Shown here piece by piece: positions 1 to 42,686 of a DNA stretch of 42,686 nucleotides. The translations under genes and the position numbers were made by a program. This DNA is from Clostridiales bacterium (GTDB lineage Bacteria > Bacillota > Clostridia > Christensenellales > Aristaeellaceae), in the NCBI GenBank assembly GCA_012513645.1, contig JAAZBU010000037.1:1-42686 (forward strand), given 5' to 3'. Every line of letters starts with the position of its first letter. Position 1 is the first letter of the stretch. Below the pieces are notes generated by a model, which worked only from the letters and a program-made list of their open reading frames with translations, was not told the origin of the DNA and searched no databases.

Positions 1-1208
1 GCCAGCATGATGATGACAGGCCCCAGAATGGAGTAGGGCACGGACAGAATCTGCGCAAACACCTTGGCAATGGCGATGGCCACAAACACCATGACGATGT
101 TGGCGATGATCATCGAAACAAAGGTGGCCGAAAGGTAGTCAGGCTGGTGGCGAAGCAGCAGCGGGCCCAGCTGCACGCCCTTCAACACCAGGGCGCTCAT
201 CATGACTGCCGCGGCGTTGCCGCCGGGTATGCCCAGGCTGAGCAGCGGCACCATGGCGCCGCCGGTGGCCGCGTTGTTTGCCGTCTCCGAGGCAGCGATG
301 CCATCGATGATGCCGGTACCAAACTTCTCCGGGTGCTTGGAGAGCTTGGTCTCCGTGGAGTAGCACAGGAAGGAGGCAATGGTGGCACCGGCGCCGGGCA
401 GGATGCCCACCACCGTACCCACGATGGCGCTGCGCACGATGACCCACTTGATGGACAGCCACTCCGCCCACTTGGGCATTTTGGTGTTCACGCGGCCGCC
501 GTCGATGCCGTCCTCGGCCTTCAGGCGCCTTGTCTCCATGGTCTGGTTGAGCACCTCGGTGACGGCAAAGATACCGATCAGCACGGGGATCATCTCAATG
601 CCGCTGAGCAGCTGCTTGGAGCCGAAGGTGAGGCGCTGCACGCCGTACATGGGGTCCTGCCCGATGGTGGCCAGCAGCAGGCCGAAGAGGCCGGAGATGA
701 TGGTGCGCAGCACGTTTTTGCTGTCCAGGCTGGTGAGGATGCTCAGGCCCATGAAGGTGACCGCAAACATCTCGCTGGGGCCAAACCTGAGCGCCGCCTT
801 GGACAGCGGGTCGCTCAGCAGGAACATGGCCAGCGCAGATACCAAGCCGCCGATAGCCGAGGTAACCAGCGAGACACCCAGGGCTTTACCGGCCTCGCCG
901 CGCTGGGCCATGGGGTAGCCGTCAAAGGTGGTAGGCGCGCTGGAAGGCACCCCCGGTATCTTAAAAAGGATAGCGGATATGCTGCCGCCGGTGATGGACG
1001 AGCAGTAGATCGCCACCAGAAACACAATCGCCTGGATTGGCTCCATGGTATACGTGAAGGGCAGGCCCAAGGCCACCGCCATGGTGGCGCTGACGCCGGG
1101 AAGGGCGCCGAAGATGGTGCCGATAATGACCGCGAACAGCACCATCAGCAGCATGGTCGGCTCAAAGACGATCGCCAGTCCGCTGCCAAGCATTTGTAAC
1201 ATGTTCAT
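1..1208 (-). CDS. tctA: Tripartite tricarboxylate transporter large permease, TctA family (3' end beyond window)
   Basis: Large membrane subunit of a TctCBA secondary transporter, which takes up tricarboxylates or related organic acids delivered by the TctC binding protein. I translated it from the ATG at 1208-1206, preceded by GGGAGGTAGCGC; about 402 codons are present and the C-terminus lies off the left edge. The start MNMLQMLGSGLAIVFEP is followed by hydrophobic segments and the family's Gly/Pro-rich stretch (GALPGVSATMAVALGLPF, then SSITGGSISAILFKIPGVP). It lies 12 nt downstream of tctB, so the two are co-transcribed. The substrate is not determined by the sequence; the linked citC gene hints at citrate. 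Confidence 0.93.
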   Translation of the reverse strand, partial: MNMLQMLGSGLAIVFEPTMLLMVLFAVIIGTIFGALPGVSATMAVALGLPFTYTMEPIQAIVFLVAIYCSSITGGSISAILFKIPGVPSSAPTTFDGYPMAQRGEAGKALGVSLVTSAIGGLVSALAMFLLSDPLSKAALRFGPSEMFAVTFMGLSILTSLDSKNVLRTIISGLFGLLLATIGQDPMYGVQRLTFGSKQLLSGIEMIPVLIGIFAVTEVLNQTMETRRLKAEDGIDGGRVNTKMPKWAEWLSIKWVIVRSAIVGTVVGILPGAGATIASFLCYSTETKLSKHPEKFGTGIIDGIAASETANNAATGGAMVPLLSLGIPGGNAAAVMMSALVLKGVQLGPLLLRHQPDYLSATFVSMIIANIVMVFVAIAIAKVFAQILSVPYSILGPVIIML

Positions 1209-1220
1209 GCGCTACCTCCC

Positions 1221-1742
1221 TTAAAGCAAAGCTTCCAGCCACAGGGCAAAGTCGCGCAGGAAGGGCACCGTGCCGCGCGGCAGATTGACCTGAAGGAGGA
1301 CGCCAAAGACGATGTACAGGAACAGGGTAATCACAAGGGCCACAATCACCAGCCGGCCGTACTTGCGGTCGCCCAGCAGGTAGCCGAAGGCGACCAGGAA
1401 CAGGAAGCTGGTTACCATGAAGCCCAGCGGCTCCAGGATGAAGGAAGTGACCAGCACAATCAGCATGCCGAAGAACATCTTGGTCTTAAAGAAGTCGGGC
1501 ACGCTCTTGCCGAACTGCGCCAGGCTGAACTCCGGTTTGCCCTTGTTCTTTCTGATGATGTTGAAGATGTTGATCAGTATGCACACAATCAGCAGGCCCA
1601 TGATGACCTGGGGCCACACATTGGGCTGCAGGGCGTAGGGGTTCTTCTGCACCTTTACCGGGACCGCCGCCTCCAGCACATTGAAGGCAAGTGCGTAAAT
1701 CAAGCCCAGCAGCAGCAGGATGTTGAGGATCAGTTCAAACAA
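1221..1742 (-). CDS. tctB: Tripartite tricarboxylate transporter small permease, TctB family
   Basis: Small membrane subunit of the TctCBA transporter, pairing with TctA. The protein is about 173 aa with four hydrophobic stretches, usual for TctB, and lacks other domains. I chose the TTG at 1742-1740 (LFELILNILLLLGL...) because AAGGAG lies nine bases upstream; an open frame continues to 1784 but carries no ribosome site and would extend into the intergenic hairpin. It sits between tctC and tctA in the usual C-B-A order. A short protein of low sequence conservation, identified largely from size, topology and position. Confidence 0.85.
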   Translation of the reverse strand: MFELILNILLLLGLIYALAFNVLEAAVPVKVQKNPYALQPNVWPQVIMGLLIVCILINIFNIIRKNKGKPEFSLAQFGKSVPDFFKTKMFFGMLIVLVTSFILEPLGFMVTSFLFLVAFGYLLGDRKYGRLVIVALVITLFLYIVFGVLLQVNLPRGTVPFLRDFALWLEALL

Positions 1743-1768
1743 GACAGTCAACTCCTTTTTAGATGGCG

Positions 1769-1794
1769 AGGAGGGAGAGCGCACTCTCCCTCCT
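1769..1794 (-). terminator. Intercistronic hairpin between tctC and tctB
   Basis: Perfect 11-bp stem (1769-1779 with 1784-1794) and a 4-nt loop, directly after the tctC stop codon. On the transcribed strand it is not followed by a good U-run. It therefore looks like a partial terminator or 3' RNA-stabilising structure that would keep binding-protein mRNA above permease mRNA. This role is inferred from position. Confidence 0.6.
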
Positions 1795-1809
1795 GCCGCT
1801 CAGATGGGC

Positions 1810-2808
1810 TTATTGGGCAGCCAGGTCCGGGTAGGTCTTGGTCAGCACGCCTTCCTCAGACAGGTACTTGGTGAACACCTGGTACTCGTGCTCCATGAGG
1901 GCCTTCAGGCCTTCGCCGTTTTCAAAGCCAACGCGTTCGTTGTAGGCGCCCTGGACCAGGAAATCCTGCCAGGCGGGGTCCTGGGTGGCCTTTTCAATGG
2001 CGGCAGTCAGGGCGTCAATGGCCTCCTGGGGGGTGCCCTTCTTGGCATAGATGCCGCGCCAGGTGCCGATGTAGGAGTCGATGCCCAGCTCGCCGGTGCA
2101 CTGCATGTCGGGGTAGAGGTTCATGCGCTTCTCGGCGCAGGCCACCAGCGGGATCACGTCGCCGGATTCGATCAGGCCCTGAATCTCGTCGGTGCCGGTG
2201 ATCATCATGTCGATGTGGCCGCCCATCAGGCCGGCGCTCATCTCGCTGCCCGAGCCGTAGCTCAGCTCCAGCACGTCCAGGCCGGCCAGCGCCTGCTTGA
2301 GGGAGGCGCCGTCAGCGCCGGTGGCGGTCAGCATGCCCACGGTGAGGCCGAAGGGGTTGGCCTTGGCGTATTCGACGGCCTCGGCAAAGTTGGTGATGCC
2401 CTTGGCTTCCAGCGCGACCTTGGAGCCGGCGATGATGTTGATGGAGTGCACGAGCTTGGCCACGGGGATGAACTCATAGCGGTAATCCATGGACAGGTTG
2501 CCCTGCAGGTCCTGCATGATGAGGCTCTGGGTGCCCAGCATGAAGGTGTAGCCGTCCGCGGGCTGCTTGTAGGTGTACTCGACGCCGTTGACGCCGCCGC
2601 CGCCTTCCACGTTCACTACGTCCACCTGCTGGCCGATGATGTCCTTGAGCAGGTTGGCCATGGGGCGGATGGTGCTGTCAGCGCCGCCGCCGATGCCCCA
2701 CGGGCACACAATGTCGACTTTGCGCTCGAATGTCCATTCGGCGCTGGCTACGGATGCAACGCTCAGAAGCATCAGCATCGCCAGGAGTAAGGCTGTCAGT
2801 TTTTTCAT
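1810..2808 (-). CDS. tctC: Tripartite tricarboxylate transporter substrate-binding protein, TctC (Bug) family
   Basis: Extracytoplasmic receptor that binds the organic-acid substrate and passes it to TctAB. The protein is 332 aa, normal for the family. Residues 1-23 form a signal peptide (MKKLTALLLAMLMLLS, then ASVASA before EW), a signal-peptidase-I site with no lipobox cysteine. Family features include the VDIVCPWGIGGGADS segment near the mature N-terminus, MLGTQSLIM and the YIGTWRGIYAKKGTP region. It is the first gene of tctCBA, with its own promoter and a long leader. Absence of a lipid anchor is unusual for a monoderm Bacillota binding protein. Confidence 0.94.
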   Translation of the reverse strand: MKKLTALLLAMLMLLSVASVASAEWTFERKVDIVCPWGIGGGADSTIRPMANLLKDIIGQQVDVVNVEGGGGVNGVEYTYKQPADGYTFMLGTQSLIMQDLQGNLSMDYRYEFIPVAKLVHSINIIAGSKVALEAKGITNFAEAVEYAKANPFGLTVGMLTATGADGASLKQALAGLDVLELSYGSGSEMSAGLMGGHIDMMITGTDEIQGLIESGDVIPLVACAEKRMNLYPDMQCTGELGIDSYIGTWRGIYAKKGTPQEAIDALTAAIEKATQDPAWQDFLVQGAYNERVGFENGEGLKALMEHEYQVFTKYLSEEGVLTKTYPDLAAQ

Positions 2809-2838
2809 GGTGAGTTCCCCCTTTAAGGTTTATATGGA

Positions 2839-2852
2839 TCGGCCAAGGCCGA
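2839..2852 (-). other. Small perfect hairpin in the tctC 5' leader
   Basis: TCGGCCAAGGCCGA is a 14-nt perfect palindrome about 30 nt upstream of the tctC start and inside the predicted transcript. It may stabilise the leader; no further role can be read from it. Confidence 0.4.
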
Positions 2853-2914
2853 AAATCCCCAGTGGCGTACCGCTACAAACTAACACAGCAACTTCATAAT
2901 GATTTGTTGTTGGT

Positions 2915-2943
2915 ATCATAAGATAAAACAATTGATAAGACAA
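2915..2943 (-). promoter_or_regulatory. Predicted sigma-A promoter of tctCBA
   Basis: On the minus strand, TTGTCT (2943-2938), a 17-bp spacer and TATGAT (2920-2915). Transcription would start near 2908, about 100 nt before the tctC ATG. The dyad at 2967-2982 sits near -66 relative to this start. Confidence 0.6.
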
Positions 2944-2966
2944 TTCCGATTTTTATAATGAGATTC

Positions 2967-2982
2967 ATAAGTATTTACTTAT
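2967..2982. promoter_or_regulatory. Candidate LysR-type operator
   Basis: ATAAGTATTTACTTAT is a perfect dyad with 7-bp arms and a 2-bp centre, in the AT-rich gap between tctC and the divergent LysR gene. LysR-type regulators usually bind a dyad centred near -65 of the activated promoter. That is where this one lies relative to the tctC promoter predicted at 2915-2943. Nearby ATAAG/CTTAT words may be weaker half-sites. Confidence 0.55.
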
Positions 2983-3028
2983 ACGCTTTCAATCCTCCAT
3001 CCATGCCCGGATGTCCGTATGCCGCTGC

Positions 3029-3057
3029 TTGCCACCGGCACAGGGGTATGCTACACT
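3029..3057 (+). promoter_or_regulatory. Predicted promoter of the LysR-citC operon
   Basis: TTGCCA, 17-bp spacer, TACACT. Transcription would begin around 3064, leaving a leader of about 60 nt before the ATG at 3126. Confidence 0.6.
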
Positions 3058-3125
3058 GGCCTCATCATAAGGTAATCACCATTTATCGCAATATATCAAT
3101 CACCCTTTGCTTATGAGGTAGCCGC

Positions 3126-4046
3126 ATGAACCAGCAAACAGCCGATGACATCCTCTCCGTGCTTCAGGCGGGCAGCATCACCGCAGCGGCCAAGGCCATG
3201 TATATCTCCCAGTCCGCCCTCAGCCAGCGCATCAAGCGGGCAGAGGAGGATTTGGGCACCCCGCTGCTGGACCGGGGCAGCGTGCCCATAGCCCTCACCT
3301 ATGCCGGCGAGAAATATCTGGAGGCCATGCAGCGGATTGCCGGCATCACCACCACGCTGCTCAACGAGCTGCACGAAATTGAGGAGGAGGAGCGGGGCCG
3401 CATGCGCCTGGGCATCTCCCTGCAGCGCGGCATGCAGCTGCTGCCGCTGGTGATCCCGGCCTTTGTGCAGCGCTATCCCCGGGTGCGCATCGACCTGATG
3501 GAGCACGGCTCGGCCACGCTGGAGCGCATGCTGCACGACGGATTGTGCGATGTGGCGCTCATCACCACCGAGCCGCGCTACACCGACCTGAAGTACGACC
3601 TGCTCGAGACCGAGGAAGTGGTGCTGATTGCATCGGTCAACAGCCCCTTTGCCCAGGCACACGAAGATCAGCAGGAGGTGCCCATCACAGCGGCCAGGGA
3701 GGAGCGCTTTGTCTCCCTGCAGCAGGGGCACAGCGTGCGGGCGTTTCAGGACGCGCTGTTTCACCGCCACCAGATGGACCCCCCCATTTTGCTGGAGACA
3801 GACAGCCTGGAGGCCGCCAAGCGCCTGGCGGCAGAGGGCGCCGCGCTGATGCTGTGTCCCAACGTATATGTCACCCAGTCGCCGGAGGTGTTCCAACAGG
3901 TGCGGTGCTTCCGGGTCAAGGATATCAGCTACCGGCGCCACTTTTATTTCGGCCATCGCAAGGACATGGCGCTTACCCGATTTATGATTGACTTCCGCGA
4001 TTTGGTGAAGGAAAAGCTGCGCAGCGCAGCCAAGGAGGCCACATGA
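3126..4046 (+). CDS. LysR family transcriptional regulator
   Basis: DNA-binding regulator, 306 aa, usual length for the family. The N-terminal winged helix-turn-helix (about residues 1-60) contains the conserved AKAMYISQSALSQRIKRAEE helix pair; the remainder is a two-lobed effector-binding domain. It is transcribed away from tctCBA, the classic layout for a LysR regulator controlling its divergent neighbour, so the inducer is probably the transported organic acid. Its stop codon overlaps the citC start (ATGA), tying regulator and citrate lyase ligase into one transcript. Start supported by the ATG shortly after GAGGTAGCCGC. Confidence 0.93.
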   Translation: MNQQTADDILSVLQAGSITAAAKAMYISQSALSQRIKRAEEDLGTPLLDRGSVPIALTYAGEKYLEAMQRIAGITTTLLNELHEIEEEERGRMRLGISLQRGMQLLPLVIPAFVQRYPRVRIDLMEHGSATLERMLHDGLCDVALITTEPRYTDLKYDLLETEEVVLIASVNSPFAQAHEDQQEVPITAAREERFVSLQQGHSVRAFQDALFHRHQMDPPILLETDSLEAAKRLAAEGAALMLCPNVYVTQSPEVFQQVRCFRVKDISYRRHFYFGHRKDMALTRFMIDFRDLVKEKLRSAAKEAT

Positions 4047-5068
4047 CAGAGGTTCGCCGCATCTACCCCTGGGACAAACTGGGCCTGGCCGAGGTCAAGG
4101 CGCTGCTGGCGCGCGAGGGCCTGGGCCTGGATGAACACCTAGACTACACCGCGGGCCTGTGGGAGGGGGAGCAGCTGGTGGCCACCGGCAGCTTCTACCG
4201 CAACACCCTGCGCTGCCTAGCCGTCGATCAAGGCTATCAGGGCGAGGGCCTGATGGCCCGCATGGTCAGCCACCTGGTGGACGAGCTGTTTCAGCGCGGG
4301 CAGCGGGAGCTGTTCATTTACACCAAAAAGGACGCGGCGAAGAGCTTCACGTCCCTGGGTTTTTATGAAATCGCGGCGCTGGACGAGGTGGTGTTTCTGG
4401 AGAGCCGGCGCAACGGCTTTGAAAACTACCTCAAGAGGCTGGAGCGGCCTGATTTGCCCGAAAACGCCCGCATCGGCGCGGTGGTGATGAACGCCAACCC
4501 CTTCACGCTGGGCCACCGCTGGCTGGTGGAGCAGGCCGCCCGGCGCTGCGACGCGCTGCACCTGTTCATGGTGTCGGAGGATGTGTCGGCCTTCCCGCGG
4601 GCGGTGCGCGACCAGCTCATCCGGGCCGGCACGGCCGATCTACCCCATGTATACTGCCACCCCACCGGGCCTTACCTGGTCAGCAGCGCCACCTTCCCCA
4701 GCTACTTCATCCGCGAGTCGGACGCGCTCACCCTGGCGCACGCGCGGCTGGACGCGGCGGTGTTCACCCGCATCGCCCGCGAGCTTCATATCACCGACCG
4801 CTTTGTGGGCGAGGAGCCCCTGTCCCCCGCCACGGCGCTGTACAACCGGGCCATGCAGGAGCTGCTGCCCCTGGCCGGCGTGCAGCTGACCATCTTCCCC
4901 CGAAAGAGCGACGACGGCACCACGCCCATCAGCGCCTCCCGCGTGCGCGCCTTGCTCAAGGAGGACAATCTGCCCGCCATCCGGCCCCTGGTACCGGAGA
5001 CGACCTATGCGTTTTTAGAGAGCGAGGAGGGGCAGCGGATCGCGCAAGCGCTGCGAGAAAAGCCGTAA
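4043..5068 (+). CDS. citC: [Citrate (pro-3S)-lyase] ligase
   Basis: Cytoplasmic enzyme that uses ATP and acetate to acetylate the prosthetic group on the citrate lyase acyl-carrier subunit and so activates citrate lyase. The 341-aa protein is of usual length. An N-terminal GNAT-like domain (about residues 1-130) is followed by a nucleotidyltransferase domain with the TLGH form of the (T/H)xGH motif (in VVMNANPFTLGHRW) and the C-terminal ISASRVR motif. It overlaps the LysR stop by 4 nt. No citDEF or citG/X genes appear in the window, so its partner enzyme must be elsewhere or the enzyme acts alone on another carrier protein. Confidence 0.92.
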   Translation: MTEVRRIYPWDKLGLAEVKALLAREGLGLDEHLDYTAGLWEGEQLVATGSFYRNTLRCLAVDQGYQGEGLMARMVSHLVDELFQRGQRELFIYTKKDAAKSFTSLGFYEIAALDEVVFLESRRNGFENYLKRLERPDLPENARIGAVVMNANPFTLGHRWLVEQAARRCDALHLFMVSEDVSAFPRAVRDQLIRAGTADLPHVYCHPTGPYLVSSATFPSYFIRESDALTLAHARLDAAVFTRIARELHITDRFVGEEPLSPATALYNRAMQELLPLAGVQLTIFPRKSDDGTTPISASRVRALLKEDNLPAIRPLVPETTYAFLESEEGQRIAQALREKP

Positions 5069-5074
5069 CAACCT

Positions 5075-5579
5075 CTATTGAATGGGTGCTGTTATCACCC
5101 TTTGATCTGTCAAACAACCCATCAGCGCCTGCACGCCGGAGGCGTCAGCGCTGACCAGCCGAAAGCAGAGATGCACCTGTGTTTCATCTGACCGGCGGAT
5201 CTTGTCGATGGTTTCCGCAGGCAGCATCTCTTCATTGAAAAAATCGACCAAATCATCCTGCGCCGTAGACGGTGAGGTTTGTCTGCGCCGCCAGGGCGGC
5301 ATAATCCAGCGCGAGCGTATCGGCCCGGGATACCTTTATCTCAAGCCACGCGGAGCCATCCAGCGCGATGCCCAGATCGGCAGCCAGGGCCGCGCCGTTG
5401 ATCTCCACCTCGGGCAGCGGGAAATACTCCGTGTGATAGGTGCCGCGTTCCTTCACCTCGTGCAGGTTGCAGTAGCACAGCCTCGCATCATAGCCCAGCG
5501 CCCGCACCGCATTCAGCAGGTCCATCCCCGCCCGGTGAAGCGGCTCGTAGATGTCGTTCAGCTGCCGCCACCCGGTCAT
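5075..5579 (-). pseudogene. Unknown conserved-looking gene, split by a one-base frameshift
   Basis: Two abutting minus-strand frames look like one broken protein of about 168 aa. The upstream part starts with the second ATG at 5579 (GGAGGA lies six bases before; the first ATG at 5585 is too close) and reads through LCYCNLHEVKERGTYHTEYF before stopping at 5253. The downstream frame continues as DDLVDFFNEEMLP and ends QRVITAPIQ at 5075. Skipping one G in the GCAGGATGAT stretch near 5256-5265 joins them smoothly as VYGAG-DDLVDFF. It is the last gene of the esterase operon and overlaps the GNAT gene. I do not recognise the family. It could be a true pseudogene or a sequencing/assembly error. Confidence 0.6.
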
Positions 5580-5581
5580 TC

Positions 5582-6100
5582 TCATTCCTCCATCCCGTAG
5601 ATGTTGGATGCATATTCAATGTCCGTACCACGCTTTTTGAAGCTGCTGTGCTCCTCCACCCGCATGCCCAGCTTCTCCATGACGCGGCAGGAGGCCGCAT
5701 TGTCGCTGGCCACGGTGCCGCGGAAGCGGCGGATGCCCCGCGCGCGGGCAAAGTCCAGCATGGCGCGGGCCATCTCGGTGGCGAAGCCTCGGCCCCAGCG
5801 GTCACGCCGCACACAATAGCCCCAGCCCCAGGCGTCGCCATCGCCCTCCTGCCCCACGCTGCACGTGCCCACGTCTTCACCGGTATCTCTTTCGGCAGCG
5901 ATAAACATAAACTGGTCCTGCCAGTCATCCATGTCGGCAATCTCGCTTCGCAGGTCATCCCCATCGGCATACAGGCGGTCGGCCAGGTAGCGGCCCACCT
6001 CGGGGTCTCCCCAGAGGGCGGCGGCAAAATCCGCATCGGCCAGCCGCATGCGCCGGATGAGCAGGTGCGCGGTGTGTGTCGTCAAAGGATCTCCGCTCAT
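5582..6100 (-). CDS. GNAT family N-acetyltransferase (RimJ/RimL-like)
   Basis: Acetyl-CoA-dependent acetyltransferase of about 172 aa. It opens with the family pattern TAHLLIRRMRLADADFAAAL, and carries the acetyl-CoA pyrophosphate-binding loop RDRWGRGFATEM (RxxGxG/A) and the C-terminal SDNAASCRVMEKLGM motif seen in protein- and small-molecule-modifying members. The ATG at 6100 overlaps the stop of the upstream zinc-ribbon gene (ATGA), so I take this start and not the long upstream open frame. Substrate unknown. Fourth gene of a five-gene overlapping operon. Confidence 0.88.
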   Translation of the reverse strand: MSGDPLTTHTAHLLIRRMRLADADFAAALWGDPEVGRYLADRLYADGDDLRSEIADMDDWQDQFMFIAAERDTGEDVGTCSVGQEGDGDAWGWGYCVRRDRWGRGFATEMARAMLDFARARGIRRFRGTVASDNAASCRVMEKLGMRVEEHSSFKKRGTDIEYASNIYGMEE

Positions 6101-6804
6101 AAAAACAACCTTTTCCTGATCTCCTGCTTCATGCGCTTGTTGCGCTCCACAAACAGCATCATCAGGGCAATCACGTCCAGCGGGATGGTGGCATAGATGC
6201 TCCAGGCCAGCCGCACGGGCACGCCGGCATACAGGCTGATGAGCACCTCCAGTAGCAGCAAAAAGATGCCCAATATGGCGCAGCACAACGCCATGCGGTC
6301 CAGCAGCGGCCACTCCAGCCGCCGCAGCGCCAAAATGGCGCCCGACAGCGCCGCGCCGCACAGCGCCAGCAGCGGCAGCACCAGCTGCACAAACCAGTTT
6401 AGCCCGCCCGTCATGGCGGCGATCAGCAGCAGGTAGGCCCCCAGGGAAATAAAATCCACCGCCACATAGGCATAGGGGCGGGAAAGCTTGAACAGCAGCG
6501 GCACCACCACCCAGCAGTAGATCAGCACCAGCGCGCCCACCACATAGGGCGACCAGCGCAGGCCGCCGCCGTCCACCCAGTCCACCAGCAGCACGATCAG
6601 CGCGGGCACGGCCATCACCATGGCGACAAGCTGCCGGGCGTAGCGGCGGTCGATGTGGGCGTCCTTTACATCCACGGTTTCCGGGTAGGGCAGCTGCTCG
6701 GGCCGCTCCCAGGCGCAGCGCGGGTTCACCACCTCGGTGCCGCACAGGGGGCAATCCCGCTCGCTGACGGCCAGCTCCACGCCGCAGTGTACACAATAGC
6801 TCAT
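6097..6804 (-). CDS. Zinc-ribbon membrane protein, DUF6320-like
   Basis: A 235-aa protein with an N-terminal zinc ribbon (CVHCG at residues 4-8, CPLCG at 18-22) followed by about six hydrophobic membrane segments and a basic tail (RNKRMKQEIRKR). This architecture matches what I recall as the DUF6320 family; no function is known. It overlaps the acyltransferase gene before it and the GNAT gene after it by 4 nt each. Association with an esterase and an acyltransferase suggests a membrane-linked acylation or ester pathway, which is inference from context only. Confidence 0.8.
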   Translation of the reverse strand: MSYCVHCGVELAVSERDCPLCGTEVVNPRCAWERPEQLPYPETVDVKDAHIDRRYARQLVAMVMAVPALIVLLVDWVDGGGLRWSPYVVGALVLIYCWVVVPLLFKLSRPYAYVAVDFISLGAYLLLIAAMTGGLNWFVQLVLPLLALCGAALSGAILALRRLEWPLLDRMALCCAILGIFLLLLEVLISLYAGVPVRLAWSIYATIPLDVIALMMLFVERNKRMKQEIRKRLFL

Positions 6805-8105
6805 CCCGTCATCCTCCGGTTGCTCTCCACCACCACATGCAGGCCGTCGCGCACCAGCGCGCTGAACACGCGCTGCTCCAGCGTTGCCTCCCGGATGGTT
6901 TTGCTGAAGTTGATAAAGGTGTGCCCGTTCACGCTGACGCAGCCGATGGACACCGGGTTGCTGCGCCCGCCGCCGATGATGAAATCCATGCGCTTCACCC
7001 GCCGGGCCATGCCGTCGGGCAGGTTGATCAGGCCCAGGTTGCTCATCACGCTGGTGAAGTATCGCTCCCCAGTCAGCGCGTACATCAGCCGCAGCACCAG
7101 CGACTTTAAAAACAGCGGCGCCAGGCGCAGCAGGCGCGACTGCTCGGCGTGCACATTGCCCGAAAAGCGGGCGTTGATCAGCTGCTCGCCCGTCTCGTAG
7201 CCCATGTAGTGCTTCACCTGATGGAGGATATCCTCAAAGGTGTACTCGCCGTAGCTTTGGTAGATGGGCATGTTGATGTAGCTTGAAAAGTTGCGCAGCG
7301 TGCGCGAGGGGTAGTAGCGCCGCAGGTTGACCGGCATGCTGAGCTTGACCGGCTTTCGGGCGCGGCGGGGGCTTTTGTCCTGCCGGGCGATGTCCACCAG
7401 CGCTTGCAGGATATGGGCAGCCAGGTAGGTGTTGACCGACACGCCGTAGCCCCGGGCCCTCTGGGCCAGGGCGGCGGTATCCACCATGCCGGTGACCACC
7501 TGCAGGTAGTCCCGCTCGGCCGGGGTGCCACGCAGGGGGTAGGCCGCCTCCTCGCTGCGGGGACGTGCCGCCTGGCGCGCGTACTTGGGAAAGCTGTCCT
7601 CCCACTCGGAAGGGTCGGGCTTGTCGCGCAGGTCCAGCACCAGGGCCGTGGCCGGGATGCGCGGCCCGTATCTGAGCCGCAGATATTCGGCCGTTAGCGT
7701 CAGCAGAAAGGTCATGGTGCCGGTGGCATCGGCCAGCACGTGGAAAATCTCCACCGCGATGCGCGCGTCGTGCACCCGCACGCGGAACATATGGTGCCCG
7801 TCCCGCCCCCGGCTCAGCGGCATGCAGGGGTTGGCCGCGTCATCCTGTATCTGGGGCTGGGTGCTCTGCTGCTCCAGATAAAACCAGAACAGCCCCCGCC
7901 GCAGCCGGTAGCCGAAGGTGGGCAGCCGCTTGAGCGTGCTTTGCAGCGCGCGGCCCAGCAGCGCCCGGTCCACCGGCTCGTCCAGCGTGACCGACAGGCG
8001 GTAGATGGCCATCCAATCCTGCGAGCGGGTGGCGGGGTAGATCTTGCCGGCGTTGTCCAGCTGCAGCCACTCGGGAGCGCGCAGGCGCCGCTGCCGCGTG
8101 CTCAC
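6801..8105 (-). CDS. Alcohol acetyltransferase / condensation-like acyltransferase (HxxxD type)
   Basis: A 434-aa protein resembling CoA-dependent acyltransferases of the condensation superfamily (alcohol acetyltransferase/PapA type). The active-site motif appears as FHVLADATG (HxxxD, the His being the general base), and the second half contains the structural patterns GVSVNTYLAAHILQAL and the FSSYINMPIYQ stretch. I use the GTG at 8105-8103, which overlaps the esterase stop as GTGA; the frame is open 46 codons further but runs inside the esterase gene. Acyl donor and acceptor are unknown. Confidence 0.8.
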   Translation of the reverse strand: MSTRQRRLRAPEWLQLDNAGKIYPATRSQDWMAIYRLSVTLDEPVDRALLGRALQSTLKRLPTFGYRLRRGLFWFYLEQQSTQPQIQDDAANPCMPLSRGRDGHHMFRVRVHDARIAVEIFHVLADATGTMTFLLTLTAEYLRLRYGPRIPATALVLDLRDKPDPSEWEDSFPKYARQAARPRSEEAAYPLRGTPAERDYLQVVTGMVDTAALAQRARGYGVSVNTYLAAHILQALVDIARQDKSPRRARKPVKLSMPVNLRRYYPSRTLRNFSSYINMPIYQSYGEYTFEDILHQVKHYMGYETGEQLINARFSGNVHAEQSRLLRLAPLFLKSLVLRLMYALTGERYFTSVMSNLGLINLPDGMARRVKRMDFIIGGGRSNPVSIGCVSVNGHTFINFSKTIREATLEQRVFSALVRDGLHVVVESNRRMTG

Positions 8106-9010
8106 CGCTGCCCGCCCCCATGCTCGGGGGCGTCCTGCGCCAGGTAGTCCACCGTCATGCGCATGGCCTCCTTGGCCTCGGGCACGGGGTAGAGCACATA
8201 CACATGCCACAGCCCCTCCTCCACATACAGCTGGCAGTCGCACCCGGCCTGGCGCAAGCGCTCGGCCAGCAGGCGGCTGTCGTCCAGCAGTATCTCGTGG
8301 CTGCCCGCGATGATCAGCGATGGCGGCAGGCCATGCAGATCGCCAAACAGGGGGGATATCAGGGGGTTTTGCCGGTCATGCCGGCCGGCGTACAGGTGAG
8401 CGTAATGGTCCAGCCCCTCGCGGGTGAGCAGGGGGTCCAACTTCTCCAGCTCGGCCACCTCCCGCGACATGGTCAAATCGGTCCAGGGGGATACGGCTAC
8501 GATGCGGGCGGGCAACTCCATGCCCTGTTCCTTCAGATACAGCGCCAGCGCGTAGCACAGGCCGCCGCCGGCCGATTCGCCCACCAGCGCGATATCCCCG
8601 GGCGCGTAGCGCAGCAGGGCCTCGCGGTAGCTGTCCACCGCGTCCTCCAGCGCCGCGGGGTAGGGGTATTCCGGCGCCAGGCGATAGCCCACGCACAGCA
8701 CCGCCCGGCCCGTGGCCTGGGCCAGCAGCCCGCCAAAGCCCTTTGCGTAGTCCAGCCCGCCTGCGGCATAGGCCCCGCCGTGCAGGTACACGATGGCCTG
8801 CGTCACCCGCCCGGCCAAGGGGATGGCCCAGGCGGCGTCAAAATTGGGCAGGCGCAGCTCGTGAAAGGCCACGCTGCCCTCCACCGCGCGGGTGCCCAAT
8901 TTGGCCAGCGCGTCCTGCCCCTTTCGCGTCTGCTCCAGGGTGGCGCCGGAAATGATGGGGTTGAGCAGTTTAATCTGCCCGCGCAAAATGGTGCTGATCA
9001 ATGATGGCAT
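8102..9010 (-). CDS. Alpha/beta hydrolase (hormone-sensitive-lipase-like esterase)
   Basis: Cytoplasmic esterase of 302 aa. It shows the HSL-family oxyanion motif HGGAYAAGG, the nucleophile elbow GESAGG (GxSxG), an acidic residue region after a conserved PLL loop, and the catalytic His in LWHVY near the C-terminus. First gene of the operon that continues into the acyltransferase, zinc-ribbon protein, GNAT and the broken gene. No signal peptide. The substrate cannot be told; the family hydrolyses small acyl esters, and the adjacent acyltransferase could make or remodel the same ester. Confidence 0.88.
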   Translation of the reverse strand: MPSLISTILRGQIKLLNPIISGATLEQTRKGQDALAKLGTRAVEGSVAFHELRLPNFDAAWAIPLAGRVTQAIVYLHGGAYAAGGLDYAKGFGGLLAQATGRAVLCVGYRLAPEYPYPAALEDAVDSYREALLRYAPGDIALVGESAGGGLCYALALYLKEQGMELPARIVAVSPWTDLTMSREVAELEKLDPLLTREGLDHYAHLYAGRHDRQNPLISPLFGDLHGLPPSLIIAGSHEILLDDSRLLAERLRQAGCDCQLYVEEGLWHVYVLYPVPEAKEAMRMTVDYLAQDAPEHGGGQR

Positions 9011-9075
9011 ATTCCCTCACAGGCGGGGTTTTCCCGCGCGCCCATTGTAACAGATGGCGGGGGCAGGTACAATCA

Positions 9076-9102
9076 CGCCCCGCGGTTGATATCCGCGGGG
9101 CG
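9076..9102 (-). terminator. Hairpin downstream of the DUF1275 gene
   Basis: A perfect 10-bp GC-rich stem (9076-9085 with 9093-9102) and 7-nt loop, 20 nt beyond the DUF1275 stop codon. There is no strong U-run, but the stability and place suggest it separates this gene from the esterase operon. Confidence 0.6.
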
Positions 9103-9121
9103 TTGCGAAGGCCTTGAGCAA

Positions 9122-9826
9122 TTATATGGATTCGTCGCGCTGTACATGCCAGCGGTGCCAGATCACCTTGAACAGCGTCAGCGCCCCGGCCAGCATGTAG
9201 CAAAAGGCGACGGGCACCACCGCGTCCAGGCCGAGGGCATCCTGCAGCCGGGGGGCCGCGGCAGCCGTCAGCACCACGCCCAGCGCGAAAAACACCAGGC
9301 ACAGCAGGTGAAACAGGAACAATCGCATATCCTCCCCCGCAAACCGGCGGCTGTGCAGCATGCGCCCCAAGGCCGCGCCGCAGTCCGTCAGGTGGCCGGT
9401 CATGTGGGTGGTGCGCGTCAGGATGCCCCGGTAGCGCAGCGCCAGGCCATTTTGCGCGCCCAGCACGCCGGCCGCCGCCACCATGCGCAGCTCATCGGGG
9501 AAGGGCAACGACTCCAGCACCAGCAGCAGGCCGCCGCAGGTGAGCAGCACAAAGCCGCTGCGCTGCCACAGCCCCAGGCTGTGGGCCGGAAAGGCATAGC
9601 CCGACACCGTGGCCCCCAGGAAGAAAGCTAACAGAAAGCCGCCGATCAGCAGCGCCGGGCCGCCACCCGCCAGCATCAGCCCCAGCTTGGTCAGGTTGCC
9701 CGTCATGTGCGACAGCGTCTGCCCAAAGCGAAGCCAGCCCGCGGCATTCAACGCGCCCGCGAGCAGCACCACCATCAGGATCCACAGCGCACCGGCTTCC
9801 CGCCGGGCGGCACGCAACCAGCTCAT
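9122..9826 (-). CDS. DUF1275 (YoaK) family membrane protein
   Basis: A 234-aa integral membrane protein with about six hydrophobic segments. It carries the signature motifs of the DUF1275/YoaK family: a first helix ending in NAAGWLRFGQ, then SHMTGNLTKLGL, and a second related TTHMTGHLTDCG motif about 90 residues later. The family's function is not established; membership in transport has been suggested. A single-gene unit with a hairpin after its stop. Confidence 0.85.
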   Translation of the reverse strand: MSWLRAARREAGALWILMVVLLAGALNAAGWLRFGQTLSHMTGNLTKLGLMLAGGGPALLIGGFLLAFFLGATVSGYAFPAHSLGLWQRSGFVLLTCGGLLLVLESLPFPDELRMVAAAGVLGAQNGLALRYRGILTRTTHMTGHLTDCGAALGRMLHSRRFAGEDMRLFLFHLLCLVFFALGVVLTAAAAPRLQDALGLDAVVPVAFCYMLAGALTLFKVIWHRWHVQRDESI

Positions 9827-9872
9827 GTTGTGGAGTATATCACAAGAAATGCGGAGGTTCCAGAGCTATCCA

Positions 9873-10853
9873 TCAAGATGCTGTCCACTCCCCGCTGCGG
9901 TCGATGGTCTCCAGCAGCTCCTGGGTGAGCAGGCCTTCGGTGCCCGTAGTATCCAAGCCGCCCTTGCCTTGCAGGCTGCGCACCACCAGCTCGATGTAGG
10001 GCTGCTGCACATGCGGGATGGGGTCAAAGGTGAGTTGCTCCACCTGGCCGTCACGGCGCAGCTCAATCGGGTCGTTGCTCATGATGGCCAGGCTCAGGCT
10101 GCCCCGGGTGCCCGATATCCACAGCCGGTCGGCCTTTTCCGCCGCGCAGAAGGACAGCTGCACGCTGCCCTGCGCGCCCGAGCGGAAGCGCAAAATGGCG
10201 CTGTTGATGTCCTCCGGCTTGTCCGCCGTGCCCAGGCTGACCGAGCGGCCCGTGCACAGCACCGGGTCGCCCAGCAAAAACAGCAGCATGTTGATCATGT
10301 GGGAGCCCACGTCGTACAGCAGTCCGCCGCCGGCCTGCGCCCTGTCCATCAGCCAGGCGCGGTTGGGGTCCAGCGCGGGCGGATGGTCGGCATACAGGTA
10401 ATGAAACGAGCGGATGTCCCCCAGCGCGCCTGACGCGATCAGCTCCCTGGCCTTGAGAAACTTGGGCTGGCCCCGCCGGTAATAGGCCACATACAGCGGC
10501 ACCCCGGCCTCCCGGCAGGCGGCCACCATGCTGCGGCACTCGGCCACCGTGCGCGCCATGGGCTTTTCCACGTAGACGGGCTTTAAGTGGCGGGCCGCCT
10601 CCATGGTGTAGAAGGCATGGCTGTCGGGCGGCGTGGCGATGTAGACGGCATCGATATCAGGGTCGCCCAGTAGCGCCAGATAATCCGTGGTATGGCGCGG
10701 CACCCCGTGTCGCCGGGCGTAGTCCTGCAGCTTATCGGGGTCGCGCCGCATCACCATCTCAAGGGATGCCCCTTCTATACGGTTAAAGGCCGGGCCGCTC
10801 TTTACCTCGGTCACATCGCCGCAGCCGATGATGCCAAAGCGAATCTGTTTCAT
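9873..10853 (-). CDS. Gfo/Idh/MocA family oxidoreductase
   Basis: NAD(P)-dependent oxidoreductase or dehydrogenase of 326 aa. The N-terminal Rossmann fold opens with IRFGIIGCGDVTEVKSG (GxGxxx dinucleotide loop), followed by DAVYIATPPDSHAF and VYVEKPMARTV, where EKP is the family's catalytic lysine motif; the C-terminal alpha/beta domain has GGGLLYDVGSHMINMLLF. I start at the ATG at 10853 (GGAGG seven bases upstream) and reject a 7-codon longer frame. Substrate is probably a sugar or cyclitol derivative, which is inferred from the family. Confidence 0.92.
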   Translation of the reverse strand: MKQIRFGIIGCGDVTEVKSGPAFNRIEGASLEMVMRRDPDKLQDYARRHGVPRHTTDYLALLGDPDIDAVYIATPPDSHAFYTMEAARHLKPVYVEKPMARTVAECRSMVAACREAGVPLYVAYYRRGQPKFLKARELIASGALGDIRSFHYLYADHPPALDPNRAWLMDRAQAGGGLLYDVGSHMINMLLFLLGDPVLCTGRSVSLGTADKPEDINSAILRFRSGAQGSVQLSFCAAEKADRLWISGTRGSLSLAIMSNDPIELRRDGQVEQLTFDPIPHVQQPYIELVVRSLQGKGGLDTTGTEGLLTQELLETIDRSGEWTAS

Positions 10854-10889
10854 ACTGTGCCTCCAGCAATGCAATTAATGTATGCACAG

Positions 10890-10898
10890 AGTATAGCA
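10890..10898 (-). promoter_or_regulatory. Predicted extended -10 promoter of the oxidoreductase gene
   Basis: TGCTATACT on the minus strand, about 37 nt before the start codon, is an extended -10 (TGn plus TATACT). No convincing -35 element is present. Confidence 0.4.
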
Positions 10899-10935
10899 TA
10901 GCTTGAGGCCGCCTGCAGCATGAGGTGCGCGGGCA

Positions 10936-12057
10936 TTATTGCGCCTGCGGCTTTTTGCGTACATACAGCCAGCCGCACACGGCCGCCGTGATGGGGGCCA
11001 CGGCCAGCAGGCCGAAGGCGCCCACGATGACGCTCATCAGCTCGGCCGCGATGAACCGATAGCTGAAGATATCCGCCAGCGGCGTGCCTTGCCCCTGATA
11101 GTACATCAGCATGGTGAGGAAGTTGCCCGAATAGGCCATCACCAAGGTGGTGGTCATGGTGCCGATGACCGTCCGGCCCACCGAATTGCCCGCCCGGCGC
11201 AGCGCCCGGCCGGTAATCTGCGGAGCGTGCACCTGCACCTCGTGGCAGGCGGCGGCGATGTCCATGCCCAGGTCGGTCAGCGCACCCGAGGCGCCGATAA
11301 ACGTCATCGCCAGGTAGATGCCCCGCATGTCCAGCTGCAGGCTTGATTGGCTGAGCAGCGGCACCAGAAAGGGCAGCGTGGTGCCGTCCAGCCGCAGCCA
11401 GCCGGCAAACAGCACCGCCAGCGCCAGCGTGGTCAGCGTGCCCAGCAGCGAGCCGATGACAGCCGACACCGCCAGCCGGCTAAACCCGGCCACCAGAAAG
11501 GCGATCACGCAGGTGAGCACCAGCACCAGCAGCAAAGCGCTGGGGATGGGCGACGCGCCGCGCAGCAGCAGCGGGATGTACACCTTCCACATCATCACGG
11601 CGCTGGCCGCCAGGCTGACCAGGGCACCCACGCCCGACAGCCCGGCAAAGATGACCAGCAGCGCCATGTACCCCAGCACCATCCAGCCCATTGTGGGGCC
11701 GCGATCCAGGTCCACCAGCGTGACGGCCAGCTGCTCGCCCCGGGCGTCCACCATGGCCACCGCCACATCCCCCTCCCGGTACAGCTTGTCCTTCTCCAGG
11801 TCGGAGTTGAGGAAGTTGGCCGCCGGCACCTCCTCGCCCCGGTGGGGGCCGGTGAGGATTTCGGCGCGGCACTGCTGCACGCCGGAGTACACGATGCCCA
11901 GCGGGTCCAGCATGGAGTTATCCACCGACAGGATGCGCACCTTCTCCCGCGGGATGGCCCCGGCGGCCGTTTCGGGCGATGCATCGGGCAGCAGCAGCAT
12001 GCCCAGCGTGAGCAGCGCGGCAACAATCACAAACAGCAGGTTCATCTTCTTGGACAT
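10936..12057 (-). CDS. YibE/F family membrane protein
   Basis: A 373-aa membrane protein. One N-terminal hydrophobic anchor (residues about 5-24) is followed by an extracytoplasmic domain of about 100 residues (VRILSVDNSMLDPLG..., GEQLAVTLVDLDRG) and then seven or so membrane helices with family motifs ALTDLGMDIAAACHEV and RAGNSVGRTVIGTMTTTLVMAY. The family is widespread in Bacillota and of unknown function. It follows the alkaline phosphatase gene on the same strand with an 79-nt gap holding a hairpin. Confidence 0.88.
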   Translation of the reverse strand: MSKKMNLLFVIVAALLTLGMLLLPDASPETAAGAIPREKVRILSVDNSMLDPLGIVYSGVQQCRAEILTGPHRGEEVPAANFLNSDLEKDKLYREGDVAVAMVDARGEQLAVTLVDLDRGPTMGWMVLGYMALLVIFAGLSGVGALVSLAASAVMMWKVYIPLLLRGASPIPSALLLVLVLTCVIAFLVAGFSRLAVSAVIGSLLGTLTTLALAVLFAGWLRLDGTTLPFLVPLLSQSSLQLDMRGIYLAMTFIGASGALTDLGMDIAAACHEVQVHAPQITGRALRRAGNSVGRTVIGTMTTTLVMAYSGNFLTMLMYYQGQGTPLADIFSYRFIAAELMSVIVGAFGLLAVAPITAAVCGWLYVRKKPQAQ

Positions 12058-12077
12058 GGCATCCTCGCTTCATATCG

Positions 12078-12109
12078 GCATGCAGGCGTCCTGACGGGCG
12101 CCCGCATGC
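12078..12109 (-). terminator. Hairpin between the phosphatase and YibE/F genes
   Basis: GCATGC (12078-12083) pairs with 12104-12109, and GGCG (12085-12088) with 12099-12102, around one mismatch and a 10-nt loop. No clear U-run. It may end or attenuate the alkaline phosphatase transcript. Confidence 0.35.
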
Positions 12110-12136
12110 GGTTGGTTATCTATGTTCGGTTGTTGC

Positions 12137-13639
12137 TTACTTGGCGGCCAGCGCGGGGATCTCCTCGTTGACTTCCAGGCCCATGGCGTTCATGAAGCCG
12201 TAGAAGATGTCGGTGTTGTCGTAGGAGCCGGAGAAGTTGTCGGCGCCGGTGCCGTTGGCATACACGGGCAGCTGCAGGCCGGTGTGGGCAAAGCTGGTGT
12301 AGGCAAGGCCGGCCTTGTTATTCAGCGCGTGGGTGATGGCCATGGAGAAGGGCTCATACCCGCCGTAGAGGAAGGCTTCCTGCTCGCCGATGATGCGCTG
12401 GGCGGCCGGCAACATGCTCAACTCATAAGCACGCTGCAGGGCTTCGCGCTCCTTGGCGGTGAGGGTCAGGTCCTGGCCTTCTTCCAGGGTCAGGCCGAAG
12501 TGCTGGGCCACGATGGCCATGGCATCTTCAAAGTTGGTCTTCTCTTCGCGCATCTTGGCAATCTGCTCGTCCAGCTTCACGTAGGACATCTTCTGGCTCT
12601 GCAGGTACTGGAAGTGGGTGTCATAGGCCGTGGTGGCAAAGCCGATGGTCAGGCCGCCGGTCTCGTGGTCGCCGGTGACGACGATCAGGGTCTCCTCGGG
12701 GTGCTTCTCGGCGAAGGCAACGGCTTCCTTCACGGCATCTTCAAAGGCCAGGGTGTCGTAGATGGCGGTGGTGGCATCGTTGGCGTGGCAGGTCCAGTCG
12801 ATCTTGCCGCCCTCAACCATCAGGAAGAAGCCATTGTCGTTTTCCAGGTTGCGGATGGCAGCGGCGGTGATGTCGGCCAGGCTCAGGCTGTCTTCGCCGG
12901 CGGCGACTTTGGCCAGGCGGTCGATCTCATACTGCATGGAGTCGCTGTCGCCCTTGTCCGGCACGATGGCCAGCGTGCGGCCGCTCTCGGTGATGGCGCG
13001 GATGCCTTCGTTGTCGTTCACGTAGTTCCAGCCGTTCTCCTTGGCGATCTCAAACAGGTTCTGGCTGGGGGTATCCTTTTCACCGTCGGGGCGCTTGTAG
13101 CCGCCGCCGCCCAGGAAGTCCAGCGTGGTGCCGGTCAGGCCCTGTACGGAGATGTCATAGTACTGGTTGCGGCTGGGCACCTTGGAGTAAAAGGCAGCGG
13201 GGGTGGCGTGGTCGATGGACACGCTGGAGATCACGCCCACCTTCATGCCGGCTTCCTTGGCGTACTCGCTGACCAGCTTGAACTGCTTTTCCTTGTTGAC
13301 GTCGTAATTGATGACGCCCGACAGGGTCTTGGCGCCCGAGGCCATGGAGCTGGCCGTGCTGGCGCTGTCCGGCGCGAAGCTGCTGGCGTCATAGGTGGTC
13401 ATCAGGCCGGTGTACTTGAACTCGTCAAACACCAGCTTGGCGGGCATGGGATAGGGGCTGTCGGGGTTTTGCTGGGTGCCCACATAGTAGCGGGTGGCGG
13501 TGGTCTGGGGGCTGCCCATGCCGTCGCCGACGAAGAAGAACACGTACTTGGCCTTGGGGGCCTCGGCCTCCTGAGCCATGGCGGCGGTCAGGCTCAGCAG
13601 CATGATGGCTGCCAGCATCAGGGCGGTGAGTTTCTTCAT
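12137..13639 (-). CDS. Secreted alkaline phosphatase
   Basis: Extracytoplasmic metal-dependent phosphomonoesterase, 500 aa. Signal peptide residues 1-22 (MKKLTALMLAAIMLLS, cleavage after AMA) without lipobox. Catalytic signatures: VGDGMG with metal-binding Asp39, the nucleophile Ser92 in DSASTASSMASGAKT, SIDHATPAAFY and TGDHETGG with metal-binding Asp/His. The start at 13639 follows AGGAAGGT; a 21-codon longer frame has no ribosome site. It lies directly downstream of the ABC importer operon, separated by a terminator. The pairing suggests capture of phosphate or the organic part of phosphate esters. Confidence 0.93.
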   Translation of the reverse strand: MKKLTALMLAAIMLLSLTAAMAQEAEAPKAKYVFFFVGDGMGSPQTTATRYYVGTQQNPDSPYPMPAKLVFDEFKYTGLMTTYDASSFAPDSASTASSMASGAKTLSGVINYDVNKEKQFKLVSEYAKEAGMKVGVISSVSIDHATPAAFYSKVPSRNQYYDISVQGLTGTTLDFLGGGGYKRPDGEKDTPSQNLFEIAKENGWNYVNDNEGIRAITESGRTLAIVPDKGDSDSMQYEIDRLAKVAAGEDSLSLADITAAAIRNLENDNGFFLMVEGGKIDWTCHANDATTAIYDTLAFEDAVKEAVAFAEKHPEETLIVVTGDHETGGLTIGFATTAYDTHFQYLQSQKMSYVKLDEQIAKMREEKTNFEDAMAIVAQHFGLTLEEGQDLTLTAKEREALQRAYELSMLPAAQRIIGEQEAFLYGGYEPFSMAITHALNNKAGLAYTSFAHTGLQLPVYANGTGADNFSGSYDNTDIFYGFMNAMGLEVNEEIPALAAK

Positions 13640-13748
13640 GGAGTACCTTCCTTTCATCCTCGTCATGTTTTCATAGCGTCGATCTGAGGATAAAGGCTCC
13701 ATGTAAAAAGGAGGCCAGGAACTATGTAAATTTTCGTGAGATTTGAAA

Positions 13749-13775
13749 AGCCCCTTGAATGGGGTTCAAGAGGCT
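13749..13775 (-). terminator. Rho-independent terminator of the ABC importer operon
   Basis: An 11-bp stem with one mismatch (13749-13759 with 13765-13775), 5-nt loop, followed on the minus strand by TTTTC. It sits 34 nt after the permease stop codon and before the alkaline phosphatase promoter region. Confidence 0.75.
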
Positions 13776-13808
13776 GTGCCAATCACTGCGGAAGTGAAGG
13801 TCACTATT

Positions 13809-15802
13809 CTACCGCATCGCCCCGGCAAAATCCGCCGCCACATCCTTAATATCAATCAAATTCTGCTGTTCATTTACCATCGACGCTTTCCTGCGGACAA
13901 ACGGCCCCTTCATCTTATCCCACCGCTTGCGCCACTTGTCGCGGCGCTGCAATCTCTCGGCCAAATCTCGCGAGCCGATGCCGTACACCAGGTAGAGGAT
14001 CAGCCCGGACACCAGCATGATGAACACCGTGCTGGCGTTGCGCCGGCCGGTGGCGTTGACGTTGTAGCCGTACAGGCCCTCCTCGCGCGTCATGGATTGC
14101 AGCACCATGGCATAGCTGGTGCCATAGCTGCTGGCGAAGGTGGCGGACATATCATACTCGGTAAACAGGGCATTGAAGTTGAGCGCAAACACCGCCAGCA
14201 CGCTGGGGAGAATGATGGGCAGCTTGACCCGCAAAAAGGTGGTTAGCCCGCCCGCGCCAAGAGAACGCGCCGCATCCTCCAGCTCGCTGTCGATGGCGTA
14301 GAAGCTGGCCTTGATCATGCGCAGCGAGAAGGGCAGCTTGACCACCATGTAGGCAATGATGATCAGCAGGCGCACATTCTCCATGTAATACAGGTTCTGG
14401 TTGGCCACATACCAGATATCGTTGCTGTTGAAGTAGATGCGATAGGAGTAGCAAATGAGAATCGTGGGCAGCAGCCAGGGAAACAGCAGGCTGTACTCCA
14501 GCACCGCGCCGGATCGGCGCAGCTTGCCCTTTTTGTTGCGCTTGAAAATATAGTTGCAGGCGACCACCACAATCACACAGGCCGCGGCCGCCGCCAGCGC
14601 CGACAGGATGAAGCTGGTGCGGATGCCGCCCAGCGTGGCCTCGTTGCTGAACACGCCGCTGATGGCCCCCTGGCGCACGCGGTGCACCCCGCGGGAGGTA
14701 AGGTAGCTGAAATCCTGCTGGCCCACGTAGTTAATCAGCGTCCAGTTGCTGAAGTCCAGCGTTTTCATCTGGATGGCGCTGTGCGTCTGAAAGGAGAAGA
14801 TGACGATCATCACCACCGGCGTCATATAGACGACAAACAGCACATAGGCATAGATATGCGCCAGGGCGTTGGCGATGGGGTTGTTGATCTTCTGCTTGAC
14901 CAGGCGGGCCTTGGTCTTACTGACGGACAGGTAGTGCCCCCGCTTTTCGTAGGCCGACAGGATGGTAAGCAGCCCGATGGTGAACAGCGCCAATATCACG
15001 CTCAGCAGCGCGGCCCGCGCCTGGGGAAAGGCCTCATCCGCCACCGAGGAGCCGGCCAGGCGTACGATCTCCGGGTTGATGGAGTCGTACCCCAGCAGCA
15101 CGGGGGCGGACATGGCGCACAGCCCGGTGATAAAGGTCATCACAGTCAGGGAAAACATGGTGGGCAGCAGCGTGGGGAAGACCACCTTCCACAGCACGCG
15201 CAGGGGGCCGGCGCCCAGGTTGCGCGCGGCTTCCACCGTGTTGTAGTCGATGCCTCGGATGGCATTGCGCAAAAACAGCATGTGATTGCTGGTGACGGCA
15301 AAGGTCATCGTAAACAGCACCGCCCGAAAGCCGCTGAACCAGTTGGGGTTCATGCCCGGGAAGGCATTGATCAGCAGCGTGGTGATGATGCCGTTGCTGT
15401 CGTACAAAAACAGGTAGCCCGTGCCCAGCGCAATGCCGCCGTAGATCAGCGTGGTCATGTAGCCCATGCGCAATATATTGGCGCCCTTGATGTCAAAGTA
15501 CTCGGTCAGCAGCACCAGGCTGACGCCCACCACGTTGACCGTCACCACAAGCAGCACGGCCAGCTTGACCGAGTTCCACAAATACTTGCTCATGCTGCCC
15601 GCCAGGAAAAAGCGGATCACCGCCCACGGGTCGGTGGCGCCGGTGGTCGGGTTTTTCGCGGTGAATATCTGCGTCAATGTGTTGAGGGTGGGCAGCAGCA
15701 TGAATCCGAAGAACAGGTAGACAAAGAAGCCCACGCCAAACAGCTTGAGCAGAAAGGCAGGCCGCAGGCCGCCGCGCTTTTCCCCCCGGGCACGCATGGC
15801 GG

Positions 15803-15806
<4 letters not shown>
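13809..15806 (-). CDS. ABC transporter permease, fused two-domain (FbpB-like)
   Basis: A single 665-aa chain containing two binding-protein-dependent permease domains, each with about six helices. The two EAA cytoplasmic loops that contact the ATPase are visible: EAARNLGAGPLRVLWKVVFP in the first half and DAARSLGAGGLTTFLRVKLP in the second. Such fused permeases occur in ferric iron, thiamine and 2-aminoethylphosphonate importers. The ATG at 15806 overlaps the ATPase stop (ATGA). The tail (WRKRWDKMKGPFVRRK) is strongly basic. Substrate not determined; see the alkaline phosphatase neighbour. Confidence 0.92.
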
Positions 15807-16837
<1,031 letters not shown>

Positions 16838-16891
16838 GCGGTGTGCTCCTTAGAAGGAAGATGAAAATAACAATCTCTCGATAATAAGCGA

Positions 16892-16919
16892 GGGCTGCCG
16901 CAGTCGCCCGCGGCAGCCC
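16892..16919 (-). terminator. Intercistronic hairpin after the binding-protein gene
   Basis: A perfect 10-bp stem (16892-16901 with 16910-16919) with an 8-nt loop, starting 13 nt after the binding-protein stop and about 55 nt before the ATPase start. No U-run follows. Same arrangement as the hairpin between tctC and tctB: probably lets the binding protein be made in excess. Confidence 0.6.
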
Positions 16920-16932
16920 CTTGTTGCGTTGA

Positions 16933-18141
16933 TTACTTGGCAGGCTGGGTCAGGGTGGGCCAGTCCAGGTTGGCCCAGTCCGGCTCCTGCGGCGCGGCGT
17001 TCATGTCTGCCCAGTAGAAGCCCAGGTTGGTCATGATGTTGGTCCACTCGGCGGAGTGGGCGCCCACATACTCGGCGTAGGTCATATCGGTGCCCTCCAC
17101 CTTGCTCAGCGCAAAGTTGGGGATGCTATAGATGGCGGGGGTGCCATCAGGATACAGAATCTTGGCGGCTTCCTGATTGCAGGGGTAGCTGTCAAACTCC
17201 TCGCCCCAGGCGGCCTGGGTCTCGGCGCTGCCAAACCACTCGGCAAACGCCTTCACGGCCTCGGTCTGCTCCTCGGTGCGGCCCTCACGGTCCAGGATGC
17301 CGATGTACTCGGCGATGTAGTAGGTGCCGTCCTCAATGTCCACCAACGCCCAGTTTTCGGGCTGCAAAGTGCCCTTGAGGGGGGTGGGGCTGCCCTCGGC
17401 GGCCACGTCCACCTTGCCGTACAGCGAGGAGGAGTAGAAGGTGCTTACCTGCACGTCGCCGCGGTTGAGCGGGTCAAAGCCGTAGCTGTCGCCCGTGAAG
17501 ATGCCCTTGGCGCAGTACTGCCACAGCATCTTCCAGCCGTCCAGGCTGATGCCGCCGGCCGGGCTCTGCGGATCCACATAGGGGTACAGCAGGGAGTTGT
17601 TGATGTTGCTGTTGGTGGTGCCGCCCACCTTGCCCTGGCGGTACCAGGTGTAGGGGGTGTTGACCAGGTCGGCCCAATGCTTGAAGGTGAGCTTCTCACC
17701 CTTGGTGCCCAAATCGTCATTGCGATAGAGCATCAGGATATTCTGGATTACCAGCCCGTAGGCCAGGCCGGGATACTTGTACTCGCCCACCTGATCTGCC
17801 CAGGAGGGGGTCCAATCCACTAACTTGAGGTTTTCGTACGTGCCGCCGACCACCTGGCCCCAGCGGGTCTCGTTGAGGCCGAAGAGGATGTCGCCGTCCT
17901 TCTTCTCATTGGCGGCCTGAATGGCCGCAGTGTCGCCGGAGATGACCGAGTTGTCATCCATGGAGATGGTGAAGCCCGCTGCCTTGGCCTCGTTTTGCAG
18001 CCAGGTGGCGCGCTCGGTGGAGTTGGAGTTGGAGTAGATGCGGATGGTGTAGCCGGAATAGTCCTTCTGCTGAGCCAGGGCGGGCGATGCCGCAGCCAGC
18101 AGCATGGTCAGCGCAAGTACTGCCGAAAATAGCTTTCTCAT
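16933..18141 (-). CDS. ABC transporter extracellular solute-binding protein
   Basis: Substrate receptor of the importer, 402 aa. Signal peptide residues 1-23 (MRKLFSAVLALTMLLAAASP, cleavage near ALA-QQ) without lipobox cysteine. The mature part resembles the iron(III)/2-aminoethylphosphonate/thiamine cluster of type II binding proteins (TIRIYSNSNSTERATWLQN, the DGDILFGLNETRWG and KLTFKHWADLV regions). The start at 18141 is preceded by TAAGGAGG. First gene of the operon, with a strong promoter at 18184-18212. Ligand unknown. Confidence 0.88.
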   Translation of the reverse strand: MRKLFSAVLALTMLLAAASPALAQQKDYSGYTIRIYSNSNSTERATWLQNEAKAAGFTISMDDNSVISGDTAAIQAANEKKDGDILFGLNETRWGQVVGGTYENLKLVDWTPSWADQVGEYKYPGLAYGLVIQNILMLYRNDDLGTKGEKLTFKHWADLVNTPYTWYRQGKVGGTTNSNINNSLLYPYVDPQSPAGGISLDGWKMLWQYCAKGIFTGDSYGFDPLNRGDVQVSTFYSSSLYGKVDVAAEGSPTPLKGTLQPENWALVDIEDGTYYIAEYIGILDREGRTEEQTEAVKAFAEWFGSAETQAAWGEEFDSYPCNQEAAKILYPDGTPAIYSIPNFALSKVEGTDMTYAEYVGAHSAEWTNIMTNLGFYWADMNAAPQEPDWANLDWPTLTQPAK

Positions 18142-18183
18142 GATGGAATGCCTCCTTATGATGTATGAATGATCTCCATGCAA

Positions 18184-18212
18184 AGTATATCACACGCGCA
18201 AAGGGATGGCAA
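18184..18212 (-). promoter_or_regulatory. Predicted promoter of the ABC importer operon
   Basis: Minus strand TTGCCA (18212-18207), 17-bp spacer, TATACT (18189-18184). Start of transcription near 18177, about 36 nt before the binding-protein start. One of the best sigma-A-type matches in the window. Confidence 0.7.
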
Positions 18213-18242
18213 TTGCGTGAAGGAATTGGCAATGAAAAATTT

Positions 18243-18330
18243 GAGGTTAGGGGTTAGGAGTGAATGGTTGCACCATCGGCGCTGATGAAACGAACCACAC
18301 TCAACTCCTAACCCCTCACCCCTCACTGTT
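18243..18330. repeat. Inverted heptad-like repeat between the ZIP and importer genes
   Basis: A 13-nt arm at 18249-18261 (AGGGGTTAGGAGT) pairs perfectly with 18304-18316 across a 42-nt centre. Both arms sit in longer G-rich or C-rich seven-base periodicities (GGTTAGG-GGTTAGG on the left, CCCCTCA-CCCCTCA on the right). It lies just past the ZIP gene stop and might act as its terminator, but there is no U-run. Confidence 0.5.
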
Positions 18331-18340
18331 TAACTTCTAC

Positions 18341-19123
18341 TCACCCCAGCGCCACGTCCAGAATCATCATCACCGTGAAGCCCAGCGCCACGCCAATGGT
18401 GCCGATGTTGGAGTGGGTGCCCACCTGCAATTCGGGGATCAGCTCCTCCACCACCACGTAGATCATGGCGCCGGCCGCAAAGGCCAGCAGGTAGGGCAGC
18501 ACCGGGATCATCAGGTGCGCCAGCGCCACCGTGATGCCGGCGGCAATGGGCTCCACAATGCCCGAGGCCGAGCCCATCAGAAAGGCCTTGCGCTTGCTCA
18601 CCCCGCCGGAGCGCAGCGGCATGGAGATGATGGCCCCCTCGGGGAAGTTTTGAATCGCGATGCCGATGGACAGCGCCAGGGCGCCCGACAGGCCGATGCT
18701 GGTATCGCCCGCGGCCAGCGCCGCATACACCACGCCCACCGCGATGCCCTCGGGGATGTTGTGGATGGTGACGGCCAGCATCAGCATGGTGTTCTTCTTG
18801 GCGTGGGTGGGCAGGCCCTCGGGCTCGTCCGCGCCCATGTGCTGATGGGGCATCAGCGTATCCAGCACCAGCAGGAAGAACATGCCCGCCAGAAAGCCAA
18901 CCGCCGGCGGCATCCAGGCAGGCAGGCCCAGCTGCTCGGCCTTGTCAATGGCGGGCAGCAGCAGCGACCAGACGGACGCCGCCATCATCACGCCCGCGGC
19001 AAAGCCGATGAGCATCTTCTGTATCGCCGGGCGGATCTCGCCCTTCATGAAAAACACCATGGCCGAGCCCAGCGTGGTACCGATAAAGGGGATCAGCAGC
19101 CCCAGAATGACGTTGCCAGTCAT
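18341..19123 (-). CDS. ZIP family divalent metal transporter
   Basis: Membrane transporter for zinc or other divalent metals, 260 aa, eight predicted helices. The metal-binding helices are clear: VTIHNIPEGIAVG (HNIPEG) and IGIAIQNFPEGAI (QNFPEG), with the later EPIAAG motif. A short cytoplasmic loop carries MPHQHMGAD. I use the ATG at 19123 because GGAGG of an upstream ATGGAGG is its ribosome site; the much longer open frame upstream runs antisense into the AlaX gene. Divergent from the AlaX gene. Confidence 0.93.
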   Translation of the reverse strand: MTGNVILGLLIPFIGTTLGSAMVFFMKGEIRPAIQKMLIGFAAGVMMAASVWSLLLPAIDKAEQLGLPAWMPPAVGFLAGMFFLLVLDTLMPHQHMGADEPEGLPTHAKKNTMLMLAVTIHNIPEGIAVGVVYAALAAGDTSIGLSGALALSIGIAIQNFPEGAIISMPLRSGGVSKRKAFLMGSASGIVEPIAAGITVALAHLMIPVLPYLLAFAAGAMIYVVVEELIPELQVGTHSNIGTIGVALGFTVMMILDVALG

Positions 19124-19171
19124 GCGCGCCTCCATCAACAGGTAGTGGCTGAAGTCTACATGAGATTGGGT

Positions 19172-19200
19172 TTGCGCGCAAGAGCGGCAGGGGCTATACT
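19172..19200 (+). promoter_or_regulatory. Predicted promoter of the AlaX-like gene
   Basis: TTGCGC, 17-bp spacer, TATACT. The transcript would have a leader of about 100 nt that contains a TGCACC-CC-GGTGCA hairpin (19257-19270 region). I looked for T-box consensus in it and found none. Confidence 0.55.
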
Positions 19201-19309
19201 GGGGGCAATTGCTTACATTTTCGTTTTCGCGTCCGCGCTGACAGCGCAGCGAAACTGCACCCCGGTGCAACACATGGTCTGCACCGATGATAGAAGGAGC
19301 GTGAACCCA

Positions 19310-20506
19310 TTGACCGACCGCCTGTACTTTGACGATGCCTATCTGACCGCCTTTGACGCCCGGGTGCTGGACATCCAGCAGCGGGCGGACGGGCCATGGC
19401 TGCTGCTGGACCGCAGCGCCTTTTACCCCACCTCGGGCGGGCAGCCCTACGATACCGGCACGCTCAGCGGCCCCGGGGGCGCCGTGCAGGTGCTGGACGT
19501 GCAGCAAAACGACGCGGGCGAGGTATGGCACCGGGTGGACAGGCCCCTGCCCCAGGGCGATGCCGTGCACGGGCAGGTTGACTGGGCGCGCCGCCTGGAC
19601 CACATGCAGCAGCATGGTGGCGAGCACATACTGGCCGGCAGCGTGTGGGCGCTGTTTCAGGGCTACACCCACGGGCTGCACATCGGGGCGGAGGATGCCA
19701 CCATCGACGTCACCATGCCGGGTGGCCGCACCCGCCTGACCGATCAGGAAATCGCCGAACTGGAGGACCTGGTCAACCGGCGCGTGCAGCAGGACGCGGA
19801 CATCCGCGCCTGGTTTCCCGATGAGCAGGAGATGGCCGCCCTGCCCCTGCGCAAGGACCCGGCGGTGGAGGGCCATGTGCGGGTCATCGCGGTGGGCGAT
19901 TTTGAGTACTGCGCCTGCGGCGGCACGCACCCCCGCCGCAGCGGCGAGATCGGGCTGGTCAAGGTGCTGTCCACCGCGCCTGCCCGGGGCAAGATGCGCA
20001 TCACCTTTTTGTGCGGCATGCGCGCCCTGCGCCACTACCGGCAGGTGCTGCACAGCGCAGGCCAGGCCGGCGCGCTGCTCAGTGCCCCGCCCGAGGGCCT
20101 GGCCCAGGCCGTGGAAAGGTTAAAGTTAGATCAATCTAACCTGCGCGAGCAGGTGCGTGCCCTGCGCCTGCAATCGGCCGAGCACACGGCCGATGCCCTG
20201 CTGCAATCGGCCGTGCCCCTGCCCGGCGGCGGGCGGCTGTGCCGCGCCCACCTGCCGCTGATGGATATCGAGGGCCTGAAGGCCGTGGCCACCCGCCTGA
20301 TCGAGCAGCTGGATGTCATCGCGCTGCTCAGCGCGCCCGTGGCCGAGGGGCAGGTGCTGCTGTTCGCCCGGGGCAAGGGGCTGCCACAGGATATGTCCGC
20401 GCTGCTTAAGCAAAGCGGCGCGCGCGGCGGCGGCAAGCCCGACTGGGCCCAGGGCAGCGCGCAGGATGAGGGGGCGCTGGACAGGGCACAGCATGCGTTG
20501 ATATAG
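19310..20506 (+). CDS. AlaX-like alanyl-tRNA editing protein with DHHA1 domain
   Basis: Free-standing editing hydrolase that removes misacylated Ser or Gly from tRNA(Ala), about 398 aa. An N-terminal beta-barrel (RSAFYPTSGGQPYDTG) precedes the zinc-binding editing core with HGGEH (HxxxH) and CACGGTH (CxxxH). The C-terminal half is a DHHA1-type domain ending GARGGGKPDWAQGSAQD. No aminoacylation domain. The TTG at 19310 has AGAAGGAG ten bases upstream; an in-frame GTG at 19301 is too close to it. A patch of rare codons around 20121-20140 (TTA, GAT, TCT) coincides with a feo-like dyad. Confidence 0.9.
   Translation: MTDRLYFDDAYLTAFDARVLDIQQRADGPWLLLDRSAFYPTSGGQPYDTGTLSGPGGAVQVLDVQQNDAGEVWHRVDRPLPQGDAVHGQVDWARRLDHMQQHGGEHILAGSVWALFQGYTHGLHIGAEDATIDVTMPGGRTRLTDQEIAELEDLVNRRVQQDADIRAWFPDEQEMAALPLRKDPAVEGHVRVIAVGDFEYCACGGTHPRRSGEIGLVKVLSTAPARGKMRITFLCGMRALRHYRQVLHSAGQAGALLSAPPEGLAQAVERLKLDQSNLREQVRALRLQSAEHTADALLQSAVPLPGGGRLCRAHLPLMDIEGLKAVATRLIEQLDVIALLSAPVAEGQVLLFARGKGLPQDMSALLKQSGARGGGKPDWAQGSAQDEGALDRAQHALI
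20125..20140. promoter_or_regulatory. Dyad GTTAGA-N4-TCTAAC inside the AlaX gene
   Basis: GTTAGATCAATCTAAC has the same 16-nt layout as the boxes upstream of feoA and feoB. It is an AT-rich island in a GC-rich gene, encoding KLDQSNL with unusual codons. It could be a regulator binding site or coincidence. Confidence 0.3.
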
Positions 20507-20530
20507 CCCTTCTCCGCCGTCAATCCATCC

Positions 20531-20566
20531 AATCGCCGCCCTATAATCAATAGCCGGCGATTTTTT
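20531..20566 (+). terminator. Rho-independent terminator after the AlaX-like gene
   Basis: AATCGCCG (20531-20538) pairs with CGGCGATT (20555-20562), with a 16-nt loop, and T20561-T20566 provides the U-run. It lies 25 nt after the stop codon. The loop happens to include TATAAT (20542-20547), which may also be the -10 of the downstream sigma-factor gene, though no good -35 is seen. Confidence 0.65.
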
Positions 20567-20616
20567 ATCCGGCATTTTTCGCTCTTCATTGGTATCTATG
20601 GTGAAGGGAGGCGTGC

Positions 20617-21111
20617 ATGACATATCGGCAGCAGGACATCCCGCTGGATATCGAGGCCCTCTATACGCGCCACGCGGACATGGTCTACCGCGTCTGTTTC
20701 TCCTTCCTCAAAAACAAGGCGGATACCGAGGATTCCGTACACGATATCTTCATGCGCTGCATGCGCGCCGCGCCCGCCTTTGAAAATGAGGCACACGAAA
20801 AGGGCTGGCTGGTGGTCACAGCGGCCAACCTGTGCCGCAGCCGGCTGCGCCACTGGTGGCAAAAAACCGCCCCGCTGGATGAGGCGGCCCTGACCGGCAG
20901 CGAGGGCATGCCCCCGCACGACGATATGCTGGACGCTATCCTGGCCCTGCCCGACCGCTACAAGGTGAGCCTATACCTGCACTACTATGAGGGCTGGCCC
21001 GCCGGAGAGATCGCGGCCCTGCTGCGCCGCCCGGCCTCCACCGTGCGCAACCACCTCAGCGAGGCCCGCCGCCTGCTCAAAGAAAGGCTATTGAAAGATG
21101 GATATGAATGA
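20617..21111 (+). CDS. RNA polymerase sigma factor, ECF (sigma-70 family)
   Basis: Alternative sigma factor of 164 aa. Region 2 occupies about residues 8-75 (MVYRVCFSFLKNKADTEDSVHDIF, typical region 2.1-2.2, then WLVVTAANLCRSRLR). Region 4 helix-turn-helix covers about 108-155 (LALPDRYKVSLYLHYYEGWP, IAALLRRPASTVRNHLSEAR). GGAGG lies nine bases before the ATG. It overlaps the next gene, a membrane-anchored protein, by 14 nt, the normal sigma/anti-sigma arrangement. Confidence 0.92.
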   Translation: MTYRQQDIPLDIEALYTRHADMVYRVCFSFLKNKADTEDSVHDIFMRCMRAAPAFENEAHEKGWLVVTAANLCRSRLRHWWQKTAPLDEAALTGSEGMPPHDDMLDAILALPDRYKVSLYLHYYEGWPAGEIAALLRRPASTVRNHLSEARRLLKERLLKDGYE

Positions 21112-22138
21112 ACGCATCACCCGGGCGCTGGACGACATGACGCCCGATCATGCCGCCAAAGTGCGCATGCATGAGCGGCTGATGGCCGACGCCAAAGCCG
21201 CCCGCCCCTCCCCCTTGCGCCCCGGCCGCAGGCGGCTGGGCATCGCCCTGGCGGTCACTGTCCTGTTTTGCGCGACGGTGTTTGCGGCCACCCAACTCCC
21301 CCAATATGTCAACTGGCAGGGAGAGCCGGTGGCAACGCCGGACTTTTTCAGCGGCTTCAGCGGTGAGGAAATTGAACTAATGGAGGAGCGAAGCCAATGG
21401 GCGTTGCATGCGTCAAAGTTTATTCCCGCTGCTACATCAAGCGAGCGTTGGGTTGCTTACCGCATTCTGCCGGACGGCACCGTGGATGAGAGCTTGTGGA
21501 ATAAAAAAGCTATTCATCGCACCTTTGATAGCTTTGAAGCGCTGAATGCAGCCATCCGGGCGGAAGGGGTGCTCCTTCTGCTCGAACAGTTGCCCCCCGG
21601 CTATGCGTTTGAGTTTGCTCAGGCAACATACCTGTTGCCACGCGACTTATCCTCTGTGTTGTTAAGTGAAGAACAGGTTGCAGATGATGTGATGCTGCGG
21701 TGCTATGCGATGCTTCCGGAAGACCAGTTTTTAACGGAATATACGCTTGCTCTTGCCAAGGGACAGCAGCACCTCAGGATATCAGGCACGTTACATCGAT
21801 CCACGGTTGACACCCCAGAATACATCCCCCTCGTAGAAAATAACACAGCGCGTCCCATCGCGATTGAAGGGATGGATAAAGCTGTGATTGTCGATGGTGA
21901 ATTGGCGGCATGGGCCAACCATCCAGCCATGACCACCAGATCACTGGAGACACGGTACAGGAAAATGCTGATAGCACCCGGCGATCGTGGTTCTCGGCCA
22001 TGGGAGTATCTGCGCATCATGGATCGCATCGACCGGGATGACCCGTCATTTTTCTGGCTATGGAGCACATACAACATTTTCTCAGCCAACGCGCTCCCTG
22101 AAAACGACCTCATCGCCCTGGCCAACACCTTCCATTGA
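21098..22138 (+). CDS. Probable membrane anti-sigma factor with large extracytoplasmic domain
   Basis: A 346-aa protein: a cytoplasmic N-terminus (about residues 1-45, acidic/helical, then a basic RPGRRR stretch), one membrane helix (LGIALAVTVLFCATVFAATQL, about 47-66) and a roughly 280-residue outer domain. Position, overlap with the sigma gene and topology make it the likely anti-sigma partner; I see no zinc-binding HxxxCxxC. The part after about 21360 is visibly less GC-rich than the N-terminal part and its neighbours. Start could also be the ATG at 21104. Confidence 0.72.
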   Translation: MDMNERITRALDDMTPDHAAKVRMHERLMADAKAARPSPLRPGRRRLGIALAVTVLFCATVFAATQLPQYVNWQGEPVATPDFFSGFSGEEIELMEERSQWALHASKFIPAATSSERWVAYRILPDGTVDESLWNKKAIHRTFDSFEALNAAIRAEGVLLLLEQLPPGYAFEFAQATYLLPRDLSSVLLSEEQVADDVMLRCYAMLPEDQFLTEYTLALAKGQQHLRISGTLHRSTVDTPEYIPLVENNTARPIAIEGMDKAVIVDGELAAWANHPAMTTRSLETRYRKMLIAPGDRGSRPWEYLRIMDRIDRDDPSFFWLWSTYNIFSANALPENDLIALANTFH

Positions 22139-22163
22139 CAACCCCTGCCCCCCTTGATAGGAT
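22135..22163 (+). promoter_or_regulatory. Predicted promoter of the ECF S-component operon
   Basis: A perfect -35 TTGACA (22135-22140), overlapping the stop codon of the preceding gene, a 17-bp spacer and TAGGAT (22158-22163). Transcription would start near 22170, giving a leader of about 87 nt. Confidence 0.65.
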
Positions 22164-22185
22164 ATACACGGTATACAAACGCAAT

Positions 22186-22259
22186 GGCGCCATGAAGGCG
22201 CCCGGTCTCGGGCATCGGGACCCCATATTTCGCGCGCAGCGCAAGGAGGGTTCCCGATG
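22186..22259 (+). promoter_or_regulatory. Structured leader with start-codon-sequestering stem (riboswitch candidate)
   Basis: Three stems can be drawn. A: GGCGCC 22186-22191 with 22197-22202. B: 22200-22204 with 22209-22213 (GCCCG/CGGGC, tetraloop). C: CATCGGGA 22213-22220 with TCCCGATG 22252-22259, extended by CCC/GGG at 22221-22223/22248-22250. Stem C contains the ATG and part of the AAGGAGGG ribosome site. B shares bases with both A and C, so it excludes them: a built-in on/off switch. I do not recognise a known riboswitch class. Confidence 0.5.
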
Positions 22260-22784
22260 AAATCCATTGATATCAAGCGCATGGTGTTGGCCGCCCTGTT
22301 CGTGGCGATTGGTTTCCTGTTGCCGTTCCTCACCGGGCAGATTGCCCAGATTGGCAGCATGCTCAGCCCCATGCACATCCCGGTGCTGCTGTGCGGCTTT
22401 GTGTGCGGGCCGTTCTGGGGCCTGTTGGTGGGGGCGGTCACGCCGCTGCTGCGCTCCCTGACGCTCGGCATGCCGCCGCTGATGCCGGTGGCCGTGGCCA
22501 TGGCCTTTGAGATGGCCGCCTACGGCCTGGCGGCCGGGCTGCTGTACCGGGCGCTGCCCCGCAGGATGGTCGGCATCTACATCGCGCTGGTGGCGGCTAT
22601 GCTAATTGGCCGCGTGGTGTGGGGCCTGGCCATGTATGCGCTGACGGGCGGCGCGTTCAGCATGCAGGCCTTTTTGGCCGGTGCCTTTATCAATGCCTGG
22701 CCGGGCATCGTGTTGCACATTCTGCTCATCCCGGCCATTGTGATTGCCCTGGAAAAAGCCAAGCTGATTCCCTTGAAGGGATAG
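22257..22784 (+). CDS. ECF transporter S component (substrate-binding membrane subunit)
   Basis: A 175-aa membrane protein with about six helices, the size and pattern of S components that capture vitamins or other trace nutrients for an energy-coupling-factor transporter. The first helix (RMVLAALFVAIGFLLPFL) and the stretch SPMHIPVLLCGFVCGPFWGLLVG with the following TPLLRSLTLGMPPLMPV are typical of the ECF_trnsprt family. No ATPases (EcfA) or EcfT are encoded nearby, so it must share a module encoded elsewhere. Its start codon is inside the leader stem. The vitamin cannot be assigned from sequence. Confidence 0.86.
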   Translation: MKSIDIKRMVLAALFVAIGFLLPFLTGQIAQIGSMLSPMHIPVLLCGFVCGPFWGLLVGAVTPLLRSLTLGMPPLMPVAVAMAFEMAAYGLAAGLLYRALPRRMVGIYIALVAAMLIGRVVWGLAMYALTGGAFSMQAFLAGAFINAWPGIVLHILLIPAIVIALEKAKLIPLKG

Positions 22785-22808
22785 CACGCAAGGAGAGCCT
22801 TTGCACCC

Positions 22809-23222
22809 ATGAAAATCCTCGTCATCGACGGCCAGGGCGGCGGCTTGGGCCGCGCCATCACGGCAGCGCTGCGTCAGGCGCTGCCTGATTTGGCTTTGAT
22901 CGCCCTGGGCACCAACGCCATCGCCACCACCGCCATGCTCAAGGCAGGCGCCCAGCAGGGCGCCACCGGCGAGAGCGCCATCCGCTGGCAGTGCCGGGAT
23001 GCAGGCCTCATCTTGGGCCCCACCGGCCTGCTGACGGCGGGCGCGCTGCTGGGCGAGATCAGCCCGGCCATTGCCGCCGCCGTGGGCGAGAGCCCGGCCA
23101 AAAAGCTGCTCATCCCCTCCGACCGCTGCAATGTGCAGGTGATCGGCGTGCGGCCGCAGAGCATGGATGACGCCGTGCGCGAGTTAGTGGCCCGCGTGGC
23201 CGAGGCCGCGGGCGCGCCGTGA
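22809..23222 (+). CDS. DUF3842 family protein
   Basis: A 137-aa protein with an N-terminal Rossmann-like start MKILVIDGQGGGLGRAI, then IALGTNAIATTAMLKAGA and QGATGESAIRWQC, all strongly conserved motifs of the DUF3842 family of Bacillota. Function unknown; the GQGGGLG loop suggests nucleotide or dinucleotide binding. It follows the ECF S component by 24 nt and overlaps the next gene by 4 nt, so the three form one operon. A link to metabolism of the imported nutrient is inference. Confidence 0.85.
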   Translation: MKILVIDGQGGGLGRAITAALRQALPDLALIALGTNAIATTAMLKAGAQQGATGESAIRWQCRDAGLILGPTGLLTAGALLGEISPAIAAAVGESPAKKLLIPSDRCNVQVIGVRPQSMDDAVRELVARVAEAAGAP

Positions 23223-23740
23223 CATTTGCCCGGTGCCTGCTGGCGCAGGCGCGGCTGCACCCCGCCCTGATGCCCCAGGACGCAGTCAAGCTGTGCTACC
23301 AGGCCGCCTTTGGGGCGGAGCACCTGGTGATGGATGCGGCAATGGCTACTCAGCGCTTTGAGGCCGAGTACGCCGCCACCCCGGCGGCAGAGGGCCCGCT
23401 GTGCGAGCCCATCAGCAGGCAGTACGCCCGCGTCAACCTGGCGGCGTGGAAGCACGCGGGCCTGCCGCCGTCTGACCTGCTCCATGCCTTTTTGCGCACC
23501 GCCGCCCAACCGCCCGCCCCGGTCAGCCACCGGCGCTTTCAAGCCATGCTGGCCTGCACCGGCCACCTGGCCGCCCAGGGCAAGCTGCCCTTCTCAGCCC
23601 AGGAGTGGCAAGGCTACCTCTGCGGCTATCGGCATGGCCCGGTGCACCACAGCGACCTGTACCGCAGCCGGGAAAAGCCGGCCTATCGGGTGGTGGATGC
23701 GGGGTATGTAACAGCGCTCCAGAGCCCGCATTTGTTGTGA
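23219..23740 (+). CDS. Conserved hypothetical protein
   Basis: A 173-aa soluble protein with a GTG start overlapping the DUF3842 stop (GTGA). Distinctive segments include MPQDAVKLCYQAAFGAEHLVMD, RQYARVNLAAWKHAGL and YRHGPVHHSDLYR with a His/Tyr-rich end (KPAYRVVD). I have the impression of a family conserved in Clostridia but cannot name it or a function. No signal peptide or membrane segment. Codon usage matches the operon, and it is most likely real. Confidence 0.7.
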   Translation: MTFARCLLAQARLHPALMPQDAVKLCYQAAFGAEHLVMDAAMATQRFEAEYAATPAAEGPLCEPISRQYARVNLAAWKHAGLPPSDLLHAFLRTAAQPPAPVSHRRFQAMLACTGHLAAQGKLPFSAQEWQGYLCGYRHGPVHHSDLYRSREKPAYRVVDAGYVTALQSPHLL

Positions 23741-23764
23741 TACCTTTGGTTTTTATGGTATAAT
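23735..23764 (+). promoter_or_regulatory. Predicted promoter of the antitoxin-fic operon
   Basis: TTGTGA (23735-23740), 18-bp spacer and a perfect TATAAT (23759-23764) with the extended TGG before it. It overlaps the end of the preceding gene and starts transcription about 18 nt before the antitoxin ATG. Confidence 0.6.
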
Positions 23765-23788
23765 CTGTATCAGGAAAGGAGGCTCAGC

Positions 23789-23965
23789 ATGAACAAGAAA
23801 AAGTTAACTGACCATGTTTCCGCCTCCATGCGGATGGAAAGCATGCCGCTGACCCGGGCCGATAAACAGCGCATCGCCCTGTGCCTGAGCGGCAAGGCGT
23901 CTTTTCAGGAGAGCATCGAGCGTTTGGTCAAGAAACACGCCCAGCCCAACCCCTCCGGCAAATAA
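23789..23965 (+). CDS. VbhA-like antitoxin of a Fic toxin
   Basis: A 58-aa protein starting at an ATG with AAAGGAGG eight bases upstream. The segment SASMRMESMPLTRADKQRI contains SMRMES at residues 13-18, close to the (S/T)xxxE(G/N) motif by which class I antitoxins block the Fic active site, with Ser in place of Gly/Asn. The second half (CLSGKASFQESIERLVKK) matches the usual antitoxin tail. It lies 12 nt before the fic gene, so the two are co-translated. Too short for routine gene finding. Confidence 0.82.
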   Translation: MNKKKLTDHVSASMRMESMPLTRADKQRIALCLSGKASFQESIERLVKKHAQPNPSGK

Positions 23966-23977
23966 TCATCCCACTTC

Positions 23978-24586
23978 ATGCAAACGTATTATGAGTATGA
24001 GTGGGATGCGTTTTATTGCTATCCCAACAGCCAGGTGTTGCGCAACAAGCTAAACATCACCCAGGTTGAGCAGTTGCATACCGCAGAGCGCGAAATCACC
24101 TCGCTGAGGATGGCCCAGCTATTGCATGATCCGCCCAGCGGGACGCTCGATTTTGAATACCTCAAGCACCTGCATCGCTCCCTATTCGGTGATCTGTACG
24201 ACTGGGCAGGGCAGACGCGAACCGTCAACATTTCCAAGGGATCCCTGTTTTGCCATGCGCCGTTTATTGATGCGCAGTGCACCGCGCTGTTCCATCAGTT
24301 GCAAAGCGAGCACTATCTGGCCCGCATTGACAGCCAAAGTGCATTGGGGCATCGCCTTGCATACTATTTGAGTGAATTGAACGCCATCCACCCCTTTCGC
24401 GAGGGCAATGGCCGCACGCAGCGCCTGTTTATCGAAATCCTTTGCCAGCGCATAGGGTACAGCCTTCGCTTTGAGCGAATCACCGGTGAAGAGATGATTG
24501 CCGCAAGCCACCTGTCATTCCAGGGAAAGATGGCGGCGATGATTCAGCTGATTGAACAAATATTGGAAAAACTGCCCGAAGAGTAA
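23978..24586 (+). CDS. fic: Fic/DOC family protein (AMP-transferase toxin)
   Basis: A 202-aa Fic-domain enzyme; members transfer AMP (or other phosphate-containing groups) to a hydroxyl of a target protein. The full active-site motif HPFREGNGR is at residues 138-146, catalytic His at 138, and the substrate-positioning flap (NISKGSLFCHAPFI) at 84-97. No ribosome site is visible before the ATG at 23978, consistent with coupling to the antitoxin. No inhibitory SxxxEG motif is present in the enzyme itself, so it depends on the separate antitoxin (class I). GC content is lower than in the neighbours. Confidence 0.92.
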   Translation: MQTYYEYEWDAFYCYPNSQVLRNKLNITQVEQLHTAEREITSLRMAQLLHDPPSGTLDFEYLKHLHRSLFGDLYDWAGQTRTVNISKGSLFCHAPFIDAQCTALFHQLQSEHYLARIDSQSALGHRLAYYLSELNAIHPFREGNGRTQRLFIEILCQRIGYSLRFERITGEEMIAASHLSFQGKMAAMIQLIEQILEKLPEE

Positions 24587-24599
24587 ACAAGGAGGCCCC

Positions 24600-26420
24600 A
24601 TGAACGACCTGAGAAGCGAGCTGCGCATGGCGCATCCCCGGCCGGACTTTACGCGCGAACACTGGCACAGCCTGGAGGGCACCTGGGCCTTCGCCTTTGA
24701 TGATGAGGATGTGGGCCTACGCGAGGGCTGGCAGCACCGGGAGGACGGCTTTCCCATGGAGATCCGCGTGCCCTTTGCCTACCAGAGCGAGCTGAGCGGC
24801 ATCGGCACGGCGGACTATCACCCCGTGATGTGGTACCAACGGCACTTTGAGGCCCCAGCGCACAGCGAGGGGCAGCGCGTGCTGCTGCACTTCGGCGCGG
24901 TGGACTATGCCTGCCGCGTGTTTGTCAATGGGCAGATGGTGGCTCGCCACCGGGGCGGGTACCTGCCGTTTTCGGCCGATATCACGCCCGCGCTGCGCCC
25001 CGGCCGCAACAGCCTGAGCCTGCGCGTGGTGGACACCCGCGATACCGCCCAGCCCCGCGGCAAGCAGTACTGGGACGACGGCCTGTTTATCTGCTGGTAC
25101 ACGCCGTGCAGCGGCATCTGGCAGAGCGTCTATATGGAAATCGTGGGCGATACCGCGCTCCGGGCCATCTACGTGACGCCCGATATCGACCGCTGCCTGG
25201 CCACGGTGGAGGTCAATGTGGACCGCGCGCCAAAGGGCGACCTGTCCCTCTGCTACGACCTGTATTTTGAGGGGCAGCTGATGCGCAGCCTGACCTCCAC
25301 TTTGCCCCGCAAGCGCTACGAGCTGGCGCTGGACATGCGCGACGGCTCCCGCCTGGACAGCGTGCGCCTGTGGTCGCCCGATACGCCCCATCTGTACGAC
25401 CTGGTGGTCACCCTGCGGCGCGGCGAGCAGGTGCTGGACCGCGTGGCCACCTACTTTGGCATGCGCAAGGTGTCCACCCACAGCGGCCATGTGCTGCTCA
25501 ACAACATGCCCCTTTACCAGCGCCTGGTGTTGGATCAGGGCTACTGGCCCCAGTCCCTCATGACGCCGCCCGACAATCAGGCCCTCAAAAGGGATGTGGA
25601 GCTGATACAGGCGCTGGGCTTCAACGGCGTGCGCATGCACCAGAAGATCGAGGACCCGCGCTTTTACTACTGGTGCGACCGCCTGGGCCTGCTGTGCTGG
25701 GGCGAGCTGCCCAGCGCGTACGAGTTTTGCCGCGATGAGGTGGTCAACCTGACGGAAACCATGACGGCCTTCATCCAGCGGGATTTCAACCACCCCAGCA
25801 TCATCACCTGGGTGCCGCTCAACGAATCCTGGGGCGCCCGCGAAATCTACGAAAACAGCCAGCAGCAGCGCCTGAGCAACACCCTGTTCCAGCTGTGCAA
25901 GGCCATGGACCCCACCCGCCTGGTCATCGGCAACGACGGCTGGGAGCAGATCTATACCGACATCGTGGCCCTGCACGACTATGCCGCCACCGGCGAACAA
26001 ATCGCCGCCCACTTTGCCGACCGCGAGCAGATGGAGAAGGGCTTTGCCGATTGGCGCATGACCTATGCCAAAGATTTTGAGCCCGAGGACGGCCCCTATC
26101 AGGAGCCCTTCATGATCACCGAGTACGGCGGCATCGCCATGACCATCAAGGGCCGGCAGGGCCAGGTGGGCAATGTGGAGGCCTGGGGCTACAACGACAT
26201 GGCGGACAGCGAGGAGGCCTTCCTGGCGCGCTTCCGCTCGGTGACGGACGCCATCCGCGCCATCCCCTACTGCCGCGGCTACTGCTACACCCAGCTGACG
26301 GATATCCTGCAGGAGATCAACGGCCTGCTGCTGCCCGACCGCACCCCCAAGATCGACCCCGCCCTCTTCGCCCGCTACAATGTGAACCCGGAGGGGTATG
26401 GGCGCCCCGGGGCGAGATAG
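24600..26420 (+). CDS. Glycoside hydrolase family 2 protein
   Basis: Cytoplasmic glycosidase (beta-galactosidase/glucuronidase/mannosidase type), 606 aa, no signal peptide. An N-terminal jelly-roll sugar-binding domain (about residues 1-180: WYQRHFEAP, VDYACRVFVNGQ), an immunoglobulin-like domain (to about 290) and a TIM barrel. The acid/base is Glu409 in WVPLNESWG and the nucleophile Glu508 in MITEYGG. The ATG at 24600 has ACAAGGAGG upstream and is only 13 nt after fic. The sugar specificity cannot be read from the sequence. Confidence 0.93.
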   Translation: MNDLRSELRMAHPRPDFTREHWHSLEGTWAFAFDDEDVGLREGWQHREDGFPMEIRVPFAYQSELSGIGTADYHPVMWYQRHFEAPAHSEGQRVLLHFGAVDYACRVFVNGQMVARHRGGYLPFSADITPALRPGRNSLSLRVVDTRDTAQPRGKQYWDDGLFICWYTPCSGIWQSVYMEIVGDTALRAIYVTPDIDRCLATVEVNVDRAPKGDLSLCYDLYFEGQLMRSLTSTLPRKRYELALDMRDGSRLDSVRLWSPDTPHLYDLVVTLRRGEQVLDRVATYFGMRKVSTHSGHVLLNNMPLYQRLVLDQGYWPQSLMTPPDNQALKRDVELIQALGFNGVRMHQKIEDPRFYYWCDRLGLLCWGELPSAYEFCRDEVVNLTETMTAFIQRDFNHPSIITWVPLNESWGAREIYENSQQQRLSNTLFQLCKAMDPTRLVIGNDGWEQIYTDIVALHDYAATGEQIAAHFADREQMEKGFADWRMTYAKDFEPEDGPYQEPFMITEYGGIAMTIKGRQGQVGNVEAWGYNDMADSEEAFLARFRSVTDAIRAIPYCRGYCYTQLTDILQEINGLLLPDRTPKIDPALFARYNVNPEGYGRPGAR

Positions 26421-26732
26421 ACTCAACTAACTAACCCTGACGGGATAATTCATAAAAGCAAAAAACCACCCGCATCTCCGCAAGCGTCAAACGCCTTTCT
26501 TCACCCTGCATTCGACAGCGCAGGCCCAGCCCTTCTTCGCATTTTATTGGCCGTGCGCGCGGTCTGGCCAAAGGCTATGGTAGTAGCGCCCATGCGGATT
26601 TCAGGCGCGGCTGACGCCTATTGCTACAGCCCGCTGTGCGAGCAGGTCTGCCGCTTTTCGCTGCTCTTGGTATCAGCTGTAAAGTAAAATAAAAAGAACG
26701 TGGCAAGCACGCTTTTCATCGGTATTCATACG
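26421..26732. other. Intergenic stretch with a half-terminator
   Basis: No gene seen. At 26460-26477 the sequence AAAACCACCCGCATCTCC matches the left arm of the terminator at 27868-27911 at all but one position over the shared region, but the matching right arm (GCGGGTGG) is absent here, so the GH2 terminator may have been truncated. The rest shows no promoter or structure that I can support. Confidence 0.4.
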
Positions 26733-26863
26733 AAACTCAAACCTTCACGCTTCGATGGGACTTGCCTTTTTCCGCCTGCGTATTGCCTCTCTCGGTCAGC
26801 GTAGCGCCGCTACGCTTCCCTTATTCGGCTTCACGTAGCCGAAAAAATCCTGCGTCCATCCTT
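26733..26863 (+). repeat. 131-bp repeat, copy 1 (inverted relative to copy 2)
   Basis: Aligns without gaps to the reverse complement of 27699-27829, with 11 mismatches in 131 positions (about 92% identical). Contains a near-perfect palindrome AGCGTAGCG-C-CGCTACGCT and a second small hairpin CGGCT-TCACGT-AGCCG. The conserved open frames across it do not show codon-position bias in their mismatches, so I treat it as non-coding. Likely a dispersed intergenic element. Confidence 0.85.
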
Positions 26864-26941
26864 TCATCAATATTTCCGTATAGTATAAATCTTTTGTCCC
26901 GCTCTTTTCAAGAAGCGGGTGTTCTGTTTCCCGGCTCTGCT

Positions 26942-27364
26942 TTACTGTCCCTGCTCCTCGTCTGCCATGATCATCCAGTTGAAGCCGAACTTGTCCTTCA
27001 CAATGCCATACAGCGGGTTAAAGAAGACAGGCTCCAGCGGCATGACGATCTCACCGTCCTTTGCCATGGCGTCAAAGGTTTTCTTCAGCAAATCATGGTC
27101 GGTGTGGGACAGGTTGAGGTAGACGGCATCGGTGGGTTTGACCTGTTGGCCGGGCATTTCGTCAGACAGCATCAAATCACCCGCGAAGGTCTTGATGTTG
27201 GCGTAGGCCACCAGGTGGCGGGATTCCTCGGGAAAATACTGCTGGTCGTCATGGGGCATCTCGTTCATGCGCATCACATAGGGCGCGGGCGCGTCAAACA
27301 GCTTGGTGTAGTAATCAATGGCCTCGCCCGCGTTGCCGGGGAAATTGAGATAAACGGTAATCAT
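26942..27364 (-). CDS. VOC family protein (PhnB/glyoxalase-like)
   Basis: A 140-aa protein of the vicinal-oxygen-chelate fold in its PhnB-like form: opening ITVYLNFPGNAGEAIDYYTKLF, middle HLVAYANIKTFAGDLMLSDEMPG, and the closing NPLYGIVKDKFGFNWMI, the family's hallmark (usually YG..DkFGv.W.i). Function of such proteins is mostly unknown. The ATG at 27364 has only a weak ribosome site (AAAGAAC); the frame remains open to 27490 and an upstream ATG at 27406 falls inside a palindrome. The gene is enclosed by the 131-bp inverted repeats. Confidence 0.85.
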   Translation of the reverse strand: MITVYLNFPGNAGEAIDYYTKLFDAPAPYVMRMNEMPHDDQQYFPEESRHLVAYANIKTFAGDLMLSDEMPGQQVKPTDAVYLNLSHTDHDLLKKTFDAMAKDGEIVMPLEPVFFNPLYGIVKDKFGFNWMIMADEEQGQ

Positions 27365-27393
27365 CTTTTTTAGTTCTTTCAAAAGTAACGTAA

Positions 27394-27413
27394 CGGTCTG
27401 ATGCATCAGACCG
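27394..27413. promoter_or_regulatory. 20-nt perfect palindrome upstream of the VOC gene
   Basis: The arm CGGTCTGATG is followed immediately by its exact reverse complement. It sits 30 nt before the VOC start codon. It may be an operator for a dimeric repressor or, with the hairpin at 27434-27457, part of a folded leader. Confidence 0.55.
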
Positions 27414-27433
27414 CCATCAATGTACCCGGGAAT

Positions 27434-27457
27434 TGTCCCCTCAATCAGCAGGGGACA
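27434..27457. other. Perfect hairpin in the VOC leader
   Basis: TGTCCCCT (27434-27441) pairs with AGGGGACA (27450-27457) with an 8-nt loop. No U-run on either strand. Lies 70 nt upstream of the VOC start, beyond the palindrome. Confidence 0.45.
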
Positions 27458-27698
27458 CCCCTTGGATAGCCTCTGAGTGTATCGGGACAAACCAGGGCAA
27501 GCGCCTCCAGCTTTAGTGTATGGCTTGTATCTCCATGAGGCCGGCGTACTCCCATGATCTTGGAGTAAACTTGACTTTTTCCTAAGACTTTTTCAAGTTC
27601 CCCCATTTAATGGGCGTAATTTTATGCATCGGTGTGCGCCGTGCAAGGTGACCGTCTGCTTTACGCTTATATCTAATGCTAAATGAAAACATTAACGC
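27458..27698. other. Intergenic stretch upstream of the VOC gene
   Basis: No gene seen. It holds short direct repeats (AAAAAGTC twice on the minus strand near 27575-27595) and no promoter hexamers with acceptable spacing. It runs into repeat copy 2 at 27699. Confidence 0.4.
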
Positions 27699-27829
27699 AA
27701 GGATGGACGTGGGATTTTTTCGGCTGCGTGAAGCCGAATGAGGGAGGCGTAGCGGCGCTACGCTGACCGAGAGAGGCAATACGCAGATGGAAAAAGACAA
27801 GTCCTATCAAAGCGTTAAGGTTTGAGTTT
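27699..27829 (-). repeat. 131-bp repeat, copy 2 (inverted relative to copy 1)
   Basis: Reverse-orientation partner of 26733-26863. The outer ends of both copies begin AAACTCAAACCTT, and the inner ends are CGTCCATCCTT. Together they frame a 1,097-bp segment carrying the VOC gene. Same internal palindrome as copy 1. Confidence 0.85.
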
Positions 27830-27867
27830 AGTATAACCAAATCATCTGAAAGATATCCACAAAACTG

Positions 27868-27911
27868 AAACCACCCGCCTCTCCCCGGAAACGGGGCCAT
27901 GCGGGTGGTTT
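27868..27911 (-). terminator. Rho-independent terminator of the peroxiredoxin gene
   Basis: An 11-bp stem AAACCACCCGC (27868-27878) with 27901-27911, enclosing a second CCCCG-GAAA-CGGGG stem. T-rich sequence follows on both strands (TTTCAGTTTT on the minus strand). It lies 46 nt past the peroxiredoxin stop. Confidence 0.75.
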
Positions 27912-27957
27912 TGATCAAGCAGTGGTTTTTACTAAATGAGTGTATCCGGTATCAGAA

Positions 27958-28413
27958 TCAGTGTTCGGCGATCGCGCGCAGCACTTCCTCGATGTCGGGC
28001 AGCTGGCTGATGGGGTATTCCTTCACCCAGGCCACGCGGCCTTCCTCGTCGATAAGGATGTTGGCCCGGCCGGAGATGCCCTTGTCCTCCAGGAACAGCT
28101 CATAATCCTGCGCTACCTTGCCGTGGGGCCAGAAGTCGGCCAGCAGGGCGGTATCCTTGATGCACAGGGCAGCGGCCCAGGCCTTTTTGCTGGGGGCCGG
28201 GTCCACGCTGAAGCCCAGGGGCACGGTGTTGAGGGAGGCAAACTTGTCCTTGTTGGCCTCCAGGGCGCGCATCTGATCGGTGCAGACGCTGGTCCAGGCC
28301 AGGGGGTGCCAGCTGAGCAGCACCTTCTTGCCTTTGAAGCTGGACAGGCTTACCTTGTTGCCGTTCTGATCCTCCAGGGTAAAGTCGGGGGCCTTTGCGC
28401 CGACTGCAATCAT
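27958..28413 (-). CDS. Peroxiredoxin (AhpC/TSA, BCP/AhpE-like)
   Basis: Thiol peroxidase of 151 aa that reduces hydrogen peroxide and organic hydroperoxides. Thioredoxin-fold start GAKAPDFTLEDQNGNKVSL, and the peroxidatic Cys44 in HPLAWTSVCT (PxxxTxxC). A second cysteine occurs near residue 84 (AALCIKD); whether it resolves the disulfide is not clear. The ATG at 28413 follows AAAGGAG by seven bases; a 20-codon upstream extension lacks a ribosome site. Single-gene unit with its own promoter and terminator. Confidence 0.93.
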   Translation of the reverse strand: MIAVGAKAPDFTLEDQNGNKVSLSSFKGKKVLLSWHPLAWTSVCTDQMRALEANKDKFASLNTVPLGFSVDPAPSKKAWAAALCIKDTALLADFWPHGKVAQDYELFLEDKGISGRANILIDEEGRVAWVKEYPISQLPDIEEVLRAIAEH

Positions 28414-28446
28414 GGGTATCACTCCTTTGTGTGTGTTCGTACTGAA

Positions 28447-28474
28447 ATCATACCCACTGGGCAGGCAATGCAAA
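28447..28474 (-). promoter_or_regulatory. Predicted promoter of the peroxiredoxin gene
   Basis: Minus strand TTTGCA (28474-28469), 16-bp spacer, TATGAT (28452-28447); leader of about 28 nt. Confidence 0.45.
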
Positions 28475-28561
28475 CAACACAGCGTTGCAGGCCTCGCGCA
28501 GAAAAACGGGGAACCCGCCCTTGCCCCACAAGGTTCAAGGCTTATGAAGGTCGAGTTGGGT

Positions 28562-29155
28562 TCAGGTCAATTTCTTCAGCCATTCCTCTTGGATAGGATC
28601 TTGCGCCGGGGGCTGAGTAGCTTCATCATTCTCCTTGGTTTCCAGGTTAAACACGGTGCCGCTGATGAAGTTCCCGTCCCGGTCATATACCGTGTGGGTT
28701 CTGGACAGGAGGACATCCTGACGATCAAACATTTCAACCTGGGTGGTGAAGCTGCCATCCTGATTTGATGTCACCGAAAGCACCAAGATGATTTCCGGGA
28801 CACCGTCCTCATCCATGATCGTCACCGCCCCATGGGCCAGGATCCCCTTCTCATCGTAGTTATAGTTGGCCTGGGAGAGTATCTTCTCCTCATCGTCCAA
28901 ATAATAGGTGTTGGTCCAGGCGAGCTTGCCGGTCTCCCCATATCCTTTCACCATGTTCTCGGTGGGCACCAGCTCTTTTACACTATCTCCTTTTGCTCTC
29001 TGCACCATCACCGTGCCGCCCTCGTCAAGGGCAAGGCTCTCGCGTTGCCACAGCCCTGACGACAGCTCCTGCCAGGTGCTCCAGCCCTCCTCCGCCACCG
29101 CTGACACCAGGCAAAGCAACAGCATGGACAGCGCGACGCATGCCAATCGTTTCAT
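28562..29155 (-). CDS. Small exported protein of unknown function
   Basis: A 197-aa protein with an N-terminal signal peptide (MKRLACVALSMLLLCLVSAV, cleavage near AEEGW). The body consists of short hydrophilic beta-rich segments in which each repeat mentions a Tyr/Asp-rich strand (YYLDDEEKILSQANYNYDEKG, VYDRDGNFISGTVF), resembling MORN- or YD-like toxin-antitoxin 'antitoxin component' repeats in style only. The C-terminal tail is Pro/Gln/Glu-rich (PPAQDPIQEEW). The ATG at 29155 follows AAAAGGAGG. I do not recognise a family. Confidence 0.72.
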   Translation of the reverse strand: MKRLACVALSMLLLCLVSAVAEEGWSTWQELSSGLWQRESLALDEGGTVMVQRAKGDSVKELVPTENMVKGYGETGKLAWTNTYYLDDEEKILSQANYNYDEKGILAHGAVTIMDEDGVPEIILVLSVTSNQDGSFTTQVEMFDRQDVLLSRTHTVYDRDGNFISGTVFNLETKENDEATQPPAQDPIQEEWLKKLT

Positions 29156-29386
29156 GAGGTTTTCCTCCTTTTGCATGATTCAATGCCAAGATAGGCCAAT
29201 TTTTGCCAATTAGCAAGCACATTGCCCTTCTTCAAGGAAGAAAATCCCCTATGCTGAAACGACCATAATCAGCCTTTACAGATTCCCAACAGCTTTATCG
29301 TGAATATTCCGTTATGAGGATACAATCGGCTTCGAGAAATGTACTCAATCGCCAAGCAAAGACAGCGCAGCATATCACACCAAAAA

Positions 29387-29417
29387 ATTCCGAATTCCGT
29401 ATTCCGAATTCCGAATT
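29387..29417. repeat. Heptanucleotide tandem repeat (ATTCCGA) x4
   Basis: Four consecutive 7-nt units, the second with T for the last A, followed by ATT. It lies in the 276-nt gap between the exported-protein gene and the oxidoreductase stop; I see no other feature in this gap. Such repeats change copy number by slippage. Confidence 0.8.
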
Positions 29418-29431
29418 GCAGCCCCTATCGC

Positions 29432-30892
29432 CTAACTTTTATCTGTTTTTCCGCCAAGCGGTTTCCCCCAATCAATGCTCTCCAGCGACCAGGCGGACAG
29501 CTCGCTGAGGGTGGGGTGGATGACCATGGAGCGCATCAGCGGCAAAATGGTGCCGGCCTCCTTGTCCTTGAGGGGCTGGCCTGCATTCATCAGGTACACA
29601 AAGGGCTGCACCAGCGCCGCCGCCTGAAAGCCCGCGATGTGCACGCCCAAAATGCGCAGGTCCTCGTCCAGCAGCAGCTTGACCAAGCCGTTGTCGCGGT
29701 CGTCATCCTTGTAGCCCATGGCGATGCCCGCCGCGATGTAGGAGTAGCGGTACCGCCCCACATGGTAGGGGATGCCGCGCTGCTTGACCTCCTCCTCGGT
29801 GAGGCCCACATGGCCCACCTGGGGCATGGTGAACACCGCCCACGGGATGGCGCGGTAGTCGCAGCTGCGCTTTGGCTTTTCGGGGTGCAGCAGGTTGTTG
29901 ATTAATATCTCGGCCTCGTAGTTGGCCTTGTGGCGGAACAGGAAGCCGCCGATCACATCACCCAGGGCGTAGATATGGGGCTGGCTGGTCTGCAAATATT
30001 CATCGGCATGGATCCACCCGCCGTCATCCGCCTGCACCCCCGCGCGGTCTACCCGCAGGGCCCGGCTGGCCGGGCGCACGCCGGTGGCGATCAGCAGCTC
30101 CTGCGCCTCCACCGCCAGCGTGCCGCCGGTCTGGCGGCTGCGGGCGATGACCCGCTTGCCGTTTTCGGCTTTCTCCGCGCCGATCACCTCGTAGCCGGTG
30201 AGCACCTGAATGCCAAAGTCCTCCAGCTGGGTGCGCACAAGGGCAGCGATCTCCTCATCCTCGTCGGGCAGCAGCTTGGGGTTGCGACCCACGATGGTCA
30301 CCTTGGTGCCCATGGCGGCAAAGATATGGGCAAACTCCGCCGCGATGATGCCGCCGCCGGCGATGATCAGGCTGTCCCAGGGCTTCTTGGGGTACTTGTC
30401 GCCAAAGAAGCTCTCGCTGGTCAGGTAGCCCACGTCCTCCAGCCCGGCAATGGGCGGCACAATGGTCTCGGCGCCGGCAGCAATGAGAAACTGGCGGCCC
30501 TTGAGCTGCGCCTCGCCGCCGTCGTTGAGGCGCACCGTCATGTCATTGGGGCCGGTGAAATGGCCTTCCCCCTTGAAGACGGTGATGTTGCGCATGTTGG
30601 AGAAGCTGTGCTCAATGCCCTTGGATACGTCGATCTGGTCCCATACCCGGCGGGAGATCAGCTCCCAATCCACCTGGGGCGCCTCGTAGCGCACGCCCAC
30701 CTTGTAGGCGCGCTCGGCCTCGCGCAGCAGATCGGCCGGGTACACCAGCATCTTGGAGGGGATGCACCCCCGCGTCAGGCAGGTGCCGCCAAACTTGCCC
30801 TTCTCCACCACGGCCACCACCTGCCCCGCCTGGGCCGCCGCCTCCGCAAACATCAAGCCGGCCCCTGTACCAATCACAACCCAATCAAACAT
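29432..30892 (-). CDS. FAD-dependent pyridine nucleotide-disulfide oxidoreductase (dihydrolipoyl dehydrogenase/mercuric reductase-like)
   Basis: A 486-aa flavoprotein of class I disulfide reductases. FAD-binding N-terminus VVIGTGAGLMFAEAAAQAG, redox-active Cys38/Cys43 in GGTCLTRGCIPSK, NAD(P)-binding loop IIAGGGIIAAEFAHIF, FAD motif HIYALGDVIGG and the C-terminal HPTLSE base of the dimer partner. ATG at 30892 with AGGAG eight bases upstream. No 2-oxoacid dehydrogenase or glycine-cleavage genes lie nearby, so its disulfide substrate (lipoyl protein, glutathione-like thiol or metal) is open. A large hairpin element lies between it and the upstream DtxR-type gene. Confidence 0.9.
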   Translation of the reverse strand: MFDWVVIGTGAGLMFAEAAAQAGQVVAVVEKGKFGGTCLTRGCIPSKMLVYPADLLREAERAYKVGVRYEAPQVDWELISRRVWDQIDVSKGIEHSFSNMRNITVFKGEGHFTGPNDMTVRLNDGGEAQLKGRQFLIAAGAETIVPPIAGLEDVGYLTSESFFGDKYPKKPWDSLIIAGGGIIAAEFAHIFAAMGTKVTIVGRNPKLLPDEDEEIAALVRTQLEDFGIQVLTGYEVIGAEKAENGKRVIARSRQTGGTLAVEAQELLIATGVRPASRALRVDRAGVQADDGGWIHADEYLQTSQPHIYALGDVIGGFLFRHKANYEAEILINNLLHPEKPKRSCDYRAIPWAVFTMPQVGHVGLTEEEVKQRGIPYHVGRYRYSYIAAGIAMGYKDDDRDNGLVKLLLDEDLRILGVHIAGFQAAALVQPFVYLMNAGQPLKDKEAGTILPLMRSMVIHPTLSELSAWSLESIDWGKPLGGKTDKS

Positions 30893-30922
30893 GCACACAT
30901 CTCCTGATCTTCCCAAAAATAA

Positions 30923-31169
30923 GCGGACGAGCCGTCCGCATCAGACTGCAAAACCCCGTGGGAGGTGCAGGAGGGCCGAGGCCCTCTTGCTTTTAATCGG
31001 CCTGGGCGACATGCGCGGCCAGGCCGCAAGCCTTGGCGCAGCCAAGGGTTTCCTTGCCCTCCGCCGCCCGGGAGCGCAGCGAGAGGCGGAGGGCCCATCG
31101 TTCCACCCGTGTCGAAGAATGTGCCGCAGGCACTTCTTTGACACGCTGAATCAGACGAACCGTCCGCAT
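30923..31169. repeat. Six-hairpin intergenic element
   Basis: Consecutive stems: 30923-30929/30933-30939 (7 bp); 30967-30976/30981-30990 (10 bp, then TTTT on plus); 30998-31005/31019-31026 (8 bp with an inner 3-bp stem); 31031-31037/31041-31047 (7 bp, GCA loop); 31056-31065/31085-31094 (10 bp); 31108-31125/31129-31145 (17 bp with one bulge, GCA loop). A 16-nt word with one mismatch (GACGA[G/A]CCGTCCGCAT) occurs near both ends, 30926-30941 and 31154-31169. The gap has no gene. This could be a dispersed structured repeat or an RNA; strand unknown. Confidence 0.7.
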
Positions 31170-31192
31170 GCCTACAGTATACCCCAATTGAC

Positions 31193-31648
31193 CTACAATA
31201 ACACCGGGTCGATGCCCTCCTGCACCGGCCGGGGCGTGTTTGCCGGCTGTTTGCCCTGCTTTGCCTTGCCCTCGTGCACGGGGCAGCCGCCCTGGATAAA
31301 CTGGCAGATGGCCAGAAAGCTCTCGTCGGACAGGTCGTGCTCCACCTTGCAGGCATCCTCATAGGCCACGGCTTCCCCTACCCCCAGCGACATCAAAAAG
31401 CGCGCGATGGTCATGTGCCGCTCCAGCATGCGCTCGGCCACCTCTCTGCCCCGGGGGGTGAGGGAGATCAGGTTGTCATCGTCCATGGTGATATAGCCGC
31501 CTTCGCGCAGCAGCTTCATGGCGTGGCTGACCGAGGGCTTGGTCACGCCCATGGCCTGGGCAATGTCGATCGAGCGCACATAGCCCTTCTCCTGCTCCAG
31601 CATCAAGATGCGCTCCAGGTAGTTCTCCTGGGATTCGGGTATGCTCAC
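31193..31648 (-). CDS. DtxR/MntR family metal-dependent transcriptional regulator
   Basis: Iron- or manganese-dependent regulator of 151 aa. The N-terminal winged helix (about residues 1-65) reads ESQENYLERILMLEQ, VRSIDIAQAMGVTKPSVSHAMKLLREGGYI, a textbook DtxR helix-turn-helix; the dimerisation domain carries the metal ligands (GREVAERMLERHMTIARFL, EDACKVEHDLSDESF). No SH3-like third domain, as in MntR-size members. The tail after about 120 is Cys/Gln/Pro-rich and variable. GTG start at 31648 with AAGGAGG upstream. The feo operon lies 3.4 kb away and could be a target. Confidence 0.92.
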   Translation of the reverse strand: MSIPESQENYLERILMLEQEKGYVRSIDIAQAMGVTKPSVSHAMKLLREGGYITMDDDNLISLTPRGREVAERMLERHMTIARFLMSLGVGEAVAYEDACKVEHDLSDESFLAICQFIQGGCPVHEGKAKQGKQPANTPRPVQEGIDPVLL

Positions 31649-31684
31649 CGGCGGCCTCCTTCAGGTAATGCTTTGCCGGCTATT

Positions 31685-31712
31685 ATTATACGCACATTAT
31701 CCAGATGTGCAA
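31685..31712 (-). promoter_or_regulatory. Promoter with embedded dyad upstream of the DtxR-type gene
   Basis: Minus strand TTGCAC (31712-31707), 16-bp spacer and a perfect TATAAT (31690-31685). A dyad GCACAT-N7-ATGTGC (31692-31710) fills the spacer and overlaps the -35, the position of a repressor operator, possibly for autoregulation. Confidence 0.6.
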
Positions 31713-31725
31713 ATCGGCCCGCGCG

Positions 31726-32376
31726 TCAGAACTCCGCCCGGCGGTACACCCGCCGGCTGATGGTTAGGGATATCAAACCCACGACGGCCAGCGTCGCCAG
31801 CAGCAGCATGGGGGCGGCCCAGCCGCCCAGCGCCCGGCCAATCCGCCCGAAGAAGGCGGTGATCTGCTCGCCGCTCACCTCCTTGCCGATGCGCTGGGGC
31901 ACGATGATGAGCGCCATATAGATCAGCATGCTGGCCGCCGCGCCATAGCGCGCGTCCACAAAGGATACGGGCATCAGCAGCAGGTGGTACATCACCCCAG
32001 CGGCCGTCAGCAGCAGCCACAGGGCAAACAGCGGCATGAACGGGCTGACCCCCATCAGCGACAGCAGGGCCAGCAGCAGGCACAGGTACAGCGGGTACAC
32101 GGCGGCGCACAGCAGGGCAAACAGGTATTTGCCCCCCACCACCTGATCGCGCGTGACGGGCAGCGAGTTGAACAGCAGGTTGTCCGGCCGGCTGACGGCC
32201 GCCTGGCGGTTGACGCTGAACACCAGGTGCGTATAGATCAGCTGACAGAACACGGCCAGAAAGGGCATGGATTGGGGAATAATCGGCCCCACGGGCACCA
32301 GCATCAGGCCAATGACGGCGCCGGCGATATGCACCCAGCGGGTCACCATCCATTCCTTGCGCAGCAGGTTAAGCAT
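31726..32376 (-). CDS. ABC-2 type transporter permease
   Basis: A 216-aa six-helix membrane protein (ABC2_membrane_5-like) with an N-terminal MLNLLRKEWMVTRW, the HLVFSVNRQ and the strikingly regular NSLPVTRDQVVGGKYLFALLC segment, ending SRRVYRRAEF. It is a clear paralogue of the next gene upstream (32419-33081), sharing the same motifs in the same order. ATG at 32376 follows TAGGAG. Third permease gene of the GntR-led operon; function as an exporter or lantibiotic/stress-sensing unit is inferred from operon type. Confidence 0.88.
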   Translation of the reverse strand: MLNLLRKEWMVTRWVHIAGAVIGLMLVPVGPIIPQSMPFLAVFCQLIYTHLVFSVNRQAAVSRPDNLLFNSLPVTRDQVVGGKYLFALLCAAVYPLYLCLLLALLSLMGVSPFMPLFALWLLLTAAGVMYHLLLMPVSFVDARYGAAASMLIYMALIIVPQRIGKEVSGEQITAFFGRIGRALGGWAAPMLLLATLAVVGLISLTISRRVYRRAEF

Positions 32377-32418
32377 CGGTTTCTCCTAAAAAGTCGCATT
32401 CAAAATAGAGTTAGAAGT

Positions 32419-33081
32419 TTAGAACTCTGCGCGTCGGTACACGTCCTGGCTGACGCGCAGCGACAGCCAGCCCAAGGCGGCGACTGCCAGCACCAGCAAA
32501 ATGGGCCCCGCCCAGCCGCCCAGCATCTGCCCCAGCCGGGCCAGCCGGGCCAGCAGGGCCGCGATGGCCTGCCCGCCCTTGCCCCTCTGCCCCATCGCCT
32601 GGGGCAGCAGGAAGATGGCCAGCAAGATCGCCATGTTGACCCATGTGCCGTACCGGGCGTCAACATAGGACAGCGGCATCAGCAGCAGGTGGTACAGCAC
32701 GCCCATCGCCGCCAGCAGCAGCCACAGGTGAAATATGCCCAGCGGCACCGATACGCCAAAGGCGCTTAAACCCAACAAAATGAGGCTGAGAAAGGCCGCG
32801 TACCCCACGGCGCACAGCAGCACATACAGGTACTTGGCCCCCACCACCTGCCCGCGGGTGACGGGCAGGGAGTTGAGCAGCAGGTTGTCCGGGCGGTTGG
32901 CGGCGGCATACCTGCTCTGGTTGTGCACCAGGTGGCTGTACATCAGGTAGGTAAACAGCGCCATGAAGACGGCGTTGTGCGGCTCCATCAGGCACACGGG
33001 GATCAGCCCCAGGCCCATCGCAACGGCAGCCAGGTGCACCCAGGCGGTGGTCAAGAACTCCTTGCGGATCAGTCGGCTCAT
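32419..33081 (-). CDS. ABC-2 type transporter permease
   Basis: A 220-aa paralogue of 31726-32376: MSRLIRKEFLTTAWVH, HLVHNQSRYAAANRPDNLLLNSLPVTRGQVVGAKY, PLSYVDARYGTW and the same YRRAEF end. Six predicted helices. Starts at the ATG at 33081 with GGGGG upstream, 11 nt after the stop of the third permease gene. The duplicate pair presumably forms a heterodimer, which is inference. Confidence 0.88.
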   Translation of the reverse strand: MSRLIRKEFLTTAWVHLAAVAMGLGLIPVCLMEPHNAVFMALFTYLMYSHLVHNQSRYAAANRPDNLLLNSLPVTRGQVVGAKYLYVLLCAVGYAAFLSLILLGLSAFGVSVPLGIFHLWLLLAAMGVLYHLLLMPLSYVDARYGTWVNMAILLAIFLLPQAMGQRGKGGQAIAALLARLARLGQMLGGWAGPILLVLAVAALGWLSLRVSQDVYRRAEF

Positions 33082-33091
33082 GCTGTCCCCC

Positions 33092-33682
33092 TTACAGGTG
33101 CAGCGGGCTTAGCAAGCCCAGCACCAGAAATACGGCCCATCCCCCCAGGCCGGCCAGCGCGGCGGCCGGCGAGCTGATCCAGGGCAGAAACACCGGCCCC
33201 CCGACTGCCTGGAAGATGACGAAGTTAAGCGCCAGGATCACCAGCAGCATGTTCACCACGCGGGCAACCTCGGTGCGCAGCCACAGCCCGATGGCGGTCA
33301 TCAGGCCGGTCAGCAGCAGGCCGATGCCCAGCGACTTGGGCACGATGTCCGCCGAAAAGTTTGCCGGGCCGGACACCTGCATATACACCAGCGCCAGCAG
33401 CGATGTACCCCCCACGACCGCTGCCTGGTACAAAAACAGCCCCACCACATGATCGCGCGCCGTCACCGGAAACTGGATCAGCCCGGTGCGGATGCTGGTA
33501 CTGTCTGTCCGGGTGCTCAGCATCCCCAAAATGACATAGATGATTAGAATGGCCGGAAACGCGGCACCGTTGAAGCCGGGCAGAAAGATCCGAAAGAGGA
33601 AGGGCGTCGCGAAGGTCAGCAGCATGCTGCGGACATCGCCGGACAGGCCCCTCAGCTCCTTCATCATCACCTTAAGCGCCAT
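33092..33682 (-). CDS. ABC-2 type transporter permease (third, divergent)
   Basis: A 196-aa protein with about six hydrophobic helices and the same VTARDHVVGLFLYQ motif that corresponds to VTRDQVVGGKYLF in the other two permeases, so a distant paralogue. The ATG at 33682 is inside the end of the ATPase gene (11-nt overlap) with GGGGGGA upstream; the open frame continues upstream to 33781 but only inside the ATPase gene. N-terminus MALKVMMKELRGLSGDVRSML. Confidence 0.82.
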   Translation of the reverse strand: MALKVMMKELRGLSGDVRSMLLTFATPFLFRIFLPGFNGAAFPAILIIYVILGMLSTRTDSTSIRTGLIQFPVTARDHVVGLFLYQAAVVGGTSLLALVYMQVSGPANFSADIVPKSLGIGLLLTGLMTAIGLWLRTEVARVVNMLLVILALNFVIFQAVGGPVFLPWISSPAAALAGLGGWAVFLVLGLLSPLHL

Positions 33683-34526
33683 GCCGATCCCCCCTTGTGT
33701 GGAAGAACATGATGTCCTCCAGGCTGGGCCTGTCCAGCACCAGGCCTTCTCCCCGGATGGGGTGGTCGGCCAGGCCTTCAAAGCCGTGGCTGTTAACCGA
33801 TACCCCCACCAGCTCGCGGCGCAGCTGGTCGGTCAGATCCTGCGGGCCACCCTTGACCAACACATACTGCTCGTACAGGCTGTCCTTTTCCTGGCTGAGG
33901 ACGATCTTGCCCTGATTGATGAAGGTGATGTAGTCGGCCACGCGGTCCAGGTCGGAGGTGATGTGGGTGGAAAAGAGGATGCTGTTTTCCTCCCGCTGCA
34001 TTACCTCAAGCAAAATGTCCAGCAGCTCGCGGCGGAACACCGGGTCCAGCCCGGCGGTGGGCTCATCCATGATGAGCAGCTCGGCCCCGTGGCTGAGGGC
34101 CAGGGCCAGGGCGTACTTGGTGCGCATGCCCTTGGAGAGCGTCTTGATCTTCTGGTCGTCCTTCAGGTCGAAGCGGCGCAGATAATCCTCATACAGCGGC
34201 TGGTTCCACTGCCGGTAGAAGGGGCTGATCAGGCCGGTCATCCGGCGGATGCTGAGGTTTTCATAGTACACCGGCTCATCGTACACAAAGCCGATGCGCT
34301 GCTTGATCTCCCGCTCAAAGCGGATGTGATCCTGCCCAAACACCTCGATGGTGCCGGCATCGGCGCGCATCAGGTTCATGATCAGCTTGAGGGTGGTGGT
34401 CTTGCCCGAGCCGTTGGGCCCGATGAAGCCCATGATGTAGCCGCGCGGCAGGCTAAACGTGATGCCGTCCAGCGTAAAGGCCTTGAATGCCTTGCGCAGG
34501 TCCTTGATGTCCAGTATATTTTCCAT
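33672..34526 (-). CDS. ABC transporter ATP-binding protein (ABC-2 type)
   Basis: A 284-aa ATPase. Walker A GPNGSGKTT (about residues 37-45), signature present as the shortened LSKGMRTK, Walker B ELLIMDEP with D-loop AGLDP, switch His in STHITSD. The region after about residue 215 is a variable C-terminal extension. ATG at 34526 follows GGAGG; two nt after the GntR stop. It powers the three permeases encoded downstream. Confidence 0.93.
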   Translation of the reverse strand: MENILDIKDLRKAFKAFTLDGITFSLPRGYIMGFIGPNGSGKTTTLKLIMNLMRADAGTIEVFGQDHIRFEREIKQRIGFVYDEPVYYENLSIRRMTGLISPFYRQWNQPLYEDYLRRFDLKDDQKIKTLSKGMRTKYALALALSHGAELLIMDEPTAGLDPVFRRELLDILLEVMQREENSILFSTHITSDLDRVADYITFINQGKIVLSQEKDSLYEQYVLVKGGPQDLTDQLRRELVGVSVNSHGFEGLADHPIRGEGLVLDRPSLEDIMFFHTRGDRHGA

Positions 34527-34528
34527 GG

Positions 34529-34900
34529 TTACTCCTCCCACAGGATGCGGAGCATGCGCTCCAACTCCTCGTATTCAAAGCCCAGCAGGCGCGCCTCAAT
34601 CAGTGCCTCGGACAGCCGCTCCTCAATGGTCTTCAAGCGCTTCTCCCTCATCATGGCGGTGTCCTGCGCCGCCACAAAGGAGCCCTTGCCCTGCACGGAC
34701 TCCACAAAGCGCTCGGCCTCCAGCTCGTCGTAGGCGCGCTTGGTGGTGATCACCGAGATGCGCAGATCCCGCGCCAGCGCCCGGATGGATGGCAGCGGGT
34801 CCCCCGGGCTCAGGTCCCCCTTCATGATGGCATCCTTGATCTGATCGGCAATCTGCTCCCAGATGGCCTGGCGGCTGTCGTTGGACAGCACGATGCGCAT
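34529..34900 (-). CDS. GntR family transcriptional regulator (YtrA-type)
   Basis: A 123-aa regulator: N-terminal GntR winged helix (QAIWEQIADQIKDAIMKGDLSPGDPLPSIRALARDL... helix-turn-helix through about residue 75) and the short helical tail of the YtrA subfamily (EERLSEALIEARLLGF). This subfamily usually represses its own operon of ABC-2 transporter genes, exactly the genes that follow. ATG at 34900 with GAGGTG upstream; a 33-codon longer frame has no ribosome site. It heads the five-gene operon down to 31726. Confidence 0.93.
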   Translation of the reverse strand: MRIVLSNDSRQAIWEQIADQIKDAIMKGDLSPGDPLPSIRALARDLRISVITTKRAYDELEAERFVESVQGKGSFVAAQDTAMMREKRLKTIEERLSEALIEARLLGFEYEELERMLRILWEE

Positions 34901-34927
34901 GCGTTTCACCTCACTGTTCATAGTTTT

Positions 34928-34962
34928 CATATACAGTATGCACACCAGCCTGGCGTTGTCAA
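34928..34962 (-). promoter_or_regulatory. Promoter and candidate operator of the GntR/ABC operon
   Basis: Minus strand TTGACA (34962-34957), 16-bp spacer, CATACT (34940-34935). The dyad CATACTGTATATG (34940-34928; arms CATA/TATG) overlaps the -10, as expected for autoregulation by a YtrA-type repressor. The GntR start is about 28 nt further. Confidence 0.6.
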
Positions 34963-34992
34963 GCCCTTCTGAAGAAAATTTTTCCACAAGGG

Positions 34993-35021
34993 TTGACAAA
35001 CAGAGTTAGTCACACTAAACT
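34993..35021 (+). promoter_or_regulatory. Predicted promoter of the feo operon
   Basis: TTGACA (34993-34998), 17-bp spacer, TAAACT (35016-35021). The spacer and the -10 carry dyad box 1. Confidence 0.7.
35005..35020. promoter_or_regulatory. Feo dyad box 1
   Basis: GTTAGTCACACTAAAC with perfect TTAGT/ACTAA inner arms (35006-35018) overlaps the -10 element, a repressor position. It resembles DtxR-family operators (GTTAG...CTAAC half-sites). Confidence 0.6.
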
Positions 35022-35030
35022 CATTTCTGT

Positions 35031-35046
35031 GTTAGACGATTCTAAC
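35031..35046. promoter_or_regulatory. Feo dyad box 2
   Basis: GTTAGACGATTCTAAC, a perfect dyad with 6-bp arms, between the -10 and the ribosome site of the first feoA. Same layout as boxes 1 and 3. Confidence 0.6.
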
Positions 35047-35060
35047 AAAGGAGTGAGTGT

Positions 35061-35270
35061 ATGCCGCTGATCATGCTGTCCCTTGGTGAATCCGCCTGCA
35101 TCCGCCGCATCAGCGGCCCGCCGCCCGTGCGGGCCCGCCTGGCCGAGCTGGGGTTTGTGGTGGGCGAGCGCGTCACAGTGGTGGCAGCGCTGGGCGGCAG
35201 CCTGATTGTGCAGGTCAAGGGCAGCCGCGTAGCGGTGGGGCACGACATGGCCCGGCGGATGATGGTGTAG
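35061..35270 (+). CDS. feoA: FeoA family protein (first copy)
   Basis: A 69-aa SH3-like protein that regulates or assists FeoB in ferrous iron uptake. MPLIMLSLGESACIRRISG, RLAELGFVVGERVTV and the C-terminal GSRVAVGHDMARRMMV are typical. AAAGGAG lies seven bases before the ATG. It precedes a second feoA by 26 nt. Confidence 0.93.
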   Translation: MPLIMLSLGESACIRRISGPPPVRARLAELGFVVGERVTVVAALGGSLIVQVKGSRVAVGHDMARRMMV

Positions 35271-35296
35271 GCATACGGAAAGGATGGTATTCCCTG

Positions 35297-35518
35297 ATGA
35301 AAACCTTACGTGACGTGCCTGTGGGGGCACAGGCGGTGATCAAGCGGCTGCACGTCGAGGGCGCGCTCAAGCGCCGGGTGATGGACATGGGGCTGACCCG
35401 CGGCACGCAGGTACATGTGCGCAAGGTGGCGCCGCTGGGCGACCCGCTGGAGCTGACCGTGCGCGGCTATGAGCTGAGCCTGCGCAAGCAGGACGCGCAA
35501 TCCATTGAGGTCGAATAA
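35297..35518 (+). CDS. feoA: FeoA family protein (second copy)
   Basis: A 73-aa FeoA: LRDVPVGAQAVIKRLHVEG, RRVMDMGLTRGTQVHVRKVAPLGDPLEL and the closing YELSLRKQDAQSIEVE. It is closer to the canonical form than the first copy. Two FeoA genes ahead of FeoB are common in anaerobic Bacillota. An 80-nt gap with box 3 follows. Confidence 0.94.
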   Translation: MKTLRDVPVGAQAVIKRLHVEGALKRRVMDMGLTRGTQVHVRKVAPLGDPLELTVRGYELSLRKQDAQSIEVE

Positions 35519-35549
35519 ACTTTATCCGTCGAATATTTTTTATCTCTCA

Positions 35550-35565
35550 GTTAGTTTAATCTAAC
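35550..35565. promoter_or_regulatory. Feo dyad box 3, between feoA and feoB
   Basis: GTTAGTTTAATCTAAC, flanked by A and T to give AGTTAG-N6-CTAACT. Its presence inside the operon suggests a second, separately controlled start for feoB, although I do not see convincing promoter hexamers there. Confidence 0.55.
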
Positions 35566-35598
35566 TATTGTCTACTATTCTTTGAGGAGGAAGTCAGC

Positions 35599-37830
35599 AT
35601 GGCCATTCGCATTGCCCTGGCGGGCAACCCCAACAGCGGCAAGACCACCCTGTTTAATGCCCTGACCGGCTCGCGCCAGTACGTGGGCAACTGGCCCGGC
35701 GTCACGGTGGAGCGCAAGGAGGGCAAGCTCAAGGCCGCCCAAGGCGCTCAGGGGGACGATGTCATCGTGCAGGATTTGCCCGGCGTGTACAGCCTGTCGC
35801 CCTATACACTGGAGGAGGTGATCACGCGCAACTACCTGGTGGACGACCGGCCGGACGCCATCATCAACATTGTGGACGGCACCAACCTGGAGCGCAACCT
35901 GTACCTGTCCACCCAGCTGGCCGAGCTGGGCATCCCCATGCTGATTGCCGTCAACATGATGGACGTGGTGCGCAAGCAGGGCGACCGGATTGACCTGAAC
36001 CAGCTGTCTGCCCAGATGGGCGTGGAGGCAATGCCACTGTCCGCGCTGACGGGCGAGGGCGCCCATGCGGTAGCCCAGGCTGCGGTGCGGCTGGCCCGTC
36101 AGGGCACTGTGCCCCGGCCGCTCCAGGTGTTCGACGGCCCGGTGGCGCACGCGCTGGCCCATATTGAGGACGCGCTGACGCACCGCCGGCATGGGCACCA
36201 TCACCATGGGGGCGATGTACGCCGCCAGGGCGAGGCCATGCCCGCCGCCCTGCGGCGCTGGTACGCCATCAAGCTGTTTGAGCGCGATGACAAGGTGCTG
36301 GCGCAGCTCAGGCTGGCCCCGGATGTGCGCCGGGGTATCGAGCAGGCCATCGCCGACTGCGAACAGGAGATGGATGACGACGCGCAAAGCATCATCACCA
36401 ACCAGCGCTACGCCTGCATACAGGCCATGATGCACGATGCCCTGCGCCGCAAGCGGGCACCCGGCAGCCTGAGCGCATCCGACAAAATTGACCGGGTGGT
36501 CACCAACCGGGTGCTGGGCTTCCCCATCTTCATCGCGGTGATGTTTCTGGTGTACTACATCGCGGTGACCACCGTGGGTGCGGTGGTGACAGACTTTACC
36601 AACGATACCTTCTTTGGCGCGTGGATCATCCCGGGGCTGGAAAGCTGGCTGTCCAATGTGGGGGTATCCGATTGGCTCAGCGGGCTGATTACCGAAGGCA
36701 TTGTGGGCGGCGTGGGCGCGGTGCTGGGCTTTGTACCGCAGATGTTTGTGTTGTTTTTCATGCTGGCCATCCTGGAGGATGTGGGGTATATGGCGCGTGT
36801 GGCCTTTATCATGGACCGCATCTTCCGCCGCTTCGGCCTGTCCGGCAAGAGCTTCATCCCCATGCTGATCGGCTCGGGCTGCTCAGTGCCCGGCATCATG
36901 GCCAGCCGCACCATTGAAAACCAGCGCGATCGACGCATGACCATCATCACCACCTCCTTCATCCCCTGCGGCGCCAAGCTGCCCATCATCGCCATGATTG
37001 CCGGTACGGTGCTGGGCGGGGCCTGGTGGGTGGGGCCGATGTGCTACTTTATTGGCATTGCAGCGGTGGTCGTCAGCGGCATCATCCTCAAGAAAACCCG
37101 CCATTTTGCAGGCGATCCCGCCCCCTTTGTGATGGAGTTACCCGCCTACCACCTGCCCGGTATGGGCAATGTGCTGCGCAGCATGTGGGAGCGGGGCTTC
37201 AGCTTCATCAAGCGCGCAGGCACGGTGATTTTGCTTAGTTCCATTGCCATCTGGTTTCTCAAATCCTACGGCTGGGCAGACGGCAAGTTTGCCGCTGTGG
37301 AAGACATGGATCACAGCATTCTGGCTGCCATTGGCGGGGCAGTCGCCCCGGTGTTCAAGCCGCTGGGCTTTGGCAACTGGCAAAATACCGTAGCCACCGT
37401 GCTGGGCCTGGTGGCCAAGGAGGAGGTTGTTTCCGTATTCGGCGTGCTGTACGGCGTGGGCGAAAACGCCCTTGACCTGGTGGAGGAAGGCGCGTTTGAC
37501 CAACTGGCGCCCATCGCCATGAACTTCACCAGCATGGCTGCCATCAGTTTCCTCACCTTCAACCTGCTGTGCGCCCCGTGCTTTGCCGCCATCGGCGCCA
37601 TCAAGCGCGAGATGAGCAACTGGCGCTGGACGGCCTTTGCAGTGGGATATCAGACGGTGTTCGCGTATGTCATCTCGTTTATCGTGTATCAGCTGGGCAT
37701 GATAGTTACTACGGGCTTTCAGCCTGTTCACCTGCTGCCCATCGCCCTGCTGGCAGGCCTCGTTTATCTGGTGTTCAGCCCCACCCCCTATGGGCACAAT
37801 GATGCTGCACCACAGGCCGTCAGGGCGTAA
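35599..37830 (+). CDS. feoB: Ferrous iron transport protein B
   Basis: GTP-dependent Fe2+ uptake pump, 743 aa. N-terminal G domain with GNPNSGKTTLFNALTG (G1), DLPG (G3) and NMMD (G4); then a helical spacer domain and a membrane region with the gate motifs GSGCSVPG and SFIPCGAKLP, plus CAPCFAAIGAIKREM near the C-terminus. An odd feature is a His-rich loop HRRHGHHHHGGD at about residues 194-205, between the G domain and the membrane part. GGAGGA lies 9-10 bases before the ATG. Expressed with both feoA genes. Confidence 0.97.
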   Translation: MAIRIALAGNPNSGKTTLFNALTGSRQYVGNWPGVTVERKEGKLKAAQGAQGDDVIVQDLPGVYSLSPYTLEEVITRNYLVDDRPDAIINIVDGTNLERNLYLSTQLAELGIPMLIAVNMMDVVRKQGDRIDLNQLSAQMGVEAMPLSALTGEGAHAVAQAAVRLARQGTVPRPLQVFDGPVAHALAHIEDALTHRRHGHHHHGGDVRRQGEAMPAALRRWYAIKLFERDDKVLAQLRLAPDVRRGIEQAIADCEQEMDDDAQSIITNQRYACIQAMMHDALRRKRAPGSLSASDKIDRVVTNRVLGFPIFIAVMFLVYYIAVTTVGAVVTDFTNDTFFGAWIIPGLESWLSNVGVSDWLSGLITEGIVGGVGAVLGFVPQMFVLFFMLAILEDVGYMARVAFIMDRIFRRFGLSGKSFIPMLIGSGCSVPGIMASRTIENQRDRRMTIITTSFIPCGAKLPIIAMIAGTVLGGAWWVGPMCYFIGIAAVVVSGIILKKTRHFAGDPAPFVMELPAYHLPGMGNVLRSMWERGFSFIKRAGTVILLSSIAIWFLKSYGWADGKFAAVEDMDHSILAAIGGAVAPVFKPLGFGNWQNTVATVLGLVAKEEVVSVFGVLYGVGENALDLVEEGAFDQLAPIAMNFTSMAAISFLTFNLLCAPCFAAIGAIKREMSNWRWTAFAVGYQTVFAYVISFIVYQLGMIVTTGFQPVHLLPIALLAGLVYLVFSPTPYGHNDAAPQAVRA

Positions 37831-37844
37831 GAAAGGAAATAGAT

Positions 37845-38021
37845 ATGGTAGATTGGATTATCGGCAGCCTGGTGCTGCTAGCGGCCGCGCTGGCGGCAGG
37901 CAAATTGATTCGCGACCGGCGCGCGGGCCGCTCCGCCTGCACGGGCTGCAGCGGATGCGCGCATCAGGGCAGCTGCCCAAGCCGCCCCTGCACACAGGAG
38001 CAGCCGCACATCAATCAGTAA
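37845..38021 (+). CDS. FeoB-associated Cys-rich membrane protein
   Basis: A 58-aa protein: one N-terminal membrane helix (WIIGSLVLLAAALAAGKLI) followed by a basic stretch and a five-cysteine tail (Cys32, 35, 38, 44, 49: CTGCSGC...C...C). This is the hallmark of small FeoB-associated proteins (FeoC-like role). GAAAGGA is eight bases upstream of the ATG. It starts 14 nt after feoB and ends the operon before a strong terminator. Confidence 0.9.
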   Translation: MVDWIIGSLVLLAAALAAGKLIRDRRAGRSACTGCSGCAHQGSCPSRPCTQEQPHINQ

Positions 38022-38041
38022 TTAGCTTTTAGTCACTGTCA

Positions 38042-38073
38042 CCCCCTTCCGGCACCTCCTGGCCGGAAGGGGG
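38042..38073. terminator. Bidirectional terminator between the feo operon and the ABC exporter
   Basis: Perfect 12-bp GC-rich stem (38042-38053 with 38062-38073), 8-nt loop, between two convergent genes. T-runs are modest on both sides (CTTCATGTTT on plus). Confidence 0.7.
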
Positions 38074-38081
38074 CTTCATGT

Positions 38082-39674
38082 TTAACCCAGGTGAATGACC
38101 TGATCGAAACCGGTCAGCTTGTCGGGGGAGAATTGATGGGAGATCACCAGCAGCGTTCGGTCCTCAATCTCCAGCAGCATGTCTTCAATCTCTCCGGATG
38201 TCGCCGCATCCAGGTTGTCCAGGGGTTCATCCAGGATGAGCAGCGGCGTCTGCCTAAGCAGCGCACGCAGCACGCAGATGCGCTTGCGCTCGCCGCCCGA
38301 GAGGTTGGCGCCGTTTTCTTCAACGGTCATGTCCAGGCCCTGGGCGCTGGCCAAATGATCCAGGCGGAAGCGCTTGAGCAGGGCAATCAGCCGGTCATCC
38401 TCCGCCGGCTGGTACATGGTCAGGTTGTTGCGCAGGGTGTCCCGAAAGAGCACGGCATCCTGGCGCACCACGGTCGCCAGGTCGTAGAGGTGGCTGCGCG
38501 TCAGGATGGAAATACCGTCCACCGTGATGGCGCCGCCCGACGGGTCATGGTATCGCAGGAGCAGGTTGGTCAGCGTCGTCTTACCGCTGCCGCTCGCCCC
38601 TTGCAGCAGGCAGCGCTCCCCCTTGCGCAGCGTCATGGTGAAGCCCCGGATAAGCGGCGCATCCGGCGCATAGGCAAAGGCCACATCCTCAAAGCGGATG
38701 GATTGCTCAAAGGGCAGCGGGGACGGTGGGCCTTCGTCCGCCGTTTCCCCCTCCGCCATCAATCGGTTCAGGCGATCGGATACTGCGCGGGCGCTGATTA
38801 GGTTGCGAATCAGGCGCGACAGGGCAATCAGCGGCCAGGACAGCTGGTCGATCATGCCGATGGCAATGAAGAACTGCCCGGCACTGAAGCGCCCCTGCAG
38901 CACCAGCCAGGCTGCCGCCGCCAGCACGACAAAGTAGGACAGGTAGGAGATACAGGCGCTGATGGTGCCGGCCAGCACATGCAGGCGCTTGTTGCGCAGC
39001 GACAGGTCGGCGCTGTGTTGGTTCATCCGGTCAAACCGATGCGCCACCTCGGGCTCTGCAGCAAAGTTTTTGATGACCTCAAAGCCGCTGAGCCAATCGC
39101 TCATCTGCGCCATGTTGTGCTCCCACTGCGCCAGGTGCTCCTGCTTGGCCTGCTTGAGGCGGCGCTCCGCCAGTTTGGGCACGTACAGGGGCGTGGTGAG
39201 CAGCGCCAAGGTAATCAGCGCCAGCTTCCAATCCAGCCAGAACAGGGCCGCGCTGACCAATACAATTTTGATGAGAATCTCATAGATCATGGGCAGCGAG
39301 GAAAAGCGCAGATCCTCCATCTCGTCCACTTCGCTGCTATATTTTTCCAGGTAATCGCCCTGGGCGCGCCGGCGAAACGACATGAAGCTGCGGCCCAGGA
39401 TGCTGCGCATCAGCCGATCCCGCAGGGCACGCGTGCTGAGCGCCTCAAAGGCCGCCCCCTGCCTGCCATACAGATAAAACAGCGCCAGCTCCAGCACAAT
39501 GCAGGCCAGCAGCGCCAAGGCGCTACGCAGGCTCTGCCCGCTGTGGCCCGCCAGGGCCTGGTCCAGCACATTGCCTTTGAAAAACTGCGCCGCGACTGAA
39601 AACACAGTCGCCAAGAAGACCGACGCGATGGAGACAGCCAGTGCCCTGCGCGCAGGCGTATGATATTTTTTCAT
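38082..39674 (-). CDS. ABC transporter ATP-binding protein/permease (half-exporter)
   Basis: A 530-aa half-transporter with a six-helix membrane domain (about residues 1-300, MKKYHTPARRALAVSIASVF at the start) and a C-terminal ATPase: Walker A GASGSGKTT, signature LSGGERKR, Walker B LLILDEP and switch His in VISHQFS. Works as a homodimer or with another half. The ATG at 39674 has GGAGGA eight bases upstream, but this ribosome site is inside an RNA stem. A leader peptide and attenuator-like hairpins precede it, suggesting drug-inducible expression. Confidence 0.93.
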   Translation of the reverse strand: MKKYHTPARRALAVSIASVFLATVFSVAAQFFKGNVLDQALAGHSGQSLRSALALLACIVLELALFYLYGRQGAAFEALSTRALRDRLMRSILGRSFMSFRRRAQGDYLEKYSSEVDEMEDLRFSSLPMIYEILIKIVLVSAALFWLDWKLALITLALLTTPLYVPKLAERRLKQAKQEHLAQWEHNMAQMSDWLSGFEVIKNFAAEPEVAHRFDRMNQHSADLSLRNKRLHVLAGTISACISYLSYFVVLAAAAWLVLQGRFSAGQFFIAIGMIDQLSWPLIALSRLIRNLISARAVSDRLNRLMAEGETADEGPPSPLPFEQSIRFEDVAFAYAPDAPLIRGFTMTLRKGERCLLQGASGSGKTTLTNLLLRYHDPSGGAITVDGISILTRSHLYDLATVVRQDAVLFRDTLRNNLTMYQPAEDDRLIALLKRFRLDHLASAQGLDMTVEENGANLSGGERKRICVLRALLRQTPLLILDEPLDNLDAATSGEIEDMLLEIEDRTLLVISHQFSPDKLTGFDQVIHLG

Positions 39675-39679
39675 GATAA

Positions 39680-39708
39680 ATCCTCCGTCGAACCCACGGC
39701 GGAAGGAT
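39680..39708 (-). promoter_or_regulatory. Hairpin sequestering the exporter ribosome site
   Basis: 39680-39690 pairs with 39697-39708 (11 bp with a one-base bulge, 6-nt loop). On the minus-strand RNA the 3' arm contains GGAGG, the exporter Shine-Dalgarno. The 5' arm contains CCGCCG, which can instead pair with the upstream CGGCGGC (39728-39722). Confidence 0.6.
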
Positions 39709-39721
39709 GTATGTATTTCCT

Positions 39722-39742
39722 GCCGCCGGTTTAGACGGCGGC
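39722..39742 (-). promoter_or_regulatory. Upstream attenuator hairpin overlapping the leader peptide
   Basis: Perfect 7-bp stem GCCGCCG (39742-39736 on minus) with CGGCGGC (39728-39722), loop of 7 nt that contains the leader stop codon. Segment 1 is the last Ala-Ala-Val codons of the leader; a ribosome stalled there would free segment 2 to pair with the arm of the next hairpin. Confidence 0.6.
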
Positions 39743-39757
39743 CCGCAGCCTGACCAT
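39731..39757 (-). CDS. Leader peptide MVRLRAAV upstream of the ABC exporter
   Basis: Eight codons plus TAA, with GAGGG at 39770-39766 placed eight bases before the ATG at 39757 and a predicted promoter starting transcription about 27 nt earlier. The stop lies in the loop of the first hairpin. Placement and base pairing match translational attenuation leaders such as that of ermC. Not verified experimentally; predicted from sequence only. Confidence 0.55.
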   Translation of the reverse strand: MVRLRAAV

Positions 39758-39790
39758 GCGATGTGCCCTCGTTTCGTGTAAGATGTTCAG

Positions 39791-39819
39791 AGTGTAGCGG
39801 ATGAGAGGCAGGCGGTCAA
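39791..39819 (-). promoter_or_regulatory. Predicted promoter of the leader peptide/ABC exporter
   Basis: Minus strand TTGACC (39819-39814), 17-bp spacer, TACACT (39796-39791). Transcription would start near 39784. Confidence 0.7.
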
Positions 39820-39837
39820 GCAAATGCCGGCCTTTCC

Positions 39838-39866
39838 TTGCCAACAGCCGCCTCGAATGGTATATT
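39838..39866 (+). promoter_or_regulatory. Predicted promoter of nadE-pncB
   Basis: TTGCCA (39838-39843), 17-bp spacer, TATATT (39861-39866). The transcript would begin near 39873, only about a dozen bases before the start codon but still including GGAGG (39873-39877). Confidence 0.65.
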
Positions 39867-39884
39867 TTTCGTGGAGGGATGCAT

Positions 39885-41708
39885 ATGGCAAAGCCCACAA
39901 CCACGATCAAGGCTGCCCTGGCCAGCGTGAACGGCGCGCCGGCGGACATTGAAGCCAACACCCGCGAGATGCTGCGCATGATGCGCCAGGCCGAGGATGC
40001 CGGGGCGCAGCTGTTGGTGTTTCCGCGCTTTAGCATTTTGGGGGCTACGGCGGGCGACCTGGCACGCAGCACGGTGCGCTTCGGCGTGTACCGCGCGGTC
40101 AAGCAGCTGGCCGAGGCCAGCGGCAAGTGCCTTGTGGCCTTCAGCTTTCTGTTAGGCTACCGGGATTACTTTTACCCCGCGGTGGCGCTGGCCCATGGCG
40201 GGCGGCTGCATTATCTGCTGCTGCCCGAGGGCGCGCGCGACCCGGAGCAGCACACCCACTTCCGCCCCCGCAGCACCCATTTTCTGGAGCTGGTGCGGCT
40301 GGATCACCCCTTCCGCCTGGAGCGAGAACGCCCCATCGCCCTGCCGGGCACCCAGATCAAATTCGCCGCCACGCTGGACCGCAGCGCGGACAATGCCCGG
40401 CGGCTGTGCAGCCGCGGGGCCGTGATGCTGGCCCACATGGCCGCTGACCCGGCCTGTGCGCTGTGGCACCCAAGCCGATTGGTGCAGCGCCAAAGCCTGG
40501 AGTGGGATTGCACGCTGCTGTACGCCAACGCCGGCGGCTGCGAATCCACCACCGATTCGGCCTGGGGCGGGGAGCTGGCCGTCGCCAGCAAGGGGCGGCT
40601 GCTGGGCATGTCCCCTGTATTCAGCCCGGATGGCTGGCTGACGGCGGAGATTGACCTGTTCCTCCCCCCCAGCACAGAAAAACTGCCGCCGCTGCCCGGG
40701 CGCGACAGCAAAATGCCCTATGCCCCGCTGCGGGGCCCGCTGCGCGCCCAGTGGTGCGAGGAGGCGCTGGAAATCCCCGCCCAGGCGCTGGCCAGGCGCA
40801 TGCAGCGCATCGGCGTCAAAAAGGTGGTGGTGGGGCTGTCCGGCGGGCTGGACAGCGCGCTGGCGCTGCTGACAGGCGCACGGGCACTTTATCTGCTGGG
40901 CCTGCCCCGGGAGAACCTGCTGGCCTGGTCGCTGCCCTGCTTTGGCACCAGCGGCCGCACGCGGCAAAACGCCCTTGATCTCATGGATGCCATGGGCATT
41001 GCGCGCCGGGAGATCGACCTGACGGACAGCGTGAGCCGCCACCTCAAGGACATCGGCCACGACGGGCGGCACGACGCCGCCTATGAAAACGCCCAGGCGC
41101 GCGAGCGCACGCAGGTGCTGATGGACCTGAGCAACATGCACGGCGGCCTGATGCTTGGCCCGGGCGACCTGAGCGAGCTGGCGCTGGGCTTTACCACCTA
41201 TGGCGGCGACCACATGAGCATGTACGCGGTCAACGCCGGGCTGCTCAAAACCGCCATCCGCCTGCTGCTGAAACACACCGCCGCCACGGCGGACAATCCG
41301 GCCCTGCGCCGCGTGCTGCAGGCCATATTGCGCACGCCCATCAGCCCCGAGCTGCTGCCCGGCGGCCAGGCCGCCCAGCAGACCGAGCAGCTGCTTGGCA
41401 GCTACCTGGTCAACGACCACATCCTGTGGCTGTTTTTGAGCGGCTGGCGGGCGGAGGTGATGCTCAAGCGCCTGCACCGCGTGCACGGCAAGGCCTACAC
41501 CCGCATGGAGCTGCTGGCGCTGATGGAGCGCTTTATCCGCCGCTTTTTTGCGGCGCAGTTCAAGCGCAGCTGCATGCCCGATGGGCCGCGGGTGCTGGAG
41601 ATCGACCTGTCGCCCCGCGGCGGCTTCAGCATGCCGTCGGACGCCGCGCCCGGGGCTTGGCTGCATGAAATCCGCCTATTGATGCAAAAAGAGGAGCAAT
41701 CGCAATGA
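39885..41708 (+). CDS. nadE: NAD(+) synthase with degenerate glutaminase domain
   Basis: Last step of NAD synthesis: amidation of nicotinic acid adenine dinucleotide. 607 aa, length of glutamine-dependent enzymes. The C-terminal synthetase domain is intact: SGGLDS loop at 319-324, then GTSGRTRQNALDLMDAMG and GDLSELALGFTTYGGDHMSMYAVN. The N-terminal nitrilase-like domain keeps the fold (ANAGGCESTTDSAWGGE) but all three catalytic residues appear lost: Arg48 where Glu is expected (FPRF for FPE), no Lys between 81 and 159, and Thr163 where Cys is expected (FAATLDR for VEICEDL). Start chosen from GGAGG at seven bases; an ATG at 39879 is too close. Confidence 0.93.
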   Translation: MAKPTTTIKAALASVNGAPADIEANTREMLRMMRQAEDAGAQLLVFPRFSILGATAGDLARSTVRFGVYRAVKQLAEASGKCLVAFSFLLGYRDYFYPAVALAHGGRLHYLLLPEGARDPEQHTHFRPRSTHFLELVRLDHPFRLERERPIALPGTQIKFAATLDRSADNARRLCSRGAVMLAHMAADPACALWHPSRLVQRQSLEWDCTLLYANAGGCESTTDSAWGGELAVASKGRLLGMSPVFSPDGWLTAEIDLFLPPSTEKLPPLPGRDSKMPYAPLRGPLRAQWCEEALEIPAQALARRMQRIGVKKVVVGLSGGLDSALALLTGARALYLLGLPRENLLAWSLPCFGTSGRTRQNALDLMDAMGIARREIDLTDSVSRHLKDIGHDGRHDAAYENAQARERTQVLMDLSNMHGGLMLGPGDLSELALGFTTYGGDHMSMYAVNAGLLKTAIRLLLKHTAATADNPALRRVLQAILRTPISPELLPGGQAAQQTEQLLGSYLVNDHILWLFLSGWRAEVMLKRLHRVHGKAYTRMELLALMERFIRRFFAAQFKRSCMPDGPRVLEIDLSPRGGFSMPSDAAPGAWLHEIRLLMQKEEQSQ

Positions 41709-42686
41709 GAAACCTGAGCCTGATGACCGACCTGTACGAAATCACCATGCTGTACGGCTACTTTAAGGGCGGCATGCTGGAGCGCCGCGCGGTGTTTGAT
41801 ATGTTCTACCGCCGGCAGGGCAACATGAACTACGCCGTGATGGCCGGCAACGAGCAGTTCCGCGACTACCTGGAGAACCTGCGCTTTGACGCGGAAGACC
41901 TGGCCTACCTGCGCGGGCTGAAGCTGTTTGATGAGGATTTCCTGCGGTATCTGGGCGATATGCGCTTTCATTGCGATGTGGACATGGTGCCCGAGGGCAG
42001 CATTGTCTACGCCAATGAGCCGCTGGTACGGGTGGAGGGGCCGTTGGGCCAGGCGCAGCTGATTGAGACCGCGCTACTCAACCTGGTGGGGCATCAGACG
42101 CTGATCGCCTCCAAGGCCAACCGCGTGGTGCGCGCCGCTTTGGGCGACCGGGTGATGGAGTTTGGCCTGCGCCGCGCCCAGGGGCCGGACGCGGGCATCT
42201 GGGGCGCGCGCGCGGCAGTCATCGGCGGCTGCACCTCCACCAGCAATACGCTGGCGGGCAAGATGTTTGACATCCCGGTGTCGGGCACCCACGCCCACAG
42301 CTGGGTGATGAGCTTTGAAAGCGAGCTGGCCGCCTTTCGCGCCTATGCCGCCGCCTACCCGGACAGCTGCCTGCTGCTGGTGGACACCTTTGACACCCTG
42401 CGCAGCGGCGTGCCCAACGCCATTCAGGTGTTCCGCGAGCTGAAGGCCCGGGGCGGCACCCCGCGCGGCATCAGGCTGGACAGCGGCGACTTGGCTTACC
42501 TCAGCCGTAAGGCCCGCGAGATGCTGGACGAGGCCGGCTTCCCCAATACCATCATCGTGGCCAGCAACGACCTGGATGAGTACCTGATCCGCGACCTGAA
42601 GCTGCAGGGCGCGCGCATCGACCTGTGGGGCGTGGGCACCAAGCTGATTACCGGCGGGGAGACCCCGGCGCTGGGCGGCGTGTACA
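41705..42686 (+). CDS. pncB: Nicotinate phosphoribosyltransferase (3' end beyond window)
   Basis: First step of the Preiss-Handler salvage route, making nicotinate mononucleotide from nicotinate and PRPP. About 327 codons are present, cut by the right edge. Start MRNLSLMTDLYEITMLYGYF is characteristic; VFDMFYRR, EFGLRRAQGPD, the phosphohistidine region SGTHAHSWVM, LLLVDTFDTLRSG and RLDSGDLAYLSRKAR follow. The ATG overlaps the nadE stop (ATGA), with GAGGAG upstream, so both NAD-salvage enzymes are co-translated. Confidence 0.95.
   Translation, partial: MRNLSLMTDLYEITMLYGYFKGGMLERRAVFDMFYRRQGNMNYAVMAGNEQFRDYLENLRFDAEDLAYLRGLKLFDEDFLRYLGDMRFHCDVDMVPEGSIVYANEPLVRVEGPLGQAQLIETALLNLVGHQTLIASKANRVVRAALGDRVMEFGLRRAQGPDAGIWGARAAVIGGCTSTSNTLAGKMFDIPVSGTHAHSWVMSFESELAAFRAYAAAYPDSCLLLVDTFDTLRSGVPNAIQVFRELKARGGTPRGIRLDSGDLAYLSRKAREMLDEAGFPNTIIVASNDLDEYLIRDLKLQGARIDLWGVGTKLITGGETPALGGVY

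Follow-up and report, generated by a model that had tools for sequence, protein, structure and literature searches.

In translational attenuation of the ermC type, a drug-dependent stall on a leader open reading frame (ORF) governs the pairing of four alternating RNA segments: a 3:4 (or 1:4) helix conceals the ribosome site of the resistance gene until segments 2 and 3 pair and free it. The ermC leader has 19 codons (MGIFSIFVI...), and its target encodes a methyltransferase. Transcription attenuation at a Rho-independent terminator operates in erm(K) and in mef(E), which encodes an MFS pump. The [R/K]-x-[R/K] (+X+) sequence is an arrest site for ketolides and, among other sites, for macrolides; on Arg-Leu-Arg, the reaction between the peptidyl-Arg-Leu-tRNA in the P site and the Arg-tRNA entering the A site fails (PMC8298421). 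This signature is present in the leaders of mef(E)/mef(A) (MTASMRLR, which controls mef(E)), msr(A) (MTASMRLK) and erm(D)/erm(K) (PMC4335068), and a leader containing RLR controls hflXr, a macrolide/lincosamide resistance gene of Listeria monocytogenes (PMC6310831). In Bacillus subtilis, the ABC multidrug exporter genes bmrC and bmrD are placed under a ribosome-sensing leader, bmrB (PMC4191407). The mechanism itself is thus known from erm, mef, hflXr and bmrCD.

Here we analysed a window of 42,686 nucleotides (contig JAAZBU010000037.1 of a Clostridiales bacterium), in which a first-pass annotation had proposed an ermC-like switch in front of an ABC exporter. From the sequence comparisons described below, we consider it highly probable that the locus is a translational attenuator with a +X+ macrolide-arrest leader before an ABC half-exporter. 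As in the ermC type, there is a leader ORF with a (here predicted) drug-dependent stall, together with four alternating segments that would hide and free the ribosome site under translational control, but the target is an exporter and the leader has only eight codons with +X+ at codons 3–5, so that the whole leader fits under one stalled ribosome. The arrest motif is the same as in the mef(E)/mel, msr(A) and erm(D)/erm(K) leaders (MTASMRLR / MTASMRLK / MTHSMRLR...), and mef(E) likewise has an 8-codon leader and encodes an efflux pump (PMC4335068), whereas at this locus no terminator was found and the motif does not lie at the leader end. The rli80-hflXr system differs in its 14-codon, terminator-based leader and in its target, a ribosome-splitting GTPase. 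The bmrB leader has 53 codons, acts by transcription attenuation on two exporter genes and contains no 8-codon +X+ leader, in contrast to the single exporter gene without a terminator considered here.

Results

Organization of the locus

The promoter, the leader and the four segments were re-read on the minus strand, and all of the coordinates given in the first-pass annotation were correct (Table 1). The downstream gene encodes a single-gene ABC half-exporter, not a 23S rRNA methyltransferase, according to Pfam. A sequence scan detected no terminator-like site at segments 3–4 or the 3:4 hairpin and none following them; since no terminator follows, the control is assigned to translation, and transcription attenuation was rejected.

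Table 1 Features of the leader–exporter locus in window coordinates
Feature	Position	Strand	Sequence	Basis or remark
Sigma-70-type promoter	39791..39819	-	TTGACC-17-TACACT	Sequence and consensus scan; drives leader and exporter
-35 box	39819-39814	-	TTGACC	Spacer to -10 box, 17 nt
-10 box	39796-39791	-	TACACT	
Leader ribosome site	39766..39770	-	GAGGG	8 nt before leader ATG; sequence
Leader ORF, 8 codons	39731..39757	-	MVRLRAAV*	Sequence; counterparts in homologues
Leader codons	39757-39731	-	ATG GTC AGG CTG CGG GCC GCC GTC TAA	
Codons 3-5, +X+ macrolide arrest motif	39743..39751	-	Arg-Leu-Arg	P-site Leu4, A-site Arg5; [RK]xR in 18/18 leaders and PMC8298421
Segment 1	39736..39742	-	GCCGCCG	Within codons 6-8; predicted to be covered by a ribosome stalled at codon 4
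Segment 2	39728-39722	-	CGGCGGC	
Segment 2, 11-nt form	39718..39728	-	CGGCGGCAGGA	Compensatory changes versus segment 3
Segment 3	39708-39697	-	ATCCTTCCGCCG	
Segment 3, 11-nt form	39697..39707	-	TCCTTCCGCCG	Compensatory changes versus segment 2
Segment 4	39680..39690	-	CGACGGAGGAT	Contains exporter ribosome site CGGAGG (39687-39682)
ABC half-exporter, 530 aa	38082..39674	-		Pfam ABC_membrane and ABC_tran, one chain

Two neighbouring elements lie outside the switch. A strong divergent promoter on the plus strand (39838-39866, TTGCCA-17-TATATT with an extended -10 TG) serves an NAD synthetase-like gene, whose likely start is at ~39882 and not at the ATG at 39801. A strong terminator-like hairpin of 12 pairs (38042-38073), possibly bidirectional, separates the 3' end of the exporter from a FeoB-like gene cluster.

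Conservation of the leader peptide

A protein search alone retrieved 16 homologues of the exporter, 39–50% identical to that of the window. In 15 of these, an 8-codon leader is located 84–120 nt before the exporter start, always with [R/K]-x-R at residues 3–5: MVKRRISF, MIRLRQSF, MVKRRISF, MVKRRVSF, MIRLRSAF, MVRLRNAF, MVRLRKSF, MVRLRKTF, MVKYRFSF, MVKRRVSF, MAKRRNSF, MVKLRASF, MVRRRNSF, MVKRRFSF and MVKRRISF. Two further members, obtained with the RNA model described below, have the leaders MVKRRVSF and MNRLRKSF, and these 17 together with the window constitute the set of 18 leaders used throughout. Four different codons encode Arg5, which is kept in 18/18, and seven codons encode the Arg or Lys present at residue 3 in 18/18 (Lys in 10), which argues that selection acts on the leader peptide. 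When leaders were base-shuffled, an 8-codon ORF of the [RK]xR form preceded by a ribosome site arose in 0.02%. A chance arrangement of the leader and segments was rejected on the basis of this frequency, the conservation and the covariation presented below.

The first-pass annotation had suggested looking for a conserved RAAV-type leader before homologous exporters. The short leader is indeed retained, yet its conserved part is [R/K]-x-R at residues 3–5 and not R-A-A-V: Ala6 and Ala7 of the window leader are variable or Ser in the relatives, and Val8 is Phe in 17/17 other leaders. Residue 7 is Ser, Ala or Thr in all 18, with the codon NCC in each; RNA pairing could account for this restriction, but a Pro codon (CCC) was never seen there.

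For one leader (L017), the simple test applied did not detect a good ribosome site. The single homologue without the element (L021, genome G554) has another short ORF, MKIRIWLAL*, with its ATG at -244 from the exporter start and a Lys-Ile-Arg (+X+) sequence, preceded by a TTGACA-17-TATACT-like promoter and long inverted repeats. This ORF may represent a second kind of +X+ attenuator in front of this exporter family.

Covariation between segments 2 and 3

The fold of the window RNA alone is unremarkable when compared with shuffled sequences (z -1.4 for the 125-nt RNA and -2.4 for the core). Since it is only moderately better than shuffles, a single sequence is not decisive and a comparison is needed. 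In most members, segment 1 is CCTTCTA (codons 7–9), segment 2 is CGATAGAAGG, segment 3 is CCTTCTATCG and the ribosome site pairs with segment 3, while the letters in the window have changed to CCGCCG, CGGCGG, CCGCCG and CGGAGG for segments 1, 2, 3 and 4, respectively. In a gap-free alignment, 94% of the cells of helix 2:3 are paired and double-sided compensatory changes are found at 6 of the 11 pairs, with G-C, C-G and G-C in the window in place of A-U, U-A and A-U in the relatives. None of 500 shuffles was as good, and sliding the partners destroyed the signal. The duplex of window segments 2 and 3 amounts to -16.8 kcal/mol, as compared with about -7 kcal/mol after swapping with the partners of the relatives. 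An alignment made by the covariance model was left out of the counting because of three reverse-strand matches arising from the palindromic segments. In the window, helix 1:2 uses a register shifted from that of the relatives; we counted this as a weakness and not as covariation. The covariation of 2:3 among homologues bears out the earlier description of four complementary segments, of which the second can also pair with the third. The outcome that the first-pass annotation had named as refuting, a lack of covariation or of leader conservation among homologues, was thus looked for and did not occur.

The alternative helices are present in 18/18 leaders. The free RNA of the window, like that of about half of the members, has its minimum at 1:4 around 2:3; the remaining members favour 1:2 plus 3:4. 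Both folds close the exporter ribosome site, and covering segment 1 opens either of them in silico. Accordingly, the proposal that the ribosome site is hidden without a stall holds, but the window prefers 1:4 around 2:3 over the 1:2 plus 3:4 arrangement that had been drawn. In two members (L012 and L004), the loop between segments 2 and 3 is enlarged to 31–33 nt, with an extra small hairpin (CCGGGCTGAACAAGCCGG) in L012; the switch tolerates insertions at this place.

Predicted stall position and opening of the exporter ribosome site

We calculated the cost of opening the exporter ribosome site with the P site placed on each of codons 1–8 and the mRNA covered to 15 nt past the first P-site base. 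The median cost for the 18 leaders was 5.4 kcal/mol in the free RNA and 6.0, 4.9, 2.7, 1.9, 2.1, 3.6, 7.1 and 8.4 kcal/mol with the P site on codons 1 to 8, respectively. Opening was therefore cheapest with the P site on codons 3–5, and the minimum in silico fell on codon 4, the P site predicted from the motif: because the conserved feature is [R/K]-x-R at codons 3–5, the ribosome is expected to stall while codon 4 occupies the P site and Arg5 the A site. A stall position that masks segment 1 while sparing segment 2 thus exists in the model. For the window alone, with 6–15 nt of the exporter included, the costs were 5.9 kcal/mol in the free RNA, 1.1–1.2 kcal/mol at codons 3–4 and 8.4–8.6 kcal/mol at codon 8. 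With 30 nt of the exporter coding sequence, the predicted release was much weaker (4.5 versus 6.7 kcal/mol), because in the model a stretch of the coding sequence competes for segment 2; the effect is relevant only if the RNA reaches equilibrium once this stretch has been made.

The stall had originally been placed over the Ala-Ala-Val codons. We rejected this position, since these residues are not conserved and the motif lies at residues 3–5; the ribosome would cover the Ala-Ala-Val codons, not decode them. The erm-type logic as such, in which a stall covers segment 1, 2:3 forms and segment 4 is freed, is upheld by the covariation, the constant geometry and the conservation of the cassette.

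Ribosome arrest by phenicols and oxazolidinones follows Ala, Ser or Thr, and the presence of one of these residues at the penultimate position of all 18 leaders would suit the same switch with such an inducer and a stall at codon 8. However, a ribosome at codon 8 covers segment 2 and lets 3:4 form, which gives the highest opening cost for the exporter site (the 8.4 kcal/mol above). In addition, the pairing of segment 1 in the RNA restricts residue 7 as well, and the invariant Arg5 and R/K3 are left unexplained; we regard this inducer class as extremely unlikely. The motif points to macrolides or ketolides, and phenicols and pleuromutilins fit the geometry poorly. The switch might instead sense slowed translation in general, with any elongation inhibitor acting at codons 3–5 in place of a motif-specific macrolide stall, in the manner of bmrCD, whose leader bmrB is sensitive to ribosome-targeted drugs, lincomycin among them (PMC4191407). 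Such a generic sensor has no need of an invariant [RK]xR at exactly the switch-opening codons of an 8-codon leader, which makes it very unlikely in our assessment.

Specificity of the RNA model

A covariance model was built from the 15 homologue leaders, with the window excluded. The window leader was its only match in its genome (31.9 bits), and across the 396 genomes of the order its matches all lay in exporter-bearing genomes, in exactly 11 of the 12, one of which (G417) has a second, decayed copy of the leader and exporter. Among 398 genomes of the phylum, two unrelated matches of 33 bits (L060 and L061) were rejected as chance; both are located where a RimO-like radical-SAM gene (442 aa, named from its sequence) ends, and they have no leader. 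Because these two unrelated terminator regions reach 33 bits, 31.9 bits alone is not decisive, and the score of the window is meaningful since the leader stands directly before a homologous exporter. No Rfam family exceeded its gathering score, the best match (14.5 bits versus 50) being attributable to chance, and a known RNA family was therefore rejected.

Distribution of the leader and exporter

The exporter is rare: counting the genome of the window itself, it was found in 9 of 308 genomes of the family and 12 of 396 of the order, and it is absent from the four other sampled genomes of the genus. Among the best 25 of 176 NCBIfam matches, no model of a curated resistance or exporter family exceeded its curated cut-off, and the PADLOC matches were partial ATPase matches, which we took as generic. 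Searches of plasmid and phage collections gave no exporter match at E <= 1e-60, by which plasmid or phage carriage was rejected, and pattern matches in viral contigs (16.6 bits) were regarded as chance.

Apart from the exporter, the flanking genes have nothing in common across genera, although neighbours are partly shared within one genus (g20); a conserved gene neighbourhood was thus rejected as a clue to the substrate. Since the neighbourhoods otherwise share nothing across genera, the leader and exporter behave as one solitary cassette. In the tree, the exporters of families f1 and f23 and of f46, which belongs to another order, form one tight, well supported group with 75–87% identity, and the branch of the window exporter is deep. 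In view of this group, the simplest reading of the tree would be that the leader and exporter were transferred horizontally together. RLR leaders occur in the window, the g20 group and L036, and KRR-type leaders only in a derived clade, suggesting that the RLR type is probably ancestral.

Several members are broken. In L018 the exporter has an in-frame TAG, and in L035 an internal in-frame deletion has reduced it to 387 aa; the leader is intact in both. The decayed second copy in G417 (L033, G417:C29:1285-2200) retains an intact leader, MTKRRLSF*, before mere exporter remnants that have lost the start codon, and its segment 2 no longer matches segment 3. These broken exporters fit an accessory gene. 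L035 adjoins a gene with an AAA-ATPase-like sequence.

This distribution also bears on arginine starvation as the signal, in which a shortage of charged tRNA-Arg would make ribosomes pause at the Arg codons and the pump would export a metabolite or peptide. Pausing while Arg codon 5 occupies the A site would produce the same geometry as the drug stall, but just one Arg codon is constant, as position 3 is often Lys and position 4 varies, whereas amino-acid leaders have codon runs; moreover, the gene encodes an ABC exporter, and its patchy occurrence in the family without conserved neighbours is the pattern expected for an accessory resistance gene. We accord this explanation only the faintest chance.

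Discussion

The conserved parts, the covariation and the in silico geometry lead us to infer a leader stall that regulates the exporter. Without a drug, ribosomes would cross the 8-codon leader quickly, and segment 4 would be paired either with segment 3 (alongside 1:2) or with segment 1 (around 2:3). A macrolide or ketolide in the ribosome tunnel would cause arrest at Arg3-Leu4-Arg5, when Leu4 occupies the P site and Arg5 the A site. In this position the ribosome would shield the remainder of the leader and segment 1 within it, roughly as far as the stop codon, and leave segment 2 free to pair with segment 3, whereupon segment 4 would be released and the exporter translated. The exporter would then be expected to remove the drug.

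Macrolides or ketolides are quite likely to be the natural inducers. That the exporter also removes them seems likely, with less assurance, the identity of the substrate being read from the leader motif alone. Because the cassette recurs in distantly related genomes, the solitary pump and its leader very probably represent a real, so far undescribed, antibiotic-inducible pump family. We also lean, on balance, towards a fuller description, in which an unrecognised family of ABC half-exporters inducible by macrolides or ketolides moves horizontally and every member is accompanied by an 8-codon +X+ translational attenuator. Neither the exporter family nor the compact leader nor their combination was found in the family libraries or in the literature searched, most subscription journals lying outside it. 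We know of no other ABC exporter under +X+ translational, as opposed to transcriptional, attenuation, and this one would be the first if the assignment is true.

The attenuator is very compact, with a leader of 27 nt and about 80 nt overall, and the stalled ribosome is predicted to cover exactly the leader; it may thus offer a clean system for studying how the stall position sets a switch. If confirmed, the family would be a patchily distributed, apparently mobile macrolide-responsive pump that is unnamed in the family libraries searched. The leader would reveal what the cell senses and thereby give a likely drug class to a family that would otherwise be just an 'ABC exporter'.
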